Source: Deltaproteobacteria bacterium (GTDB lineage Bacteria; Myxococcota_C; UBA6777). From it: 64,000 bases of DNA. Where the stretch lies: the NCBI GenBank assembly GCA_002731275.1, contig PCBK01000052.1, forward strand, positions 62,001 to 126,000, in the 5' to 3' direction. The position numbers and the translations under genes were made by a program. The first letter of the stretch is position 1, and each line of letters starts with the position of its first letter. Below the pieces are notes generated by a model, which was given only the letters and a program-made list of their open reading frames with translations, was not told where the DNA came from and ran no database searches. This document shows positions 1-64,000 of this stretch, piece by piece.

Positions 1-1332
1 CTTGTCGATCTCATCAAGCATAAAGAGCGGGTTGTTGCTGCCGGCTTTTTTGAGCCCCTTGATGATGCGACCAGGGAGCGCGCCCACGTAAGTCCGTCGA
101 TGTCCCCGGATCTCGGCTTCGTCTTTGACGCCGCCGAGCGCGATGCGCACAAACTCTCGTCCCATCGCGCGTGCGATCGAGCGCCCAAGTGAGGTCTTCC
201 CAACTCCAGGAGGTCCAACAAAGCACAGGATCGGACCCTTCATGTCGTTCTTGAGCTTGCGAACTGCGAGATACTGCAAGATCCGCTTCTTCACCTTCTC
301 CAGTTCGTAGTGGTCCTCATTGAGGACCGCGCGGGCATGGGGCAGATCCAGCGAGTCCGTCGTAGAAACAGACCAAGGCAAGTCGATCATCCACTCGATA
401 TAGCTCCGCGCGACTGTGTACTCTGCGGATTGAGGTGGCATTCTTGAGAGACGTCCAAGCTCCTTGAGGACCTCTTTCTCGACCTCTTCGGGCATCCTGG
501 CTTGTTCGATTTTGAGACGAAACTCATCGACCTCTTCGAGCTCCTCCTCGTCCTCCCCAAGCTCTTTTTGAATGGCTTTGAGTTGCTTGCGTAGGTAGTA
601 CTCTCTCTGGCTCTTGTCGAGCTCCCCTTTGACCTGATTTTGAATGCGGTAATTAAGCTCCAACATCTGTAACTCTTTGCGCACAAACACGAGCACTTTC
701 TGCAAGCGACTGCGCACATCGATCGTTTCGAGAATTTCTTCCTTTTCGGACATCGTGATGTTGAGGTACGCAGCGACGAGATCAGCGAGGTAACCTGCGG
801 ACTCCATGTTCTGCACAACGTTGGAGACCTCTTGGGGGATGTGTGGGGAGAGTTCAATGATACGTAACGCGACCTCTCGAAGGTTGTGAAAGAGAGATTG
901 TAGCTCTGCGTCTTGGCTGGTGCGTTCGTCGATGAGTTGGATGTGTGCCTGAAGATATGGACGTCGTTGTGTATACCGAAGCACCCTCAGGCGCTGTAGA
1001 CCTTGTACATGGACGATCAAATTGCGGGAGTCTTCGCTGACCTTCATCACCCTGAGGATTTGTGCGGCGGTCCCCATCGCGTAGAGTTCGCGCCCTTCAG
1101 GGTCGTCAACGTCTGGATTCCGCTGCCCAACGATCCCAATCATACGGTCCCCTTCCATCGCGTCATCGATTAAGCGAAGACTCGACTCGCGACCGATCGT
1201 CAAAGGGATCACAACGCCAGGATAGATCACCGTGTTGCGCAGCGGCAGTACAGAAAGCTCTTCCCGGATACGCGCGCGACCACGCCCCCTATCAAACCAA
1301 CCTTTTTTGCCGTCATCATTGAAGAAAGTCAA
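1..1332 (-). CDS. lon: ATP-dependent protease Lon, 5' part (runs off the window)
   Basis: ATP-dependent AAA+ serine protease that degrades misfolded and regulatory proteins in the cytoplasm. The 444 visible codons cover the N-terminal substrate-binding domain (starting near ELSVLPLRNTVIYPG), a long coiled helical region, the Walker A motif GPPGVGKT at about residues 373-380, and end inside Walker B (LDEIDK) at the window edge. The catalytic Ser-Lys protease domain lies outside. I start it at a TTG (1332) because a GAGG ribosome site sits eight bases upstream and the frame is closed by a stop at about 1365; the nearby ATGs at 1316-1319 are out of frame. The family identity is secure, the TTG start slightly less so. 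Confidence 0.95.
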   Translation of the reverse strand, partial: MTFFNDDGKKGWFDRGRGRARIREELSVLPLRNTVIYPGVVIPLTIGRESSLRLIDDAMEGDRMIGIVGQRNPDVDDPEGRELYAMGTAAQILRVMKVSEDSRNLIVHVQGLQRLRVLRYTQRRPYLQAHIQLIDERTSQDAELQSLFHNLREVALRIIELSPHIPQEVSNVVQNMESAGYLADLVAAYLNITMSEKEEILETIDVRSRLQKVLVFVRKELQMLELNYRIQNQVKGELDKSQREYYLRKQLKAIQKELGEDEEELEEVDEFRLKIEQARMPEEVEKEVLKELGRLSRMPPQSAEYTVARSYIEWMIDLPWSVSTTDSLDLPHARAVLNEDHYELEKVKKRILQYLAVRKLKNDMKGPILCFVGPPGVGKTSLGRSIARAMGREFVRIALGGVKDEAEIRGHRRTYVGALPGRIIKGLKKAGSNNPLFMLDEIDK

Positions 1333-1437
1333 AACACATACCTCAAACTCGATGCAATCAAATCAATGTTTTGTCACAAGCCTGAAGTATAACACAAGAT
1401 CATCCATCGAGGATCGCAATGTGCAAAGGGTGTTTAT

Positions 1438-2445
1438 TCACCTCTTTGAAGGGCGAGGTGCGAGACGCAGCACACGCACCTTTTTGGAAGGGTATTTGAT
1501 CGTAGGCATCGGACGACGTTGGAGAAAGACACGACTCTTCACACGAAGAAGAGGACGCTTTGGCCGATTCAACATCAACACTTGGCTTCTTTTCTTCGGG
1601 AAAACGCGAGGACGATTCATCGGTGCAGAGACTTGTGGAGAAGGTGGTGTCTCCGCAGGGACCGGATCGATACGCTTGACAGGCACAATCCGACGAACAG
1701 GAGGAGCTTGGCGCACAGTCCGAGGCTGGGGCGCGCTCCCTGCAGATGAGGTCACAGTCTCCAGCGCGCGGATCTTCAAATTATCAAAGCAGGTATAGGC
1801 AATCCAGTTGCTGAAGGCAAAGAAGCCATGATTCTTCCCATCGAGAGGAGAGGGATCGTGGTATTGCATGTACAATTTACCATCGACAAACCACTGTAGC
1901 TTTTCCCCTCGGCGGACAACACGCCAATGGTACTTGCGATCTTTCTTTGGTCCGCCTCTCTTCCAACGTCGGCAGAGTATCCGTTTACTCTGCTGCTTCC
2001 ACTTACAATTTTTATTGTGCTCACCGAGTCGATCGATGATCGACGTGCTGTTATTCCACCCACCATGAACGAGCACATAACCAGAAGCGTGAAAACGCCC
2101 GTCTGTAAACAGCTCGATTTTGACATCACCAGTGCGTTCGTGCGCCCAAGCGTCGAACTCGATCTCAACATCTCTGGGCAAACGACCGAGCAAAAACAAG
2201 GGGTTGTTGCGGGCTTGCTCAACACACAAGCGGCCGTCTCGCTGGTTCTTTGCAGACGCGACGATCCGCCATCGGCCACTCATCTCCGAGAACCACTGTG
2301 AGCCCAACGTCTTGCGATTGAAGTCGTCGGAGAACGGAACCTTTAGAGTGGGCGTTTGGTTCTTTTCATCACAGCCCTCACACCCGCCCAATCCAACGAG
2401 AGGCAACAGAAAAAGGAGACAAAGACGATTCCATCGAACATTCAT
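1438..2445 (-). CDS. Lipoprotein with lamin-G/DUF1080-like beta-sandwich domain
   Basis: Predicted lipoprotein of 335 aa. A short basic n-region and hydrophobic stretch end in the lipobox LGGC (Cys22), followed by CEGCDEK. From about residue 38 to 235 the sequence (FSDDFNRKTLGSQW, then alternating strands up to FDNLKIRALE) resembles the concanavalin-like fold of DUF1080 / 3-keto-disaccharide hydrolase and LamG domains, usually glycan-binding or hydrolysing. The C-terminal ~100 residues are Pro/Arg-rich, low complexity and very basic. The start at 2445 is chosen because AAGGAG lies six bases upstream and gives a proper signal peptide; a longer reading frame back to 2556 adds a non-signal-like stretch. 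Substrate unknown. Confidence 0.75.
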   Translation of the reverse strand: MNVRWNRLCLLFLLPLVGLGGCEGCDEKNQTPTLKVPFSDDFNRKTLGSQWFSEMSGRWRIVASAKNQRDGRLCVEQARNNPLFLLGRLPRDVEIEFDAWAHERTGDVKIELFTDGRFHASGYVLVHGGWNNSTSIIDRLGEHNKNCKWKQQSKRILCRRWKRGGPKKDRKYHWRVVRRGEKLQWFVDGKLYMQYHDPSPLDGKNHGFFAFSNWIAYTCFDNLKIRALETVTSSAGSAPQPRTVRQAPPVRRIVPVKRIDPVPAETPPSPQVSAPMNRPRVFPKKRSQVLMLNRPKRPLLRVKSRVFLQRRPMPTIKYPSKKVRVLRLAPRPSKR

Positions 2446-2585
2446 AAAAATACTCCTTGGTAGATGGGAGATATGATTGATCTTGACGCTCACAATATAC
2501 ACATCGTCGCGCAAATGTACACGTCTATGGTCGGGATGATGTTGTGTTGTGGGCATATTCGAGAGAGCAGGAGACGATGAAGTGC

Positions 2586-4586
2586 TTAGCGGAGTGGGTT
2601 GATAACAGGCGTTTTGGGGAATGGATCATCGCCTGTCCCGTTGGAGATTCCGGGAAGTTTGGGAGCCACATTTGTCCCAGCAGCAGGGAGTAATGTGCCA
2701 CCCGCTTTGCTGTTTGTTGGTGTTGCGACAGTACCAGCAGCTGTTGTGGGTTGACGTGAGAGTTGATCCTTCCAGGTCATATTTGCTTTGAAGCCCGTGT
2801 CATCTTCGATGTCAATGCGCCCTTCTTTAAGGTGCAAACGAACCTCATGTACATCTGGTCGATATCCACGAAGCTGTGTCCAGCTTTGACCATTTGAAGA
2901 CCACACTGAACCTTTTTGGCTGAGGATCATCACCGCGCTGCCAAGAAGCTCAGAGGCTGTCTTTTTTGTCGCAGCAGAGAGCCAGGAGTGACCACCATCT
3001 TTGCTGACGTGGAGACGTCCTTCACCAGCGACGTACATCAAACCATCTTTTGTGAAGACGAGGCTAGGACCGTTGGCAATCATATCTTTACAACCGATGC
3101 TCGTTCCGCAACCGAACTTATCGTTGACATCGCCGCTGATGTCGTCCATTTTCCCGCCACTACAATCGTACACACGACCGTCTTGTACGACACAGAAAGA
3201 GTGCGCTTGTGTCCCGGTTGTGGGCTTGCCTGTATTTGGGTTGGCCACGCCTGTAGGGTTCCCCGCTTTGATCCCTGTGTTTTTGGGGTCAGCGAGTGTT
3301 GGAGTTCCGCTGTTGTTAATCGTGCCGCCCTGAGTGGGGGTCGTCGCACTGCCACTTCCAACCTGTCCGGAACTTCCACCTGTTGGTGTTTGGGAAGAAG
3401 TTCCACTGGAGGGGTTTTGTGAAGAGGGTGTTGGTGTCGTGTTGCCCTGCCCAGGCGTAGGTGTCGTCTGGGTTGCTGATGTTTGGCCAGCGGAGGGCTG
3501 TGTGGCTTTGCTCCCTGCTGTTGCAGAAGGCGCTGCGACGTGAGCTGCAGAGGCGAGTTGTAAGACTGCGTGTTGCGATGTTGTCTGCGCAGCAGCCTGT
3601 GTTTTGCCGAAAGAGCGTGCTGCGTGCTTACGGCCATTGGTATCAAAGTACTGTTGGAAGACTGCTCGCAGAGGCACGTTCGTTTTTGAACGGGTGCCTT
3701 CACGTCCAGCAAATGAAGGAGTGTGGATCGAATCGACAAATGTGTTGTCCATGGAGAGAGCATCGCGACCGTCGATCCAGACAAAAGGAGCGACAGGTTT
3801 GTATGGGACATTCGCAGTCACTTTGAGTGCTGCGGGCCGTGCACCTGTGGTGGGACGGGCTTTTGCTGGTGCCATACGGAACAAGCGCAAGATGTCATCG
3901 TCAGAGGTTTTGTCGACGTGTCTGGTGCGCTGTTGGGTCAGCATGTTTGTGAGAGAAGGTGCTTCGAGTTGGTTCCAGAGACCGGAGAAAAAGGAACCGA
4001 CAGAGAAGATCCCGATCAGCGCAGCCGTCGCAGCAAAGGGTCGAGAGCCCACGTAAGCACGAGCAGCGCGTCCCCATAGACCTGTAAAGATCGCGAAGAG
4101 AAACGCGAAACAGTTGCCGACTTGCTTGAGCACCTTTTGTCGAAAGCGATACAAACGACCATTGACTGCACCTGCGGAGACACCAAGCTCAGAAGCGACT
4201 TCACGGAGAGGTGCGCCTTCGGAGAAATGTCGATGGACGAGCGCGTTGTCGATTTGGTTCTCTTCGGCAAGTCCCTGAATCACACGAAGATGTCGCATAA
4301 ACACAACGCGTTGTTCGGGGGATGGTTCGGCACTCTCAAGGTCACATTGCTCAAGATCGGAGAGGTGCTCTTTGCGCTTTTGGTAGTAGTCATAAATCAT
4401 ATGACGCAGGATACCTTCGGCGTAAGCTTGCAATGCCTCAACGCGCTCAGTGCGCATCTTTTCGACGAGGACGACAAGTACTTCCTGTACAATGTCTTCC
4501 ACCTCAGCTTCTGGAATTTTCCGGCGCGCCTTTTCACGAAGACGCCCGATTAACCTATCCAGATCAAACGAGTTTTTTGCTTCCAT
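2586..4586 (-). CDS. ECF-type sigma factor fused to membrane segment and Asp-box ectodomain
   Basis: A 666-aa protein. Residues ~8-75 look like sigma-70 region 2 (AEVEDIVQEVLVVLVEKM, then LRHMIYDYYQKRKEHL) and ~95-155 like region 4, with a helix-turn-helix (LREVASELGVSAGAVNGRLYR). Two hydrophobic stretches follow at ~157-172 and ~182-205, the second a convincing membrane helix. Next comes a long Ser/Thr/Pro/Gly linker, and then a C-terminal segment with Asp-box motifs (SKDGGHSW, SSNGQSW) typical of BNR/YCF48 beta-propellers. This suggests a transcription factor tethered to the membrane and carrying its own sensor, instead of using a separate anti-sigma factor. It is divergent from the GrpE-like gene at 4938. 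Sigma assignment is good; topology and sensing are inference. Confidence 0.8.
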   Translation of the reverse strand: MEAKNSFDLDRLIGRLREKARRKIPEAEVEDIVQEVLVVLVEKMRTERVEALQAYAEGILRHMIYDYYQKRKEHLSDLEQCDLESAEPSPEQRVVFMRHLRVIQGLAEENQIDNALVHRHFSEGAPLREVASELGVSAGAVNGRLYRFRQKVLKQVGNCFAFLFAIFTGLWGRAARAYVGSRPFAATAALIGIFSVGSFFSGLWNQLEAPSLTNMLTQQRTRHVDKTSDDDILRLFRMAPAKARPTTGARPAALKVTANVPYKPVAPFVWIDGRDALSMDNTFVDSIHTPSFAGREGTRSKTNVPLRAVFQQYFDTNGRKHAARSFGKTQAAAQTTSQHAVLQLASAAHVAAPSATAGSKATQPSAGQTSATQTTPTPGQGNTTPTPSSQNPSSGTSSQTPTGGSSGQVGSGSATTPTQGGTINNSGTPTLADPKNTGIKAGNPTGVANPNTGKPTTGTQAHSFCVVQDGRVYDCSGGKMDDISGDVNDKFGCGTSIGCKDMIANGPSLVFTKDGLMYVAGEGRLHVSKDGGHSWLSAATKKTASELLGSAVMILSQKGSVWSSNGQSWTQLRGYRPDVHEVRLHLKEGRIDIEDDTGFKANMTWKDQLSRQPTTAAGTVATPTNSKAGGTLLPAAGTNVAPKLPGISNGTGDDPFPKTPVINPLR

Positions 4587-4937
4587 GGGATTCTCTCTTC
4601 ATTCGTGACGTCAGTCATCCAGGGCAATGAACACGTACTATTCTATTATCAGCTCTGTCACAGGAATGTTGCTTGCGCAGGGTGCGTTTCTTCAGACAAG
4701 AGCTCTTTTGTTCTTCTGTAACCTATTTACTATTCATGATTTCACAAGATTTTTCAAGTCCATTTTTTGTTCTGCTGTACATCAGCACACCACAACAGGA
4801 CCGCAAAGGCGGCAATCACAAGGCCAACGTTTGAAACTTGGTAGTGCATCTGTTATATACCATGAGCGCTTTTTCTCCAAAAAGCAGTCCGATCCAACCA
4901 TCCCCTTATGGGGCATTGACTTGCAAGGAAAGTTTGT
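4587..4937. other. Divergent intergenic region
   Basis: Shared upstream region of the sigma-factor fusion (leftward) and the GrpE-like gene (rightward). It is AT-rich in the middle (4690-4760) and must hold both promoters. I see no clear consensus -35/-10 pair, tRNA or convincing reading frame. Confidence 0.5.
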
Positions 4938-6662
4938 ATGAGTCGTTCAAAACGAGAGGGCCCCAAACAAGAAGTCCCAACTGAGTGGCGGCGGATTTTG
5001 ATGGAGGAAGGTCCAGATGGACAACCTGTACCTGTGTCCGCTGAGCTTGTGACCTCAACCCCATCCCCGCACACCAAAAAAGTCCCGGACGAGTGGGCCA
5101 ACATCCTCCAAGAAGAGGCCTCGCAAAATGCGATCTCGCTAGGCAACCATACAACAGACTTTTCCGAACATACCGTTCCTGGAATGCCGATCCCAGATAT
5201 CCTCAAAGAGGAGAACACATCGCCTCCTGCAAACACCATGGAGGTCCAACACTTCTCAGCAACGGATCACCTCCACGACCCATCCGTTTTGACAGGCGAT
5301 AAGTTCCCACCTCCCAGTCAATCGCGCATCGTTGATACACATGCCCCCCAACCTCACTATCAAGATGAACGTCCAACCCAAAACCGCCACATCCCGATCC
5401 CACAACCTTCAGGGACATTCACCAACCCTCCCCACGTAGGCTCAGAGCTGCTACTCGAAGAAGAGACACCTTCAACCTTCCGAGACGAGACGACCTCCGA
5501 ACACCACACGAGCAGCGACGAGTATGAGCTCAAAGGTACCGATCAGATGCTCAACCTCAACGATCAAGGCTCTATCCTTGACGATGATGATTTTGACATC
5601 CACGATGAGGTAACTGTCATCGGAAAATCTCCTCTCGCACAGGAGCTTCCCCCAACACACCCCACACCTCCTCCACAAGATTCACACGAAGAGCTCAACG
5701 CGCTCGATGAACTCGACGCCCTTGAGTCTTTTGATGAACTTGAAGAGGTCGAAGAGATCGACGCCTTTGGTGAGACAACAAACGTCGGAAAGATCCCACA
5801 AGCCCCCCAAGAAGACGATGATGATGACGATGAAGACGGGACTCTTTTTACAGAAGCGCTGCCAATACCTGCTTCTCTTCCCAAACGCGATCCTTTGACG
5901 CTTCCGCCTCCAGCCCCGCTCCATACGCCAGCAGACGAGGCCGAGATATCCCATACAAGCGGGACCTTTCAGGCTGCCTCCTCCCATACAAGCGGGACCT
6001 TTCAGGCTGCTTCCTCCCATGCAAGTGGGACCTTTCAAGCTGCCTCCTCCCACGCACTCGACACGTTGATCGAGCTACAAAAAGAGTCCATCGCGCTTCA
6101 ACAGCAAACACTTGAGAGGCTTGAAAGTTTACAACAAACGAATGAGACATCATCGACACCGCAAGTAGATCCACAACTCGAAACCCGCCTTGGTGCACAG
6201 TTCGAGTCACAACTTCATACAGCACTCCAACAACACCAAGAGCAACAACAACTCGCGACACAAGAACAGTTCGAAGAGCTTCAACAAGATCTGGAGATCG
6301 CACAACGAGAACAAAGAGACACTGCGTTTTATGGTATTTTCCAGGACTTTCTCCAACTCTTCGACTTTGTCGATCTGCGCTTTCGCACATTGTGGGAACA
6401 TCAAGGTGAAGAGCACCTTGCAGTACAAGAGATGGGCGCAATGAGAGAAAAGCTTTTAGAACTTCTTCACCTGCAAGAGCTTCGTCCGATCGACACAAAT
6501 AGCCTTCAATATGATCCAACGTTGCATCGCGCGTTGCAGGAGAGTCCAACAAATCAACCCAACGAAGATGGACAGATCGCGAGGATCTTCCGACAAGGAT
6601 TCTTCCACAAGGACAAAGTGTTTCGACCAACAGAGGTTGAGGTAATGCGGTATCGGAGATGA
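4938..6662 (+). CDS. Protein with GrpE-like C-terminal domain and long acidic N-terminal extension
   Basis: A 574-aa protein. The last ~135 residues follow the GrpE pattern: long helices (EQFEELQQDLEIAQREQRDT, then FGIFQDFLQLFDF-like helix), then LRPIDTNSLQYDPTLHRAL and a beta segment IARIFRQGFFHKDKVFRPTEVEV, which matches the GrpE signature GxxFDPxxHxAv...GYxxxxrvlRPAxVxV. GrpE is the nucleotide-exchange factor of DnaK (Hsp70). The ~430 residues in front are acidic and low complexity, with three SHTSGTFQAAS repeats and two copies of a VPxEWxxILxEE motif near the N-terminus (residues ~13-24 and ~48-59). GrpE proper is ~200 aa, so this is either a divergent co-chaperone or a GrpE-like domain reused for another partner. 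AAGGAAAG precedes the ATG. Confidence 0.7.
   Translation: MSRSKREGPKQEVPTEWRRILMEEGPDGQPVPVSAELVTSTPSPHTKKVPDEWANILQEEASQNAISLGNHTTDFSEHTVPGMPIPDILKEENTSPPANTMEVQHFSATDHLHDPSVLTGDKFPPPSQSRIVDTHAPQPHYQDERPTQNRHIPIPQPSGTFTNPPHVGSELLLEEETPSTFRDETTSEHHTSSDEYELKGTDQMLNLNDQGSILDDDDFDIHDEVTVIGKSPLAQELPPTHPTPPPQDSHEELNALDELDALESFDELEEVEEIDAFGETTNVGKIPQAPQEDDDDDDEDGTLFTEALPIPASLPKRDPLTLPPPAPLHTPADEAEISHTSGTFQAASSHTSGTFQAASSHASGTFQAASSHALDTLIELQKESIALQQQTLERLESLQQTNETSSTPQVDPQLETRLGAQFESQLHTALQQHQEQQQLATQEQFEELQQDLEIAQREQRDTAFYGIFQDFLQLFDFVDLRFRTLWEHQGEEHLAVQEMGAMREKLLELLHLQELRPIDTNSLQYDPTLHRALQESPTNQPNEDGQIARIFRQGFFHKDKVFRPTEVEVMRYRR
5949..6047 (+). repeat. Three tandem 33-bp units
   Basis: Three direct copies (5949-5981, 5982-6014, 6015-6047) encode SHTSGTFQAAS in frame; the third has drifted (SHASGTFQAAS), and a partial fourth begins at 6048 (SHA). 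The units sit between the acidic N-terminal part and the helical GrpE-like part. Confidence 0.9.
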
Positions 6663-6821
6663 TCGAAAGCCTTTTCAGTCTTTGCATCGTATGGTAATCT
6701 GTTGCGGATGACACTCCTGCACCTTCACCATGAACTCGTACCGAGACTCATCTTACATCGAGGGAGTGCGTCAATCTACTGCGGTTCGTCGCTCTTTGCG
6801 GAATAAGGAGTTGAAAATAAA

Positions 6822-8003
6822 ATGATCATTTGTCCACAATGCGGCTGGGAAAACGACGACGACTTCACATTTTGTTTGGGATGTGGCTTCCAGCTCCCTA
6901 CGCCCTCAGGCGGTGAAAGTCCAGCCCCTGCTGCGCCCCCTACTCCGGCCCCTGCGCCACCGGCCCCTGCGACACCCGCTCCAGCCCCGGCGACGCCTGC
7001 CCCGGCCCCTGCAGCGACGCCTGCTCCGGCCCCTGCAGTCACACCTGTCCCAGCAACGGCAGCTCCAGCAGCGGCAACACCCGTCCCGGCACCAGCGACA
7101 CCTGCTCCCGTGTCAGGTGCGCGTGCGTGTCCTCAGTGCAACGCAAACGTCCCCGAGGGCAATGCTTTTTGTGGCGAATGTGGCTTTAAAATGGCAAACG
7201 CCCCTGCACCTGCAGCTCCCCCAGTCACAACACCAGCCCCTAGTATCGCCCCTGCAGCGGCACCTGCCCCTGCCCCCACAGCGCCACCAGCCTCCGCGCC
7301 TTCACCTGCGATCCAAACATCGACCCCACCCCCAGCCTCGACCCCTCCAGCCAAGCTCGTCCTGCTCCTCCCAAACGGACAGGAAGGTGGTACATACCCA
7401 CTCAAGCCAGACAAAACGCTGATCGGACGCAAACAAGGTAACATCCTCTTTCTCGATGATCCCTACGTGTCCCCTCTGCACGCATCTTTTGTCCGAATGC
7501 CTGACGGTGGACTTAAAGTGATCGATGAAAACAGCCTCAACGGCCTCTTTCTTCGATTGCGCGATAAAACCACAATCGATAACGATGACGTCCTGCTGCT
7601 CGGAAAACAGCTCCTGCACTTTGAACGAATCCTTCCCACTGCGGAACCTCAAAAACAAGAGCCCAACCCCGATCAAGCTCCAGCTGCCCCCGTCTGGGGA
7701 AGCCCCTTCAACTCGTATTGGGGTCGACTCACCCAACTGATCTCGGGCGGAAAATCAGGAAACTCCGTACTCCTAGGAGGAACCCAGGTCGATCTCGGAC
7801 GTGAACGTGGTCAACTGACATTCCCTGGAGACCGCTTTATCTCCGGTATCCATGCCCGCGTATCCTTCGACAATCACCAATCCTACGTCGAAGATCTCGG
7901 CTCACGCAATGGTACATTCCTGCGCATCCAAAATGAGCTGATTCTGCAAAATGGTGACATCCTGATCATCGGTGAACAGCTCCTGCGCGTCGAATTCGAG
8001 TAA
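6822..8003 (+). CDS. Zinc-ribbon protein with two FHA domains
   Basis: A 393-aa cytoplasmic-looking protein that should bind phosphothreonine partners. A zinc ribbon at the N-terminus (Cys4, Cys7, Cys18, Cys21) is followed by ~75 residues of Pro/Ala repeats, a second ribbon (ACPQCNANVPEGNAFCGECG), another Pro/Ala linker, and two FHA domains. FHA1 has GRKQGN and SPLHA but a weak Asn turn (ENSLNG). FHA2 is canonical (LGRERG, SGIHARV, DLGSRNGTF). The stop is ten bases before the next gene, so the two are probably cotranscribed. A kinase with the same type of N-terminal zinc ribbon is encoded convergently at 8883-11231 and is an obvious candidate partner. No enzymatic domain seen. Confidence 0.85.
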   Translation: MIICPQCGWENDDDFTFCLGCGFQLPTPSGGESPAPAAPPTPAPAPPAPATPAPAPATPAPAPAATPAPAPAVTPVPATAAPAAATPVPAPATPAPVSGARACPQCNANVPEGNAFCGECGFKMANAPAPAAPPVTTPAPSIAPAAAPAPAPTAPPASAPSPAIQTSTPPPASTPPAKLVLLLPNGQEGGTYPLKPDKTLIGRKQGNILFLDDPYVSPLHASFVRMPDGGLKVIDENSLNGLFLRLRDKTTIDNDDVLLLGKQLLHFERILPTAEPQKQEPNPDQAPAAPVWGSPFNSYWGRLTQLISGGKSGNSVLLGGTQVDLGRERGQLTFPGDRFISGIHARVSFDNHQSYVEDLGSRNGTFLRIQNELILQNGDILIIGEQLLRVEFE

Positions 8004-8013
8004 CCCACCACTC

Positions 8014-8874
8014 ATGCGAATACAACCCCCCCCTTGCTTCTTACGAGCCTCCCTTCTCTTGCTGACTCTCCTCTCTTTCACTGCATGCCAGGAAGAGGTC
8101 TTTGGTGTGTTCGGACGATTCAATGGAACCTTGCAAGTCACACTCAAGACGAGCGGCCCTGCGACACTCGACATTAGCCAGCTCAAGGGGAACATCACAA
8201 CCGCGCTCATTGGCAACGGCGATGTTGAATTGCGCAAGGTGATCCTCGAATACAGGGTCGCACGACTCAATATCAACGATTGCCTCTCCAAGATCTCCAC
8301 CTGTCAGCCATCGACAACGCCAAGCTGCCAAGAGACACCCATCTCCTGTCCAGCGCTTCAACAAAGCTGCCCAGAGATGATCACGACCTGTCAGCCGCTG
8401 CTGCGTGACTGCCCGAATGTTTACACACGTTGTAAGCAGTTGCTGGCCGCCTGTCCTACTGACGATCCACAGTGCAAAGTGACACCTTCAGGTTGTCGCG
8501 CGGTGTTGAGAGAGTGTGAAGAGCGCAATCTCTGCCCTTGGACAGTCGAAGGCGAAGAGCGACTCGTCAAATGTCTCACCATACCAGAAATACGACTGAG
8601 TGAAACTCTTGAACGTTGCGCCTCTCAAGTAGACAACGACAAATCCTGTCGCCTGGAATCCAAGACAACCAAAGAAGTCGGACTCTCACTCGCCTCCGAG
8701 AGCGACGGCTACACCCCAACTACATCAGCGCAATGGCGTGCGCCTTGTAGTGTCCCTGACACCGCACAATTGTTGATGTTTGTCTCGTTCAAAGATGACG
8801 AAATCACCTCCTCCTCACTTCGCCCAGAGACGACCCCAACCCCAGCCTTCACCCTCACCTGTGCTCTCCCCTAA
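8014..8874 (+). CDS. Cys-rich putative lipoprotein, unknown function
   Basis: A 286-aa exported protein. The start at 8014 (MRIQPPPCFLRASLLLLTLL) gives a signal peptide ending FTAC, a slightly unusual lipobox; a longer frame from 7972 would overlap the preceding gene. A beta-rich start (FNGTLQVTLKTSG) is followed at residues ~90-190 by a dense run of Cys-Pro units (SCPALQQSC, TCQPLLRDCPNVYTRC), probably disulphide-bonded outside the cytoplasm. No family recognised. It follows the FHA gene directly and is convergent with the kinase gene, eight bases apart. Confidence 0.7.
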   Translation: MRIQPPPCFLRASLLLLTLLSFTACQEEVFGVFGRFNGTLQVTLKTSGPATLDISQLKGNITTALIGNGDVELRKVILEYRVARLNINDCLSKISTCQPSTTPSCQETPISCPALQQSCPEMITTCQPLLRDCPNVYTRCKQLLAACPTDDPQCKVTPSGCRAVLRECEERNLCPWTVEGEERLVKCLTIPEIRLSETLERCASQVDNDKSCRLESKTTKEVGLSLASESDGYTPTTSAQWRAPCSVPDTAQLLMFVSFKDDEITSSSLRPETTPTPAFTLTCALP

Positions 8875-8882
8875 CAACGCAC

Positions 8883-11231
8883 CTATCGCTTCTGCAACAC
8901 CATGTAATAAGCTTCTTTGACATCGAAACCATTGGGATCGGACAACCGTATAAAGGTCTTCCCCTTCGTGGAGAAACGCAAGGTGTGAACTCGACATGCC
9001 CGCTTCTTTCCTTTTCTTCGCTTGTTCAGCGTTGGAGGCCAGACAACGCGTCGACTTCGGGTGCGCTTTGAAACGGATAAGGGTGTCCCTTGCCCATCCA
9101 ACACCAACAACGTCGGCTTGCTCTTTCTGAGGCTGTAAAACACCAACTGATAACGTTGTTTCTTTCCGTTGGACCGCGCAGGCAGCTGAAGCACTGAGAA
9201 GTCAATATCACCGAGACGATCGTGAAGACCGCTGTACACCACACCAACCTTCAGTTCCCAAGCCTGCGCCATTTGATCGTTGGGTTCGGCTTCTTGCTGT
9301 TCGGTGAGTGTAAGCTGTTGGACGCGCAACGTGTACTTGCCTTGTGATTCCTGTGGAGGCTCCCCCATTACGAGCAGCTCGCGGACAAGCACAAAGTATC
9401 TCCCCTCTGACAAACGATATGTCGGAATCGTCTCCTCTCCACCTCGACGCGCGAGATTTACAGCTCTCAGCTTGTAGGGCGTCAACCTGATCTTGCTCCC
9501 TTCTTGGGAGGTCTTAAGTGTGTACAAACCAAGCTCCACGTCGATCGTCGAAGGCGGCTTGAGTGTGATAGAGACGACCCTCTTTGTGCCTTTTGGGATC
9601 GTAAATGAGAACCAATCTCGATCCGACGTCCCCTGCCCCAGACGCTGTCCAAGCTCTCCTTGGATATCTTTATCAAGGATGATGCGCGTCGCGTGAATGA
9701 GCTTGTTGTTAGGCTCCTGCTCGACGAGATGGCGTTTTGAAGAGAGGAGATTTCGCCTGACGTACTCTTTTTGGTACTGTGTCCAGAGCATATATCCCCC
9801 CCACCCAGAGAGCCCCAAAAAGACGAGTAAGGGGAGGAAAAAGCGCATCTGCGCACGCAATTTCCAACGCCACTCGACAGCGTCCCAATCCGCGCGGGTC
9901 GCGAGCTGCTCAATGGAAGGTTCGGAATCCGCAGAAGGAGGCTCGCCAAACGTCCACTGGGACTGAGAATCTTCGGGACCTGGTGTCTCGGACTCGCCGG
10001 TTGAGACTTCACGAAGCTCACGCCTGACTGTCAACCGACCCACTTCTTGTGGGCTGGACTCTGTAGGTTCCTGTGCCAACTCATCGTCGCGTTTGAACGG
10101 CGCCGTTTTTCGGACAGGTGCTTGCTCTTCAGGCACTGCGAGGGAGAGCTTCGGTGTATCTGCGGGTTCAGGCGGAACATCAACAGAGCTCGCAGAGAGA
10201 GCTTCCATGGAGACTGCTGGTTGACCTACAGAAGAAGAGAGATCGACAGCGTGTCGTGTTCGTACACCTTCGATGTATCGCTCTAACGCAGCTTGCATAG
10301 CTTCGATCGAAGAGAAACGATCCTTTGGATCTTTCTTCATACAACGCAGGATGATCTCTTCAAGTGCAGTGTCGATCGCCTGCTCTTTCATCACCAAAGA
10401 GGGCGGTACAGGCTCAAAACGCAAGTGAGCCTCGATGAAGTCACTCGTCGTCTCCCCTTGAAAAGGCAGTCGTCCTGTGATCATCTCGTATAAGACGACC
10501 CCCAGGCTGTAGATATCCACGCCGGGTCCGAGTTCACGACTCCCCATCGCCTGTTCGGGGGCCATGTAAAAGGGCGTCCCTACGATCAGTCCAATTTCGG
10601 TGACCGCTTCGTGATCGGATTCGACGAGTTTCGCGATACCAAAGTCGAGGACTTTGACAAAATCTTGTTCGCCTTGCTCCCGCAAAAGCATGATATTGGC
10701 AGGTTTAATGTCTCGGTGGATGACCCCAATGTTGTGGGCCTCAGCGAGGGAAGCGCAGACTTGTTTGGCGATCAGGGCTGCGCGAAGGCAGGGCAAAAAG
10801 CGCTCGTGCTGGATCAATCGTTCGACATCAAAGCCGCGCAGGTATTCCATCACGATAAACAGTCCACCGTCAGGCATAACACCACAATCAAAGACCGAGA
10901 TCGTGTTGATGTGGGAGAGCCTGGAGACCACCTTGATCTCCTGACGGAAACGCTTTACGGCATTCGGACGTTGGGTCAGTCTGGCGTGAAGGAGCTTCAT
11001 CGCCATCACCTTTCCCATCACGATATGCTCGACCTGATACACAACCCCCATCCCACCACGACCGATCGTGCGCGAGATGCGATATCGATCTTGAATCACC
11101 TCTCCGATCAACGGATCGGCAGGAGATGATTCACGAAGATCACGTCCACACGAAGGACAAAAACGTCCCTCTCCTTGCCCCTTCCAACCGCAACTTGGGC
11201 AGTGAAGGGATGTCAAACTCTCATCGGCCAT
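8883..11231 (-). CDS. Transmembrane Ser/Thr protein kinase with zinc ribbon and PPC-like ectodomains
   Basis: A 782-aa Hanks-type kinase. An N-terminal zinc ribbon (Cys11, Cys14, Cys25, Cys28) precedes the kinase domain (~49-310) with GRGGMGVVY, the VAIK-type lysine (MAMKLL), HRDIKPANIML and DFGIAKL, so it should be active. A juxtamembrane linker follows, then one membrane helix at about residues 461-480. The outside part carries two segments resembling pre-peptidase C-terminal (PPC) domains, each opening with the typical EPN (EQEPNNKLIHA, EAEPNDQMAQA) and containing DxDWFSF/DIDFSVL. The start at 11231 has GAGG five bases upstream; a start 60 bases earlier is possible. The ectodomain may sense an envelope ligand. 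Confidence 0.9.
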   Translation of the reverse strand: MADESLTSLHCPSCGWKGQGEGRFCPSCGRDLRESSPADPLIGEVIQDRYRISRTIGRGGMGVVYQVEHIVMGKVMAMKLLHARLTQRPNAVKRFRQEIKVVSRLSHINTISVFDCGVMPDGGLFIVMEYLRGFDVERLIQHERFLPCLRAALIAKQVCASLAEAHNIGVIHRDIKPANIMLLREQGEQDFVKVLDFGIAKLVESDHEAVTEIGLIVGTPFYMAPEQAMGSRELGPGVDIYSLGVVLYEMITGRLPFQGETTSDFIEAHLRFEPVPPSLVMKEQAIDTALEEIILRCMKKDPKDRFSSIEAMQAALERYIEGVRTRHAVDLSSSVGQPAVSMEALSASSVDVPPEPADTPKLSLAVPEEQAPVRKTAPFKRDDELAQEPTESSPQEVGRLTVRRELREVSTGESETPGPEDSQSQWTFGEPPSADSEPSIEQLATRADWDAVEWRWKLRAQMRFFLPLLVFLGLSGWGGYMLWTQYQKEYVRRNLLSSKRHLVEQEPNNKLIHATRIILDKDIQGELGQRLGQGTSDRDWFSFTIPKGTKRVVSITLKPPSTIDVELGLYTLKTSQEGSKIRLTPYKLRAVNLARRGGEETIPTYRLSEGRYFVLVRELLVMGEPPQESQGKYTLRVQQLTLTEQQEAEPNDQMAQAWELKVGVVYSGLHDRLGDIDFSVLQLPARSNGKKQRYQLVFYSLRKSKPTLLVLDGQGTPLSVSKRTRSRRVVWPPTLNKRRKGKKRACRVHTLRFSTKGKTFIRLSDPNGFDVKEAYYMVLQKR

Positions 11232-11361
11232 AAACGCCTCAGTCTGATTGATGTGCAGCGTCCCCAAATAGAGGGAAAAGATTCGCCGCACCTTGTTCTA
11301 CAAACAGGTCCATACTATCTTTTCTTGAAACGAACCCACGATAGCACAGGAGAAAATTCGA

Positions 11362-12717
11362 TTGAAGACCGCCCTCCCCTTTTTCGCGATGGATCGCATC
11401 AAAAAGCTTCAGCGCTCGGTGCTCTACATCTTTTCAAGCATCTCCATCTTGTTCATGACAGGCTGTCCGAGCAAGACCCAACCCACTCGCCCAAACAAAC
11501 CCGTCACGAGAGCCAAAGCACCTGTCAAACGATATCAAATCTCTGTCGCACATACACCGTGGCGTCCCACTCGTGGTGCGCAGCACGCACCGCTTCAGAT
11601 CGTCGAATTACTCAACCCTTTGGACGCACAAACACGACGATTGCACAAGCTCCGTCCCTTGCTCTGGCACCGGTTTCCAGGCGCGATACGATGGCAAGTC
11701 CAGCTCAACCCAACGCTTGGGAAAGATAGAGGTTACCTCATCTCCCGTGCCCTCCTCGTCGCCAAGCGATTAGGTGTCTTCTGGCCCTATCTCAGCCTCT
11801 TGATGCGCGCAAAAACATCACCGACGTTTGAACAGCTCTGTGCGCTCGCCAAACAAACAGGAGTGGATCCACAGCGATTCGAGATCGGATTGCAAGTCCC
11901 AACCTTCAAGATCCTCGTCGACCGGGACATGAGATGGGCCCACCGGTTTGGTCTCCTTGGACGCTCATACCTATTCGTCAATGGCCGACCACTCGCTCCA
12001 CCCTACACACAAAAACGTCTGTTGGCCCTCCTCAAAGACGAACGTACACGTGTCCAAAAGCTCCTGCAAAACAACACCCCCAAGCAGGTGTATGGGCAAC
12101 TGATGAAAACAGCGCAAGCCCTCCCGAAGGGCACACGTCCCCCCGCCGCGATCCTTGGACGGCGATACATGCGCGTCCCCTTCGGACATCTCGAAGGCAC
12201 ACCGATGAGAGGACCAGGCGATGCACCTATCCGTATCATCGAATACTCCGACTTTACATGTGTCCCGTGCCGAAAGGCCTACTTTTTACTGCACCATACG
12301 CTCAAAACCTACCCTGATAAAGTGAAGTTCTATTTCAAATACTACCCCATCGGTGTACATAAGGAGAGCTATCGCGTCTCGGAGCTCGCTGCAGCAGCAC
12401 AAGATCGACGCAAATTTTGGCCTCTATATGACCTGTTGTTTCAAAAACAAAAACAAGTCTTTCAAGGGCGCATGCTCGACTTGGCCCAACAAGTAGGGCT
12501 CGACAAGACGTGGTTGGCAGGTGAGTTGGATCGACGAAGTTATAGAAGAAGAGTCCTCAAAAACCGGGCTCATGGACAAACGATCGGAATCCGAGGTGTG
12601 CCCATGATCATTCTCAATGGCTACCGAATTCCAGGTGTCCCTCCCAGAAAAGTGTTTTTGCGTATCTTGAAAAGAGAGATGTGGAAATCTGGTGTCCCCG
12701 ATCCTGCTTACCCCTGA
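11362..12717 (+). CDS. DsbA-like lipoprotein with two thioredoxin folds
   Basis: A 451-aa putative lipoprotein (lipobox MTGC). The second half is a DsbA/DsbG-type thiol oxidoreductase: IIEYSDFTCVPCRKA carries the CxxC pair at Cys300/Cys303, and the cis-Pro loop is GIRGVPMIILNG. The first half (~55-215) repeats the fold (APLQIVELLNPLDAQTRR, then QVPTFKILVD, SYLFVNGRPL) but its CxxC position is lost, so it is probably structural or substrate-binding. It acts in the envelope, in disulphide formation or isomerisation. A TTG start with AGGAG nine bases upstream is preferred; an ATG at 11389 without a ribosome site would shorten the n-region. The 3' end is convergent with the HEAT-repeat gene, eleven bases apart. 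Confidence 0.8.
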   Translation: MKTALPFFAMDRIKKLQRSVLYIFSSISILFMTGCPSKTQPTRPNKPVTRAKAPVKRYQISVAHTPWRPTRGAQHAPLQIVELLNPLDAQTRRLHKLRPLLWHRFPGAIRWQVQLNPTLGKDRGYLISRALLVAKRLGVFWPYLSLLMRAKTSPTFEQLCALAKQTGVDPQRFEIGLQVPTFKILVDRDMRWAHRFGLLGRSYLFVNGRPLAPPYTQKRLLALLKDERTRVQKLLQNNTPKQVYGQLMKTAQALPKGTRPPAAILGRRYMRVPFGHLEGTPMRGPGDAPIRIIEYSDFTCVPCRKAYFLLHHTLKTYPDKVKFYFKYYPIGVHKESYRVSELAAAAQDRRKFWPLYDLLFQKQKQVFQGRMLDLAQQVGLDKTWLAGELDRRSYRRRVLKNRAHGQTIGIRGVPMIILNGYRIPGVPPRKVFLRILKREMWKSGVPDPAYP

Positions 12718-12728
12718 CCCCCTCTCCT

Positions 12729-14858
12729 TCATCCATCAAGATCGTCATCTAGATCGTTGTGCTTTGCGAGCAGCTTACTTCTGAGCCGAAACGACCGGAC
12801 AGGTGGAGAGGGAGTTGGACGTCGAACGGCGTGTCCTCCGCTTCCATCAGAGGCGCTCACTGCAAAATTTCCGGTCTCAACAGGCGGTAAAGCGTTGGCC
12901 TCTTCTGCTCGCAGCTCATCAGCGCTCTTGCCCGTTTGTGAACAAACCAGACGCTCCCCTTGAAGCTCCATAGGCTGCGGCGGTTGGCAGCACCGACACA
13001 CACCATGCTCCAATTCACTCACGAGTAACAACGTCTGATCTTTCGCGCTCACTGTATAGGAACGTCCGCTGTGAAAGCAGTAGTAATACCCCTCGGAGAT
13101 CCGCGTGAGGACTTGTTTGCGCGTACATTCCGAACAAAAACATAACGGTGCCGTCGCCTCTTCGATAGGGATCGGTGTATACGCCGCGATCAACACAAAC
13201 TCTCGTTGACACTCCTGACAACGCAATTCTTCGACACGTCCACGCTGTTCCCACTGCAAACGTCCACCACAAAGGCAAGGAAGCCCCGGACGCTGCTGAT
13301 AGCGTCCCTCCTCATCACGAAACACTTCTCGCAACGAACCTTCGAGTGAATCGAGGACTTTGGAGGCCTTTTCACAATACACAGAGAGCTCAAGGTGAGA
13401 GGAGGAGTGCGCGAGCATGATCAAAAAACCGACCGCCTGTTGATCCGCGACACGACCGAGTAAAGAGAGAATGTGCTCGCGCAGCTCAGACGTTTCGACG
13501 ACTTTAAAGAGCCCGATCAGAGGCAACGACGCGGCTGTAAAGTTGCGAGGCATCACGGAGAGTAAGAGCTCGATCACCAACGCTTGGGATGCCTGATCAA
13601 GTTCTCGCTCCAACAACGTCAACAGCTGCTCGCTCAACGTCGAGAGGGGTTTGCCGAGGACGAGCTTCTTCAGGACTTGCAACAGAACAGGCAACTCGGA
13701 GAGCTCGGCGTCGTGTAGGAGTTCTTGGATCTCAGGCAATAGAAATGGATTGCCCCCACCATCACCGATCAGACACAACAAGGAACGAAAGAGTTGAAGT
13801 CTGGGCTCTCCCTTTGGAAAATCGTGCAACACATCGAGGATGTAACGCAAACAGCTTTTGTCGGAAGGTTGGATGTTTTCAGCGAGCAAAAACGCCGCTT
13901 CGGCCTTGACCTGTTCGTCTGGATCGGAGAGTTGTTCACCGAGAATGGTGGTCAGAGAGTCGACTTCGAGTTTGTGAAAACCACGTAACGCCGCGATACG
14001 CATCGCGGGGATAGGATCTTGTAAAAGCGTCTCAAACAAAGGCCGCATAAATTCGAGTTCATCGTTAAGATCGTAGAGACTTTCGAGTGCAGCCGTGCGA
14101 CGATGGGGGGCGTTCTTTTCGTCGAGAAGCAAAACGGAGAGGGGTCCATTTGCCTCTTTGAAGTTGAGTTGTTTGAGGATAGGCGTGACCTCTTCGAGGG
14201 TGCCCGGTCCTGCATTTGGAATGCGTGCGAGGATTGCCTGTGGATCGAGCGGTCGTGAACCGTTTCCGTTTTGGTGGCCGTTGGTGTGTGGTAGATCGCC
14301 CTCTTGCAAACGAGCAGCAGCGGCGAGGGCTGAGAGATCGAGGCCCGGTAGCTTTTGGTCGTCAAACTCGTCGGGAAACTGTGAGAGCTGTGAACGGGCT
14401 TCGGCAGAGACCATCGCGACCATGTCACGGCTGAGCCGATGCAAAACAGGGAGGACTTCGGGGGAGTGATATTTTCCCAAACCACTCGCCGCGAGCTTTC
14501 GTAGCTCTGCATCAAGTTCGCGGCTCAAACGCAAAAGAAACCCAAGCATATGGGGAATGGGCTGATCTTTCTCCATCATCTCGATGACAATTCCGATCAG
14601 AGCCGCCTGATTTTCTTTGTGGATGTGCCCGTCTCTGAGTAGCTCAATGAGAGAAGGCAGCGCCTCACGGGCTTTCATTTGGTGCAAGACCAACGCTGCG
14701 TGATGCCCAAGCTGTGCACCACCATTCTCGATGGCCCGCACAAGCGGTGGGACGACAGTCGGACCCATCGAAGCCAAAGCGTGAATCGTGCTTTGTACCT
14801 CTGTCTGCCAGGGTCGGTCCAGATCTTCGATCAATCGTATGATGAGCTCATCTGTCAT
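12729..14858 (-). CDS. HEAT-repeat protein with C-terminal zinc-binding cysteine clusters
   Basis: A 709-aa protein. Residues 1 to ~490 are alpha-helical HEAT / PBS-lyase-type repeats (for example VVPPLVRAIENGGAQLGHHA, REALPSLIELLRDG, DEQVKAEAAFLLAE), a protein-binding solenoid. From ~500 come several cysteine pairs that probably bind zinc: CLCGGRLQW with LRCQECQ, then LCFCSECT, YYYCFHSG and CRCCQ with LVCSQTG. The tail is Pro/Ser-rich and basic. No signal peptide, so cytoplasmic. The ATG at 14858 has GGGAG seven bases upstream. No pathway can be named; the combination suggests a scaffold whose tail binds nucleic acid or protein. Confidence 0.75.
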   Translation of the reverse strand: MTDELIIRLIEDLDRPWQTEVQSTIHALASMGPTVVPPLVRAIENGGAQLGHHAALVLHQMKAREALPSLIELLRDGHIHKENQAALIGIVIEMMEKDQPIPHMLGFLLRLSRELDAELRKLAASGLGKYHSPEVLPVLHRLSRDMVAMVSAEARSQLSQFPDEFDDQKLPGLDLSALAAAARLQEGDLPHTNGHQNGNGSRPLDPQAILARIPNAGPGTLEEVTPILKQLNFKEANGPLSVLLLDEKNAPHRRTAALESLYDLNDELEFMRPLFETLLQDPIPAMRIAALRGFHKLEVDSLTTILGEQLSDPDEQVKAEAAFLLAENIQPSDKSCLRYILDVLHDFPKGEPRLQLFRSLLCLIGDGGGNPFLLPEIQELLHDAELSELPVLLQVLKKLVLGKPLSTLSEQLLTLLERELDQASQALVIELLLSVMPRNFTAASLPLIGLFKVVETSELREHILSLLGRVADQQAVGFLIMLAHSSSHLELSVYCEKASKVLDSLEGSLREVFRDEEGRYQQRPGLPCLCGGRLQWEQRGRVEELRCQECQREFVLIAAYTPIPIEEATAPLCFCSECTRKQVLTRISEGYYYCFHSGRSYTVSAKDQTLLLVSELEHGVCRCCQPPQPMELQGERLVCSQTGKSADELRAEEANALPPVETGNFAVSASDGSGGHAVRRPTPSPPVRSFRLRSKLLAKHNDLDDDLDG

Positions 14859-15148
14859 CAATTCGCTCCCAACAATAGAGGGAGGTGCTGTGTGTATGCA
14901 CCTTGGATGCAGGGTGAAGCCAGAGAGTGATCCGTTATGAATCCGCCATTGAGGGGATAAGACGCGTAATGAATCATCTCACAGCATCAGCATTCTAATT
15001 TCAAGCGATGTCAACAATTTACAGAAACAAAGCATCTCCAAACATCCTTTTTCGTACGCGCACAGACTTTACATTGTGCATGAAGACAGGAAAGAAGGTC
15101 AACCCCCCAAAAGAAACCTCATCAAAACAAGGCTCTACCATACAAAGT

Positions 15149-16477
15149 TTACTTTTGTTGTGTGTTCCAGGCGTGCAAAGCCTGTGCGTACACTTGCTTG
15201 ATGGGGACATCGTGCTCTTTCGCGAGCGTTCGACAATCTTCGAATTCGGGAGCGACCGTGTGGATGGTATCTCCTTGAAATCCGATCTTCATAGAGACTT
15301 CGCCAAAATCGGTGTCGACCTTGCGAATATCTCGCTCCAAAATACGCCGCTCTACAGGGAAATACCGAAATCCCAATGTAGATGTCTGGGCAAACAAAAT
15401 GGCTTCGATATGACCCAATTGTTTGCGCTCACATAGCAAACCAAGGAGCTGCGCAGCGCGCCCCTTCTTCATATGAATGGGCGTCAACCAAACATCCTTT
15501 GCGCCAGCCTCAAAAAGTTGTTCAACTGCGAACGCTGTGATTTCAGGTGAAAGATCATCGAGATTCAGCTCCACCTGCAACAATGTCCCTTCGTTCTTGC
15601 TTTGTGCGTGGTCTTCCCCAAGCAACAATCTGAGCAGATTGGGTCGATCCTGTAAAACACGTGTCCCAGCACCGTACCCAACGCGCTCCAACGCAAACGC
15701 AGGGACATCCACAAAAGACTCCGCGAGCGCTGCGATGATCGCTGCACCTGTAGGTGTCACCATCTCCTTTTGCAACCCACTGCTGTACACAGGTACACCA
15801 CGCAACACTTCCAATGTCGCCGGTGCCGGAAGAGGAATCCGACCATGTGCGCACATCACAAAACCACGGCTCAAGGGCAAAGGAGAACTCGTCACCTTCT
15901 CGATCCCCAAATAGTCCAAACCGATCGCTGTTCCCACAATGTCCACGATCGAATCCACCGCCCCAACCTCGTGAAAATGAACGTCTTGGGGTGGCATCCC
16001 GTGAACAGCACCCTCGGCTTCCGCCAACCGTGCAAAAATCGCCTGCGCATATCGCTTCGCACGCTCTGTCAGCTCGCTCCCTTCGATCAACTCACGAATC
16101 ACCCGATATGATCGATGTCCATCGTCATGGCTATGGTCGTGAGAGTGACCATGCTCATGGGAATGACCATGATCGTGAGAGTGGCCATGGTCATGAGAGT
16201 GAGAATGATTGTGGTCATGGTCATGAGAGTGGGAATGACCATGAGCGTGAGAGTGGTTATGGTGTTCGGCATCAGATGATGAGGCGCTGAGATCGACATG
16301 GCACTTTACCGCGTCAAAACCCTGTACACTCTTCTGTTCGAGGCTGAGAGTGTAACCATCAACTTGTAGTTTTTGGAGTTCTTGTTGGAGATATTCGAGC
16401 GGCAGTCCAAGATCGCAGAGCGCGCCAAGGGTCATATCACCGCTGATACCGCTAAAACAATCAAAGTGCAGCCACAT
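15149..16477 (-). CDS. larC: Nickel-pincer cofactor biosynthesis protein LarC (single chain)
   Basis: LarC inserts nickel, with CTP consumption, into the pincer nucleotide cofactor used by lactate racemase and related enzymes. The family start is clear (LHFDCFSGISGDMTLGAL), as are PQDVHFHEVGAVDSIVDIVG and KEMVTPTGAAIIAAL. At about residues 70-125 there is a run with 25 histidines (HSHDH-type), a probable nickel store. In some lactobacilli LarC is made from two frames by ribosomal frameshifting; here one uninterrupted 442-aa frame encodes both halves. The start at 16477 overlaps the end of larB by 17 bases and has AAGGA upstream, implying translational coupling. Confidence 0.93.
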   Translation of the reverse strand: MWLHFDCFSGISGDMTLGALCDLGLPLEYLQQELQKLQVDGYTLSLEQKSVQGFDAVKCHVDLSASSSDAEHHNHSHAHGHSHSHDHDHNHSHSHDHGHSHDHGHSHEHGHSHDHSHDDGHRSYRVIRELIEGSELTERAKRYAQAIFARLAEAEGAVHGMPPQDVHFHEVGAVDSIVDIVGTAIGLDYLGIEKVTSSPLPLSRGFVMCAHGRIPLPAPATLEVLRGVPVYSSGLQKEMVTPTGAAIIAALAESFVDVPAFALERVGYGAGTRVLQDRPNLLRLLLGEDHAQSKNEGTLLQVELNLDDLSPEITAFAVEQLFEAGAKDVWLTPIHMKKGRAAQLLGLLCERKQLGHIEAILFAQTSTLGFRYFPVERRILERDIRKVDTDFGEVSMKIGFQGDTIHTVAPEFEDCRTLAKEHDVPIKQVYAQALHAWNTQQK

Positions 16478-17297
16478 GATGTCCGTCCTTTTCATTTTGA
16501 AAGAGCGTAGCAATATCAAGTGATTCATCTTGGGCTGCTTGCTCTGCGCGGCGTCGGTTGTGGAGCGCGGCAGCGTAGCCTGCGCCAAAACCATTATCGA
16601 CATTAACGACGCTGATGCCGGGGACACAGCTATTCAGCATGCTCAAGAGGGCAGCCTTTCCGTGTGCGCCTGTCCCGTAACCGATGCTCGTGGGGACAGA
16701 GATGATCGGGCGATCTGTGAGCCCTCCCAAAACGGAAGGGAGCGCGCCCTCCATCCCCGCGACGACGATGAGGACCTCAGCTTCCTGGATGCGATCGAGC
16801 TCACCGAGCAAGCGATGAAGTCCTGCGACCCCAACGTCAAGGATGAGTTCAGTCTCGTTGCCCATCAAGCGAGCTGTCCAGAGGGCTTCTTTTGCGACGT
16901 AGAGATCAGACGTTCCAGCTGCAACGACGGCGATCTTTCCGCGCCCTCTGTTGGTGATCGTGTCAGGTGCGTGGAAGAGGATTTGCGACGCAGGATCGTA
17001 GGAGTGAGGAAGCTCTCGACGCTTGAGCTCATCGATATGTGCGGGTTGTGCACGTGTACAGAGCACGATCTCGTGTTGGGCGCACAGTTGGGCGAAGATA
17101 TCAGCCAATCCTTCAGGGCTCTTTCCCAAGCCACAGATCACCTCAGGGAACCCTCTTCGCAGCGCGCGATGATGATCAAGGCGAGCGATGTCGAGTGTCG
17201 CGTAAGGCAATCTCTTCAATGTTTGGACCGCATCGTCAAGGGACACCTCACCACCACGCACATGTTCGAGTAAATCGCGAATATCTTTTTCGTCCAA
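16461..17297 (-). CDS. larB: Nickel-pincer cofactor biosynthesis protein LarB
   Basis: LarB carboxylates and hydrolyses nicotinic acid adenine dinucleotide to start synthesis of the nickel-pincer cofactor. The 278-aa protein has an N-terminal helical part and a C-terminal PurE-like domain (IAVVAAGTSDLYVAKEA, then VLIVVAGMEGALPSVLGGL and SIGYGTGAHGKAALLSML), all typical of the family. The start is a TTG at 17297 with GAGGT six bases upstream. It is the first gene of a larB-larC pair. larE (sulfur insertion) and larA (racemase) are not in the window. Confidence 0.93.
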   Translation of the reverse strand: MDEKDIRDLLEHVRGGEVSLDDAVQTLKRLPYATLDIARLDHHRALRRGFPEVICGLGKSPEGLADIFAQLCAQHEIVLCTRAQPAHIDELKRRELPHSYDPASQILFHAPDTITNRGRGKIAVVAAGTSDLYVAKEALWTARLMGNETELILDVGVAGLHRLLGELDRIQEAEVLIVVAGMEGALPSVLGGLTDRPIISVPTSIGYGTGAHGKAALLSMLNSCVPGISVVNVDNGFGAGYAAALHNRRRAEQAAQDESLDIATLFQNEKDGHHVAAL

Positions 17298-17618
17298 AAC
17301 GCACCTCTTTGCTTTTTGATGGGATCATGTAGATCCCGGTTATTCTTGTCGGTATACACAACAGCGCGACCAAACGCCACATATACCCATCTTTCACTTC
17401 GGAGTACAATGGATGTACAATGGCTCATTGGCAAGAGCAGGCTTACTCCCAAAACAATATCTTTTCTCAAAAGGAAGGGAAACATACTCTACGCTGAGAC
17501 GACAAAGTATAGGGAGTCTTGATCCTTCATCAAGCGCTCCATACTTTAAGAGTGATAGGTAGCCGCTCAACCTCTTTATAACTACGCGCCACGTGCAACC
17601 CTGGAGACTTTTCAAACG
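17298..17618. other. Intergenic region between larB and protease gene
   Basis: Divergent control region. It contains a perfect six-base inverted repeat CTTGAT/ATCAAG with a five-base loop (17518-17534) about 85 bases before the protease start. I see no convincing reading frame, and no consensus promoter could be fixed. Confidence 0.5.
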
Positions 17619-18428
17619 ATGTCGAAACTTCATATCTTTGTTTGCTGTGTTGTGGGTTTGGTTGTGATGTCTTTGTCTTCATCGTCACAAGCCTACACAC
17701 GCTCAAAAGGCTCCGAGTATAATGTCGAATTGTACTGGAAAAAGCTCCCTGTTGAGTACTACATCCAAAAGGATGGTGATGGACGCCTCGCCGAAGGCAT
17801 CTTCTCCCCCCACATCCAGACAAGTTTTAATCACTGGGCGACGCCTTCCTGTGGATGTTTTCAAGTCAAGTTTCTGGGACTGACAAGTTCCCGAGAGATC
17901 GGCTACAACCAGGATAACCCTGAGAGCGACATCAATCTCGTGCTCTTCCAAACAGAGAGCTGGCGACACGACAGAAACGCTGTCGCAGTCACCTCAACGG
18001 TCTATTCACAAAGAAGTGGCGAGATCATCGCCTTCGACATGGAGATCAACGCAGTCCGCTTCACCTTCAGCGGAGACGGTCAACCAGTCCAAGGTCGCTC
18101 CACTGTCGATCTACAAAATACCATCACACACGAAGCCGGACACGTCGCAGGCCTCGATCACTCCTCCGCCACCCAAGCCACGATGTTCGCCTCTGCCCCT
18201 CCAGGAGAGACCAGCAAGCGCTCACTCCATGTAGATGATATAGACGGTGTCTGCGCAATTTACCAAAAAAATGGAGCGCAACAATGCACCATCGCAGGTA
18301 GCGAAAATGCACAAGGGTGTAGCTGCACCACCCACACCCCCTCCCCCAACAAACATGTCGCGTTGATGTTTTTTGCGCTCTTCTTTGCCTTTATCGGTTT
18401 CCAACGCCTTCTGCCACGCCAAAGATAA
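17619..18428 (+). CDS. Secreted matrixin-like metalloprotease with MYXO-CTERM-like tail
   Basis: A 269-aa exported zinc protease. A signal peptide (LVVMSLSSSSQA) is followed by an M10/matrixin-like catalytic domain: PVEYYIQKDG near the start, and HEAGHVAGLDH at residues 171-181, giving the three zinc ligands His171, His175 and His181 with catalytic Glu172. A Met-turn candidate is TMFAS. The C-terminus has GCSCTT, a Pro/Ser linker, one hydrophobic helix (VALMFFALFFAFIGF) and a basic end (RLLPRQR). This Cys-helix-Arg layout is that of MYXO-CTERM surface-sorting tails, so the protein is probably processed and surface-attached. No strong ribosome site is visible. Confidence 0.85.
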   Translation: MSKLHIFVCCVVGLVVMSLSSSSQAYTRSKGSEYNVELYWKKLPVEYYIQKDGDGRLAEGIFSPHIQTSFNHWATPSCGCFQVKFLGLTSSREIGYNQDNPESDINLVLFQTESWRHDRNAVAVTSTVYSQRSGEIIAFDMEINAVRFTFSGDGQPVQGRSTVDLQNTITHEAGHVAGLDHSSATQATMFASAPPGETSKRSLHVDDIDGVCAIYQKNGAQQCTIAGSENAQGCSCTTHTPSPNKHVALMFFALFFAFIGFQRLLPRQR

Positions 18429-18459
18429 AAAGACACACACTAAAAAGAGCATACAATTC

Positions 18460-18500
18460 AAAAGGATAAAACATTGAACGCATATTCAATGAATCCTTTT
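18460..18500 (+). terminator. Long hairpin after the protease gene
   Basis: AAAAGGAT pairs with ATCCTTTT and, inside it, CATTGAA with TTCAATG around a six-base loop; four A's bulge on one side. The A/T-rich outer arms make a plausible bidirectional terminator 32 bases after the stop codon. Confidence 0.5.
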
Positions 18501-18538
18501 CAGGGTTGTTACATCTTAACAAAAGATGACAAAACCTG

Positions 18539-18568
18539 TTGACGTCATAAAGCAGTATCTGCTACTCT
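18539..18568 (+). promoter_or_regulatory. Possible sigma-70 promoter for the PilZ gene
   Basis: TTGACG and TACTCT are separated by 18 bases, about 170 bases before the PilZ start. The -10 match is weak. A palindromic TGACGTCA overlaps the -35. Confidence 0.3.
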
Positions 18569-18734
18569 ATGGCCCAACAAATATGATTCATATCCCTGGA
18601 TTCCAAAGATATCTCATCAACAAAACGAATCACACATCACGGAAAAGTAGTCATCTTTAAGATGACTCAACTCCAGGGGGACTGTACAAAAGTACGGTTC
18701 AAAACAACACACGCAATGAGGTAGGAGAAGCGAG

Positions 18735-19133
18735 ATGTCAAAACCCACAGAAGATCGCCGGCAATATGTCCGCCTGCCAATCGATGGAGACATGATGGTC
18801 CGTTACGGCCATAGAGGACAATTTTACTTTGGAAGTTGTCAAAATCTCAGTCCGGGAGGTCTTTTTGTTGCGACGAAGACACCCGCTCCATTCGGCTCAG
18901 AGGTTTCTTTGAAATTCAAACTGCCAGGACACCAAGGCACACTACAAGCCAAAGGTAAAGTTGTTCGCGTCCACAAGGACAAACGCAATCGTTCCAGTGG
19001 CGCGTCCCCTGGCATGCACATTCGATTCACGAAAATCGCAGACCAAACCGAAGAAGAGATCAAACGCTTCCTCGTCCCCCGTCTCCGTCAACTCGTGATC
19101 AAACAACTCGCCGAACGCAATCGCGCGAGCTAG
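18735..19133 (+). CDS. PilZ-domain cyclic-di-GMP-binding protein
   Basis: A 132-aa single-domain PilZ protein. The c-di-GMP-binding signature is complete: an RxxxR box at Arg9-Arg13 (RRQYVR) and NLSPGG (NxSxxG) near residue 40, with the rest of the barrel (KGKVVRVHKDK, GMHIRFTKI) and a C-terminal helix. This layout matches the small PilZ subfamily expanded in myxobacteria. AGGAG lies about eight bases before the ATG. It stands alone as a single-gene unit, so its target cannot be deduced. Confidence 0.92.
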   Translation: MSKPTEDRRQYVRLPIDGDMMVRYGHRGQFYFGSCQNLSPGGLFVATKTPAPFGSEVSLKFKLPGHQGTLQAKGKVVRVHKDKRNRSSGASPGMHIRFTKIADQTEEEIKRFLVPRLRQLVIKQLAERNRAS

Positions 19134-19211
19134 TCCCTCCCCTCCCCACCAGCCCTCTCATCCCTGTCAACACAGAGAACATCACTCTCTTCACGACACA
19201 CAAGCTACAAA

Positions 19212-21596
19212 CTACACTTGCTCCCACAAGTGACACTGTCTATCCGCACCTGCGCTTGCAAAGACACCACGCACTCGATCCACGTCACAAGCAGTCACAC
19301 CACCTTCATGTGCGAATGCCTCTGCCAACACACGCCGCTCATCAAGCTGCCACAATCTCACGTTCCCCTCTTCGTCTCCAACAAACAGCGCGCCGTCTTG
19401 CGCAAACACACAACACGTCAAAGGGACTGCGCCAGCGGCAAAACGACTGTGTTCGCTCCAACCCTGTACATTCCATGTGATGAGATCTCCACCGTCAGTA
19501 CAACCGGCCAACAACTGAAGCTCGGGAGAGTACGCCAAAGCAGTGACAAGATGCTGGCCCACGGACAACGTCGTCACAAGCTCCATACTCTCACTTGACC
19601 AGATCATGATCACCCCTTCAGCATCGAAGCTCGCGATCAGATCGTCACCTACAACCTCACAACCAAGGACACGCTCGCGAGCGCCAACAAAAGTATGAAG
19701 AAGGCGACCAGACGGTGCATACCACAACTGAAGAGTATGATCCCAGGAGGACGTGACAGCTCTCTTTCCGTCTGGCATCCACCGCACACCTGACAGAGAA
19801 ACTGTGCGACTCTTCCACTCCGAAACGACCTCACCTTCGTCGAGGTCCCAGTAAATCAGAGACCCATCACGAGCGATCGAGAGAAAATGGTTTCCGTCAG
19901 GTGCGTAGGCACATCCACTGACGACGTCTTGGTGACGGGCGAGCATATCGAGCTGCTTCCCATCCCCAGTATCCCAAAATCGAATTTTGCGATCCCAACC
20001 ACAAGTCGCGACCTCAAGACCATCAGGCGCGAACGCACAAGCGGTCAGCCAGTCATCATGTCGATCGAATGTCCGCAGCTGTCGCATCCCCTTTGATGCT
20101 GCACGCTGGGGGGCCTTATTGGGTGATGTTTGCAATTGCTCGATCAGACTCTTGATCTCCGACTCCAAGCCGATCTTACGGGCGCGTTCACAGATCTCGC
20201 GTTGCTTCTTCGCGTCCAAGGTCCCGCGTTCATGTGCAACTTGCACCATCAACTGGAGCTGTCGAAGTTCTTCACGCTGCTCTTCACGGGAGGATGTGGA
20301 GGCCTTTTTGAGATCGTTGAAAAAATCTGCGATCCCCGAAGCAGCGCTCTGTGTCGCGAGTTGAAACAACTCACCAAAGGGCTTGTTCTCCTGTTGAGAA
20401 GGTGACGAAGAGGCGTGGGTCTTTGAGAACAAGGCAGACTCCACAGCGTCAGCAAATTCGCTCGCACTTTGGTAACGTCCCTCAGGCTTCCAAAAGATCG
20501 ATTTACGGATCACCTCATCGATCGCGGTGGGGAGACTCTCCACAAGCTCTGAAGGGCCAGGCATTCCGCCCTGGTAGATCTCTCCAGTGAGCATCTGGTA
20601 CGTCAAAATCCCCAGCGAGTAGATATCCGTCGCTGCAGACACAACCCCACCCTTCAACTGCTCAGGTGCCATGTAGTACACAGTCCCAACAAAGCCTGTG
20701 TGATGGTGTGTGTGCTCATGTGTGATGATCTTGGCGATCCCAAAATCCATCAACTTGATCCCACCTTGGTCAGGGAGGAGGACGTTCCCAGGCTTCAGGT
20801 CGCGGTGAATGACCCCCTGCTTGTGTGCATAATCCAACACCTCTGCGAGCTTTCGCAGGAGTGAGCAGGTCTCCTTGAGCGGAATAGGTGGCGACAACGA
20901 GCGCTCTACAGCAGCGGCCAACCTCTTCTCAAGGCTGTGTCCTTTTACATACTCCATCGTAAAAAAGAGCAAGTTCAAAGAGGGGTCTTCATCGATCGCG
21001 TAGGTTCTCACGATGCCAGGATGTGTCAGATGTTCGTTGATCTGCAGTTCGCGTACAAAGCGCTTTTTGATCTCGTCATCATCGGCGAGGTGGGGATGGA
21101 TTTGTTTGAGCGCGATCTCCCGTTCTCGCACACGATCAAAGACGAGATAGACAACCCCCATGCCACCCTGCCCCAGCAACCGACGGATCTCATAACGTCC
21201 ACGAAGTAGCGCTCCACTGTTCAACTCTTTGGAGGCTGGATTCGCTTGGATCTCTTCGGGGATTGGAGTGTGTTCAGAATAAGGTTGTGCAGAGATATCA
21301 GCCGAGAAAGACTCCACAGGCTTGGGCGTGGCGCCTGTCATAAAGGCGTCAGGTCCAGAGGGTCCACCTGTCGAAAAGAAGTCAGCTGCGCCGACAGGCT
21401 CGCGTGTAGGTGGAGGTGTGTTCTGGGCTGAGCTCTCCACAGAAGGTGGCTCGGCAGGACGAGCTGCCGCACCGGTGCGCAGTTGTTTGAGGAGTTGGGA
21501 TTTCTCACGTGCGAACTCGTCCTCACTCAGGAGGCCTTCTTGTCGAAGACTTTCCAGCGCACGGATGGCGTCAGCGATTTGTTGTGCATTCATCAT
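19212..21596 (-). CDS. Ser/Thr protein kinase with SHOCT-like N-terminus and seven WD40 repeats
   Basis: A 794-aa cytoplasmic kinase. Residues ~3-42 form a SHOCT-like helix pair (IRALESLRQEGLLSEDEFAREK). After a Pro/Ser linker comes the kinase domain (GQGGMGVVYLV, IALKQI, HRDLKPGNVLL, DFGIAKI, then the APE-equivalent MAPEQL). A helical linker leads to seven WD40 blades from ~515 to the end (for example HDDWLTACAFAPDG...IRFWD and HEGGVTACDVDRVRG...CHLWE), enough for one complete propeller. The propeller should recruit substrates or regulators. Two ATGs compete (21596, 21593) behind one GGGAG. Just upstream is a 12-base palindrome (21633-21644). It lies 132 bases downstream of the FHA gene in the same direction. 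Confidence 0.92.
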   Translation of the reverse strand: MMNAQQIADAIRALESLRQEGLLSEDEFAREKSQLLKQLRTGAAARPAEPPSVESSAQNTPPPTREPVGAADFFSTGGPSGPDAFMTGATPKPVESFSADISAQPYSEHTPIPEEIQANPASKELNSGALLRGRYEIRRLLGQGGMGVVYLVFDRVREREIALKQIHPHLADDDEIKKRFVRELQINEHLTHPGIVRTYAIDEDPSLNLLFFTMEYVKGHSLEKRLAAAVERSLSPPIPLKETCSLLRKLAEVLDYAHKQGVIHRDLKPGNVLLPDQGGIKLMDFGIAKIITHEHTHHHTGFVGTVYYMAPEQLKGGVVSAATDIYSLGILTYQMLTGEIYQGGMPGPSELVESLPTAIDEVIRKSIFWKPEGRYQSASEFADAVESALFSKTHASSSPSQQENKPFGELFQLATQSAASGIADFFNDLKKASTSSREEQREELRQLQLMVQVAHERGTLDAKKQREICERARKIGLESEIKSLIEQLQTSPNKAPQRAASKGMRQLRTFDRHDDWLTACAFAPDGLEVATCGWDRKIRFWDTGDGKQLDMLARHQDVVSGCAYAPDGNHFLSIARDGSLIYWDLDEGEVVSEWKSRTVSLSGVRWMPDGKRAVTSSWDHTLQLWYAPSGRLLHTFVGARERVLGCEVVGDDLIASFDAEGVIMIWSSESMELVTTLSVGQHLVTALAYSPELQLLAGCTDGGDLITWNVQGWSEHSRFAAGAVPLTCCVFAQDGALFVGDEEGNVRLWQLDERRVLAEAFAHEGGVTACDVDRVRGVFASAGADRQCHLWEQV

Positions 21597-21728
21597 CGGC
21601 TCCCAAAATAGGTAAGACCCACCGAAAGAAAGGCCTTATAAGGCGCACAGGGACATGTTATCGTTGGATCGTGCATGATATACCAGAGATGGGGGGTCGT
21701 GGGAAGGATGTCAATGAGCGAAGTGGAC

Positions 21729-23669
21729 TCAGGAGGGAGGAAAACACCAGATCACTTGATCGCCAATCTCGATACGAGAACCACTCTCGATCGCTTGCTC
21801 TGCTTCGAGAGGTTCACCGTTGAGTTGGCAGGCGTGTTTCCCTGGCATCAGGATGAGCTTTTCACCCTCGCGGCGGATGCGCAAATGTGTAGGTTTGAGA
21901 CCTGGTGCGGAGAAAGCGATCGCGTCCATAGAAGACGCCCCGAGCGAGATCTCTGCCCCGGACTCGATGAACATGTACTCCTCACGTCCTTGTGCATTAT
22001 TCATCCGTCGAAGTCTCCAGCCGATAGGCTTATCGTTCTCGTCTTCGAGCAATGAATAGGACAGCGTGACGACGTTGGCAGCGGAGATCAGGGCTCCCTC
22101 TCTCAGGGAAACGAGCTTGCCTTTTCTGACAGGTTCGCGGTTCACGAAGGTACCTTTGCTGCTACGATCGCGCAGGTGAAGTGTCCCACCAAACCATTCA
22201 AACTCCAGGTGTGTACCGGAGATATTGAGTGTTGGATGGCATTCTCCTGAGCCTCTCCAATTGCGCCACTCGATGTTATGTTGATCGGGAGGATCGGGGA
22301 GAGGATACCAATAGAGCACCAGATCGTTTCGGCTATGTCGTCCCACAGACACTTTATCGGCAAAGTACACGGTGAAAGAGCGCGCCTCGCTGTCGTCTTG
22401 TCCCATCACCTCGAACACGGCATGGGGAACTTTTTGGCGTTGAACGCTGGGGCCTTGAGAGGCGCTAGAGACGATCTGTTCAACCTCTCGTGAAGAGAGC
22501 CCCGCGCCAGAAGCGGCTTCACGTACGAGCGGCTTCCACTCATTTGATGATTTCCCGTGAAAGGTCCGGTGAACCATAGAGCTCGCGGTCATGATGTAAT
22601 CATTCTCGGAGGAGCCACGACGCACGAGGCTGTAGAGCAACGAACGAATTTCATCGAGCGCACGATCTTGTTGTTCGAGGTGGACATCGATCTTGGCGAT
22701 CTCGTAGATGATTTGATCGCGAGCTTGGCGAATATCATCTCGTGCCAGCTCGATTTGTGCGCCGAGTTTCTTTTCAAAACCTTGGAAGTTTCGATTGAAC
22801 TGATTCCACTGTGCTTGTGTTTGTTCGAGCATATCGTCTTGCAACAGCGCGAGTCGTTCTTTGAGCGCCTGCTCATCTTCAAGGGATGCGTTTTGCTTGC
22901 GTCGGAGGTTTTCAGCGTTATCACCGCTCGCGTTTTTGAGTTGGGCGGTCAACTCTCCGACGGACTTTTGCAGCTCGATCAGCTGTGATTGCATGAGCGT
23001 GCGTTGTTGTTTGGCCTCTTCGACGGAGCGCATGGCCTTCAACTGGCTCAGCTCGTCAAAGATCGCTTTCACAGCAGGACGTTCGGCGATTTTTTGGCGA
23101 AAGAAGTAATGGATGCCTTGGAAGAGCAAGTGCTCAAAGCGCATCAACGCGAGAAACGGAGGTTTGACTTCGTCGAGTTCGTTGAGTTTTTTGATCAGAC
23201 GCAGCTCGCCTTCGTTCATACGTTGATCGATTCGGTTCATCTCTCCTTGGGAGAAAAACCGGTGGACATCCTCTTCGACAGGGACGATAGGTTCGATCAA
23301 GTGATCGAGCTCTTTGAGGATCTTGCGACAAGCTTTGGAGGATTCTTTGAGGAATGCTTCTCGATCGAGCCCTTGGTTTTCTTCGAAGAAGGCTTCGAGA
23401 TACCCCTCTTTAAATTGTTGGACAAACTCTTTCGAGGCTTTTGAGCTGACCACCTTGCGAAAGACAGTGGGCTTGAGTCCCATATTGAGGGCTGTAAAAA
23501 CCTCCTCAGTCGCTTCGCGCATGGCCTCTTGCAGGTGTTGTCCTGACTGCAAATAGTGTGTCGCGACCTTCCTGACGACAGTCCCCAACACGGCCTTGGG
23601 AAGCAGCTTGATCATCATGGGGCTTCCCAGAACAGACATGACACCGATGCCAGCGATCTGATTGATCAT
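21729..23669 (-). CDS. FHA-domain protein with long helical N-terminus
   Basis: A 646-aa protein. Residues 1 to ~200 are helical and of unknown family (KAVLGTVVRKVATHYLQSGQ). A long coiled coil follows at ~215-370 (LIELQKSVGELTAQLKNAS). A canonical FHA domain occupies ~440-550 (VGRHSRNDLVL, LNISGTHLEF, DRSSKGTF). The last ~90 residues look like a second FHA fold that has lost the binding Arg (LGASSM instead of GR). The ATG at 23669 is preferred because AGGAG is eight bases upstream; earlier ATGs at 23675 and 23747 fit less well. It is followed by the SHOCT-kinase-WD40 gene, so it probably reads that kinase's phospho-Thr marks (inference). Confidence 0.85.
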   Translation of the reverse strand: MINQIAGIGVMSVLGSPMMIKLLPKAVLGTVVRKVATHYLQSGQHLQEAMREATEEVFTALNMGLKPTVFRKVVSSKASKEFVQQFKEGYLEAFFEENQGLDREAFLKESSKACRKILKELDHLIEPIVPVEEDVHRFFSQGEMNRIDQRMNEGELRLIKKLNELDEVKPPFLALMRFEHLLFQGIHYFFRQKIAERPAVKAIFDELSQLKAMRSVEEAKQQRTLMQSQLIELQKSVGELTAQLKNASGDNAENLRRKQNASLEDEQALKERLALLQDDMLEQTQAQWNQFNRNFQGFEKKLGAQIELARDDIRQARDQIIYEIAKIDVHLEQQDRALDEIRSLLYSLVRRGSSENDYIMTASSMVHRTFHGKSSNEWKPLVREAASGAGLSSREVEQIVSSASQGPSVQRQKVPHAVFEVMGQDDSEARSFTVYFADKVSVGRHSRNDLVLYWYPLPDPPDQHNIEWRNWRGSGECHPTLNISGTHLEFEWFGGTLHLRDRSSKGTFVNREPVRKGKLVSLREGALISAANVVTLSYSLLEDENDKPIGWRLRRMNNAQGREEYMFIESGAEISLGASSMDAIAFSAPGLKPTHLRIRREGEKLILMPGKHACQLNGEPLEAEQAIESGSRIEIGDQVIWCFPPS

Positions 23670-24224
23670 TGTCATTTCTCCTATGCGTACATCTTCATGT
23701 TGGCAATATCGCCGTTGTAACATCAGATCCCCGAAAAGACCCTGCATGGTTACAACCCAGGAAGATGATCAATTCATTCCCTAAAAGTCTTCTTTCCCAA
23801 AAGAGCAGCCCGTTGACAACACAAAGGGATTCGACTATAAACGCCCACGAACAGAATACATCATGCCTTCCGCTCTAGACATGTATACGGACCACACTGC
23901 AAGAGAGGTCTTTGTGTTGTACATCATCTTTACTACGCTAGTATAGTGGATCAAAGTTCGGGATTTAAGTGGCATGTGATGGTTTTTTTGCCCAGCGGCC
24001 CCACACAAGCAAACTTTTCACCCCAGACAAACCTTTTATATCAAAAGCATTTTTCAAACACGACAATTTGTGGCAAGAATTTATTTTAGAATAAAACCAT
24101 TCTGATTTTTGTCTTAGAGAGTGATTGTGATCAGATCTGTGATGACAATCCCCGCAATGAGGAAGAAATCGTCGAAACACAAGCCATCACATGGCCAAAC
24201 ATTTCGACACAACGGAGGTTCACA
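23670..24224. other. Long intergenic region / leader of the first C2-like gene
   Basis: About 555 bases without a convincing gene. It holds a near-consensus promoter (23813-23841) and, 40 bases before the next start, a small hairpin GCCAT/ATGGC (24183-24195). A 27-codon frame at 23863-23946 has no ribosome site. If the promoter is used, the transcript has a leader of roughly 375 bases or makes a separate small RNA. Confidence 0.5.
23813..23841 (+). promoter_or_regulatory. Near-consensus sigma-70 promoter
   Basis: TTGACA (23813-23818) and TATAAA (23836-23841) are separated by exactly 17 bases, the best vegetative promoter match I found in the window. It points toward the first C2-like gene, 384 bases downstream. 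Confidence 0.6.
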
Positions 24225-25262
24225 ATGAAAAAGTGGATGGTTGGTGCTCTTGGAGCGCTCACAATGCTCATGCTCTTGCCTGTGACAAGCCAGGCAGCCA
24301 CCGTCAAATATCTGAAGGTCAGCGTTATCAAAGCGCAACTATGGCCTGTGACACAAAACAAATCTGGCAAAACAGTCTATTGGGATAACCTTGTTGGGAT
24401 GGGTGTAGGGACCTTTGCGGTCAAAGACTTCCCCTCATTTGATCCCAAAAAGCCTTACGCTGACTATGCCAAAAACGCAGCATTTGCGAAAATCTGTGAC
24501 GGAAAAAACAAAAGAAGTCCAGACGCCTTTGTCGTGTTGAAACTCGGTAGCAAAACATTTACTACGGACAAATTCAACAACCAATGTGCGCCTGAGTTCA
24601 AAAAAGGTGGGAGCTACATCAGCTTCACCACACAACTCATGAACGACGGCAAAATGCCCTTCAGCGTAGAAGTTCGAGACAATGACGGTGCCGCTGGTAT
24701 CCGACTCGCTTCCCAACTGATGGCTTCTTACCAAGCTGGCGCCATCCCCGCCGCGCTCCTCGCAGGTAAAGAGCTCACGCTCAACTTTGGTGCAGGTACA
24801 GGCGTTGTATCCCTCGTCCTCAAAGGTGAAGTGATCACCAAGACAGTCAGCGATGGCTGTGATGGGACCTACAAAGTGACAGTCAAGTCCTTTGACGTCA
24901 AACAAACCAAAAGCAACGGTAAAACCTGGGATAACAAGTGGCTCACAGGTGGTGGCGGACGCCCTGACGTTTCCGTCAACTTCTCCACAGGTGGAACCAC
25001 CATCCAGACCAAAGCTTACAAAAACACCTTCGCCGCGAGCTACTCCAAAGACCACAACAACAGCTCCAGCGCTGTCGTTGTCAAAAAAGACTCCATCGTG
25101 AAGTTGACTGTCTACGATGACGAGCTTCGCAGCAAAGAGACCATCGGTGAGACTGCGATCGGCGATGCCTGCAAGATCTTCAAAGGCGCTTCCGGCACTT
25201 ACACCTTCAGCAACTTTGGCCGCGTCAACAACGTCGTCATCACGTTCGTGAAGAAAAACTAA
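24225..25262 (+). CDS. Secreted tandem C2-like domain protein, copy 1
   Basis: A 345-aa exported protein with a clean signal peptide (cleavage after TSQA, residue 24). Two related beta-sandwich halves follow, each with the rhythm of a C2 domain: VKYLKVSVIKAQL ... SPDAFVVLKLG ... FSVEVRDNDGA in the first (~25-190), and YKVTVKSFDVK ... RPDVSVNFSTGG ... KLTVYDDELRSKETIGE in the second (~215-345). C2 domains bind calcium and membranes; the Asp-rich loops are partly present. GGAGG lies seven bases upstream. A close paralogue follows at 25706, with almost identical DNA over the second domain. Function unknown; periplasmic or secreted. Confidence 0.8.
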   Translation: MKKWMVGALGALTMLMLLPVTSQAATVKYLKVSVIKAQLWPVTQNKSGKTVYWDNLVGMGVGTFAVKDFPSFDPKKPYADYAKNAAFAKICDGKNKRSPDAFVVLKLGSKTFTTDKFNNQCAPEFKKGGSYISFTTQLMNDGKMPFSVEVRDNDGAAGIRLASQLMASYQAGAIPAALLAGKELTLNFGAGTGVVSLVLKGEVITKTVSDGCDGTYKVTVKSFDVKQTKSNGKTWDNKWLTGGGGRPDVSVNFSTGGTTIQTKAYKNTFAASYSKDHNNSSSAVVVKKDSIVKLTVYDDELRSKETIGETAIGDACKIFKGASGTYTFSNFGRVNNVVITFVKKN

Positions 25263-25263
25263 A

Positions 25264-25546
25264 CCAAATGACCAACACGAGCGGGCCACGACAACATCTG
25301 TTGTTGCCATTTGGCTCGATTCAACCTCTCGGTGCTTTACAAAGAGGATTGGATGTTTGTAAAGTGTGGGCCAAGAATGAAATCTGCGGCCCTTGTGGGA
25401 TACAACTCTTTTCACAAAAGAGCCCGCTTCGTCGGTCATCATATCGATCGTTGGGCACACTGATGCTGTGTGCCTCCTCTCACCTGCTCACAGGTGAGGT
25501 GAAATAAGTGGGTACAGCATCCACCCACCGCTCGCGACATCGAGCG
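25264..25546. other. Stretch of seven to eight consecutive perfect hairpins
   Basis: Between the two C2-like genes: CCAAATG/CATTTGG (25264-25314, with inner ACAAC/GTTGT), CTTTACAAA/TTTGTAAAG (25335-25364), GGGCC/GGCCC (25368-25392), CTCTTTT/AAAAGAG (25406-25422), GGCACAC/GTGTGCC (25454-25474), CTCACCTG/CAGGTGAG (25479-25498), GTGGGT/ACCCAC (25508-25528), CGCTCG/CGAGCG (25529-25546). No reading frame fits. It may be a structured RNA or a processing/termination zone; no known family recognised. Confidence 0.6.
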
Positions 25547-25648
25547 CCCAACTAGGGACCTCTAGTGCTGCTCATGACACAAAAATGTAATGTGTGGCAA
25601 CTTCAAAAGAAGAGAATGTCAATGCATAAACCTGCAAAAGAAGATTTC

Positions 25649-25687
25649 GTCGACAGCTCCCCCATCATGAGGATGGGCGCTGTCGAC
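25649..25687 (+). promoter_or_regulatory. Leader hairpin just before the ribosome site of C2-like copy 2
   Basis: GTCGACAGC (25649-25657) pairs perfectly with GCTGTCGAC (25679-25687), and inside it CCCATC pairs with GATGGG around a five-base loop, giving 15 pairs with a small internal loop. It ends about five bases before the GGAGG of the gene, so it could protect the mRNA 5' end or modulate translation. Confidence 0.6.
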
Positions 25688-25705
25688 AAAACGGAGGTTA
25701 ACAAG

Positions 25706-26698
25706 ATGAAAAAGTGGACAATCGGTACTCTCGGAGTACTCACAATGCTCATGTTCTTGCCTGCAACCAGCCAGGCTGCGACAGTCAAATATCTCAAATT
25801 GACTGTGATGAAAGCGAAACTCTGGCCCTCCAAAGCTGATGGACGTTGCTGGGACATCTGCCTCGGCAAGCGCTACAAGCTCCCCGCACGTGGAAACAAA
25901 GACTACCAAAAATACTTCGAAAACGAAGAATTCCGCAAAGCTTGCACTGGTAGCAAAAGCCCCGACGCATTCGTCGTCCTCAAAGTCGGAACCACCACGT
26001 TCATGACTGACAAATTCAACAACACTTGTACACCCGAGTTCAAAAAGAACGGTACGTACATCAGCAAAGAGTTTGTCCTCAAAAACGACGGAAAAGTTCC
26101 CTTCACTGTCGAAGTTCGTGACAACGACGGTGCAGCAAACGTCCGCTTCAAGTCCGACTTGATGGGTTCCTTCACTGCTGGCAGTGTTCCTGCCGCGTTG
26201 CTCGCAGGAAAAGAGTTGACCCTCAAATCCTTCGGTCAAGTTGAAGAGCTCGTCATCAAAGGCGAAATTGTCACCAAAACAGTCAGCGATGGTTGTGACG
26301 GAACGTACAAAGTGACAGTCAAGTCCTTTGACGTGAAAGCCACCAAAAGCAACGGTAAAGCTTGGGACAACAAATGGCTCACAGGTGGTGGCGGACGTCC
26401 CGACGTTTCCGTTAAATTCTCCACAGGTGGAACCACCATCCAGACCAAAGCTTACAAAAACACCGTCTCCGCGAGCTACTCCAAAGAGTACAACAACAGC
26501 TCCAGCGCTGTCGTCGTCAAAAAAGGAACTGTTGTGAAGTTGACTGTCTATGATGACGAGCTTCGCAGCAAAGAGACCATCGGTGAGACTGCAATCGGCG
26601 ACGCTTGCAAGATCTTCAAAGGCGCTGCTGGAACGTATACCTTCAGCAACTTTGGCCGCGTCAACAACGTTGTCATTGCATACACAAAGATGAACTAA
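25706..26698 (+). CDS. Secreted tandem C2-like domain protein, copy 2
   Basis: A 330-aa paralogue of the gene at 24225 with the same signal peptide type (TSQA cleavage), the same two C2-like halves and the same C-terminal end (FSNFGRVNNVV). The first halves have diverged clearly, including a Cys-containing insert here (DGRCWDICLGKRYK), while the second halves are nearly the same in DNA as well as protein. The start at 25706 has GGAGG upstream in the same context as copy 1; a frame reaching back to 25565 is leader, not protein. A strong terminator follows at 26725. Confidence 0.8.
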   Translation: MKKWTIGTLGVLTMLMFLPATSQAATVKYLKLTVMKAKLWPSKADGRCWDICLGKRYKLPARGNKDYQKYFENEEFRKACTGSKSPDAFVVLKVGTTTFMTDKFNNTCTPEFKKNGTYISKEFVLKNDGKVPFTVEVRDNDGAANVRFKSDLMGSFTAGSVPAALLAGKELTLKSFGQVEELVIKGEIVTKTVSDGCDGTYKVTVKSFDVKATKSNGKAWDNKWLTGGGGRPDVSVKFSTGGTTIQTKAYKNTVSASYSKEYNNSSSAVVVKKGTVVKLTVYDDELRSKETIGETAIGDACKIFKGAAGTYTFSNFGRVNNVVIAYTKMN

Positions 26699-26724
26699 GA
26701 CTTTTTTCATCTGCGTACCCCCTC

Positions 26725-26768
26725 AAGAACGGAGTGGCACCTCTCATGGTCCCTCCGTTCTTTTTTTT
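26725..26768 (+). terminator. Rho-independent terminator
   Basis: AAGAACGGAG (26725-26734) pairs perfectly with CTCCGTTCTT (26753-26762) and runs into an eight-to-ten-base T tract, 27 bases after the stop of C2-like copy 2. Confidence 0.9.
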
Positions 26769-26935
26769 GTCTATGTCTTTGTGCTGCCTTGCAATATCCA
26801 CAGAGCAATGATACAAGGCATCCATCCACAAAGTCCTACGGGAATGCAAACAAACCCCATGTGGTTTTGGAACATGAAACAAATTTTCCGATATCAATCA
26901 CTATTCTCGTCTCTCACAGACGCGTAGGAGGTAGA

Positions 26936-27700
26936 ATGAGCGAAGATCTCACTCCACAATCACCAGAGTCCCTGGTGGAACAAGAAGCCCCCGCAAAACC
27001 CGTGCCCGGTGGCGATGAGCACGGCGTTATTCGTTTTTATAGCCACAGCCAGCTGTTCTACTACTGGCCACTGTGGTTGATCAGCTATGTCTTTGCTCTG
27101 ATCACCTACATCTCCGGAAAAAGCGCCGTTGTCACAGTCGCAGGCCAAAAAGCTGTCACGTTCAAAGTCTACCCCGCACCAGGGCTCGGACTCGCATACT
27201 TGATCATCCTCATCTGTGTCATCCTCTTTACCTCTGTAAACGTTCGAGGCGTTTGGGCTGCTCTCGTCGCTGCCACGATCGTCATCACAGGACTCGTGTT
27301 TAACCTCCTCAACTGGTGGAAACCCATCCTCAACGCCCTTGGTGGATTGAACTTCTTCCTCAACTACCACTTTTACTTGGCTGTGGGTGTCGTCCTCTCC
27401 ATCCTCTGGGTCGCGATCTTCTTCTTGTATGACCGTCGTCACTACATCGAGTTCCGCCCCACACAATTGACCATCGTTGAAGAAGTCGGTGAAGGTGAAA
27501 AGAACTTCGACACCATGGGACTCGTGTTCGACAAACAACGCGACAACTTCTTCCAGCACTTACTGCTTGGATTTGGTTCTGGCGACCTCGTCATCAAAAC
27601 ACACGGTGGTGACAGCAAACAGATCTTCTTCCCCAACGTCCTGCGTATCGGCGCACGTATCGAGCAACTGCACAAGCTTCGCGAACAACGCGGTCGCTAA
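26936..27700 (+). CDS. Four-helix membrane protein, unknown function
   Basis: A 254-aa inner-membrane protein. A short acidic/Pro N-terminus precedes four hydrophobic helices (YYWPLWLISYVFALITYIS; LAYLIILICVILFTSV; VWAALVAATIVITGLVFNLL; FYLAVGVVLSILWVAIFFLY), all within residues ~38-170. The last ~80 residues (YIEFRPTQLTIVEEVGEGEK ... FGSGDLVIKTHGGDSKQIFF) look like a small beta domain of the bacterial PH type. The start is fixed by TAGGAGGT five bases before ATG. It is followed 12 bases later by tmk and may be cotranscribed with it. Confidence 0.75.
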   Translation: MSEDLTPQSPESLVEQEAPAKPVPGGDEHGVIRFYSHSQLFYYWPLWLISYVFALITYISGKSAVVTVAGQKAVTFKVYPAPGLGLAYLIILICVILFTSVNVRGVWAALVAATIVITGLVFNLLNWWKPILNALGGLNFFLNYHFYLAVGVVLSILWVAIFFLYDRRHYIEFRPTQLTIVEEVGEGEKNFDTMGLVFDKQRDNFFQHLLLGFGSGDLVIKTHGGDSKQIFFPNVLRIGARIEQLHKLREQRGR

Positions 27701-27712
27701 CAGCTCTCCACG

Positions 27713-28348
27713 ATGACACACACCCCTCCCCCACACACGACACCACTCCCCAACGGTCTCTTTATCGTCTTTGAAGGTCTCGATGGCTCAGGCAAAACCA
27801 CACAGTGCAACATGCTCTGTGAGGCCCTCCAACAGAGAGGCTTCTGGGCCACCTTCACCAAAGAACCGACAGACGGCCCATGGGGACAAAAACTACGTCA
27901 GAACTTCCAAACACGCGACCTCTCTGTCGAAGAAGAGCTTGAGCTGTTTATCCGCGATCGCAAACAACACATCGCGGAGCTGATCCAGCCAACGCTCCAA
28001 CAAGGCGGCGCGATCGTACAAGATCGCTACTACCTCTCGACAGCCGCGTATCAGGGAAGTCGTGGTCTCGATCCCCAGCAGATCATCGCAGATCACCAGA
28101 CCTTCGCCCCCACCCCCCATAGGATCTACATCCTGGACATCTCTCCAGAGCTTGGCATCCAGCGCATCACAGAAGGACGTGGTGAGCAACCAAATGCCTT
28201 TGAGCAACTAGAGAGCCTACAGCGATGCCACGAGATCTTCGCCTCTATCAACCTTCCTAACATCAGAAGGCTTGACGGCACACTCGCCCCTGCGGAGCTG
28301 CACGCACAAATCCTTCAAGATCTTACGCCGCTGCTCAACATCGCGTAA
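27713..28348 (+). CDS. tmk: Thymidylate kinase
   Basis: Phosphorylates dTMP to dTDP for DNA synthesis. The 211-aa protein has the P-loop FEGLDGSGKTTQ near residue 20, the dTMP-site loop EPTDGPWG, and the DRYYLSTAAYQGSRGLD motif followed by a LID segment with Arg (RITEGRGEQ). Length and motifs fit the family, with a Pro/Thr-rich N-terminal extension of ~14 residues. The DR(Y/F) motif is intact, so it should be active. Confidence 0.92.
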   Translation: MTHTPPPHTTPLPNGLFIVFEGLDGSGKTTQCNMLCEALQQRGFWATFTKEPTDGPWGQKLRQNFQTRDLSVEEELELFIRDRKQHIAELIQPTLQQGGAIVQDRYYLSTAAYQGSRGLDPQQIIADHQTFAPTPHRIYILDISPELGIQRITEGRGEQPNAFEQLESLQRCHEIFASINLPNIRRLDGTLAPAELHAQILQDLTPLLNIA

Positions 28349-28492
28349 ACGATCTCCTCATCACATCCACATCTCTTCTCGCACGAAAACGAACATGATG
28401 GACTGCTGCATCACAGTGTTTCCTATGTATATTCAATATGATTGGCAGGTGGAGTGAACGACGCTTGGGGAGTAGAGAGTCGAAATCTATGC

Positions 28493-29485
28493 TCAGGAGG
28501 CGCTGTAGGAGTGCATGGAGGAAGAGAGACCCTTGTCCTCACATTCTTGTCGAAGGATCGCGACCATCTCTTCTTCGATCTCTTCAGGGGTAAAACAAAA
28601 GCGTTCGATGTTCCATTGGTAAAACGTCAGACGCCAACGCTGTGGTTGCTCACCTTGTCGGGACAGTTCGATATTGGGTGAGAGCATCCCCATACGACGA
28701 GGATCGTGGGGAGCTTCTGCGAGTTGAGATGAGTCTGGATAATCCCGGATACAAAGAAGAGGCGCACCACGTAATGGCCACATCTCATCCAAGACACGCT
28801 CTGCGATCCGGCGGAAGGCAGAAGCAGAGAGGCGCAACTGAGGAGGCATCACCTGATCGAGCTTGTGTGTGTGCGAAAACTGGCGCAACATCAAACTCGC
28901 TTCTCCCATTCCTTCGTATGCAACGCCGAGATAATAGTGAGCGTCGACGTGTTCGGGCTTGATCCGCAAAAGCTTTTGAAACGTCGAGGCTGAAGCGTAG
29001 TAGCGACCAAGTTGCAATGTCACCCATCCCCGCAGAAACAGCAGGTCGGCTTCTTCAGGGAACACCGTACAGGCTTTTCTCAGGACCAGCCAAGCTTCGT
29101 AGAGACGTTCTTGATCGATCATCGCCTCAACCTGGAGGCGATAAGCTCGTCGCTCATCCTCTTCTGAGACACCACGAGCACGAAATACCCGACTTAACCA
29201 ACGCAATGCTTCGGAGGGTTGATGCAAACGGTTGATCATCAACTCAGAGAGCTCCAACATCCACTTGGATTGAAACGGGTGCTGTTCGAGGCCTACCATC
29301 AAATGATCGGCGGCTTTCTGGAAGTGGCCCAATTTGAGCAAGATATCAATTTTACAGCGCAGCGCTTCCAGGTCTCCTGGCTTCATGTGCAATGCTGAAT
29401 TGACGGCTTTCAACCCATCTTCAAGCTCGTGTTGTAGGAGATCCTGGCGAGCTTTCGCGAGGTACTTTTTGAACAGCGCAGACAT
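28493..29485 (-). CDS. TPR protein with a degenerate zincin (MMP-type) metallopeptidase domain
   Basis: A 330-aa cytoplasmic protein. Residues 1 to ~200 are tetratricopeptide repeats (EDGLKAVNSALHMKPGDLEALRC-like units, then LGRYYASASTFQKLLRIKPE). The last ~115 residues follow the small Zincin_1 metallopeptidase family (AERVLDEMWPL ... MGMLSPNIEL ... WRLTFYQWNIERFCFTPEEI), where one expects a LxHExGHxxGL helix; here that helix reads ILRQECEDKGL, so the zinc-binding and catalytic residues are gone. A start at 29485 is preferred on similarity grounds, but no good ribosome site is seen; 29539 is possible. Probably a non-catalytic binding protein. Confidence 0.7.
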   Translation of the reverse strand: MSALFKKYLAKARQDLLQHELEDGLKAVNSALHMKPGDLEALRCKIDILLKLGHFQKAADHLMVGLEQHPFQSKWMLELSELMINRLHQPSEALRWLSRVFRARGVSEEDERRAYRLQVEAMIDQERLYEAWLVLRKACTVFPEEADLLFLRGWVTLQLGRYYASASTFQKLLRIKPEHVDAHYYLGVAYEGMGEASLMLRQFSHTHKLDQVMPPQLRLSASAFRRIAERVLDEMWPLRGAPLLCIRDYPDSSQLAEAPHDPRRMGMLSPNIELSRQGEQPQRWRLTFYQWNIERFCFTPEEIEEEMVAILRQECEDKGLSSSMHSYSAS

Positions 29486-30063
29486 CAAATTTTCGTTCTC
29501 GACGGTTGGAAGAACAAGAAATCGTGTGGCAAAGACCATCCTAGACGCGAAAGGATGGGTAGATCAGTGTACGAAAGGTACAAAAGATCAGATTCACTAC
29601 TATATATAGTGTGATGAAGAGATCATGCACACTACAGAGTCGAAACCACTCGGTGTGGTGGGCTGCAAATGCAAAAACAGTCCACGAGCTGATGTTTTGT
29701 ATCTTAAGTGAGTGGAGATCTCAACCACTGAATGTTCATGAGTGCGCTAAGTCACTCTTTCGCCGAAGAAAACAAACAGCAGGAGGCTCTCCGTCCATTG
29801 CAGAACGTTGGATGTTTTGTGTGAAAGACGACATCCAGACAGCTCGTATTATTACGCCACTCAAAAATATCGTCAAGAAAAAATCCCAATTCGTCAACCC
29901 ATCTGCAACATCCCACACAAAACCCGAAGATATCGCGTGTTATCCTCTTCCCTTTGTTGTGTGTTCCCTGCAACTCCTATTGACATTTGGTATATTTGGT
30001 GACAGATCACGTATCCCTTCCGAGGGAAGATATCGACACCTTTTGAACGTACAGAGAAAAATC
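29486..30063. other. Intergenic region between TPR gene and rimO
   Basis: About 580 bases. A 12-base perfect palindrome ACTATATATAGT lies at 29599-29610, and a TTGACA at about 29979 lacks a properly spaced -10. The frame of rimO stays open back to 29611, but that part has no recognisable domain, so I treat it as non-coding. Confidence 0.5.
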
Positions 30064-31500
30064 ATGACTTCAAAGAAAATACATTTTGTGTCCTTGGGTT
30101 GCCCCAAAAACCGCGTAGACAGCGAGATTATGCTCGGCCTTGCACGCCAAGAAGGCTACCAACTCGTCGAACACCCCGAAGAAGCAGATCTGTTGGTTGT
30201 CAACACATGCAGCTTCATCGAGCCTGCGCGCAAAGAATCCGTAGACAACATCCTTGAGCTTGCTGAGATCAAAGAGCACCAAGGTGGGAAAAAACTCGTC
30301 GTCTCTGGATGCCTCGCACAACGCTATCCCAACGAACTACAGAGCGAGCTGCCGGAGGTGGATCACTTCCTCGGAACAGGGCAGATCCCACGCTTCGCGG
30401 AGATCCTTCAAGAGATACAAGGCACCCCCAAGGATCTCGCCTCAGGCGCACCGGGTTGGCTATACACACACGATAGCCCTCGTATGCAATCGACTCCTTT
30501 TTACACGTCTTACGTCAAGATCGCAGAGGGGTGTGACCGTACTTGCGCTTTCTGCGCCATCCCCTCGTTCCGTGGCAAACAAAAATCACGGCCAATCGCC
30601 TCGATCGTCGAAGAGGTACAAGAGCTTTGCTCGCGAGGTGTCCGAGAGATCAACCTCATCGCGCAAGAACTCAACGGGTATGGACGCGACCTCCCCAAGA
30701 AAGAGGACGGTAGCCGTGTCGATCTCGCCGATCTACTCGAAGCCCTTGAGCAGGTCGAGCCCGGTCCAAAGTGGATCCGCTTGATGTATTTGTACCCCTA
30801 CGGCTTCTCAGAACGTCTAGTCCAACAGATCGCCTCCTCGTCACGTGTCGTCCCTTACATCGACATGCCTCTGCAACACATCAGCGACAACGTCTTGCGC
30901 TCGATGAGACGTGCAGGCAACGGCCAAGACGTGCGCAAACTCCTCGCATCCCTCAAAGAAGCGATCCCCCAACTGACCGTCAGGACAACCTTCCTCGTAG
31001 GATTCCCTGGCGAGACAGAGGCAGACTTCCAGGAGCTTTACGACTTCTTGGGTGAGCAATCCTTCGATCGTGTCGGTATCTTTCGCTACTCCCCCGAAGA
31101 AGGGACCGCAGCGTACACATACGATCAGCCCGAAGTCCCCGAAGATGTCGCAGAAGAACGTCGTCGACTTCTTTACGAACGACAAGCTGAACTCTCCCAC
31201 AAAAAACTCGCGCGCTTCATGGATCAAGAGATCGAAGTGCTCGTCGAAGGGATCAGCGATGAGAGCGACTTACTTCTCCAAGGACGATACGCGGGACAGG
31301 CACCGGAGATCGATGGCGTCGTGTACATCAATGATGGTGTCGCAAGCCCCGGTGATATTGTGAAGATTAAAGTTGAGCAAACAGGTGAGCACGATCTCGT
31401 CGGTGGGATCATTGAGCACATCGAATATGCCACGCCCCCCTCCCCTGTGGCGACTTCCCCTCAACCTGCCGACATTACTTCTTCGGTAGATACTCCCTGA
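30064..31500 (+). CDS. rimO: Ribosomal protein S12 methylthiotransferase RimO
   Basis: Radical-SAM enzyme that methylthiolates an Asp of ribosomal protein S12. The 478-aa protein starts with the diagnostic HFVSLGCPKNRVDSE, and carries the radical-SAM cluster CDRTCAFC (Cys157, Cys161, Cys164), the following IPSFRGKQKSR, and a C-terminal TRAM domain (IEVLVEGISDESDLLLQGR). The SLGCPKN start separates it from MiaB. The last ~25 residues are a Pro/Ser extension beyond the usual end. The 3' end overlaps the convergent dehydrogenase gene by 26 bases. Confidence 0.95.
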   Translation: MTSKKIHFVSLGCPKNRVDSEIMLGLARQEGYQLVEHPEEADLLVVNTCSFIEPARKESVDNILELAEIKEHQGGKKLVVSGCLAQRYPNELQSELPEVDHFLGTGQIPRFAEILQEIQGTPKDLASGAPGWLYTHDSPRMQSTPFYTSYVKIAEGCDRTCAFCAIPSFRGKQKSRPIASIVEEVQELCSRGVREINLIAQELNGYGRDLPKKEDGSRVDLADLLEALEQVEPGPKWIRLMYLYPYGFSERLVQQIASSSRVVPYIDMPLQHISDNVLRSMRRAGNGQDVRKLLASLKEAIPQLTVRTTFLVGFPGETEADFQELYDFLGEQSFDRVGIFRYSPEEGTAAYTYDQPEVPEDVAEERRRLLYERQAELSHKKLARFMDQEIEVLVEGISDESDLLLQGRYAGQAPEIDGVVYINDGVASPGDIVKIKVEQTGEHDLVGGIIEHIEYATPPSPVATSPQPADITSSVDTP

Positions 31501-32797
31501 GATAGTGGTACGCGGGCATCAGCTCGCCACCTTTCACAATCAGCGCACGCTGGATCGGCTCAGGAAGACCAGTCTCCTCCAGATCTTTGGAAAAGTCCGC
31601 GTCGACCATCCCCGCAACAAATGGCAAGAGCATCTCACCAAATTGCTCAGAGGCATCCTTGGGCATCTCACAGGGCAAGTTGTCCACTGCGAGGATAGAA
31701 GGTCCAGCCTCCTCTCCATACACACCATCCTCAAATGAATCGCTCTTGGGGTGGTATATGAAAGATGGGTTGTCGATCTGTGTGGCTTTCTCAGTCAGCT
31801 CAACCCCACCACCAATATCACAGCTCAAATCACCAATCACACGAAGACTTCGGGGAGCCTCCAACCACCAATTGCGAAAAGCCTCTCGTTCGATCAAACG
31901 TGGTCCCGTAGGATCCCAGTAAATCGCATTGATCAACATATCGAGCGAAGGCAAGTAGCGGTCAAAAGTGCTCTTGTACGCGGCAGGTTCACCGTAATAC
32001 GCTTGCCTCTCAAAGGCGACACTGTCATCCTTGTGTGCGAGCCAGTCCTCTTCTTGGAAGACCACCTGATAGATGTGTTTCTTGGAGTATTCACCACTCT
32101 CTTCGAGCTTCAAAAGCTCAGCAGGCGTGATATTGATGTGAGGCAAGCAAGAGAGGACCTCCTGCGCTCCACGAGAGACGTTCCCATCACCAACAACCCC
32201 ACACACCATAGGCGTCAATGCCTCAGGTAGCCCTTGCTCATTGATGACCTCGGAGACGTCCGCGAGTGCTTTTTGCATCTCAACCCAGCCATCGTACGCG
32301 TAGGTTTGCTTGATCGCGGAGAGAGGATTCTCGATCCCTTCGGCCTGCAGGCGCTGCCCCATCAACCAGAGGCTATCCATCATCCCTGCCATACCGGCGA
32401 AGCGACCAAAAAAGATCAAACGACGGTTGTGCTCATCGACAATACGTTCGTAGTCCACGAGGTGCCCACCAGTGTCCATCATGTGCTGGAGCATATCCAT
32501 GTTGTAAGGCTGGCCTTTGATCACGTGGGCGAAGAAGACGTAACATTTGGAAGCCTCAAACATCGACGCGGGCATCTCTTTGACGCCAAATGTCACTGGA
32601 CAGTCGGAGATATCCTCACGAACTTCGGCGCCAGCCTCTCGGTAGGCATCGTCTGGGAAGGTGCGGATCTCAGAGGGTTGGATCCACGTCTCGATCCCGT
32701 GTTCACGTTTGAGGTACGCGACCTGCTTAGGCGTAAGGGGTACACGAGCTTCCCATTGGTTTTTGTCATCGCGGCGGATCCCAATACGTTTGGTCAT
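31475..32797 (-). CDS. Lysine-ketoglutarate reductase / saccharopine dehydrogenase-like protein
   Basis: A 440-aa NAD(P)-linked enzyme of the alanine dehydrogenase / LKR family. The N-terminal half matches LKR: IGIRRDDKNQWEARVPLTP, VTFGVKEMPASM, YVFFAHVIKGQPYNM, then LVDYERIVDEHNRRLIFFGRFAGMAGM. The central nucleotide-binding loop is MVCGVVGDGNVSRGA. LKR condenses lysine and 2-oxoglutarate to saccharopine; the bacterial role may be lysine degradation. The saccharopine dehydrogenase domain of bifunctional enzymes is absent. The start is at 32797, with GGAG about eleven bases upstream; the frame before it is not conserved-looking. Substrate is by family analogy. Confidence 0.85.
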   Translation of the reverse strand: MTKRIGIRRDDKNQWEARVPLTPKQVAYLKREHGIETWIQPSEIRTFPDDAYREAGAEVREDISDCPVTFGVKEMPASMFEASKCYVFFAHVIKGQPYNMDMLQHMMDTGGHLVDYERIVDEHNRRLIFFGRFAGMAGMMDSLWLMGQRLQAEGIENPLSAIKQTYAYDGWVEMQKALADVSEVINEQGLPEALTPMVCGVVGDGNVSRGAQEVLSCLPHINITPAELLKLEESGEYSKKHIYQVVFQEEDWLAHKDDSVAFERQAYYGEPAAYKSTFDRYLPSLDMLINAIYWDPTGPRLIEREAFRNWWLEAPRSLRVIGDLSCDIGGGVELTEKATQIDNPSFIYHPKSDSFEDGVYGEEAGPSILAVDNLPCEMPKDASEQFGEMLLPFVAGMVDADFSKDLEETGLPEPIQRALIVKGGELMPAYHYLREYLPKK

Positions 32798-32915
32798 GAC
32801 TACATGCTCTCCATGTGTGGGTGTGAGAAAAGAATGAATGATGAATAATGTGCACGATACGTACGATACGAGAAAGATGTGGGACAATTGGGCAGAGGGG
32901 AGGAGGACGGAAGCG

Positions 32916-33830
32916 CTAGCGTCGTCTTCTTCGTCGACGTCTTCGTCTTCTTCTCTTTGTCTTACAAAGCCCACGCCAATTGCGGTAAAGGTTTCTGGCT
33001 TCCTTCGCGAGTGTCGCAGCCCGACTGCGGTAGCGCATCAACCGGCGAAAATACCGTCGCCCTTGTGAACACAAGCCCTGCTTGTAGTGCAATGTCCCAA
33101 GGCGGAACAAAGCGACGGGTACTTCGGAGCCATCTGCGTGATTTTCGAGGATGTCACTGAAGGAACCAATGGCCTGGTTGTACTGCTTCTTGCGGATATG
33201 AATCTCACCGATGTACACGAGCGCATTGTCAGTGAGTGGGTGCTTGGCAAAGCGCTGTGTGAAGGTCTTGAAGAGTTTAAACGCTTCGTCGTACTTTTTG
33301 GCCTTGTAGATGTCCTTAGCTCGCGAAAACAGACGCGCAGGGATCGCTTGTTCGGCGAGCGCTTTTTGGTTGGTCAACAGGACCTCGTAGCGTTTTTGAA
33401 GTTCCTGAAACGACTTCATGATGTCGGGTTGTTTGTTGACCAGATCGGTCATCTGCTTTTGCAGCTCGGTGACCTTTCCGATAGAAGACTCGAACTTCTT
33501 TTGGAGCGCCTGGAGTGTCGCAAAGACTTCGACAACACCGCCCTGACCACGCTTAACAGTCGTCGACAGTTTTGTGATCTTTCTTTTAAGTTGGACTTGT
33601 TGTGCGTGCATTTGCGAGAGGAGCGCCGCCTGCTTGAGCACCTTCTCTTTGATGATTTGTTTTTGTTTGTCTCGTTCTTTTCGCTGTTCACGCTTGAAGG
33701 CACGAAATTGCTTTTCGAGCTCTTCACGCAGCAAACGCTCTTTCTTCAGCTCTGACCAAGTCGCCCAGCAACCAGAGAGCATAGGAAAACACAAAAACAC
33801 ACATAGCCAACGCAAGAGATGCTTGGTCAT
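32916..33830 (-). CDS. CpoB/YbgF-like TPR lipoprotein with a 12-arginine tail
   Basis: A 304-aa lipoprotein (lipobox LSGC, Cys21). Residues ~27-160 form a highly charged coiled coil, and ~165-290 TPR-like repeats (RAKDIYKAKKYDEAFKLFKTF, LVYIGEIHIRKKQYNQAIGSF), the layout of the Tol-Pal coordinator CpoB/YbgF. The final residues are twelve consecutive arginines encoded by mixed AGA/CGA/CGT/CGC codons. It is the third gene of pal - cpoB-like - cpoB-like on this strand, 44 bases after the previous one, to which it is clearly related (same LFxxGxF...RRYFRRL ends). Located at the inner face of the outer membrane or periplasm. Confidence 0.8.
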   Translation of the reverse strand: MTKHLLRWLCVFLCFPMLSGCWATWSELKKERLLREELEKQFRAFKREQRKERDKQKQIIKEKVLKQAALLSQMHAQQVQLKRKITKLSTTVKRGQGGVVEVFATLQALQKKFESSIGKVTELQKQMTDLVNKQPDIMKSFQELQKRYEVLLTNQKALAEQAIPARLFSRAKDIYKAKKYDEAFKLFKTFTQRFAKHPLTDNALVYIGEIHIRKKQYNQAIGSFSDILENHADGSEVPVALFRLGTLHYKQGLCSQGRRYFRRLMRYRSRAATLAKEARNLYRNWRGLCKTKRRRRRRRRRRRR

Positions 33831-33874
33831 CGAAAAACCTCATTTAGTGGAATGTACGAGTGAAGTCATCAAGC

Positions 33875-34690
33875 TCATCGACGTTTTCGGCAATACCGTC
33901 GAGAGCCACGATACAAACGGCGGGCTTTGGTTGCGTGTGTAGAAGAACGGAATCGACGAAGGAGTCGACGCAAGAATGCTTTCCCCTCGGGACAAGCGCC
34001 GATCTTGTAGTGCGCTTCTCCGAGTTTAAGCAGCGCGACATCGACCTTGTCGCCCTTTGCAAACTTTTTGCGGACGTTGTTATAGGAGATGATCGCGTCG
34101 AAATACTTGCGCAGTTGGTAGTAGGAATCCCCAAGCAAAATGTAGGCTTCATCGGTCAAATCGTGCTCAGGATACTTTTTGATGAATTGCTTCATATGAT
34201 CGCGCGATTCGTTGAATTTACCAGCATCAAAGAGGGCCTTCGCCGCATCATACGCGGCCTTTGGAGAGACCACCTGGATCTGGACTTGCCCATCTGCGCT
34301 GGTCGCTGTTGGATCACCAAAGCGCGACGCGTAGGACTTAAACAACTTTTCAAACTTCTCTTTATCTTCTTTTCTCAATTGCTTGAGTCGTTCAAAATCA
34401 CCGAGCAGTTTTTGATGGAGCGTGCGAAGCTCGTCCATCTTTGTACCGATGTTTGCAAAGTTGTAGCGTCCTTTCTTGCGAAAGGAGCTAAACACAGCGT
34501 TTAACTTTTTGAGTTGAGTCGTCAACTCTTTGACGTTGCGCTTGAGCTTTTTTTGCTCAACACGCGCTGCCTCGAACTCGGTGCGCAAGGTCAACAACTT
34601 GTTGTCGACCTTTTTCAGGTCACCAGAGGTCGCGCAACCAGTCAAAAGCAGAAAGACAACGCCCCAAATGGCGCTCATCTTCTTTTTCAT
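33875..34690 (-). CDS. CpoB/YbgF-like TPR lipoprotein
   Basis: A 271-aa lipoprotein (lipobox LTGC, Cys19). A coiled coil (~25-115) is followed by TPR repeats (AYDAAKALFDAGKFNESRDHM, AYILLGDSYYQLRKYFDAI, ALLKLGEAHYKIGACPEG) as in CpoB/YbgF, which links Tol-Pal-driven outer-membrane constriction to peptidoglycan synthesis. The end is basic (YCRKRR). GGGAGG lies five bases before the ATG at 34690. Next to a pal-like gene, which supports the Tol-Pal role. tolA, tolB, tolQ and tolR are not in the window. Confidence 0.8.
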   Translation of the reverse strand: MKKKMSAIWGVVFLLLTGCATSGDLKKVDNKLLTLRTEFEAARVEQKKLKRNVKELTTQLKKLNAVFSSFRKKGRYNFANIGTKMDELRTLHQKLLGDFERLKQLRKEDKEKFEKLFKSYASRFGDPTATSADGQVQIQVVSPKAAYDAAKALFDAGKFNESRDHMKQFIKKYPEHDLTDEAYILLGDSYYQLRKYFDAIISYNNVRKKFAKGDKVDVALLKLGEAHYKIGACPEGKAFLRRLLRRFRSSTHATKARRLYRGSRRYCRKRR

Positions 34691-34778
34691 GAAAGCCTCC
34701 CAAAGATAGGTCATATCTCACGAGCGCGAGCATGGCATAGGAGATCGATAGGAACGAAAGAGCCAAAAAGCAAAAACA

Positions 34779-34803
34779 GGGAACCCTGACGTTCAGAGTT
34801 CCC
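34779..34803 (-). terminator. Hairpin with T-rich tail between pal-like and cpoB-like genes
   Basis: Read leftward, GGGAAC pairs with GTTCCC around a 13-base loop and is followed by TGTTTTTG and another T run. It would end or attenuate pal transcription before the next gene. Confidence 0.6.
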
Positions 34804-34857
34804 CGTATCAATGCACAACCAACCAATTGATATCCTTACCTTTTGGACAAGGACATA

Positions 34858-34883
34858 AAGAACACCTTCAATGGGGTGTTCTT
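34858..34883 (-). terminator. Hairpin just after the pal-like stop
   Basis: AAGAACACC and GGTGTTCTT form a perfect nine-base stem with an eight-base loop, eleven bases after the pal-like stop codon. The T tail is short, so it may stabilise the mRNA end rather than terminate alone. Confidence 0.45.
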
Positions 34884-34893
34884 GTGGCAGGTG

Positions 34894-35808
34894 TTATGGA
34901 CAGCTTTCAACAAATTTGAAGACAGCGCGTCGGTTTTTCTGATGATCTTCTTCGGTGCTTGCGTTTGCGACTTCGGGCTCTTCTTTCCCTTTTGAGACCG
35001 TACACAGGCGACCGGCGTCGATACCGAGTTGCTGGACAAACTTTTTGGTAGAGCGCGCGCGACGCTTACCGAGTTGGATGTTGTAGTCACGTGTACCGCG
35101 CTCATCACAGTGACCTTCGATCAAGATCTTCATGTTTTTGCGCTTGTTGAAGCAGTCGAGGTTACTTCGGAGAGCGGACTTCGCATCGCCTCGGATGTAA
35201 GACTTGTCGAGGTCAAAGTAGATCTTGCTAGGTGTACAAGAGACTTTGATACATGTCCCATTTTCGCACTTTTCATCAGCGCCACAGTTGTTCTTGGTAG
35301 CGGAGCAACCAGGAACACATTCAGCCTGGCAGGTGCCGGGGTTTTTACAAATCTTCTTGGGATCCGTACAGTCGGTGTCTTTGGTACAAACAGGTGGTTT
35401 GGCCACACACACATGACTTTTACAAACTTTGCAAGGATCACCATCACATGGATTCTCTCCATCTGCATTACAGATGAAGCCACAGCTCAAAGTATTGGGG
35501 TCACAGCGTTTGGGCGAAGGACATACGACATCAGCGCAAGTCTTTTGTACACATCTGTACCCTTCACACTTTTGTCGGCTAGGATCACCACAATCCATTG
35601 CGGTACGGCACTGCTGGCATTTGTTATTGACACAATAGAATTTTTGTTTGCTGGGATTGTCGCTTTTATCGGCTCGGCAGTGTTCATCCGTTTCACACTT
35701 TGGCCAAGGATTACAGGCATCACAACCGACACAGCACAATAACACCAGAAGGAGCAAAAAGACCCGAGACGTTGAGCGGGTCACGGGGGCCGTTTGTTTA
35801 GCAGACAT
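34894..35808 (-). CDS. pal: Peptidoglycan-associated lipoprotein (Pal) with Cys-rich N-terminal region
   Basis: A 304-aa outer-membrane lipoprotein (lipobox CVGC, Cys29). Residues ~33-185 are an array of Cys-rich units (CETDEHC, CQQCRTAMDCGDPSRQKC, CKVCKSHVC) that are not part of ordinary Pal. The C-terminal ~115 residues are a canonical OmpA/Pal domain: IYFDLDKSYIRGDA, ILIEGHCDERGTRDYNIQLGKRRA and a KNRRAVFKF end, with the peptidoglycan-binding Asp and Arg. It tethers the outer membrane to the cell wall. The ATG at 35808 has AGGAG eight bases upstream. First of three Tol-Pal-like genes. Confidence 0.88.
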   Translation of the reverse strand: MSAKQTAPVTRSTSRVFLLLLVLLCCVGCDACNPWPKCETDEHCRADKSDNPSKQKFYCVNNKCQQCRTAMDCGDPSRQKCEGYRCVQKTCADVVCPSPKRCDPNTLSCGFICNADGENPCDGDPCKVCKSHVCVAKPPVCTKDTDCTDPKKICKNPGTCQAECVPGCSATKNNCGADEKCENGTCIKVSCTPSKIYFDLDKSYIRGDAKSALRSNLDCFNKRKNMKILIEGHCDERGTRDYNIQLGKRRARSTKKFVQQLGIDAGRLCTVSKGKEEPEVANASTEEDHQKNRRAVFKFVESCP

Positions 35809-36018
35809 CAAACTTCTCCTACGTGGTAAATTTCGAACTTCCGAAGCAATAGGAACGTTTACTCGATCTTCCTGATCGAGGTCATCAGCGAATATCATAT
35901 CCATTGATAATCAATTGTATGATTTGAACAATAAATTTGATTGTACCTATCTTATCCAAACAGGAATGTCAACTTTTCTTTCTTCATCAACTCATCGTTT
36001 GTATGCGGTAGACTGTAC

Positions 36019-36115
36019 AAAAAAAATCCCCATGCCCCCAAAAAACCATTAAGACCTGCGAACTTCCCCCTCAAAGACGTCCGTTTCCCCACCTCTCAAC
36101 GCTCATTTTTGGGGG
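36019..36115 (-). terminator. Large inverted repeat spanning the kinase stop, with T8 tail
   Basis: On the leftward strand CCCCCAAAAA (36115-36106) pairs with TTTTTGGGGG (36044-36035) across a 61-base loop, and a run of eight T's follows (36026-36019). The 5' arm lies inside the last codons of the histidine kinase. Confidence 0.45.
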
Positions 36116-37388
36116 ATTGAGGAGGGATAGACACCCGAAAACAAGCCCCTCCCAAGTCGGAGTCCACAACACAGATATCAGCTTGATACTCTTTCAAAAT
36201 ACGACGCGCGCTGTGTAAGCCAAGCCCAGATCCGTGTGGTGCTGTTCCTTCCTTCAGATGATGTACGCTTGGCGGTGTATCTCCCTGCTCAGGGTGAATC
36301 CCCACAAACAGCTCATCCACTGGTACTTTTGTTGTAAAAAAAGGATCGAAGACCTGTTGTCGTATCGCTTCGGGAACACCCGGTCCATTGTCATGGACCT
36401 CAAGCACAACCACCCCCTCCTCACGTGAGGTCTTGATCAGTAGCTGTGGTTCGTCAATGTTCCACAGCGCATCAAGTGCGTTTTCGAGGATGTTCCCAAC
36501 CACTTGGGAGATGTCTCCGTAGTTAAGCAGAAGAGCAGGCAATGAATCTCCCAACGAGAGGTTGCACTTTACACGGTCTCGCAGAAATGGACGCGCGCGC
36601 AAAAACTCCAACTCCCGACGAATCAGGTCATTGATAGAAACGGACTTACGCTCAGGTTCTTGTTCGAGGCGGCTTTTGACCATCAGATTCTCGATGATGC
36701 CCTGGATTTTTTGTGATGACTCCAACATCGCAGAGAGGGAAGTCGACCACACATCACGCTCGTGAGCTGGTAAAGCGCTATCAGCTAACAACATGGATAA
36801 AAACTCGGCGTGTCCGGAGATGGTACCCAAGGGAGAGTTAATGTTGTGGCAGATCCCCTGCAGTAAATCGCCAATCACAGCCTGTTTCTTCTTCTGGAAA
36901 AGATCGTCTTGGGCGGTTTTTAACCGCTTGTTTGTCTCCTCAAGCTCCTTCACACGAAGGGCCAATCGAAGCGACAACTTCCTCCTCTCCCAAGCGCTGC
37001 GCAAGGAGACGAGCAGCTTGCGAGGGCTAAAGCCGACACCCTTTTCCATGAAAAAGTGAAGATTTTTAAGAGAGTTAATGGCGTGAATCGCGACATCTTT
37101 TGCAGCGTGTCCTGTCAACAAAGCCTGAATCGCGTCAGGTTGTATCTCTTGGGCTTGCTGAAGAAACGTCACACCATTCATCGTCGGCATCTGCCAGTCG
37201 ACGACCATGATATCGATCGTTTGTTGGCGGACACAGGACAACGCTTCTTCAGGATCAGTGAAGCTGACAACCTCCCAACCAGTCTTGCGAACAACCATAC
37301 TCTCATACAGCTCCAGACTGAAGGATTCGTCATCGAGTAACAAAACTGTGGGTCTTAACGTCTCCACATCTCTCTCCCAATGGTCCAT
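36096..37388 (-). CDS. Receiver-histidine kinase hybrid
   Basis: A 430-aa cytoplasmic two-component protein with a receiver domain first and a kinase second. The receiver (~12-130) has LLLDDE, the phospho-acceptor in VVDWQMP (Asp near 62) and LLTGHA. A coiled coil leads to the dimerisation/H-box GICHNINSPLGTISG (His near 186) and the ATPase with the N box (NILENALDAL), G1 (DNGPGVP), F box (DPFFTTK) and G2 (GSGLGLHSARRI). No membrane helix. Such proteins take a phosphate signal from another kinase and pass it on. GAGG lies five bases before the ATG. No cognate regulator gene is adjacent. Confidence 0.92.
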   Translation of the reverse strand: MDHWERDVETLRPTVLLLDDESFSLELYESMVVRKTGWEVVSFTDPEEALSCVRQQTIDIMVVDWQMPTMNGVTFLQQAQEIQPDAIQALLTGHAAKDVAIHAINSLKNLHFFMEKGVGFSPRKLLVSLRSAWERRKLSLRLALRVKELEETNKRLKTAQDDLFQKKKQAVIGDLLQGICHNINSPLGTISGHAEFLSMLLADSALPAHERDVWSTSLSAMLESSQKIQGIIENLMVKSRLEQEPERKSVSINDLIRRELEFLRARPFLRDRVKCNLSLGDSLPALLLNYGDISQVVGNILENALDALWNIDEPQLLIKTSREEGVVVLEVHDNGPGVPEAIRQQVFDPFFTTKVPVDELFVGIHPEQGDTPPSVHHLKEGTAPHGSGLGLHSARRILKEYQADICVVDSDLGGACFRVSIPPQSPKNER

Positions 37389-37720
37389 GCCACCTCTTCC
37401 TTACGTGAAACGCCTCTATGACATTCTCAGCCAAATGTCTCGACACATGCGTTAATCCCTAGCCATCTCAAACACCTCTAGGATAATCTACACGGTTGCA
37501 TTTTTCAATCACAGCTCTCCACCAAGTCCTTCAAATGCAAGAAAAGGACAGATGATTTGCCCCCTAGCCAAGGCACCTCTGTACAAAACAAACTCTACAC
37601 CCCCACAAAGAAACACAACAACATCCTGCAGCTTCTTTTCAGATCCACAGAGATCTGTATATAATGTTGTTGTTACATGTACACATTTTCTCGAACTTCA
37701 CATTGTGAGGCCGCTCCCCA
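37389..37720. other. Divergent intergenic region
   Basis: Between the receiver-kinase gene (leftward) and the lipoprotein gene (rightward). It contains the promoter-like element at 37640-37665 and otherwise nothing I can assign. Confidence 0.5.
37640..37665 (+). promoter_or_regulatory. Possible promoter with overlapping palindrome
   Basis: A consensus-like -10 TATAAT (37660-37665) lies just after the inverted repeat CAGATC/GATCTG (37640-37657), which would overlap the -35 position. No good -35 is visible, so an activator or repressor site is plausible. Confidence 0.35.
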
Positions 37721-38407
37721 ATGGAACAAAAAACCAATACAGGTCAAGTGCATAAAATGCTCATCCGTCTCTCACTGCTCATCCCATTGATATGGTTGGT
37801 CGCTTGTCAGCCAGTGCTTGAGATCGATCTCCAAAGCATCAACTGCGGAACGATTGACGGTTTAGCAGATCACTTCTCAAAAAACGCTGAGCTGTACGGC
37901 TGCATGGTCTTCATCTACGAAAAACAAACGCCTGAAGAATCCTACAGCTACCCAATCTCCATCAAAGCCGATGGGCAGATCGTATTTCGTGGTGCCGAAG
38001 GGGACAACACTCCGGTCCTCCCTCCCCAATCAAAGGGACAAAAAGTGCATACTCGATTGTACTTGTTCCAACTGAGCAAGCAGTCGGATCTCGCAGCCGT
38101 CGCACAGCATAGAGTCAGCTGCCTTCCTATGGGAACAGTCAGCAACAACGCCAAGACGCCAACCTACACTTGCTTAAGTCAAGAGCACAAAGACTGTTGG
38201 ATGATGTTGCTGCTTCAACCAACATTCGTCAACGAGACTTACTCCGTGGCATCGTTTCTTGAGCAGGTGCGTTTGCAATCCCCTCCAGAGGGCAGCCAAA
38301 ACTGTCGGGTCTGTACAAGAGAAATTTGTGGAGATGGAATTGACAACAATTGTGACAAAGTTGTCGATGATTATGATGATGCCACAGGCCAAAAGTGTGA
38401 AAAATAA
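37721..38407 (+). CDS. Lipoprotein with one MopE-type Asp/Cys motif
   Basis: A 228-aa putative lipoprotein (lipobox LVAC). The body has scattered Cys pairs and no recognised domain. Near the end, ICGDGIDNNCDKVVDDY is the metal-binding motif seen in MopE-type proteins and repeated in the next gene. Two starts compete: 37721 (GAGG ten bases upstream) and 37757, which gives a shorter, more ordinary signal peptide. Probably functions with the large repeat protein downstream, 171 bases away. Confidence 0.7.
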   Translation: MEQKTNTGQVHKMLIRLSLLIPLIWLVACQPVLEIDLQSINCGTIDGLADHFSKNAELYGCMVFIYEKQTPEESYSYPISIKADGQIVFRGAEGDNTPVLPPQSKGQKVHTRLYLFQLSKQSDLAAVAQHRVSCLPMGTVSNNAKTPTYTCLSQEHKDCWMMLLLQPTFVNETYSVASFLEQVRLQSPPEGSQNCRVCTREICGDGIDNNCDKVVDDYDDATGQKCEK

Positions 38408-38578
38408 ACGCCATTCTCCGTCTGGAGGGTGAAAGAGCAAGGTCTCCCACAAAGAAGAGAGACCACATGACCTGTGGGGAAGTTCATTATATAGATGTAA
38501 TTCAATTGGATGATATGTGTTCGAGATCACTGACACGTTGAGTTCGTATGGTTTACCAATGTTGTGAGGATGAACGCT

Positions 38579-41500
38579 ATGCGTGTTCGCTTGTTTTCAA
38601 TCGCCTTTCTTTTTTTTGGATACACACTGCTCAATCTATACGCTTGCAGTGAAGGCAAACAAATTTGCCAAAAATGCACATCCAACCTGGACTGTGTAGA
38701 GTGTGGTGGGGTTTGTTTTCAGGGACAATGTCAAATCAACTCAAAACCAGATGGTGGCACAAGTACCGTCTGTACTGTTGGTGAGACAAGGGAGTGTTAT
38801 AACGGCGCTCCCGAGACCAAGGGTGTAGGAACCTGCCGCGCAGGGACCCAAACTTGTCTGGCGGGTGGAACATGGGGACAATGTACAGGCGAAGTCACCC
38901 CTGTGATCGAGAGTTACGATAAAAAAGACAATGACTGTGATGGACAAGTCGACGAAGGCATTCGCATCTGCCAGCCTGTCGGTGAAGAGATCCCCTGTTA
39001 CCCCAAAGACGTCACTGTAGGTTGTACACTGACAGACGCCAAGACCAATAAGTGGACATGTGTCGGCGCTTGTACGACAGGAAAGGCGCTTTGTACAGGT
39101 CAACCAGGTGTATGCAAGCTACCAGTCACTCCCAAGGTCGAGATTTGTAACAACAACATCGACGAAGACTGTGATGGAGAAGTCGATAACAAGAGCAAAC
39201 TCGGCCAACCCTGTGAAGACAAAGATCTCCCAGACAAATGCCAAAAAGGGATCTACGCGTGTGACGCAAAAACCAACGAGATGTACTGCAAACCCAACGG
39301 CGCAATCGAAGAGGTGTGTGACGGTAAAGACAACGACTGTGATGGAAAAGTCGACAACGTCAGAGGCAAAGACGAAGCCCTCACAAAAGATTGTAGCTAC
39401 TCCGGCCCCAAGGGCACCAAAGATGTCGGTGAGTGTAAGTCTTCATCGCAAAAATGTGTCAACGGACAGTGGGACGGACAATGTGGCACAGAGATCCTCC
39501 CTAAAACAGAAGAATGTAACGGTAAAGATGACGACTGCGACGGAAAAGTCGACAACCGACCGGGCACCCCACAGCCGCTCACAAAATCCTGCTACGAAGG
39601 TCCTCCTGGCACACGCAATGTAGGTGAATGCAAAGACGGGAAACAAGCCTGTATCAACGGAAAATGGGACACAACATGTGCTGGCGCGACGCTCCCCACA
39701 GACGAAAAATTCTGTCAGGGCGCTACGGACTCCAAAGACTTCGACTGCGACGGCATCCCCAACAACTCAACACTTCTCGATAAACCCTGCATCTCACAGG
39801 TCAATAAAGGACTCTGTCGGTACGGCAAATATATCTGCTACCAAGGGCAGATCGCCTGCCAACCACAGCTTGCCCCCAACAGCAACAAAGAAGAGTGCAA
39901 CGGTAAAGATGATGATTGCGACGGTTTCATCGACAACGGAGCCGCAGGATCAGCCACTCAGATGACAAAGAGTTGCTACACAGGAAATGTCTCGACACAC
40001 AACCGAGGCATCTGCACACCCGGTAGCGCAGTCTGTGACAAAGGTCGCTGGAGTGAGTGTCAAGGCGAAGTCACACCACGCCCCGAGCTGTGCAATGGCC
40101 AGGACGACAACTGTAACGGTCAAGCAGACGAAGGAACAACCTGTGGCCCCTGCTCTCCTGGACAACAAAAACAATGTTGGATCTCCCCTGCAAATCCCGT
40201 CAATCCTCTCGTGGGAACTTGCCAACCAGGTGTCGAAACCTGTACCGCAGCAGGTCGTTGGAGTGGGATCTGCCAGGGCGCCCAGTCCCCTCAGCCCGAA
40301 CAGTGTAATGGACAAGACGACGACTGTGACGGTCAAGTTGACAACCTCAAAGGCACCGCCGCCCCCATGTCCCAAGAGTGTTATACGGGCGACAAAGCCA
40401 ATCTCGGAAAAGGCGAATGTCGCGGAGGTATTCAGCTTTGTATACAAGGGAAATGGTCTCAAACCTGCTTCGCCGAGCAAAAACCAGAGCTCGAGATCTG
40501 CGACAAACTCGACAATGACTGTGATGGTTCCATTGACGAAAATGGGATCTGCTCCACGAACAAGCCACGCGCAGTCAAAGAGCTCTGCACAGATGCTGCT
40601 GGTGCCCCAAGCTACAAAAAGTGTAACACTGGACTATATTGCCTTCAGGCCGCAGAAACATCGGCTGATCAGTTCTGCTATCAATCCTGTAGCACAAGTG
40701 CAGATTGCAGCAAGAACACCACAGACGGACGTACTGAATGTCAGGATCTCGGTACAGACGAAAAGACTGGACAACGCGTCAAGATCTGCATTCGCAGAGC
40801 AGGCGACAGTGCGTATTGTGACTTCGCGAGAGGGTTCTTCTGCAGTGGCGGGCTCTTCTGTGATGAAGGGCTTAAGATCTGTAGACGCCCAACACAAGCT
40901 GGATTGTATGCCCCCTGCGAAGGTAGTACAGGCGCAATCTGTGACAGTGGCTATTACTGTGACAAAGCCTTCATCCACTCCTCCAAAGATCACGGTTACT
41001 GCTTACGGACATGTCAGACATCAGCCGAATGTCAGGGCGCCCCATGTGTATCCCCCCCAAGCGGCGGTCCCAAGATCTGTGTCCCTGTTGGTCAAAAGAC
41101 AGAAGACCAGACCTGTTCACATCTCTACACAGGGAACGGTCCCTACGATCCCAAAGATATGTGTCAAGCACAACACATCTGCTTGCGGCAAAATCCAAGC
41201 AACCCCAATGGGGTCTGCTTAAAGGCCATTCAAACAGCGACATGTACGGCAAAAACATGCCCAACAGGACGAGCCTGTGCGCCTTCCAACGGTGTGGTTG
41301 TTTGTCCCAAGGCTTGCAAGCAAGACACAGACTGTGCAACTGACCAGACTTGCTTGACGATCCAGCCAGGACCACCTCCGATCCAGTTCTGTATGGCCAA
41401 AACACCAACAGGACAACAAAACTTCGGCGACATCTGTGGTAAAGGACAGTACTGTCAACCGGGTATGACGTGCTTCCAGACCAATCCTAACAAGGCGGGA

Positions 41501-41674
41501 GTGTGTACGTACCTTGGGTGTACAACAGACGCAGATTGCGTGTATGTCCCCACAGGCTCAAAGTGCAAGTCCGCTGGTACAGCAAAGGCCTGTCTCTTCC
41601 CCTGCACGTCCAACAACGACTGCCCCAACGCCAACTTGAAGTGTGATCCTATCTACAACTTCTGTATTCCCTAA
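38579..41674 (+). CDS. Large Cys-rich surface lipoprotein with nine MopE-type repeats
   Basis: A 1031-aa exported protein (signal peptide, LYAC lipobox). From about residue 55 to 655 it is made of ~60-70-residue units, each with Cys-Gly-rich strands, a GKWxxxC segment and a DxDNDCDGxVD loop. Nine loops are visible (KKDNDCDGQVDEG, GKDNDCDGKVDNV, GQDDNCNGQADEG and others). The spacing of Asp residues suggests calcium or other cation binding, as proposed for the MopE putative metal-binding motif. The remaining ~370 residues are different Cys-rich knots (TSADCSKN, CAPSNGVVVCPKAC). The start at 38579 follows GAGG by nine bases; earlier starts lack a signal-like beginning. Probably surface-exposed. 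Confidence 0.8.
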   Translation: MRVRLFSIAFLFFGYTLLNLYACSEGKQICQKCTSNLDCVECGGVCFQGQCQINSKPDGGTSTVCTVGETRECYNGAPETKGVGTCRAGTQTCLAGGTWGQCTGEVTPVIESYDKKDNDCDGQVDEGIRICQPVGEEIPCYPKDVTVGCTLTDAKTNKWTCVGACTTGKALCTGQPGVCKLPVTPKVEICNNNIDEDCDGEVDNKSKLGQPCEDKDLPDKCQKGIYACDAKTNEMYCKPNGAIEEVCDGKDNDCDGKVDNVRGKDEALTKDCSYSGPKGTKDVGECKSSSQKCVNGQWDGQCGTEILPKTEECNGKDDDCDGKVDNRPGTPQPLTKSCYEGPPGTRNVGECKDGKQACINGKWDTTCAGATLPTDEKFCQGATDSKDFDCDGIPNNSTLLDKPCISQVNKGLCRYGKYICYQGQIACQPQLAPNSNKEECNGKDDDCDGFIDNGAAGSATQMTKSCYTGNVSTHNRGICTPGSAVCDKGRWSECQGEVTPRPELCNGQDDNCNGQADEGTTCGPCSPGQQKQCWISPANPVNPLVGTCQPGVETCTAAGRWSGICQGAQSPQPEQCNGQDDDCDGQVDNLKGTAAPMSQECYTGDKANLGKGECRGGIQLCIQGKWSQTCFAEQKPELEICDKLDNDCDGSIDENGICSTNKPRAVKELCTDAAGAPSYKKCNTGLYCLQAAETSADQFCYQSCSTSADCSKNTTDGRTECQDLGTDEKTGQRVKICIRRAGDSAYCDFARGFFCSGGLFCDEGLKICRRPTQAGLYAPCEGSTGAICDSGYYCDKAFIHSSKDHGYCLRTCQTSAECQGAPCVSPPSGGPKICVPVGQKTEDQTCSHLYTGNGPYDPKDMCQAQHICLRQNPSNPNGVCLKAIQTATCTAKTCPTGRACAPSNGVVVCPKACKQDTDCATDQTCLTIQPGPPPIQFCMAKTPTGQQNFGDICGKGQYCQPGMTCFQTNPNKAGVCTYLGCTTDADCVYVPTGSKCKSAGTAKACLFPCTSNNDCPNANLKCDPIYNFCIP

Positions 41675-41904
41675 CAAGCCGCCCGACTCAGTCCCCTCCC
41701 CACTCCACAAACCCCTTCAAAAACAGTCCACTGAGCAGCCCATCCCCCCTCAAGGCGGTCTATTTTGTGTTTTTTGGATTTTGTGCTATATTCCGCAAAC
41801 GTTGGTCCTCACCGATGAGCAGACATCACCTCGGTTCGAGGCACCACATGCACCCAACAAACAGTCGATACTCCACCACTCCCCAAATGTAAGAGGAACC
41901 CATA

Positions 41905-43602
41905 TTGGCGCAGGGAGAAAGATTAGGACGATATACCCTGATCGAACAGATCGCCATAGGCGGAATGGCCGAGATCTGGCTCGCTCGAATGGGTGGTGTT
42001 GAGGGATTCGAAAAACTCGTTGTCATCAAACGAATCAAAGATCACCTCGCTAAAGAGCCGAGCTTTGTCAGGATGTTTCTGAACGAGGCTCGACTCGCAG
42101 CGCAGCTCAACCACCCCAACATTTGCCAGATTTATGACCTCGGAAAGCTCAATCAGAGCTACTTCATCGCGATGGAGTATCTATTTGGTCGTGATCTTTC
42201 TGAGATCACTCCGAAGTCAGAGCGCGAAGGGATCCCATTCCCACTCGAATATGCGATCAAGATTTTGCTCCATGTGTGTGAGGGTCTCTACTACGCACAT
42301 GGCAAGACAGATCCATTTGGAGAACCTCTGCACATCGTACACCGGGACATCTCTCCACAAAACATCTTTGTGTCCTTCGATGGCAACGTAAAGATCCTCG
42401 ATTTTGGGATCGCAAAGGCCGCCAACCAATACGAAAAAACACAAGAAGGCACCCTCAAAGGCAAGCTCTCCTATATGTCTCCAGAACAGATCTTGGGACA
42501 GCCTTACGACGGACGTTCAGACCTCTTTGGTCTCGGTGTTGTCTTCTACGAACTCGTCACAGGTTACAAACTCTTCACAGGTGACAACGAGCTTGCAGTG
42601 CTCAAGTCGATCGTCGACGTCCCTGTCTACCCCCCGTCCTATTTTAACGACAAGATCCCAGAAGAACTCGACCAGATCATTCTCAAAGCGTTGGAAAAAG
42701 ATCCAGCCGATCGTTTTCAAAACGCTTGGGAGATGCAGCAAGAGCTCAACCAACTCATGTCACAATTCGAGTTTAACCCGAGCAATTTGCATCTCTCCAA
42801 CTTTCTCAAACAGCTCTTCGCAGATGAAATAGAGCGAGAAGTCCGCTATCTCAAAGAGCGGCTTGTTGAAGTCGTGAAGCGCGGAGCTGACATCGAAGAA
42901 GACAGTATCGACGACTCACTCTCCCAAGATGAGTTGGACTTCTTGCTCGAAGAAGCGATCTCGATCGACAATCTCGTCACAACGGACAAACAGTCAGAGG
43001 AAAAGGGCGAAAAACAGGGAAGCACAGACACACAGCCAGATCTAGACGCTCTCGATTTGGATGCACCAGATGCGCTAGACGATGACGACACGCTGTCACC
43101 ATCTGTCCCCAAGGGCAACGCGCACAAACCACAAGACCGCGACGATTTTTCAGACGATGATGATACACTTCATCCCGAAGATCCGCTCGCTCCACAGTAT
43201 GTGCTCGATCCAGAGTACGATCCTGCGATGTTGTCTGCGATGCCCAGACACATCCCCTCTCGCCCATTTCGCGACACGTATCACTTTGCTCTGCCTTCCA
43301 ACGACGAGCACAACGACACGGAAGACATCGCGCTCGAAAAAGTAGAACGTTTTCTGGACACTACAAACCTACCGCAGTCGCCTATCGAGCACCAAGATGA
43401 GCAGGGATTCGACGAAAATGAAGACCCACTCCTTGACGTAAACCAAATCTTATTTACAATGCGCTTTCGGATACAGGAATACGAGCAGCTCAAAAAGATC
43501 GCAGCACGTCGCTCTATCCCGCTTGATCAGCTCCTGCGGGAAATGATCCACCGCGCAATGCAACATTATCAAGATGAAGAAGACCTCAACGAAAGCTCTT
43601 GA
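41905..43602 (+). CDS. Ser/Thr protein kinase with C-terminal ribbon-helix-helix-like segment
   Basis: A 565-aa cytoplasmic kinase. The kinase domain (~9-285) has IAIGGMAEIWLA, VVIKRI, HRDISPQNIFV and DFGIAKA, the Ser-for-Lys HRD loop common in myxobacterial kinases, and MSPEQI. An acidic disordered region (~330-510) follows. The last ~50 residues (FTMRFRIQEYEQLKKIAARR, then SIPLDQLLREMIHRAM) read like a ribbon-helix-helix DNA-binding unit: one strand, two helices. No membrane helix. The start is TTG with GAGGA upstream. The tail could give direct DNA binding or only dimerisation; that part is inference. Confidence 0.88.
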   Translation: MAQGERLGRYTLIEQIAIGGMAEIWLARMGGVEGFEKLVVIKRIKDHLAKEPSFVRMFLNEARLAAQLNHPNICQIYDLGKLNQSYFIAMEYLFGRDLSEITPKSEREGIPFPLEYAIKILLHVCEGLYYAHGKTDPFGEPLHIVHRDISPQNIFVSFDGNVKILDFGIAKAANQYEKTQEGTLKGKLSYMSPEQILGQPYDGRSDLFGLGVVFYELVTGYKLFTGDNELAVLKSIVDVPVYPPSYFNDKIPEELDQIILKALEKDPADRFQNAWEMQQELNQLMSQFEFNPSNLHLSNFLKQLFADEIEREVRYLKERLVEVVKRGADIEEDSIDDSLSQDELDFLLEEAISIDNLVTTDKQSEEKGEKQGSTDTQPDLDALDLDAPDALDDDDTLSPSVPKGNAHKPQDRDDFSDDDDTLHPEDPLAPQYVLDPEYDPAMLSAMPRHIPSRPFRDTYHFALPSNDEHNDTEDIALEKVERFLDTTNLPQSPIEHQDEQGFDENEDPLLDVNQILFTMRFRIQEYEQLKKIAARRSIPLDQLLREMIHRAMQHYQDEEDLNESS

Positions 43603-43716
43603 CCAAAGGGCATCACGAAAAAAAGATTGACCGCATTGTGCCGCACCGCTACAATCCCTCAACTTTAGAACGAATTGCGGTACAAATTGCGTATCTGGAA
43701 GTAAGGACAACGGACA

Positions 43717-44703
43717 ATGAAGAGAAAGTTCCTGTGCTTGTTGCTTCTCACCGGCATTCTCCCCCTAGCCTTTCTCTCTGGGGGATGCACCTCCTCTTCT
43801 TGCGAAAAGCTACACGAATCCATCAATAAGTGTACGATCCAGTGGGTAGGGAAATACGGACGAAAAGCAAAGAAGACCTGTACACTAGGCGAGAAAAAAC
43901 AACAATGCAACGCAAGTGAATTGTGTATCCAGCCCCCTGGAGTCGCATTTCCTAGCTGCTACGAACCCGGAAACGTCTACAAAGAACAACGGATTATCCT
44001 CAACAATGTCCGTCAGCTTTGTGACCCCATCTTTAAATCGCGCCAGGCCGCTTACATTCGATGTATCGAAGCATCCGAATGTGACGTGAAAAAATTCAAC
44101 GCCTGCGCCGCCAAAATGACCAACCAGATCAAAAAAGAGAAAGAAAAAGGCCCCGGTGGCGCGCTCATCTCTTTCATCATCTTCCTGGTCATCACGATCC
44201 TCGTCGAAGGATTGTTGGTCTTTGTTGGCGTCAAAATCGTCGACCGCAACAACCCCAAAAACACCATCCCACGTGGACTGGTCTTGGGTGCAGTCATCGC
44301 AGTCGTCACATTCCCGCTCGTCTACTTCTCGCCTCTCGCAGGTGTGTTGGTCTCGTCGAGTTTACTGTTTAGTTTGATCATCCTCTTTTACCAACAAGAG
44401 GCTTTCCTCCCCAGTATCTTCACGGCGATCCACATCGTCTTTGTATGGAGTGTCTTCACCTTCCTCGTCGCAGGTGAGTTTATGGGTGGAAAAGCATGGC
44501 TGGTGCAAAGTGCTGCGTTCCGACGCGCCATGCAAACCAGACACGGTAAAATGGCTGAAGCACGACAAGAATTCGAGAAAGAGCAACGCAAACTCGCCCT
44601 CGAACGAAAACGCGCTGCAGAGCTGAAAAAACAACAAGAAGAAGAAAAACGACGCCAAGAGAAAGAGAAAAAAGAGAAGGAAAAAGAGAAAGAGAAAAAG
44701 TAA
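43717..44703 (+). CDS. Cys-rich lipoprotein with four membrane helices and charged tail
   Basis: A 328-aa protein with an unusual plan: a lipoprotein signal (LSGGC, Cys24), a ~110-residue Cys-rich domain (CEKLHESINKC ... ECDVKKFNACAAK), then four hydrophobic helices (ISFIIFLVITILVEGLLVFVG; LVLGAVIAVVTFPLVYFS; AGVLVSSSLLFSLIILFY; IFTAIHIVFVWSVFTFLVA), and a ~65-residue Lys/Glu helix of single-alpha-helix type ending in EKEKEKK. If the lipid anchor is real the Cys-rich part is outside and, with four helices, the tail is also outside; otherwise the first segment is a plain signal peptide. No family recognised. It lies ~115 bases after the kinase gene. Confidence 0.65.
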   Translation: MKRKFLCLLLLTGILPLAFLSGGCTSSSCEKLHESINKCTIQWVGKYGRKAKKTCTLGEKKQQCNASELCIQPPGVAFPSCYEPGNVYKEQRIILNNVRQLCDPIFKSRQAAYIRCIEASECDVKKFNACAAKMTNQIKKEKEKGPGGALISFIIFLVITILVEGLLVFVGVKIVDRNNPKNTIPRGLVLGAVIAVVTFPLVYFSPLAGVLVSSSLLFSLIILFYQQEAFLPSIFTAIHIVFVWSVFTFLVAGEFMGGKAWLVQSAAFRRAMQTRHGKMAEARQEFEKEQRKLALERKRAAELKKQQEEEKRRQEKEKKEKEKEKEKK

Positions 44704-44782
44704 ACTCCTTCTCCTCTCATCTTGATACCTTCTCTCTCTTCCCCCTTCTCTCCGCTCGCTCACCACAAAAGAATCACACCAC

Positions 44783-47110
44783 ATGGACACAAACTCCATC
44801 CTCTATCGTCTCTTGATACGTGGTATGACTTGTCTACTGCTTCTTTTGTGTAGCCTCTCTCTTGTCGCCTACCAGCTCCCCACACCCCAACCTCTCTCCG
44901 CACAACTCGCAGCCTGGTCCCCCACACACACCACCCTGCAACCTCTTTGGCACACCCGCACCATTCGCGGCACAAAGCAGGTCCATGCGCTCCTCGATTT
45001 TCGAGGCGATCCACAAGAACTTAAGGCACGTGGCTTGGCGCTCAACGCCCACAGCGCAAACATCTTCAGCACGTGGATCCCACTCTCACAACTGTCCTCT
45101 CTCCAAAGCATTCGTGGACTACAACGCGTCACACAAACCCACCCCCTTCAACCTCATCTCAACGTCAGCGCACCTCTCGTCACAGCACCACAGACATGGA
45201 GCCAACATCAACTCGATGGGAGAGGCGTGATTGTCGGCATTATCGATACAGGTATCGACTACACCCACCCAGCCTTCCGCACCAAAGATGGCAAAACACG
45301 TATCCTCGCGCTCCTCGACTACTCACTCCCCGCCTCCGAAGCCCAAGATGCTGTTGCGCCCAGACGTTTTACACAGGAACAAATCGACAAAGCCCTCAGC
45401 ACCCAAACCCCCCTCCTCCACAGAGATGAAAATGGTCATGGCACACACATCGCAGGGATCGCTGCGGGGAATGGACAACTCACAGTCGGTGGCAAACAAA
45501 AGTATATCGGGATCGCACCACGGGCAGATCTCGTCGTTGTCAAAGCTCTTCGGGCTGGTCGTGGAGAGTTTGATAGTGGTGATGTTCTGGAAGCGATCGC
45601 TTTTATCCATCAATTCGCCAAAAAGCGCAATCAACCTTACGTCCTCAATCTCTCTCTTGGCGGTCACCACGGTGGACACGATGGGACAACGTTGCTCGAA
45701 CGGGCGATCGATGGCTTCAGTGGTGCAGGTAAGCCAGGCCAGGTGATCGTCGCTTCGGCAGGTAACGAGGGCAACAAACACATGCACACCAGCGGCTGGC
45801 TCAAAAAAGAGACCCCTGGTGTCATCCAGTTGATGATTCCCGAGTACAGCCCCAGCGATCCTCCAGCCGAAGCTCGTATTGTTATCGACATATGGTACCC
45901 ATACGCATCCAACCTCAAAGTCACACTCACCTCACCAAGAGGTGAGCAGATCGGACCTTTCGGCCTCACACAGGGCACCCAAGAGCCCCAGAAACTCGAC
46001 GACGGTGCGGCCTTGGTTCTTCATCAGACGCGCTTCCTACCACCAGAGAGCAACCACATCAGCATCATCCTGACAAACACAGACGAGGTCCCATTGAGGT
46101 GGGGGACGTGGAAAATCAAACTGGAGGGGGACACAGAGCGTTACGACGCATGGCTCTCTCGAAACAAGTTGCCAAAAGGACGCGCGCGCTTTGCACAGGA
46201 GACCGTCGAGATGCTGATCGGCGTACCAGGTGCTTCACGTGGTGTGATTACAGTCGGTTCGTTTAACAGCCGCAGTGGTTGGCTCAATTCGTTCGACATC
46301 GAAAACAAACAAAACATCCGACTGGGCAACTTTTCCGACTTTTCAAGTCCCGGTCCTACGAGAGATGGTCGCCCCAAACCAGACATTCTCGCGCCGGGAC
46401 TCTTTATTATCGCGCCGGCATCGCAATTTGCAGGCATTCCTGCCGGCAGCCTCGCCACTGAAAAAGAGTACACCGTCTCTCAAGGAACCAGTCAGGCAGC
46501 TCCCCACGTGACAGGCGCAGTCGCGTTGCTCCTACAGCAAAACCCAGCGCTCGACACACCGTCAGTACGAACGATCTTACAACGAAGCGCGATCACACAG
46601 ACTCCCTCCTCCACGCCTCTCTTTCATCCACGATGGGGGTTTGGCAAACTCGACATTTACAACGCCATCCGCAGCCTCACAGCGCGCTCCACCTCTCCAG
46701 CTGACCCAAACACGTCGACCTTTGGCAGTCTCCTCACGCGACTACCAGCCAACGGGCTTACAACCACGCAGCTCTATGTGATCCCCAAAGACGAGACAGG
46801 GCTCCCTCTCGATGCGGGTCAGACTATCCAGATCAAAAGCTCACTTGGGACGATCATCGCACAAGCAGAGGAGCGCAAGCCGGGCATTTACGAGGCCACC
46901 TTTCGAGCGCCGCGCGAGGCTGGCATCGCGACGCTCACAGCGTGGGTTGGGAGTGTACGTCTTCATCAACAGCTTCAGATCGACTGTGTGGCCTCGACCG
47001 GTTCACAACAACAAGGATGTCAATGTACTTCAACCTCCCCTCCTTCTGAGGCTTTATGGTATGTGCTCTGCTTCTATTTTTTCCTTGCCTTTTGGCGAAA
47101 GACGCGCTAA
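44783..47110 (+). CDS. Subtilisin-family serine protease with MYXO-CTERM-like tail
   Basis: A 775-aa exported S8 peptidase. The catalytic triad is Asp155 (IIDTGIDYTHP), His219 (NGHGTHIAGIAAG) and Ser570 (GTSQAAPHVTGAVALL), with the oxyanion Asn in ASAGNEGN. A large insert between His and Ser (~350-460) looks like a beta-sandwich (IVIDIWYPYASNLKVTLTSP). After the catalytic domain comes an Ig/invasin-like domain (PANGLTTTQLYVIPKDETG). The end is QQGCQCTS, a hydrophobic helix (ALWYVLCFYFFLAFW) and RKTR, the Cys-helix-Arg plan of MYXO-CTERM proteins. Probably a surface-attached or released protease. The N-terminal ~115 residues may be a propeptide. Confidence 0.9.
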   Translation: MDTNSILYRLLIRGMTCLLLLLCSLSLVAYQLPTPQPLSAQLAAWSPTHTTLQPLWHTRTIRGTKQVHALLDFRGDPQELKARGLALNAHSANIFSTWIPLSQLSSLQSIRGLQRVTQTHPLQPHLNVSAPLVTAPQTWSQHQLDGRGVIVGIIDTGIDYTHPAFRTKDGKTRILALLDYSLPASEAQDAVAPRRFTQEQIDKALSTQTPLLHRDENGHGTHIAGIAAGNGQLTVGGKQKYIGIAPRADLVVVKALRAGRGEFDSGDVLEAIAFIHQFAKKRNQPYVLNLSLGGHHGGHDGTTLLERAIDGFSGAGKPGQVIVASAGNEGNKHMHTSGWLKKETPGVIQLMIPEYSPSDPPAEARIVIDIWYPYASNLKVTLTSPRGEQIGPFGLTQGTQEPQKLDDGAALVLHQTRFLPPESNHISIILTNTDEVPLRWGTWKIKLEGDTERYDAWLSRNKLPKGRARFAQETVEMLIGVPGASRGVITVGSFNSRSGWLNSFDIENKQNIRLGNFSDFSSPGPTRDGRPKPDILAPGLFIIAPASQFAGIPAGSLATEKEYTVSQGTSQAAPHVTGAVALLLQQNPALDTPSVRTILQRSAITQTPSSTPLFHPRWGFGKLDIYNAIRSLTARSTSPADPNTSTFGSLLTRLPANGLTTTQLYVIPKDETGLPLDAGQTIQIKSSLGTIIAQAEERKPGIYEATFRAPREAGIATLTAWVGSVRLHQQLQIDCVASTGSQQQGCQCTSTSPPSEALWYVLCFYFFLAFWRKTR

Positions 47111-47191
47111 CACGCCTCTCACATTTACATTCGTGAGTGTATACAACCAAACAATCCTGTTTCATTCGATGACAGGGTGAGGAAAAACATC

Positions 47192-47713
47192 ATGCTGTTG
47201 TTCGAAGCGAGTTGGCTAGAGCGTCCTTCCTTCTTGCTCTGCGCTCACAACATGGGCGAAGCGATCCGCTTACTCCACGATGCGCTCCCTGTCGATGAAC
47301 TCTTTCGGCTGGACGATCTTCACGAGATCCACCCTGACGACTTCTTGTTGGTCAAACGATGTGGCAAACTGCACACAGCCGAACAAGCCCCTCTGCGCTT
47401 TTGTCCCACATCAAAAACACGTGTCTTTCGTGTCATATACCCAGCCAAACAAGAAGAGAGCGTCTACGTCGTCTCTCACATCTCAGAGCTGCCTGCGCTG
47501 GTCTTGTGGCACCATGAGCTGATCACAGAGGAAGAGTTCCACCAAGAAGATCTGATCCTCTCAAAGTGGGAACACTCCAACCAAGACTTTTCTTTGCTCG
47601 AATTGGACACAAGCCAGGCTGGAATCTTGCTGCGGTACGAGTATTGTTGTTGTGTGTTACCAAAAGAGCGCTTCGACTCCCCTCACAGCAAGCTCAAGAA
47701 AGATCTTGAATAA
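47192..47713 (+). CDS. Conserved-looking protein of unknown function
   Basis: A 173-aa cytoplasmic protein, mixed alpha/beta, with no recognised family. It has a Trp/His-rich centre (ALVLWHHELITEEEFHQED) and a Cys-rich end (YEYCCCVLPKERF). The ATG at 47192 is preferred over a GTG at 47177 because GAGG falls nine bases upstream. It lies about 80 bases after the protease and 165 before the FHA gene, all rightward. Confidence 0.6.
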   Translation: MLLFEASWLERPSFLLCAHNMGEAIRLLHDALPVDELFRLDDLHEIHPDDFLLVKRCGKLHTAEQAPLRFCPTSKTRVFRVIYPAKQEESVYVVSHISELPALVLWHHELITEEEFHQEDLILSKWEHSNQDFSLLELDTSQAGILLRYEYCCCVLPKERFDSPHSKLKKDLE

Positions 47714-47748
47714 TCACGAAGAACCCACAAACCACGGCGACGTCAACC

Positions 47749-47795
47749 TTGACAGGGTGGCAGAAAAAATCTACCCTTTTCAGTTGTTGTACAAC
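47749..47795 (+). promoter_or_regulatory. Possible promoter and palindrome before the FHA-TPR gene
   Basis: TTGACA (47749-47754) and a weak TACCCT (47772-47777) are 17 bases apart. A perfect 10-base palindrome GTTGTACAAC (47786-47795) lies near the expected start point, like an operator. Confidence 0.4.
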
Positions 47796-47878
47796 TTCGT
47801 AAAGAGGAACACGTTGGTATCTACCGGATACTGTGTCAGCACAATTCCTCACATTAACACAAGCATTACGGCGAAAAT

Positions 47879-49675
47879 ATGAGTTCATTCGATCGAGATT
47901 TTGGCGGTCACAACTTTGAGCCCGTCGAAAAAACCGTTCTGCTCGATGACATGGCAGCACAGCTTCTTGAGCGTCGCCCCCCAGGAGATCCAGAGCTCGC
48001 CAATGAGTACAGGATTCTCGTTGTCGATCCAGCCGGACAAGAGTGGGAGTACCCCATCCGTGGTGAGGTGCTCCTCGGCCGCTCAGAGGAAAACCAGATC
48101 ATGATCGAGGATCGGGCGGTCTCACGCCATCACCTCGCGATCAATACAGATGGCAAACTCTTTTGGTTCCAGGATCTCAACAGTGGAAATGGGACCCAAC
48201 TAAACGGAGAGTACGTCCAGGAAGGCTGGCTCACAGGCGGTGAAGAGATCATCATCGGAAACTCTCGGATTTACTTTTTGATCCCAGGCTCTGCGACTGA
48301 CAATGCAGAGCCACAAGCCGATGATTTACCGATGGATCCGGGCTCTCTCGTGGCGGCACCGATTCAGGACGCAGCCTCACTCGTCGCGACCCCCTCCCCA
48401 GCAAGCCCCGCAGCTGCGCCAGAGGCAGAGGAAGACGACGAGGGTGGTAAGTGGCTCGCGCTCGCCCTCGTCGTGTTTGTTCTCGGACTCGGCGTTGCCG
48501 GTCTCGGCGCATGGTTTTTGTACAAACGCCTCGGTGCAGGAAAAAAACCAACCGTTATCGGCCAAACCAGCGCACGCTCCTCGCTCAAAAAGCTCCAACA
48601 CGGAAACAAGCTGATCCAAGAAGGAAAGTTCGCCGAAGCCAGCCGTTTTTTCCGAATGGCAGCCTCCTCCGTACCTGAAAGCAACAGCTATCGCAGCACC
48701 TTCTTGGAGAGAGCCAACATCGCTGGCATCGAAGCGATCGCCAAGAAATACTACAACGAAGCTAAAAAGCTCTACTACGAAGAAGACAAAGCGTGTGATG
48801 CGTATGGTTCGCTCAAAAAAGTCTCCAAACGCTCAAGTCTCTTCAAAAAAGCAGACAAACTGCGCAAACGCATCTTCAACAAAGATATCAAGCGTAGCCT
48901 GAGAATGATCGATCTCATGATCGCATCCAACAACCCGGTAGAACGAAAGAAAGCTCGAAAAAAGCTGCAAGAGCTCCAATATTGCGATACAGACCTTCCA
49001 GGGATCAAGCAAAGACTCACCAAGCTCAACCAACCCCACACCCCCAACACACCAAGTGTCCCAGATCCAAGGAGCGCACGGAGACCACCTCCTCCCCCCA
49101 GGAGACGGAGATACAGGCGACCAAGCTACCGTCGTCCAAAAGTAAGGCGTTCGTCAGGTACCATCTCGCAAGGTGTCAGCCTGTTTTGTAAAGGACAGTA
49201 CGCAGCTTCGATCGTACACTTCAGCCGGATCATCGGCAGCTCATCAGGAAGCAAGAGACGAAAAGCTCGTCGGTACCGCAGCGCTGTAAAGACCTTTAAG
49301 CGCTACATCAACAGCGGCTCCGCTTATGGACTCCTCAAGGCCCATCGCGCCGCACGTAAGATCAGCAATTGCAACCTCTCCAAGTACAAAGGACGACTCG
49401 CCAAGGCCTTTATCAAGGAAGCCAAACGAAACGAAGGGCGCAGTCGATACGCAGCTGCATACCGAAGCTATCGCAAAGCGCTCCGATACAACGGCGGCTC
49501 AAGTGCCGCGAAAAGCGGCCTCAGACGGATCAAAAAGAAAGCCACGAAGCTCTACGGTCAGGCAGAAGTCCTCATGGACGTCGATCCAAACGAAGCCAAA
49601 AAGTTCTTGCGACAAGTCATCTCCATCCTCCCACCTTCTGATCCCATCTACAGAAAAGCCAAATCAAAACTGTAA
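47879..49675 (+). CDS. FHA-domain membrane protein with TPR-like ectodomain
   Basis: A 598-aa single-pass protein. The cytoplasmic part has a canonical FHA domain (~45-140: LLGRSEENQI, AVSRHHLAI, DLNSGNGTQLNG). After an acidic Ala/Pro linker, one membrane helix (LALALVVFVLGLGVAGLGAW, ~198-217). The outside part has TPR-like helices (HGNKLIQEGKFAEASRFFRM), a strongly basic Pro/Arg linker (PPPPPRRRRYRRPSYRR), and more helical repeats (GVSLFCKGQYAASIVHFSRI). It should relay phospho-Thr binding inside to a basic helical domain in the periplasm, or the reverse. No kinase is adjacent; candidates in the window are at 41905 and 54811. Confidence 0.85.
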   Translation: MSSFDRDFGGHNFEPVEKTVLLDDMAAQLLERRPPGDPELANEYRILVVDPAGQEWEYPIRGEVLLGRSEENQIMIEDRAVSRHHLAINTDGKLFWFQDLNSGNGTQLNGEYVQEGWLTGGEEIIIGNSRIYFLIPGSATDNAEPQADDLPMDPGSLVAAPIQDAASLVATPSPASPAAAPEAEEDDEGGKWLALALVVFVLGLGVAGLGAWFLYKRLGAGKKPTVIGQTSARSSLKKLQHGNKLIQEGKFAEASRFFRMAASSVPESNSYRSTFLERANIAGIEAIAKKYYNEAKKLYYEEDKACDAYGSLKKVSKRSSLFKKADKLRKRIFNKDIKRSLRMIDLMIASNNPVERKKARKKLQELQYCDTDLPGIKQRLTKLNQPHTPNTPSVPDPRSARRPPPPPRRRRYRRPSYRRPKVRRSSGTISQGVSLFCKGQYAASIVHFSRIIGSSSGSKRRKARRYRSAVKTFKRYINSGSAYGLLKAHRAARKISNCNLSKYKGRLAKAFIKEAKRNEGRSRYAAAYRSYRKALRYNGGSSAAKSGLRRIKKKATKLYGQAEVLMDVDPNEAKKFLRQVISILPPSDPIYRKAKSKL

Positions 49676-49723
49676 ACCTTCTCCCCTTGACCCATCCACC
49701 CACACAAAAAGCTGCTGCTGCCC

Positions 49724-50836
49724 ATGGCAAAAAGAGACACAAATAAATCCAAGCGAAACGAATACCGACACCCTCTGCGAGAGATGGGCTACACCACACC
49801 AAAGAGTCCACTCAGCCAGCTTGGAAAACGCCTGAGGAACGGTTGTATTGCGATGCTTCTGCTTCTGTGGATCGGCACAGAGGGCTACTATATCGTCGGT
49901 AAAGGGGAGTGGAAACACTTTGACTGCTTTTACATGACAGTGATCACGGTCAACACGGTCGGTTTTGAAGAGACCCTGCCCGTCCGAAAGAAACCATTTG
50001 GCCGCCCTTTTACAGTGATCTTGATCTTTTTGAGCATCGCGATACAGGCTTACTTTATCTCGACAGTCACGGCCTTTTTTCTGAGCGAAGAGTTTGAAAA
50101 TCTGTGGTGGAGGACACGTATGGAACGCATGGCCCAACGGCAAAAAAAACACATCATCATTTGCGGCGCTGGTGAAACAGGGATTCACGTCATCCGCGAG
50201 TTTCTCGAATCCAACATCAACATCGTCGTGATCGATGACAACGAAGAGCGGCTTCAGGGCCTTCAGTCTATGCTCGGTACCTTCCCTGTCGTTGTTGGTG
50301 ATGCAACAGAAGAGTGGATTTTGGAGAAAGCCGGGATCGAACGCGCATCAGGAATCGTCGTCGTCCTCCCCTCTGATAAGGACAACCTCTTTATCACAGT
50401 CACCGCGCGGCGGATGAACCACAAACTCAAGATCGTCTCCAAAGGGATCGATGTCAAAACCCTCGACAAGCTCAAACGAGCTGGTGCAGACGGGGTTGTC
50501 TCGCCAAACTACATCGGTGGTCTTCGTATCGCTGCGGAGATCATCCGCCCCCACGTCGTGCAGTTTTTGGACCTCTTGAGCCGCGACAACGAGCTCGATC
50601 TTCACATCGAAGAGCTCGAATTACCAGTGAGATATCCTTACAATGGGCAGAGACTCCGAGACACAGACATCAGACAAAAAGATCTCCTCGTCCTCGCGGT
50701 CCAATCTCCAACTGACGATACCTGGTACTACAACCCACCACCAGATTACGTCATCGAGCCCCACTCAACCATGATTGTCATGGGTAAAGTCGGTGCAGTG
50801 GTCCACTTTCGAAATGAATTGCTTGGATATATTTGA
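49724..50836 (+). CDS. Two-helix potassium channel with RCK (TrkA-N) domain
   Basis: A 370-aa channel of the MthK/Kch type. Two membrane helices (CIAMLLLLWIGTEGYYIV; VILIFLSIAIQAYFISTVTAFF) flank the pore loop TVITVNTVGFEETLP. The filter TVGFEE replaces the usual TVGYGD. The cytoplasmic RCK domain has the Rossmann motif HIIICGAGETGIHV, the acidic VVIDDNEE and VVVGDATEEWIL, followed by a TrkA-C-like end. It would gate ion flow by ligand or redox state. No clear ribosome site is seen before the ATG; the gene starts 49 bases after the FHA-TPR stop. Confidence 0.88.
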   Translation: MAKRDTNKSKRNEYRHPLREMGYTTPKSPLSQLGKRLRNGCIAMLLLLWIGTEGYYIVGKGEWKHFDCFYMTVITVNTVGFEETLPVRKKPFGRPFTVILIFLSIAIQAYFISTVTAFFLSEEFENLWWRTRMERMAQRQKKHIIICGAGETGIHVIREFLESNINIVVIDDNEERLQGLQSMLGTFPVVVGDATEEWILEKAGIERASGIVVVLPSDKDNLFITVTARRMNHKLKIVSKGIDVKTLDKLKRAGADGVVSPNYIGGLRIAAEIIRPHVVQFLDLLSRDNELDLHIEELELPVRYPYNGQRLRDTDIRQKDLLVLAVQSPTDDTWYYNPPPDYVIEPHSTMIVMGKVGAVVHFRNELLGYI

Positions 50837-50868
50837 AGGGATAGTTTGAAGACACCAAGAGGGAGGGA

Positions 50869-51279
50869 TTAAAAGAAGAAGTTGTTCTTGTCGTCTTCTT
50901 GACGTCGATCCTGCACCTGCTTTTCAGCGCGCTCCTGCTCTTCTTTGCAATCGATACAAAGCTCTGCGACAGGGCGGGCTTTGAGTCGGGCAAAGCCGAT
51001 CTCCGCACCACAATCGTGACACTCTCCGTAAGAACCCTCATCCATGCGCTTGAGTGTCTTCTCGATCTTTGCGATAAGATATTTTTCACGGTCGCGAAGT
51101 CGCAACTCTGTCACCTTGGAGCTCTCGTCTGTCGAGACGTCAATGGTGTCCGCAGGAAGTCCATCTCCACCACTAATCTGATCAGAGATGCTGCGACGTG
51201 CGTTACGAAGAAGACGATTGCGTTGGTCTTCGAGGATCTGTCTCAGCTCGTCAAGTTGTTCGGATGTAAGACCATTCAT
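50869..51279 (-). CDS. dksA: DksA/TraR-family transcription factor
   Basis: A 136-aa protein that binds the RNA polymerase secondary channel. It has the coiled-coil hairpin (LRQILEDQRNRLLRNAR ... LRDREKYLIAKIEKTLKRM) with the acidic tip region DTIDVSTDESS, and the zinc finger CHDCGAEIGFARLKARP...CIDC. Tip motif DxxDxA is approximate (PADTIDV). It mediates the stringent response with ppGpp. The start at 51279 has GGAGG upstream; a frame reaching to 51336 is rejected. Monocistronic on the minus strand, convergent with the channel gene. Confidence 0.88.
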   Translation of the reverse strand: MNGLTSEQLDELRQILEDQRNRLLRNARRSISDQISGGDGLPADTIDVSTDESSKVTELRLRDREKYLIAKIEKTLKRMDEGSYGECHDCGAEIGFARLKARPVAELCIDCKEEQERAEKQVQDRRQEDDKNNFFF

Positions 51280-51542
51280 GAACTTTCTTCCTCCGAGGAT
51301 CGTTGTCAAAACCAAAAGAATCCCAAACCGGATCACTGAACCCGAAGACGCAATTGTCTAAAAACCCGGTCCATTCGCGGGGATACATATCAAGAACTCA
51401 CCATTACTATGTGAAAAGCGTCCCATTCTTAAACAAAACGTACACCATGTCAAGCACCATCTGACAACAATTCCCATAAAGAATCTCATCACCATCGGGA
51501 CAGGGTGCAAGACGAGACGTTTGAAACAGAGATGACTCCAAT

Positions 51543-52025
51543 CTATCCATCTCCCTTACGGGGATGGTCTTTGGCCTCTGATCTGAGCAACCGCTGGGCT
51601 TCTTCTTCGGAGATATCTCCACGCATCAGGCGATCTGCGATCTGATCGAGTTTGCGATTCAGGATCTGACCTCGCGCCCAAACCTCGTATTTATCGAACT
51701 CAAAAGAGCCCCACTCGATGGGCAAAAAGAGTTCACGATCTTCACGTAAAAAGCGAGAGATATAGTAGTCCAAAAAGTCGAGCACCAACATCAGCGCGTC
51801 GCCTGGTTCCCGGATCTCATTGTCCCCTAAGTGTAGGCGACATTCGACCGGATAGTAGAAGCTTTCATCCTTGTTGGATAAGAGCATCTTGACGTGCGCT
51901 TCGGACTCGGAGGTGAAGCCTTCGATGACAAAAGACTCATCATCACCCAAATAGGCATCATGGCGTTCGAGCAACGCGTCTACAATTTCAGCGCACTCAA
52001 GCCGTGTCAATTCGACTCTTCGCAA
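51543..52025 (-). CDS. Small acidic protein of unknown function
   Basis: A 160-aa acidic cytoplasmic protein, alpha/beta, unrecognised (GFTSESEAHVKMLLS, YYPVECRLHLGDNEI, then LVLDFLDYYISRFLRE). A TTG at 52025 is the preferred start because GAGGAGG lies six to seven bases upstream; the frame stays open to 52043. It lies 65 bases downstream of queA in the same direction, so the two may share a transcript. No function offered. Confidence 0.65.
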   Translation of the reverse strand: MRRVELTRLECAEIVDALLERHDAYLGDDESFVIEGFTSESEAHVKMLLSNKDESFYYPVECRLHLGDNEIREPGDALMLVLDFLDYYISRFLREDRELFLPIEWGSFEFDKYEVWARGQILNRKLDQIADRLMRGDISEEEAQRLLRSEAKDHPRKGDG

Positions 52026-52090
52026 GGCAACCTCCTCTGACAAAGCGAGTTTGTAGGAATCTTATTTGATGTGCACGATCCTGACATTTG

Positions 52091-53152
52091 TCAATCGAGG
52101 ATCAGCATCGCGTCCCCATAACTGAAGAAACGATAACCCTCCTCAACAGCGACTTTGTAGGCTTCGAGGATTCGTTCTCTACCACAAAATGCGCTCACAA
52201 GCATCAATAAGGTCGATTTAGGCAAATGAAAGTTCGTCAAAAGACCGTCAACAGCGAGAAATTCATACCCAGGAAAGATGAAGATGTCAGTCTCTGCTTG
52301 CTCAGACGTGACAACACCATTGCGTTGCGCAGAAGATTCAAGTGCGCGCATGGAGGTCGTACCGATCGCGATGACACGTCCACCTGACTCACGTGTCGCT
52401 TTGTGGAGCTCTGCGGTCTCTTCTGAGATCTCGTACCACTCTGTGTGCATCTTATGTTCAACAATGTTGTCTGTACGCACGGGTAAAAATGTACCCATTC
52501 CAACATGAAGTGTGACCGTTGCGGTCTTCACGCCAGCCGCTTCGATCTTGGAGAGGAGCTCACGAGTAAAGTGCAGTCCTGCAGTCGGCGCGGCGATCGC
52601 ACCAGGTTCTTTTGCAAAGACAGTTTGATATCGCTCAGAGTGCAAGGTCGCAGCTTCTTCCTTCCGAATATACGGAGGAAGAGGCAGTTCACCATGTTCT
52701 CCCAGGTATGCAATCAGATCAAGAGCTGGATCGAGCTGGACAACGACTTGCCCTCTCTCCTTCCTCTCAACGATCTCACATTGCTGTCCTGGTAATTGTA
52801 GCAGCGTACCTGGTTTGACCGGACGCGAAGCACGAGACATCGCAAGCCATTGACCAGGGTGCCCCTCGTGGGGGTGCAAGAAAAGCAGCTCCACCCGTCC
52901 ACCTGTTGGCTTGCGCGCATAGATACGAGCAGAGAGCACACGGGTGTTGTTCATAATCAACAAATCACCCGGAGAGAGATGATCTAAAAGTTGAGTAAAT
53001 ACGTCATGCCGTATTTCGCTGCGAAATGCGACAAGATCACGATCAAAATGTCGTGGTATTTTCATCAACCTGGAGAGATCTCTTCTCTCGGCTGGGGCAT
53101 GAGCAATCAATTCATCAGGAAGATCATAGTCAAACAAGGACAGATGCATCAT
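52091..53152 (-). CDS. queA: S-adenosylmethionine:tRNA ribosyltransferase-isomerase (QueA)
   Basis: Makes epoxyqueuosine in tRNA by transferring the ribosyl group of SAM. The 353-aa protein has all landmark stretches: FDYDLPDELIAHAPAERRD, LIMNNTRVLSARI, ELPLPPYI, AIAAPTAGLHFT, TLHVGMGTFLPVR, HKMHTEWYEI, VIAIGTTSMRALE and LLTNFHLPKSTLLMLVSAF. Length is typical. GAGGAG is located five bases before two successive ATGs. No tgt or other queuosine gene is adjacent in the window. Confidence 0.95.
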   Translation of the reverse strand: MMHLSLFDYDLPDELIAHAPAERRDLSRLMKIPRHFDRDLVAFRSEIRHDVFTQLLDHLSPGDLLIMNNTRVLSARIYARKPTGGRVELLFLHPHEGHPGQWLAMSRASRPVKPGTLLQLPGQQCEIVERKERGQVVVQLDPALDLIAYLGEHGELPLPPYIRKEEAATLHSERYQTVFAKEPGAIAAPTAGLHFTRELLSKIEAAGVKTATVTLHVGMGTFLPVRTDNIVEHKMHTEWYEISEETAELHKATRESGGRVIAIGTTSMRALESSAQRNGVVTSEQAETDIFIFPGYEFLAVDGLLTNFHLPKSTLLMLVSAFCGRERILEAYKVAVEEGYRFFSYGDAMLILD

Positions 53153-53665
53153 CTATCTCCTCACACAAGAAACATCAGAAATCTGAGACAACATTCAACG
53201 AGATGAATAAAAACGTCAAAAAGTAGACTACTATCTACAATTGCGTGTCCTCAGAGATCTGAGAGGGTCACTTTGACGCCATTGGACATGATGAATAAAG
53301 AATACAAATCGTTCAATACAACGATACTTCACCACGGAGCGGGCTTACTCAAACGGGTCGTGACGTTCCCCATAAAGGGAACATACATTCCCACAATAAA
53401 AAAAGAGGAACACAACGACCCAAAAAAAGAACAGGCGTCATATCTCCCTGGCTGGGAGAGCGCAAGACACTTTACATATAATGGATAAAAGGTAAAGCGG
53501 AAAGACAGAGACAAAAGGAGGGGAAAGTATGACATTCAGATCGCACCTGAAGAAAAAATGCGACATGATAGTCATCAGTGTGTGGGATCACGATGAGGCG
53601 TTGTGGATAAAAAAGACTCCACAAGAGGTCAGGATTGTCAGTGTAGGGAAAGGGTCTGGAGGAGG
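53153..53665. other. Intergenic region between queA and rpoH
   Basis: About 510 bases with no convincing gene. It contains two short perfect hairpins, GTTCCC/GGGAAC (53365-53382) and TCTCCC/GGGAGA (53443-53459). It must carry the queA promoter and the rpoH end; a 3' T run of rpoH (complement of 53610-53616) lacks a strong stem. Confidence 0.5.
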
Positions 53666-54574
53666 TTAGTTGCTTGCGAGGAGTTTTTGGCCAGTGGCAT
53701 CAGCGGTGATCTCAGAGAGCCCGCTCTCAAGCAGGAAGCTTCGAAGTTTTCGAAGCGCTCGTGCTTCGAGTTGTCGAACACGCTCACGAGTAATCCCGAG
53801 CTCTTTTCCGATCTCGCTGAGTGTTTGCGTGTCTTCGATCAAACGTCTGCGGCGAATGATCAGCTTTTCGCGATCGGAAAGTTGTTCGAGGGCCTGGTAG
53901 AGATGCTCCTTGCGGACCTCTTCGTATTCGAAGGTTCCGATGATGTCCTCTTGTGTGGGTCCATCATCAGCGAGCATCTCAGTGAGGCTACGTCCTTCTT
54001 CGCCTTCGGTTTTGTAGCGGCTGTCGAGAGAGACCTCTTGTGCACCGAGTCTTTGCTCCATCTCTTCGACGAGTGAGACTTTGACATCGAGCGCTTCGGC
54101 GACCATCTCGCGATCAACCTTGTCTCGACCGCCATGCATACGAGCGAGCATTCTCTTTGTCTTTTCAAGCTTGTAGAAGAGTCGACGTTGGGCTTGTGTC
54201 GTCCCGATCTTGACGAGTCGCCAACTTTGGAGGATATAATTTTGAATTTGCGCCCGAATCCACCATACTGCGTACGAGATCAAGCGCACTCCCCTTTCGG
54301 GATCAAACTTTTTCACGGCCATGATCAGGCCGATGTTTCCTTCTTGGATGAGATCGGTCAACTTGATCCCATAACGTCTGTATTCATATGATATCTTGAC
54401 GACAAAGCGAAGGTTACTGGTCGTCAGCTTGTGCGCCGCGTCCACGTCGCCTTCAACAGCCCACGCATGGGCCAGGCTCTTCTCCTCGTCGGCGGACAGC
54501 AACGGATATCGGTTAATCTCTTGAAGGTAACGTTCAAGTGATCCGGACGGATTTGGAATAGACCTTTTTGACAT
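53666..54574 (-). CDS. rpoH: RNA polymerase sigma-32-type factor
   Basis: A 302-aa alternative sigma factor of the heat-shock type. Region 1.2/2.1 (LERYLQEINRYPLLSADEE), region 2.2-2.4 (GIKLTDLIQEGNIGLIMAVKKFDPERGVRLISYAVWWIRAQIQ split around residues 60-120), the RpoH box region (AQRRLFYKLEKTK), and region 4 (LSEIGKELGITRERVRQLEARALRKLR). The RpoH-box position and short region 1 fit RpoH rather than RpoD. GGAG is six bases before the ATG. A perfect palindrome CCTGGT-ACCAGG (54630-54644) lies in the leader. Whether it drives lon, grpE-like or other chaperone genes here is not shown. Confidence 0.85.
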   Translation of the reverse strand: MSKRSIPNPSGSLERYLQEINRYPLLSADEEKSLAHAWAVEGDVDAAHKLTTSNLRFVVKISYEYRRYGIKLTDLIQEGNIGLIMAVKKFDPERGVRLISYAVWWIRAQIQNYILQSWRLVKIGTTQAQRRLFYKLEKTKRMLARMHGGRDKVDREMVAEALDVKVSLVEEMEQRLGAQEVSLDSRYKTEGEEGRSLTEMLADDGPTQEDIIGTFEYEEVRKEHLYQALEQLSDREKLIIRRRRLIEDTQTLSEIGKELGITRERVRQLEARALRKLRSFLLESGLSEITADATGQKLLASN

Positions 54575-54629
54575 CTCAATGCTCCAGCTTGTTTGACGTA
54601 TCGCCTGTTATGCTCTGTGCTCCCTTTGA

Positions 54630-54644
54630 CCTGGTAACACCAGG
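54630..54644. promoter_or_regulatory. Palindrome upstream of rpoH
   Basis: CCTGGT and ACCAGG flank a three-base centre, about 55 bases upstream of the rpoH start, in the 236-base gap shared with the divergent kinase gene. Operator or mRNA thermosensor element; undecided. Confidence 0.3.
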
Positions 54645-54810
54645 AAATAGAACATACTTCTTATACGTTTGACACCCCACAAAGGTTTTGGTCTTGTGTT
54701 TTGATGCCAACTTCTTTCAAGACTTTTCTCAAACTCTTTACTATATACATGGCATCCTCTATCATAGTACGAACAAGTCATTCGTTTGGTTTAATCCCTA
54801 AGCAAAAAAT

Positions 54811-56772
54811 ATGCCGATTTCAGATCATTTAAAAATCAAGCCAACCGTTTACGGACGCTATATCTTGTTGAACAAGATCGCCGTGGGTGGGATGGCAGAA
54901 GTCTTTCGCGCCAAATCTTTTGGTGCAGAAGGATTCGAAAAGCTGATCGCGATCAAACGCCTGTATCCTCACCTGTGTGAAGATGAGTCGTTTGTCAGAA
55001 TGTTTATCAACGAGGCCAAGCTCGCTGCGACGCTGAACCACGTCAATATTGCGCCGATCTACGACTTTGGCAAGCGAGATGGTCTCTACTACATCGGCAT
55101 GGAGTACGTGCGCGGATGCGATCTTTCGGATCTGATCGAACGTTGCCGTCAACGCAAACAACAGGTGCCACTCGGCCTCGCGGTGTGGCTCTTGATCGAG
55201 ATCTGCAACGGTCTCGACTACGCACATAGAAAACACGACGATCTTGGCAATTTTCTGAACCTGATCCACCGAGATATCACACCACAGAACATCCTCCTCT
55301 CCTACGAAGGTGAAGTCAAAATCACGGACTTTGGGATCGCGAAGGTCCAGATTCTCGGTCGAGATGAGACAACAGGTGGTGTGCTCAAGGGGAAATTCAG
55401 CTACATGTCTCCTGAGCAAGTCCGCGGTGAACGGATGGATCACAGGAGTGACATCTTCTCGTTGGGGATCGTGGCTTGGGAGCTGTTGACTTGCCAAAAG
55501 ATGTTTGATGGTCCCAACGACTATCACATCCTGGAGAAGGTCCGCGAAGCGCTCTTTATCCCACCACGTCAAATCAACCCAAACCTGCCTCCAGAGCTCG
55601 AACGGATCTTGATGCGTGCGCTCACCCGCTTCCCACAAGATCGCTATCCAAGTGTAGGTGAACTGCGCCTCGACTTGCTGCGCTTTTTGAGCGGCTCTCA
55701 TCTCTTCCCATCGCGCGCTCACCTCTCCGCCTTCGTCAGAAAACTCTTCAAGGAAAAATTGGAGACAGGTGCCAGAGAGATCCTCGCGGAGACGAACATT
55801 GCACGTGAGCTGCACGAGCAACAATTGCGCGAGTCGAAAGACTACGTTCCCGAAAATTCTCTGTTCCCATCTTCCCCTCATATGGTCCGCCCGCCAGTCT
55901 CTCCGAGTGTCGAAAACAAACCCGTAGAGATCCTCGCAGGAGGCCCCTCCAACTTCGCGTTACCCTCGATGGGTGGGCCACAAAAGTCAGCGACACCTCC
56001 CAACTCAATCGTCGCACGACATATGCCGAAGGTCGGATTTCGCCCCGAAGACTTCCCACTTGAAAACGACGAAGAAGAAGACGAACCAACACTGCCAGAC
56101 GTCTCCAAACTCGAACAAGAGAGCCGTCCTGCGCCACAATTGCCTGCCATGCCAAAAGGAATGCCAAAGGCACCGCTCGGTCCTCCGATGCCTCCTCCAA
56201 GTATGCCAGCACCAGCAGGCAACCCCAATATGATGGCGGATATTGAAGCCGCATTGTCTCCACAGGCCGATACCCCAACGCTCGCTTCGAGGCCGGAAAA
56301 GCTCGCCCCTCGGCCAGCACACATCCCACTGGGTCCCAATGTACACGATGACGATGATATCTTCGTCTCGTCTTTCTCCTTCCGGAGATATCTCTCTTTG
56401 ATCGTAGGGGTTGGGACCTTCCTGCTTGGCGTACTGATCGTCATCGTCCTCTCCATGCTCCTCAAAAAGCAAACGGGCTTACAACCTTCTCCTGCACCTA
56501 TGACGAGACAACAGGCATCCACGCACCGCCAAGCACCACCAGCGGCCCGCGCAGCAGCAAAAGGCTGGCTCATGATCGAATCGACCCCATGGGGATACGT
56601 GTACATCAATGGAAAACTTGGCGCCGTTACACCCTACAAAAAACAACTCCCAGTGGGACAATACCGCGTCCTTGTCGTCTTCCCTCGCCGTGGGAAGAAC
56701 ATCAAAAAACAACTGGTTGTCACAGTCAGAGCCAACCAAACGACGAAGAAACTCGTCAACGCGCGTCGGTGA
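54811..56772 (+). CDS. Transmembrane Ser/Thr protein kinase with PEGA ectodomain
   Basis: A 653-aa kinase. The kinase domain (~13-300) has IAVGGMAEVFRA, IAIKRL, HRDITPQNILL (Thr in place of the HRD-loop Lys), DFGIAKV and MSPEQV. A Pro/Met-rich acidic linker follows, one membrane helix (~530-555: LIVGVGTFLLGVLIVIVLSML), then a C-terminal PEGA domain (GWLMIESTPWGYVYINGKL, LPVGQYRVLVVFP). PEGA domains are wall- or surface-associated beta modules. The catalytic half is closely similar in plan to that of the kinase at 41905. A second PEGA protein follows at 57119, so the two may work together. Confidence 0.92.
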   Translation: MPISDHLKIKPTVYGRYILLNKIAVGGMAEVFRAKSFGAEGFEKLIAIKRLYPHLCEDESFVRMFINEAKLAATLNHVNIAPIYDFGKRDGLYYIGMEYVRGCDLSDLIERCRQRKQQVPLGLAVWLLIEICNGLDYAHRKHDDLGNFLNLIHRDITPQNILLSYEGEVKITDFGIAKVQILGRDETTGGVLKGKFSYMSPEQVRGERMDHRSDIFSLGIVAWELLTCQKMFDGPNDYHILEKVREALFIPPRQINPNLPPELERILMRALTRFPQDRYPSVGELRLDLLRFLSGSHLFPSRAHLSAFVRKLFKEKLETGAREILAETNIARELHEQQLRESKDYVPENSLFPSSPHMVRPPVSPSVENKPVEILAGGPSNFALPSMGGPQKSATPPNSIVARHMPKVGFRPEDFPLENDEEEDEPTLPDVSKLEQESRPAPQLPAMPKGMPKAPLGPPMPPPSMPAPAGNPNMMADIEAALSPQADTPTLASRPEKLAPRPAHIPLGPNVHDDDDIFVSSFSFRRYLSLIVGVGTFLLGVLIVIVLSMLLKKQTGLQPSPAPMTRQQASTHRQAPPAARAAAKGWLMIESTPWGYVYINGKLGAVTPYKKQLPVGQYRVLVVFPRRGKNIKKQLVVTVRANQTTKKLVNARR

Positions 56773-57118
56773 GTCAACGCCAAGAAAAGCCTGCGACCAA
56801 GGCCTCCACAGAAAACCACTGGCTACACATACTCTCTGCGCCTCCTGTTTGTCGCCTTCATTCCACATATACTCCTCTTTCTGTACAAACTTTCCTTCTA
56901 TCGGTATGATAAGGGTTTCACACACGCGCTAGCACTTTTCGACCGGCAATACGTGTAAAGACACCACGAGAAGTTGGAAACCATCTTGACCTTCCCAACG
57001 CAATTCGCTAAAAACGAAGGCGAGTTGCTTCAATCACTTTGGGAAGGGGAGCGGGCTTTACGTCTTGTGTCGATTCACACCAAAGACGCCTTGCTCTTCA
57101 CCAATGGGAGATACATCC
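56773..57118. other. Intergenic region between the two PEGA genes
   Basis: About 345 bases. A possible -10 TATGAT (near 56905) has only a poor upstream hexamer. No convincing reading frame; the frame at the 3' end that stays open back to 57065 lacks a signal-peptide start. Confidence 0.45.
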
Positions 57119-58576
57119 ATGTGTCATAAAAGTATGTTTCAACGATGGGTTTTGTTAGCCCTGTGTATGTGTGTTGTGACGCTCTCGTCCTCAACAGCCG
57201 ACGCAAACGCGCGTGTTGCGTTGTTGCCTGTGGAGACGGGGAGCAATCTGAGCTCCAGTGATATGGCGTGGACGATGCGCCTTGTAGGTTGGGCATTCCG
57301 CCGAAAAAAGCGGATCAATGTGCTCTCCCAACAGACCATCGACAACATCCTGCTCTCTGCGCCCAAGATGAGTTCAAAAGATCGATTTGTCATTCAATTT
57401 ATGCGCAAGTACCTGAAGAAAGGGAGAACGATCTACGAAGATAGACAAGGCTTGTTCCGCAACAAGCGCTTCCGTTACTCCCTCGTCGCCTTGAAGAAGG
57501 CGAGTAAACTCTCCAAGAAAGTTGAGCGATGGGTGCCCAACGATTTGATGAGAGATCTTTACATTTATAAAGGCCTCAACTATCTCGGGTTGAGAAAAGG
57601 CCAGATGGCACGTGATTTTCTCATGAAGTCCATCGCGCTCGATCCCCAACATCGCCTCCCTCCAGGAGGTATCCCCTCACAGGCACGCAGTTACTACAAC
57701 GTCCTGCGCAACTGGATCGTCAAAAGAGCACAGTACAAGATCACCATCAAGTCGGTCCCAGCAGGTGCAAAAGTCTTTTACAACATGAAATATCAGGGCA
57801 AAACGCCCTACACTGTCGAAGACATTCCACCAGGGCGTCACCTCTTTCGGATCTCCAAGGTCGGTTATCTCCCATGGCAACGCAAAGCCAACTTTAGCCC
57901 CAAGCAACTGAAAGGGCGCAAATCGCTAAGCGTTACGCTCGTGCTCAAGCGCGATCCGAAAGCTCTGACACTCGATGGAATACCACTGTTTGCCAAAGGC
58001 GCTGGGATCGATCCGCTGATCCTCGATCGCCTCGAAGCCATCCAAAAGAAACTGCGTGTCAAGCAACTCTACATGCTCCAAGCCCGCCAAACCAAAACAG
58101 GTCGCATCCTCAAAGTTGCGATCTTCAAGAAGGGGCGACGAGAGATCCGATACAAGACGATCCCCATGGGGAACACACGCTCCAACTACCGCGCCGCGGT
58201 GATCGCTTATGTCAACGCAGAAGCTCGCCAACTCGTGCCCACAGCGCCCCCCCCCATCGTCACGAGACGGCGGACACGCGTCGCGTTACAACCCAAAAGA
58301 ACACTCAGGCGTCCCTTGCAACCAGAACCTCGGAGAACTCTCCGAACGATCCGCAGACGTCGGGTCCGGACGGCCGCGCTCACTCCTGTAGGAGGCCCGA
58401 CCAGACGACGAAAGGTCAAAGATCGAACCCCGAGCAAACCCGTCCCACTTTATCAAAATGGACTCTTTTGGGCTGCCACCGTTGGTGGAGCGCTCGTTGT
58501 TGCAGGCGTAGTCGTCGCCGTCACCCTCCCCAAACCTCCAGAGACTGCAACACTTATTGTAGCTGTCGGTCAATAG
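57119..58576 (+). CDS. Exported PEGA-domain protein
   Basis: A 485-aa exported protein. A signal peptide (WVLLALCMCVVTLSSSTADA) precedes a TPR-like helical region (~30-190), a PEGA domain (~210-290: YKITIKSVPAGAKVFYNM, IPPGRHLFRISKVGYLPW), a region ~300-385 of unknown fold, a basic Arg/Pro linker and a C-terminal membrane helix (GLFWAATVGGALVVAGVVVAVTL). This is the usual plan of large myxobacterial PEGA proteins. The ATG at 57119 has GGGAG nine bases upstream. First of five consecutive rightward genes for envelope proteins. Confidence 0.8.
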   Translation: MCHKSMFQRWVLLALCMCVVTLSSSTADANARVALLPVETGSNLSSSDMAWTMRLVGWAFRRKKRINVLSQQTIDNILLSAPKMSSKDRFVIQFMRKYLKKGRTIYEDRQGLFRNKRFRYSLVALKKASKLSKKVERWVPNDLMRDLYIYKGLNYLGLRKGQMARDFLMKSIALDPQHRLPPGGIPSQARSYYNVLRNWIVKRAQYKITIKSVPAGAKVFYNMKYQGKTPYTVEDIPPGRHLFRISKVGYLPWQRKANFSPKQLKGRKSLSVTLVLKRDPKALTLDGIPLFAKGAGIDPLILDRLEAIQKKLRVKQLYMLQARQTKTGRILKVAIFKKGRREIRYKTIPMGNTRSNYRAAVIAYVNAEARQLVPTAPPPIVTRRRTRVALQPKRTLRRPLQPEPRRTLRTIRRRRVRTAALTPVGGPTRRRKVKDRTPSKPVPLYQNGLFWAATVGGALVVAGVVVAVTLPKPPETATLIVAVGQ

Positions 58577-58595
58577 ATATAGCGTGAGGAGACGC

Positions 58596-59369
58596 ATGAT
58601 TTCTCGGATTGTTTGTATGTTTTTATCGATTCGTGTGTGGATTGTTTTGTGTGTTTTTTGTAGTCTGCCCTTGTTGACACATTGCGAGTACATCGCACGC
58701 TTTTACATCCAAATCAACGAAGGCCCCAACAACCCCTGTCTCGGGATCAGCCACTTTACCTTCGTGATCGAAGGACTCACTGCTGACAGCAGCGAAGATG
58801 TACGCCATCACCACGTCACCGGAGTCCATCCATCGGAGCTGCTCTGGGACTCCGCAGGCCGCTGCCAAATCAGTGGAATTCCACTCAAAAATATCAACTT
58901 CGGTGGACGAAAACAGATTATCATCACAGCCTTTGATTCCACAAACACAGCCATCAGCACTGGAAAATCTGACCCCTTCCTGCTCGAACCCTCCGGAGAA
59001 GAGGTCCAACAACAAATCGCGCTGCCGATCCAGCGCGCCGCAGACAAGAAAAAAGGCACGCTGGTCATTCGCTTCACGGAAGCACTCCCCCCTGCGACAA
59101 ACAGGATCGAGGTGCTGCTCGATAAAGTTGACGCCCTCCCCCAGGATCTCAGACGTATCTCCATCAACACCAAAACCGATCCACCTACTTTTCTGATCAT
59201 CAGCAACGTCCCCGACGCCAACAACAGAAACATCCAGTTGACAGCGTACTCAAGTGACAAAAAAGCTGGTGACTACAAAGGCACCTATACACTGCCAACG
59301 GCGTCTGCAACGCCGGGCACCGCGAGCCAACACGTACAACGCCTGACCGCAAAGTTTTCCACGCAGTGA
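58596..59369 (+). CDS. Exported protein of unknown function
   Basis: A 257-aa exported, beta-rich protein. A signal segment (IVLCVFCSLPLLTHC) may end as a lipoprotein Cys, though His at the -1 place is unusual. The body has alternating strands (HFTFVIEGLTADS, QIIITAFDSTNTAIST) without a recognised family. GAGGAG lies six bases before the ATG at 58596. It starts 19 bases after the PEGA gene, so the two are probably cotranscribed. Confidence 0.7.
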   Translation: MISRIVCMFLSIRVWIVLCVFCSLPLLTHCEYIARFYIQINEGPNNPCLGISHFTFVIEGLTADSSEDVRHHHVTGVHPSELLWDSAGRCQISGIPLKNINFGGRKQIIITAFDSTNTAISTGKSDPFLLEPSGEEVQQQIALPIQRAADKKKGTLVIRFTEALPPATNRIEVLLDKVDALPQDLRRISINTKTDPPTFLIISNVPDANNRNIQLTAYSSDKKAGDYKGTYTLPTASATPGTASQHVQRLTAKFSTQ

Positions 59370-59661
59370 TGACTTGTACATCCAACGGAGACAACTCTCC
59401 TCACACCTTGTTGGCAGCACCTTGAATAGCAAACAACTGATGTAAAACGCATCAAAAGACCCCCCAAAGGGGTTCAGCTTTATGACCTCATGTAGTAAAC
59501 ATGTAAGGACTTACTGTTCCAGTATCAATACAAAAGATATGACGTATTTCACAACACAAAAGAAAGCACAAAAGTCTTGAAAAGGAATTCCAAATGTGCT
59601 ATCTGACAAAAACCTCGCGCCATGCGATTACCTATTCCGACTCTCGTGCGAAGGGCCGAAC

Positions 59662-60348
59662 ATGAAAAAGTTAATTTACCTGCTCATAGTGTTCACTTTC
59701 ATTTTCCAGCCGGAGCCAGCTCAGGCCGATATCAGCTCCGATCGACATCGTCCAAATGATGATGCCGTCAAAAACCGCTTGTACAGCAAGACCAAAAAGC
59801 AAGAGCTCACTGCGATCTTCGCGATGAGCACAAATGATGCGTTCTACCAAAACTACTTTGTAGGTGTGTCCTATGGATACCACTTCAACGAGTGGTTATC
59901 CCTTGGTGTTCTCTTGAACGCATCATTCCAGCAAGATACAGGATTGACAAAGACATTGAAGTTGGAGCCTGCACAAGGCGGCTTTGGTGTCACTCCTGAT
60001 GTGCGCAGACCATTCATCTTCTCACTGGCAGCGATCGAAGCACGACTCGCGCCTATCTATGGCAAGATCAACTTGTTTAGTGAGACCGTCATCCACTACG
60101 ACATTTTTCTGTTGTTGAGCGGTGGCTTGATGTTGACCAACCCCCCTGATGTGACAGGAAATGGCGAGATGGGATTCCATCCATACGGTGCAGTCGGTGT
60201 CGGTCAACGATACTTCTTGCTCCGCTGGCTCGCCCTGCGTTGGGAGTTCCGTGGTCTGTTCACATACGAAACATTTGAAAATCGAGGCAATGAAACGCGA
60301 TTCCGTATGGATATGTCGTTCAACCTTGGTTTCAGTTTCTTCTTCTAA
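59662..60348 (+). CDS. Outer-membrane beta-barrel protein, myxobacterial type
   Basis: A 229-aa protein with a signal peptide (LIYLLIVFTFIFQPEPAQA). The mature start AVKNRLYSKTKKQELTAIFA, followed by NDAFYQNYFVGVSYGYHFNEWLSLGVLL, matches the small outer-membrane beta-barrel family common in myxobacteria, where similar proteins occur next to TPR proteins. Alternating strands continue to a terminal FNLGFSFFF, a good barrel-assembly signal (aromatic C-terminus). AAGGG precedes the ATG at 59662. It is followed 33 bases later by a TPR gene. Substrate or partner unknown. Confidence 0.8.
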   Translation: MKKLIYLLIVFTFIFQPEPAQADISSDRHRPNDDAVKNRLYSKTKKQELTAIFAMSTNDAFYQNYFVGVSYGYHFNEWLSLGVLLNASFQQDTGLTKTLKLEPAQGGFGVTPDVRRPFIFSLAAIEARLAPIYGKINLFSETVIHYDIFLLLSGGLMLTNPPDVTGNGEMGFHPYGAVGVGQRYFLLRWLALRWEFRGLFTYETFENRGNETRFRMDMSFNLGFSFFF

Positions 60349-60381
60349 GAAAGACAACCCCTTTTGGGAGGCATATAGACG

Positions 60382-62112
60382 ATGATGAGAAGGATTGTAG
60401 CGTGCCTTGTTTGGTGTATTGCAGCCACTACGCTGGTGTATACCCCTGGTTTCGTTGGGCAGGCCGAAGCACAAACAATGACCCCACGAGAGATCCGCTA
60501 CCAGTGGAAAAAAGCAGCTCGTGCGTACCGTCAAAAGAAATATGAGCGAGCGTCCATGCTCCTCTTTGATATCATCGAGAACGGTGCGGCGCTGCCAGGC
60601 TTCCAAAGAAGCTCAAGATACATGATGGCAGGCGCTCTGTTCCGCCAAGATCTCAAGCTCGTGTCGTTGCGTTATATCATTCAGTTGCTGAGCACGACAA
60701 AGACCTCTCAGATCGACCAGCCCTTTCTCAACTCACTGCGAGGCCTCCTGCGTATCGCACAGAGCATCGGTGATGAAACACTCGTCGTCAAAATGCTCCG
60801 CCAGGTCAAACCTCTGCTTCGTACGCCTCCCAAGGGCAAAGATCCTATCAAGTTCTTGTTGGCCTTGCCCGAGCGCTACAAAAAAAGTGCAAAGCGTACA
60901 AGAAAGTGGCGCAAACGACGCAAGCGTATGCGCAACACACTCGCGTACTTCCTTGGCCGTATGAACTTCCTCAAGCGTAGTAAAAAAGGGTTCTTCCTCG
61001 CCCACCGCTTCTTCAATGTGATCAAGCCCGAGGCTGCAAACAACTACTACGCCAAAGCCCTCTACATGAAGGGTGTCATGTACGCATGGCGTCAACGCAA
61101 CAAAAACGCGATCAAGCAATTTCGCAAGATCCTCGCGCTGAAAGCCAACAAGCCCAAGTTCAAAAACGACCTCAAGCGCATCAAAGAGTACGCACAGTAC
61201 GGAATCGCACGTGCATTTTATGCACAAGGAGTACGTACAAAAGGCCGCGCTCCCAAACTCGCACGAAAGATCCTCGTGCGCTCGCTGCGTGAGTACTCAC
61301 GTCTGTCCAAACAACGTGGTGTCTTTCAAGCACAAGTGCTCTTCGAGACTGCTTATGTCCACTTCTGGCTTGACCAGTACCACTTCGCGCTCGGAAAACT
61401 CATCGCGCTGCAGTCCCCCTACTATCTGCTTGGATTCTTCCCTGAATTGCAGATCCTTCGCGCGCTCATCTACTACAGAAACTGCAAGTACGAAGACACA
61501 AAGCAAACTGTCTTCCGCTTTGAGAAGAAGTACCAACCACTCAAAAAACAACTCAAAGAGATCGTCGCACGACGCAAAAAGAAAAAGTGGTTGATCCAGT
61601 ACTTTGAATACTATCTCAAACAAGAACAACTGCTGAAAGCCGGACAAAAAACGGAAATTCCAAGCTCCATCGTCGCCCGCCTTGGCGAAGAAAAGTCCTT
61701 GAAGAACTACCGTCTGCTCCTCGACAAGTTGACCAACGAGTTGAAAATCATCCGCTCCAAAGGCGCGCGATGGAAAGAGTCCAACCTCGGTCGCTCCTTG
61801 CTCGAAGTCGCACTCGGCTTCCGCACAACCTTGAAAAAGTTCGCTGGCGCGAACATCTGGCGCTCCATGAGACAAGTCCTTCGCGAGCTGAGCAAGCTCC
61901 TGAGTGACTCCGGCGTCATCCAACTCGAAACACTCCAGGCACAGAAAAAAGAGCTGATGAGATACGCTGAAGGTGGTGGTATCGAACAAGATGAATACAG
62001 ATACACCATCGTCACCGAACAATCTCACACCTACTGGCCTTATCAAGGAGAGTACTGGCGCGATGAAATCGGGAATTACCGAGAATTCATCCAGGGTGAA
62101 TGCAAACAGTAA
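60382..62112 (+). CDS. Exported TPR-repeat protein
   Basis: A 576-aa exported protein with a signal peptide (cleavage near QAEAQ) and helical TPR-like repeats along its length (RAYRQKKYERASMLLFDII, ALYMKGVMYAWRQRNKNAIK, FQAQVLFETAYVHFWLDQYH). It is strongly basic (many Lys/Arg pairs, e.g. KWRKRRKRMRN). The plan suits a periplasmic scaffold binding acidic or wall partners. GGGAGG lies upstream. It is between the barrel gene and a second TPR gene of the same type. Confidence 0.8.
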   Translation: MMRRIVACLVWCIAATTLVYTPGFVGQAEAQTMTPREIRYQWKKAARAYRQKKYERASMLLFDIIENGAALPGFQRSSRYMMAGALFRQDLKLVSLRYIIQLLSTTKTSQIDQPFLNSLRGLLRIAQSIGDETLVVKMLRQVKPLLRTPPKGKDPIKFLLALPERYKKSAKRTRKWRKRRKRMRNTLAYFLGRMNFLKRSKKGFFLAHRFFNVIKPEAANNYYAKALYMKGVMYAWRQRNKNAIKQFRKILALKANKPKFKNDLKRIKEYAQYGIARAFYAQGVRTKGRAPKLARKILVRSLREYSRLSKQRGVFQAQVLFETAYVHFWLDQYHFALGKLIALQSPYYLLGFFPELQILRALIYYRNCKYEDTKQTVFRFEKKYQPLKKQLKEIVARRKKKKWLIQYFEYYLKQEQLLKAGQKTEIPSSIVARLGEEKSLKNYRLLLDKLTNELKIIRSKGARWKESNLGRSLLEVALGFRTTLKKFAGANIWRSMRQVLRELSKLLSDSGVIQLETLQAQKKELMRYAEGGGIEQDEYRYTIVTEQSHTYWPYQGEYWRDEIGNYREFIQGECKQ

Positions 62113-62148
62113 CACCCCCCATCAATGGATCTGACAGGAGGTCATCCC

Positions 62149-62193
62149 ATGTATACCAAACGACTTTTGATATCCTCCCGCGCCCTCACATAA
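62149..62193 (+). CDS. Possible 14-codon leader peptide
   Basis: A perfect AGGAGG (62135-62141 region) stands seven bases before an ATG that opens a 14-codon frame (MYTKRLLISSRALT). It lies in the 280-base gap before the last TPR gene. The strong ribosome site is the only support; it could be a remnant of a start for a longer, now interrupted frame. Confidence 0.2.
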   Translation: MYTKRLLISSRALT

Positions 62194-62392
62194 TCCATCG
62201 TGATGTTTACGGCACCGACAGATTCATGCGCCATCCTCTCCACGCACACCAACAATCGTTACCCGCACTCGAAAGTACCGCTCAGGTACATTTTGATAGA
62301 CACTCAGCAAAAAGGCTCCCCCTCGCCCCATTCGTCCATTGTGGTCGTCTCGCAGGTGAGATCGAGCCCTTCACCCACATCGGAGGCTTGAT

Positions 62393-64000
62393 ATGAAACG
62401 TCAAGGTCAGGCTCTTCTCTCTTCGCTTTGGATCTTCCGGGCGATCGTTTTTGTCTTTTGCCTTTCTCTCTTTTCGGTGCCCACCGCATTTTCGCAAGAT
62501 AAAAGCCTCTCGTTCGACGGCAAAAAGAAACGAAAACGCTCCGGTAAAGTCCAACGCTTGAAATACAAGTTCAAGAAGAAGAAGAAGGTCATTTTTAAGT
62601 TCAAGAAACGCAAAAAGACCAAACGCGAATTGGCAGAAGAAGCTGCACGCAAAAAGAAAAGCACAAAAAAAGCACTCGGTAGCTCGGTTGGACAGTCCTT
62701 GCAAAAAGCGATGGACCAAGAACAAGCCAAGCTTCGTATGCAGAAGATCAAACTCTATAAACGCGTCATCCCCACTCTTCCAGATGACGAACCCACCTCC
62801 CGTCGCCGCAAAGCGACCATGTACTATCAGCTCGCTGAAGAGTACTGGGAGCAATCCAAGTTCTTGCGCTTTTTGTCCCTCGAAAAGCACAACAAGGCGA
62901 TGGAACAATGGGACAAAAAGTGCCGTAAGATTGGCGATCCAAGTAAGTGCCCCAAAGCACCCAAGCCCGATCTGCTCAAGTCAAACGCGTACCGCAGCCA
63001 AGCGATCACCATCTATCGCAAGCTGCTCAAAAAATTCCCAAAATACTCACGCGCTGATGAGGTCATGTTCTACCTTGGCCTCAACCTGATGGAGACCAAA
63101 CGTCACAAAGAAGGGCTCTCCCGCTTTAAGACGTTGATCAAACAATTCTCCAAACGCGGCAGCCGCTTTATCCCAGATGCGTACACGGCACTTGGTGAAT
63201 ACTACTTCAACAAGAACAAAGTCCAAGACGCGATGTACAACTACGGGTACTCCCTCAAAACGGCTCGTGGCTTTTACCGCAAAAAGACCACTCCTGACGA
63301 TCTTCGCGTCTCCATGAGAGGTGTCCACCTTCGCGCCATGTACATGCTCGCGTGGTGTGACTTCAACGTCGGGAACTACGAAAAAGCGCTCAAGCGTTTT
63401 AAGCGTGTTGTCCAACTCTCCATCCGATACAAAAAGACCAAAGAGAGCCGCGTACTGCTCAAAAATGACTCGCTGCGTGACCTCATCCTCGTCTTCTCGA
63501 AGATGGACGCGACCAAAGTCGCCTACGATTACTTCAAAGGTGTCATGGGCGCACAATACGCTTACAGAGCCGGTAAAAAGCTCGCTCGTAAATACTACGG
63601 ACAGAGCAACTACGTCCGCTCCATCAAAATGTACCGCTTCATGATGGGTATCAACGAGAAAGGCTTCAAAAGCACTCTCGGCCCTGATACTCCTGTCTTC
63701 CAAAACGAGATCGTTCGTTCCGCAGCGCGCATCTGGAAGCCCAAAAAGATCTACACAGAAGTCCTCAAGTTGATGTCCTACTTTGAACCCGACAATCCCT
63801 GGTTCAAAAAGTGGGAGCCAGTCAAAAAAGTCTACAAAGTCGCCGAAGAGAGCGCCGAGCAGACACTCCTTGAGTACTCCACCAAATATCACCAGCTCGC
63901 ACAAAAAGAGAAACAAAACAAGCGCAAAAAAGAGCAGTACTACGACTTCGCGATCAAGCTTTACGACCAGTATCTGCGCTACTTCCCACGCACAGAGAGT
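62393..64000 (+). CDS. Exported TPR-repeat protein, cut by the window end
   Basis: The 536 visible codons encode a signal peptide (AIVFVFCLSLFSVPTAFS), a very Lys-rich segment (~38-85: KKKRKRSGK, KFKKKKKVIFKFKKRKK), and TPR-like repeats (AITIYRKLLKKFPKYSRADEV, YLGLNLMETKRHKEGLSRFK, MLAWCDFNVGNYEKALKRFK). The spacing fits tall TPR scaffolds such as those in myxobacterial envelope machines. GGAGG lies seven bases before the ATG, and the frame remains open to the edge. It belongs with the preceding TPR and barrel genes. Confidence 0.8.
   Translation, partial: MKRQGQALLSSLWIFRAIVFVFCLSLFSVPTAFSQDKSLSFDGKKKRKRSGKVQRLKYKFKKKKKVIFKFKKRKKTKRELAEEAARKKKSTKKALGSSVGQSLQKAMDQEQAKLRMQKIKLYKRVIPTLPDDEPTSRRRKATMYYQLAEEYWEQSKFLRFLSLEKHNKAMEQWDKKCRKIGDPSKCPKAPKPDLLKSNAYRSQAITIYRKLLKKFPKYSRADEVMFYLGLNLMETKRHKEGLSRFKTLIKQFSKRGSRFIPDAYTALGEYYFNKNKVQDAMYNYGYSLKTARGFYRKKTTPDDLRVSMRGVHLRAMYMLAWCDFNVGNYEKALKRFKRVVQLSIRYKKTKESRVLLKNDSLRDLILVFSKMDATKVAYDYFKGVMGAQYAYRAGKKLARKYYGQSNYVRSIKMYRFMMGINEKGFKSTLGPDTPVFQNEIVRSAARIWKPKKIYTEVLKLMSYFEPDNPWFKKWEPVKKVYKVAEESAEQTLLEYSTKYHQLAQKEKQNKRKKEQYYDFAIKLYDQYLRYFPRTES

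Follow-up and report, generated by a model that had tools for sequence, protein, structure and literature searches.

A widespread family of predicted soluble Hanks-type kinases in Myxococcota carries a C-terminal ribbon–helix–helix-type module that may serve kinase dimerization

A review of Ser/Thr kinases describes them as not being DNA-binding proteins, though it notes the DNA-binding domain of YabT (PMC6213207). A gene at 41905..43602 on the forward strand of the window, by which we mean the whole 64,000-nucleotide stretch analyzed here, raises the question of what a DNA-binding type of fold might be doing on such a kinase. The original prediction read its product as a Ser/Thr kinase whose C-terminal tail has the strand–helix–helix pattern of Arc/CopG-type proteins, and proposed that this tail binds DNA and couples phosphorylation to promoters. 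Is the tail a ribbon–helix–helix (RHH) module at all, how far does its union with a kinase reach, and does its conservation point to DNA or to something else?

The open reading frame encodes 565 residues from a TTG start, and the kinase part of the prediction is borne out by a match to Pfam Pkinase over residues 35-272 (E=3.5e-41). The kinase domain extends over residues ~12-272 (41938..42720), and the motifs that mark Hanks-type kinases (VAIK, HRD, DFG, and an APE-type motif) are intact as VVIK, HRDISPQN, DFGIAKA, and SPEQ. No transmembrane-like or other hydrophobic stretch was found in the protein, which, as judged from its sequence, is a cytosolic Hanks-type Ser/Thr kinase. Alignment of the orthologs with Myxococcota sequences reveals a post-kinase signature, FEFNPSNLHLSNFLKQLFADEIEREVRYL (residues 288-316, 42766..42852), which the Myxococcota orthologs carry as ..EFTPSNIHLSNFLKQLFxDELEEE... 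This is followed by a long and divergent acidic linker of ~187 residues (residues ~328-514, 42886..43446) with a computed net charge of -44, and the RHH module lies C-terminal to the linker at residues ~515-556. The module is predicted to consist of a strand, FTMRF (residues 517-521, 43453..43467), with T518 and R520 facing outward in the hhalign register to RHH_1 members; R522 at the turn directly after it; helix A (residues 523-535, 43471..43509); and helix B, which spans residues 540-564 in the AlphaFold2 (AF2) model (43522..43596), with a conserved core to about residue 556 in the family alignment.

The TTG start is aligned in 5/5 orthologous loci (41905 in the window; L002, L011, L012, and L039), and a TGTGnTATA-like extended -10 element apparently lies upstream of it in the alignment of these five. 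At the other end of the gene (43580-43640), the window reads NESS-stop after the RHH module, and its +1 frame, ..DQRASRKKD-stop, resembles by eye the R.AAT.KK[DY] sequence with which three relatives end in frame. The last residues of the window kinase may thus have been shortened by a small indel or an assembly error; we do not favor the alternative of programmed frameshifting at the stop codon. A sigma-70-like promoter, TTGACC-17-TACAAT, is present at 43627-43655, with hexamers identical in four orthologous loci and a diverging spacer. Since it is conserved and overlaps the kinase stop codon in relatives, the downstream gene at 43717, which is lipoprotein-like and matches no Pfam family, is probably transcribed from a promoter of its own. 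Upstream, 38564-41674 and 37721-38407 encode Cys-rich MopE-type putative metal-binding repeat proteins, and a MopE-repeat-like ORF likewise lies just upstream of the J134 kinase (L039).

As a single sequence, the window tail yields nothing above threshold in Pfam, NCBIfam, or PDB searches, with RHH_4 at 12-14 bits against a cut-off of 25 and a weak DUF6290 match also below its cut-off, so that the RHH assignment rests on the orthologs. Two Myxococcota ortholog tails exceed the RHH_1 cut-off of 20.5 bits (L087 at 24.0 and L102 at 28.4); RHH_1 is matched by 15/23 family tails at E<=1, the other commonest families include several further RHH ones, and for most tails there are weak matches to several RHH families. 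When a core profile of four orthologs was aligned with 24 Pfam RHH_1 members of CopG type from other genomes, hhalign returned a probability of 92.5 and a score of 30.6 over 39 columns with no gaps, against a mean of 8.2 and a maximum of 15.6 in 200 column shuffles. The four-sequence tail profile, searched against the PDB, found HP0222 best (1x93, E=0.039), AvtR second, and NikA somewhat lower, all three of them known RHH proteins.

Structural modeling agrees with these comparisons. The AF2 model of the window tail has two helices with RHH spacing, with a four-residue loop between helix A and helix B and pLDDT above 90 across most of both helices, and the model of the G003 ortholog tail is likewise built of two helices with this spacing. 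DSSP calls no strand in the window model, as expected of a single chain, since the RHH strand finds its pairing partner only in the dimer; the strand is therefore a prediction taken from the hhalign register. In Foldseek searches, about the first 40 rows obtained with the window model are RHH proteins, as are most rows obtained with the G003 model, and RHH proteins also dominate the VIA-align list of the window model (Z up to 6.2). Individually, the Foldseek matches have weak E-values (0.1 and above), as expected from only 40 residues, and the weight therefore lies on the uniformity of the match list. Could the tail be a mere look-alike, a helical hairpin of a coiled or LarC-like kind with no RHH kinship? 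Such a reading would accommodate the subthreshold scores of the window tail, the strandless monomer model, and the LarC C-termini that also appeared in single-sequence searches, but it is hard to reconcile with ortholog tails that pass RHH_1's own cut-off, with the matches of the family to RHH_1 and several other RHH families and to HP0222, AvtR, and NikA in the PDB, or with an hhalign score never reached by shuffles, and we regard it as very improbable. The LarC matches, which come from a single-sequence search, and a YiiM_3-alpha match, which was obtained with one sequence only and spans the linker side and the strand, were set aside. Profile and model evidence together thus uphold the Arc/CopG-type pattern of the original prediction and indicate that the tail is a genuine RHH-type module.

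The module is not peculiar to the window. In the same genome family, G002, G003, and G001 carry it in the same position, preceded by divergent linkers, in G001 across an assembly gap. A first survey with the four-sequence tail profile matched 24/195 genomes of Myxococcota, the phylum of Hyalangium, nearly all within frames of 400-520 aa, and the matched proteins are kinases that share the post-kinase signature and bear an RHH tail, usually ending in LK[YF]R. With a 23-sequence profile at E<=0.001, the number rose to 129 of the same 195 genomes, mostly in frames of ~400-500 aa; by row count, the best match lies in a frame of at least 358 aa for about 120 of the 129. The kinase-plus-RHH architecture was read directly in 51 genomes. 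Across the domain, a sample of 386 genomes gave kinase frames only in the window family and one Myxococcota genome, its other matches being frames of 69-228 aa that by sequence are free-standing RHH-like proteins, and a tblastn search of plasmids gave one weak match only. The RHH-tailed kinase thus appears widespread in Myxococcota and is no lone fusion. J134 has an ortholog, but its contig stops inside the linker and no tail was found in its genome. As for other RHH proteins, Pfam RHH_1 finds none in the window genome (G000, E<=1) and none in the relatives G001-G004 (E<=1e-4), and finds one in 48/96 genomes of a wider sample; a distant N-terminal RHH-like ORF is present in the window genome at G000:C138 (L081).

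The kinase domains point to common descent. That of the window shares 55-67% identity with the Myxococcota RHH-tailed kinases and at most about 49% with sampled paralogs from its own genome family. In a tree of 59 kinase domains (IQ-TREE, LG+C20), in which tail-less kinases are represented by a sample only, the RHH-tailed kinases group with the truncated J134 copy in a single clade (100/99) to the exclusion of the other sampled kinases, and inside it the window family (100/95) stands beside the Myxococcota (100/99). The simplest reading is that the tail was gained once, before the two split; a tailed kinase may also have been transferred between them. On these sequence comparisons, the window kinase is an orthologous copy within an old family of soluble RHH-tailed Hanks-type kinases.

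What has been conserved in the tail? In DNA-binding RHH proteins, the outward-alternating residues of the strand read bases, as is established for Arc, MetJ, and CopG, and T-x-R is a common DNA-type pattern. The window and G002 have such polar/basic residues (T-x-R), whereas G001 and G003, of the same genome family, have V-x-S at these positions. Among 55 unique aligned kinase tails, the residue corresponding to R520 is P in 14, S in 9, D in 8, Q in 6, R in 5, A in 4, T in 4, E in 2, and others in the rest, so that D, E, or P occupies this base-reading position in 24/55 tails against 0/24 reference RHH_1 domains (Fisher p about 3e-5, relatedness ignored). By comparison, alignment positions L17, A21, and L40, taken for hydrophobic core positions, are near-invariant. 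It looks as though the RHH domain has been retained while its DNA-reading face drifts, and a kept core with a face that has drifted to P or D is more readily accounted for by the pairing of two kinases than by the reading of DNA. Two further features are well conserved. A basic residue (R/K) precedes helix B in 87% of members (column 23 of the family alignment) and could make a phosphate contact, hence a contact with DNA; the family tail ends in K/R (91%), then Y/F/W, then R. Most Myxococcota members (the L087-L174 kinases) stop exactly at LK[YF]R or LRFR, which is their C-terminus.

These patterns bear unevenly on the proposal that the tail is a working DNA-binding domain, whose dimer at promoters or on the nucleoid would make phosphorylation local, or whose binding to DNA would activate the kinase. 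The window protein does not combine a lack of RHH matches with a lack of basic strand surface, the combination that would have contradicted the original prediction. T518/R520 and the T-x-R of G002 fit the common strand pattern, basic residues precede helix B, and RHH domains are mostly DNA binders. There is also a precedent for DNA-dependent activation of a Hanks kinase in YabT (PMC3708118, PMC6333020). As a statement on the family, the claim of promoter coupling fares less well, given the D, E, or P at the base-reading position, the V-x-S of G001 and G003, a tail net charge near zero in most members, and the absence of an inverted repeat that might serve as an operator, either near the start of the kinase gene or in the downstream gap, the last point being weak evidence. 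We consider a working DNA-binding tail a tentative reading that is rather unlikely to be the right one. A narrower version, in which the kinase's RHH dimer docks it directly on DNA in some lineages, the window's included, with activation tied to genomic sites and the acidic linker as a built-in DNA-mimic off-switch, seems to us more doubtful still.

The reading that we prefer, and hold to be somewhat more probable than its rivals taken together, is that the RHH tail dimerizes the kinase for trans-autophosphorylation, with DNA or ligand binding a lineage-specific matter. RHH domains are intertwined dimers (PMC7156744), and Hanks kinases such as PknB are activated by dimerization (PMC6213207, PMC6333020). 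By analogy with this known biology of both protein classes, the module would make the kinase an obligate dimer, the two strands pairing to a sheet and the helices interlocking; two catalytic domains, each tethered by a flexible acidic linker, would be held together by the RHH dimer; and their proximity would favor trans-autophosphorylation and so activation. Strand-face DNA contact may occur in the T-x-R lineages, the window included, but would not be a family-wide constraint. Against a role in dimerization only, note that the acidic linker, which reaches 252 residues in the family, is long for just pairing kinases, that the window's own strand carries DNA-type residues, and that the R/K before helix B (87% in the family) could signal a phosphate contact.

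Another possibility is that the tail is a regulatory dimer whose state is set by a signal, through binding of a ligand such as a nucleotide or, by analogy with the binding of toxins by RHH antitoxins, of a partner protein. Such a function would suit the conserved LK[YF]R end, aromatic and basic in character, for which we know of no role in ordinary DNA contact. A nucleotide precedent exists in the RHH protein CdbA of Myxococcus xanthus, which binds c-di-GMP (PMC7156744) and appears among the structural matches of the window tail. No conserved neighbor gene suggesting a partner was found, however; the Myxococcota kinase neighborhoods were seen as small local gene sets only, which gave no functional clue and in which crude gene calling missed the kinase in three loci. 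This reading appears improbable to us, and dimerization for trans-autophosphorylation remains the one that we favor.

How does the family relate to known systems? The tail is like the CopG/Arc/MetJ superfamily (Pfam RHH_1 PF01402, RHH_4, NikA-like) in spacing, hydrophobic pattern, and profile and fold matches, but is unlike these proteins in being C-terminal on a protein kinase and in that its DNA-reading strand face is not conserved. CdbA has no kinase part; it is a c-di-GMP receptor and a small, tetrameric protein of the nucleoid (PMC7156744). In trifunctional PutA, whose RHH structurally matches the window tail, the domain is also fused to an enzyme (PMC5293562); there, however, it is N-terminal, the enzyme is a flavoenzyme, and the protein represses its own operon. 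YabT of Bacillus subtilis is likewise a Hanks kinase with a C-terminal region beyond the kinase domain and a precedent for DNA control (PMC3708118, PMC6333020), but unlike the window kinase, it is anchored in the membrane and relies on a basic juxtamembrane stretch with no RHH fold. PknB/Stk1-type PASTA kinases belong to the same kinase superfamily, and the window protein finds its best kinase match in an NCBIfam PASTA-kinase model, though with a score of 276.7 against the curated 450, no PASTA match, and no transmembrane segment. Full-text literature searches found no description of an RHH–kinase fusion; they covered the myxobacterial kinome literature only in part, and earlier notice is possible.

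A kinase family that carries an RHH module bears directly on the view that Ser/Thr kinases do not bind DNA (PMC6213207). As single-contig Myxococcota genomes carry it (e.g. G222, G229, and G237), the RHH-tailed kinase is open to study in cultured organisms. Myxobacteria possess very many signaling kinases, and for most of these the mode of activation is unexplained. For the kinase described here, which is vertically conserved, the RHH module offers a simple and testable mechanism of activation.
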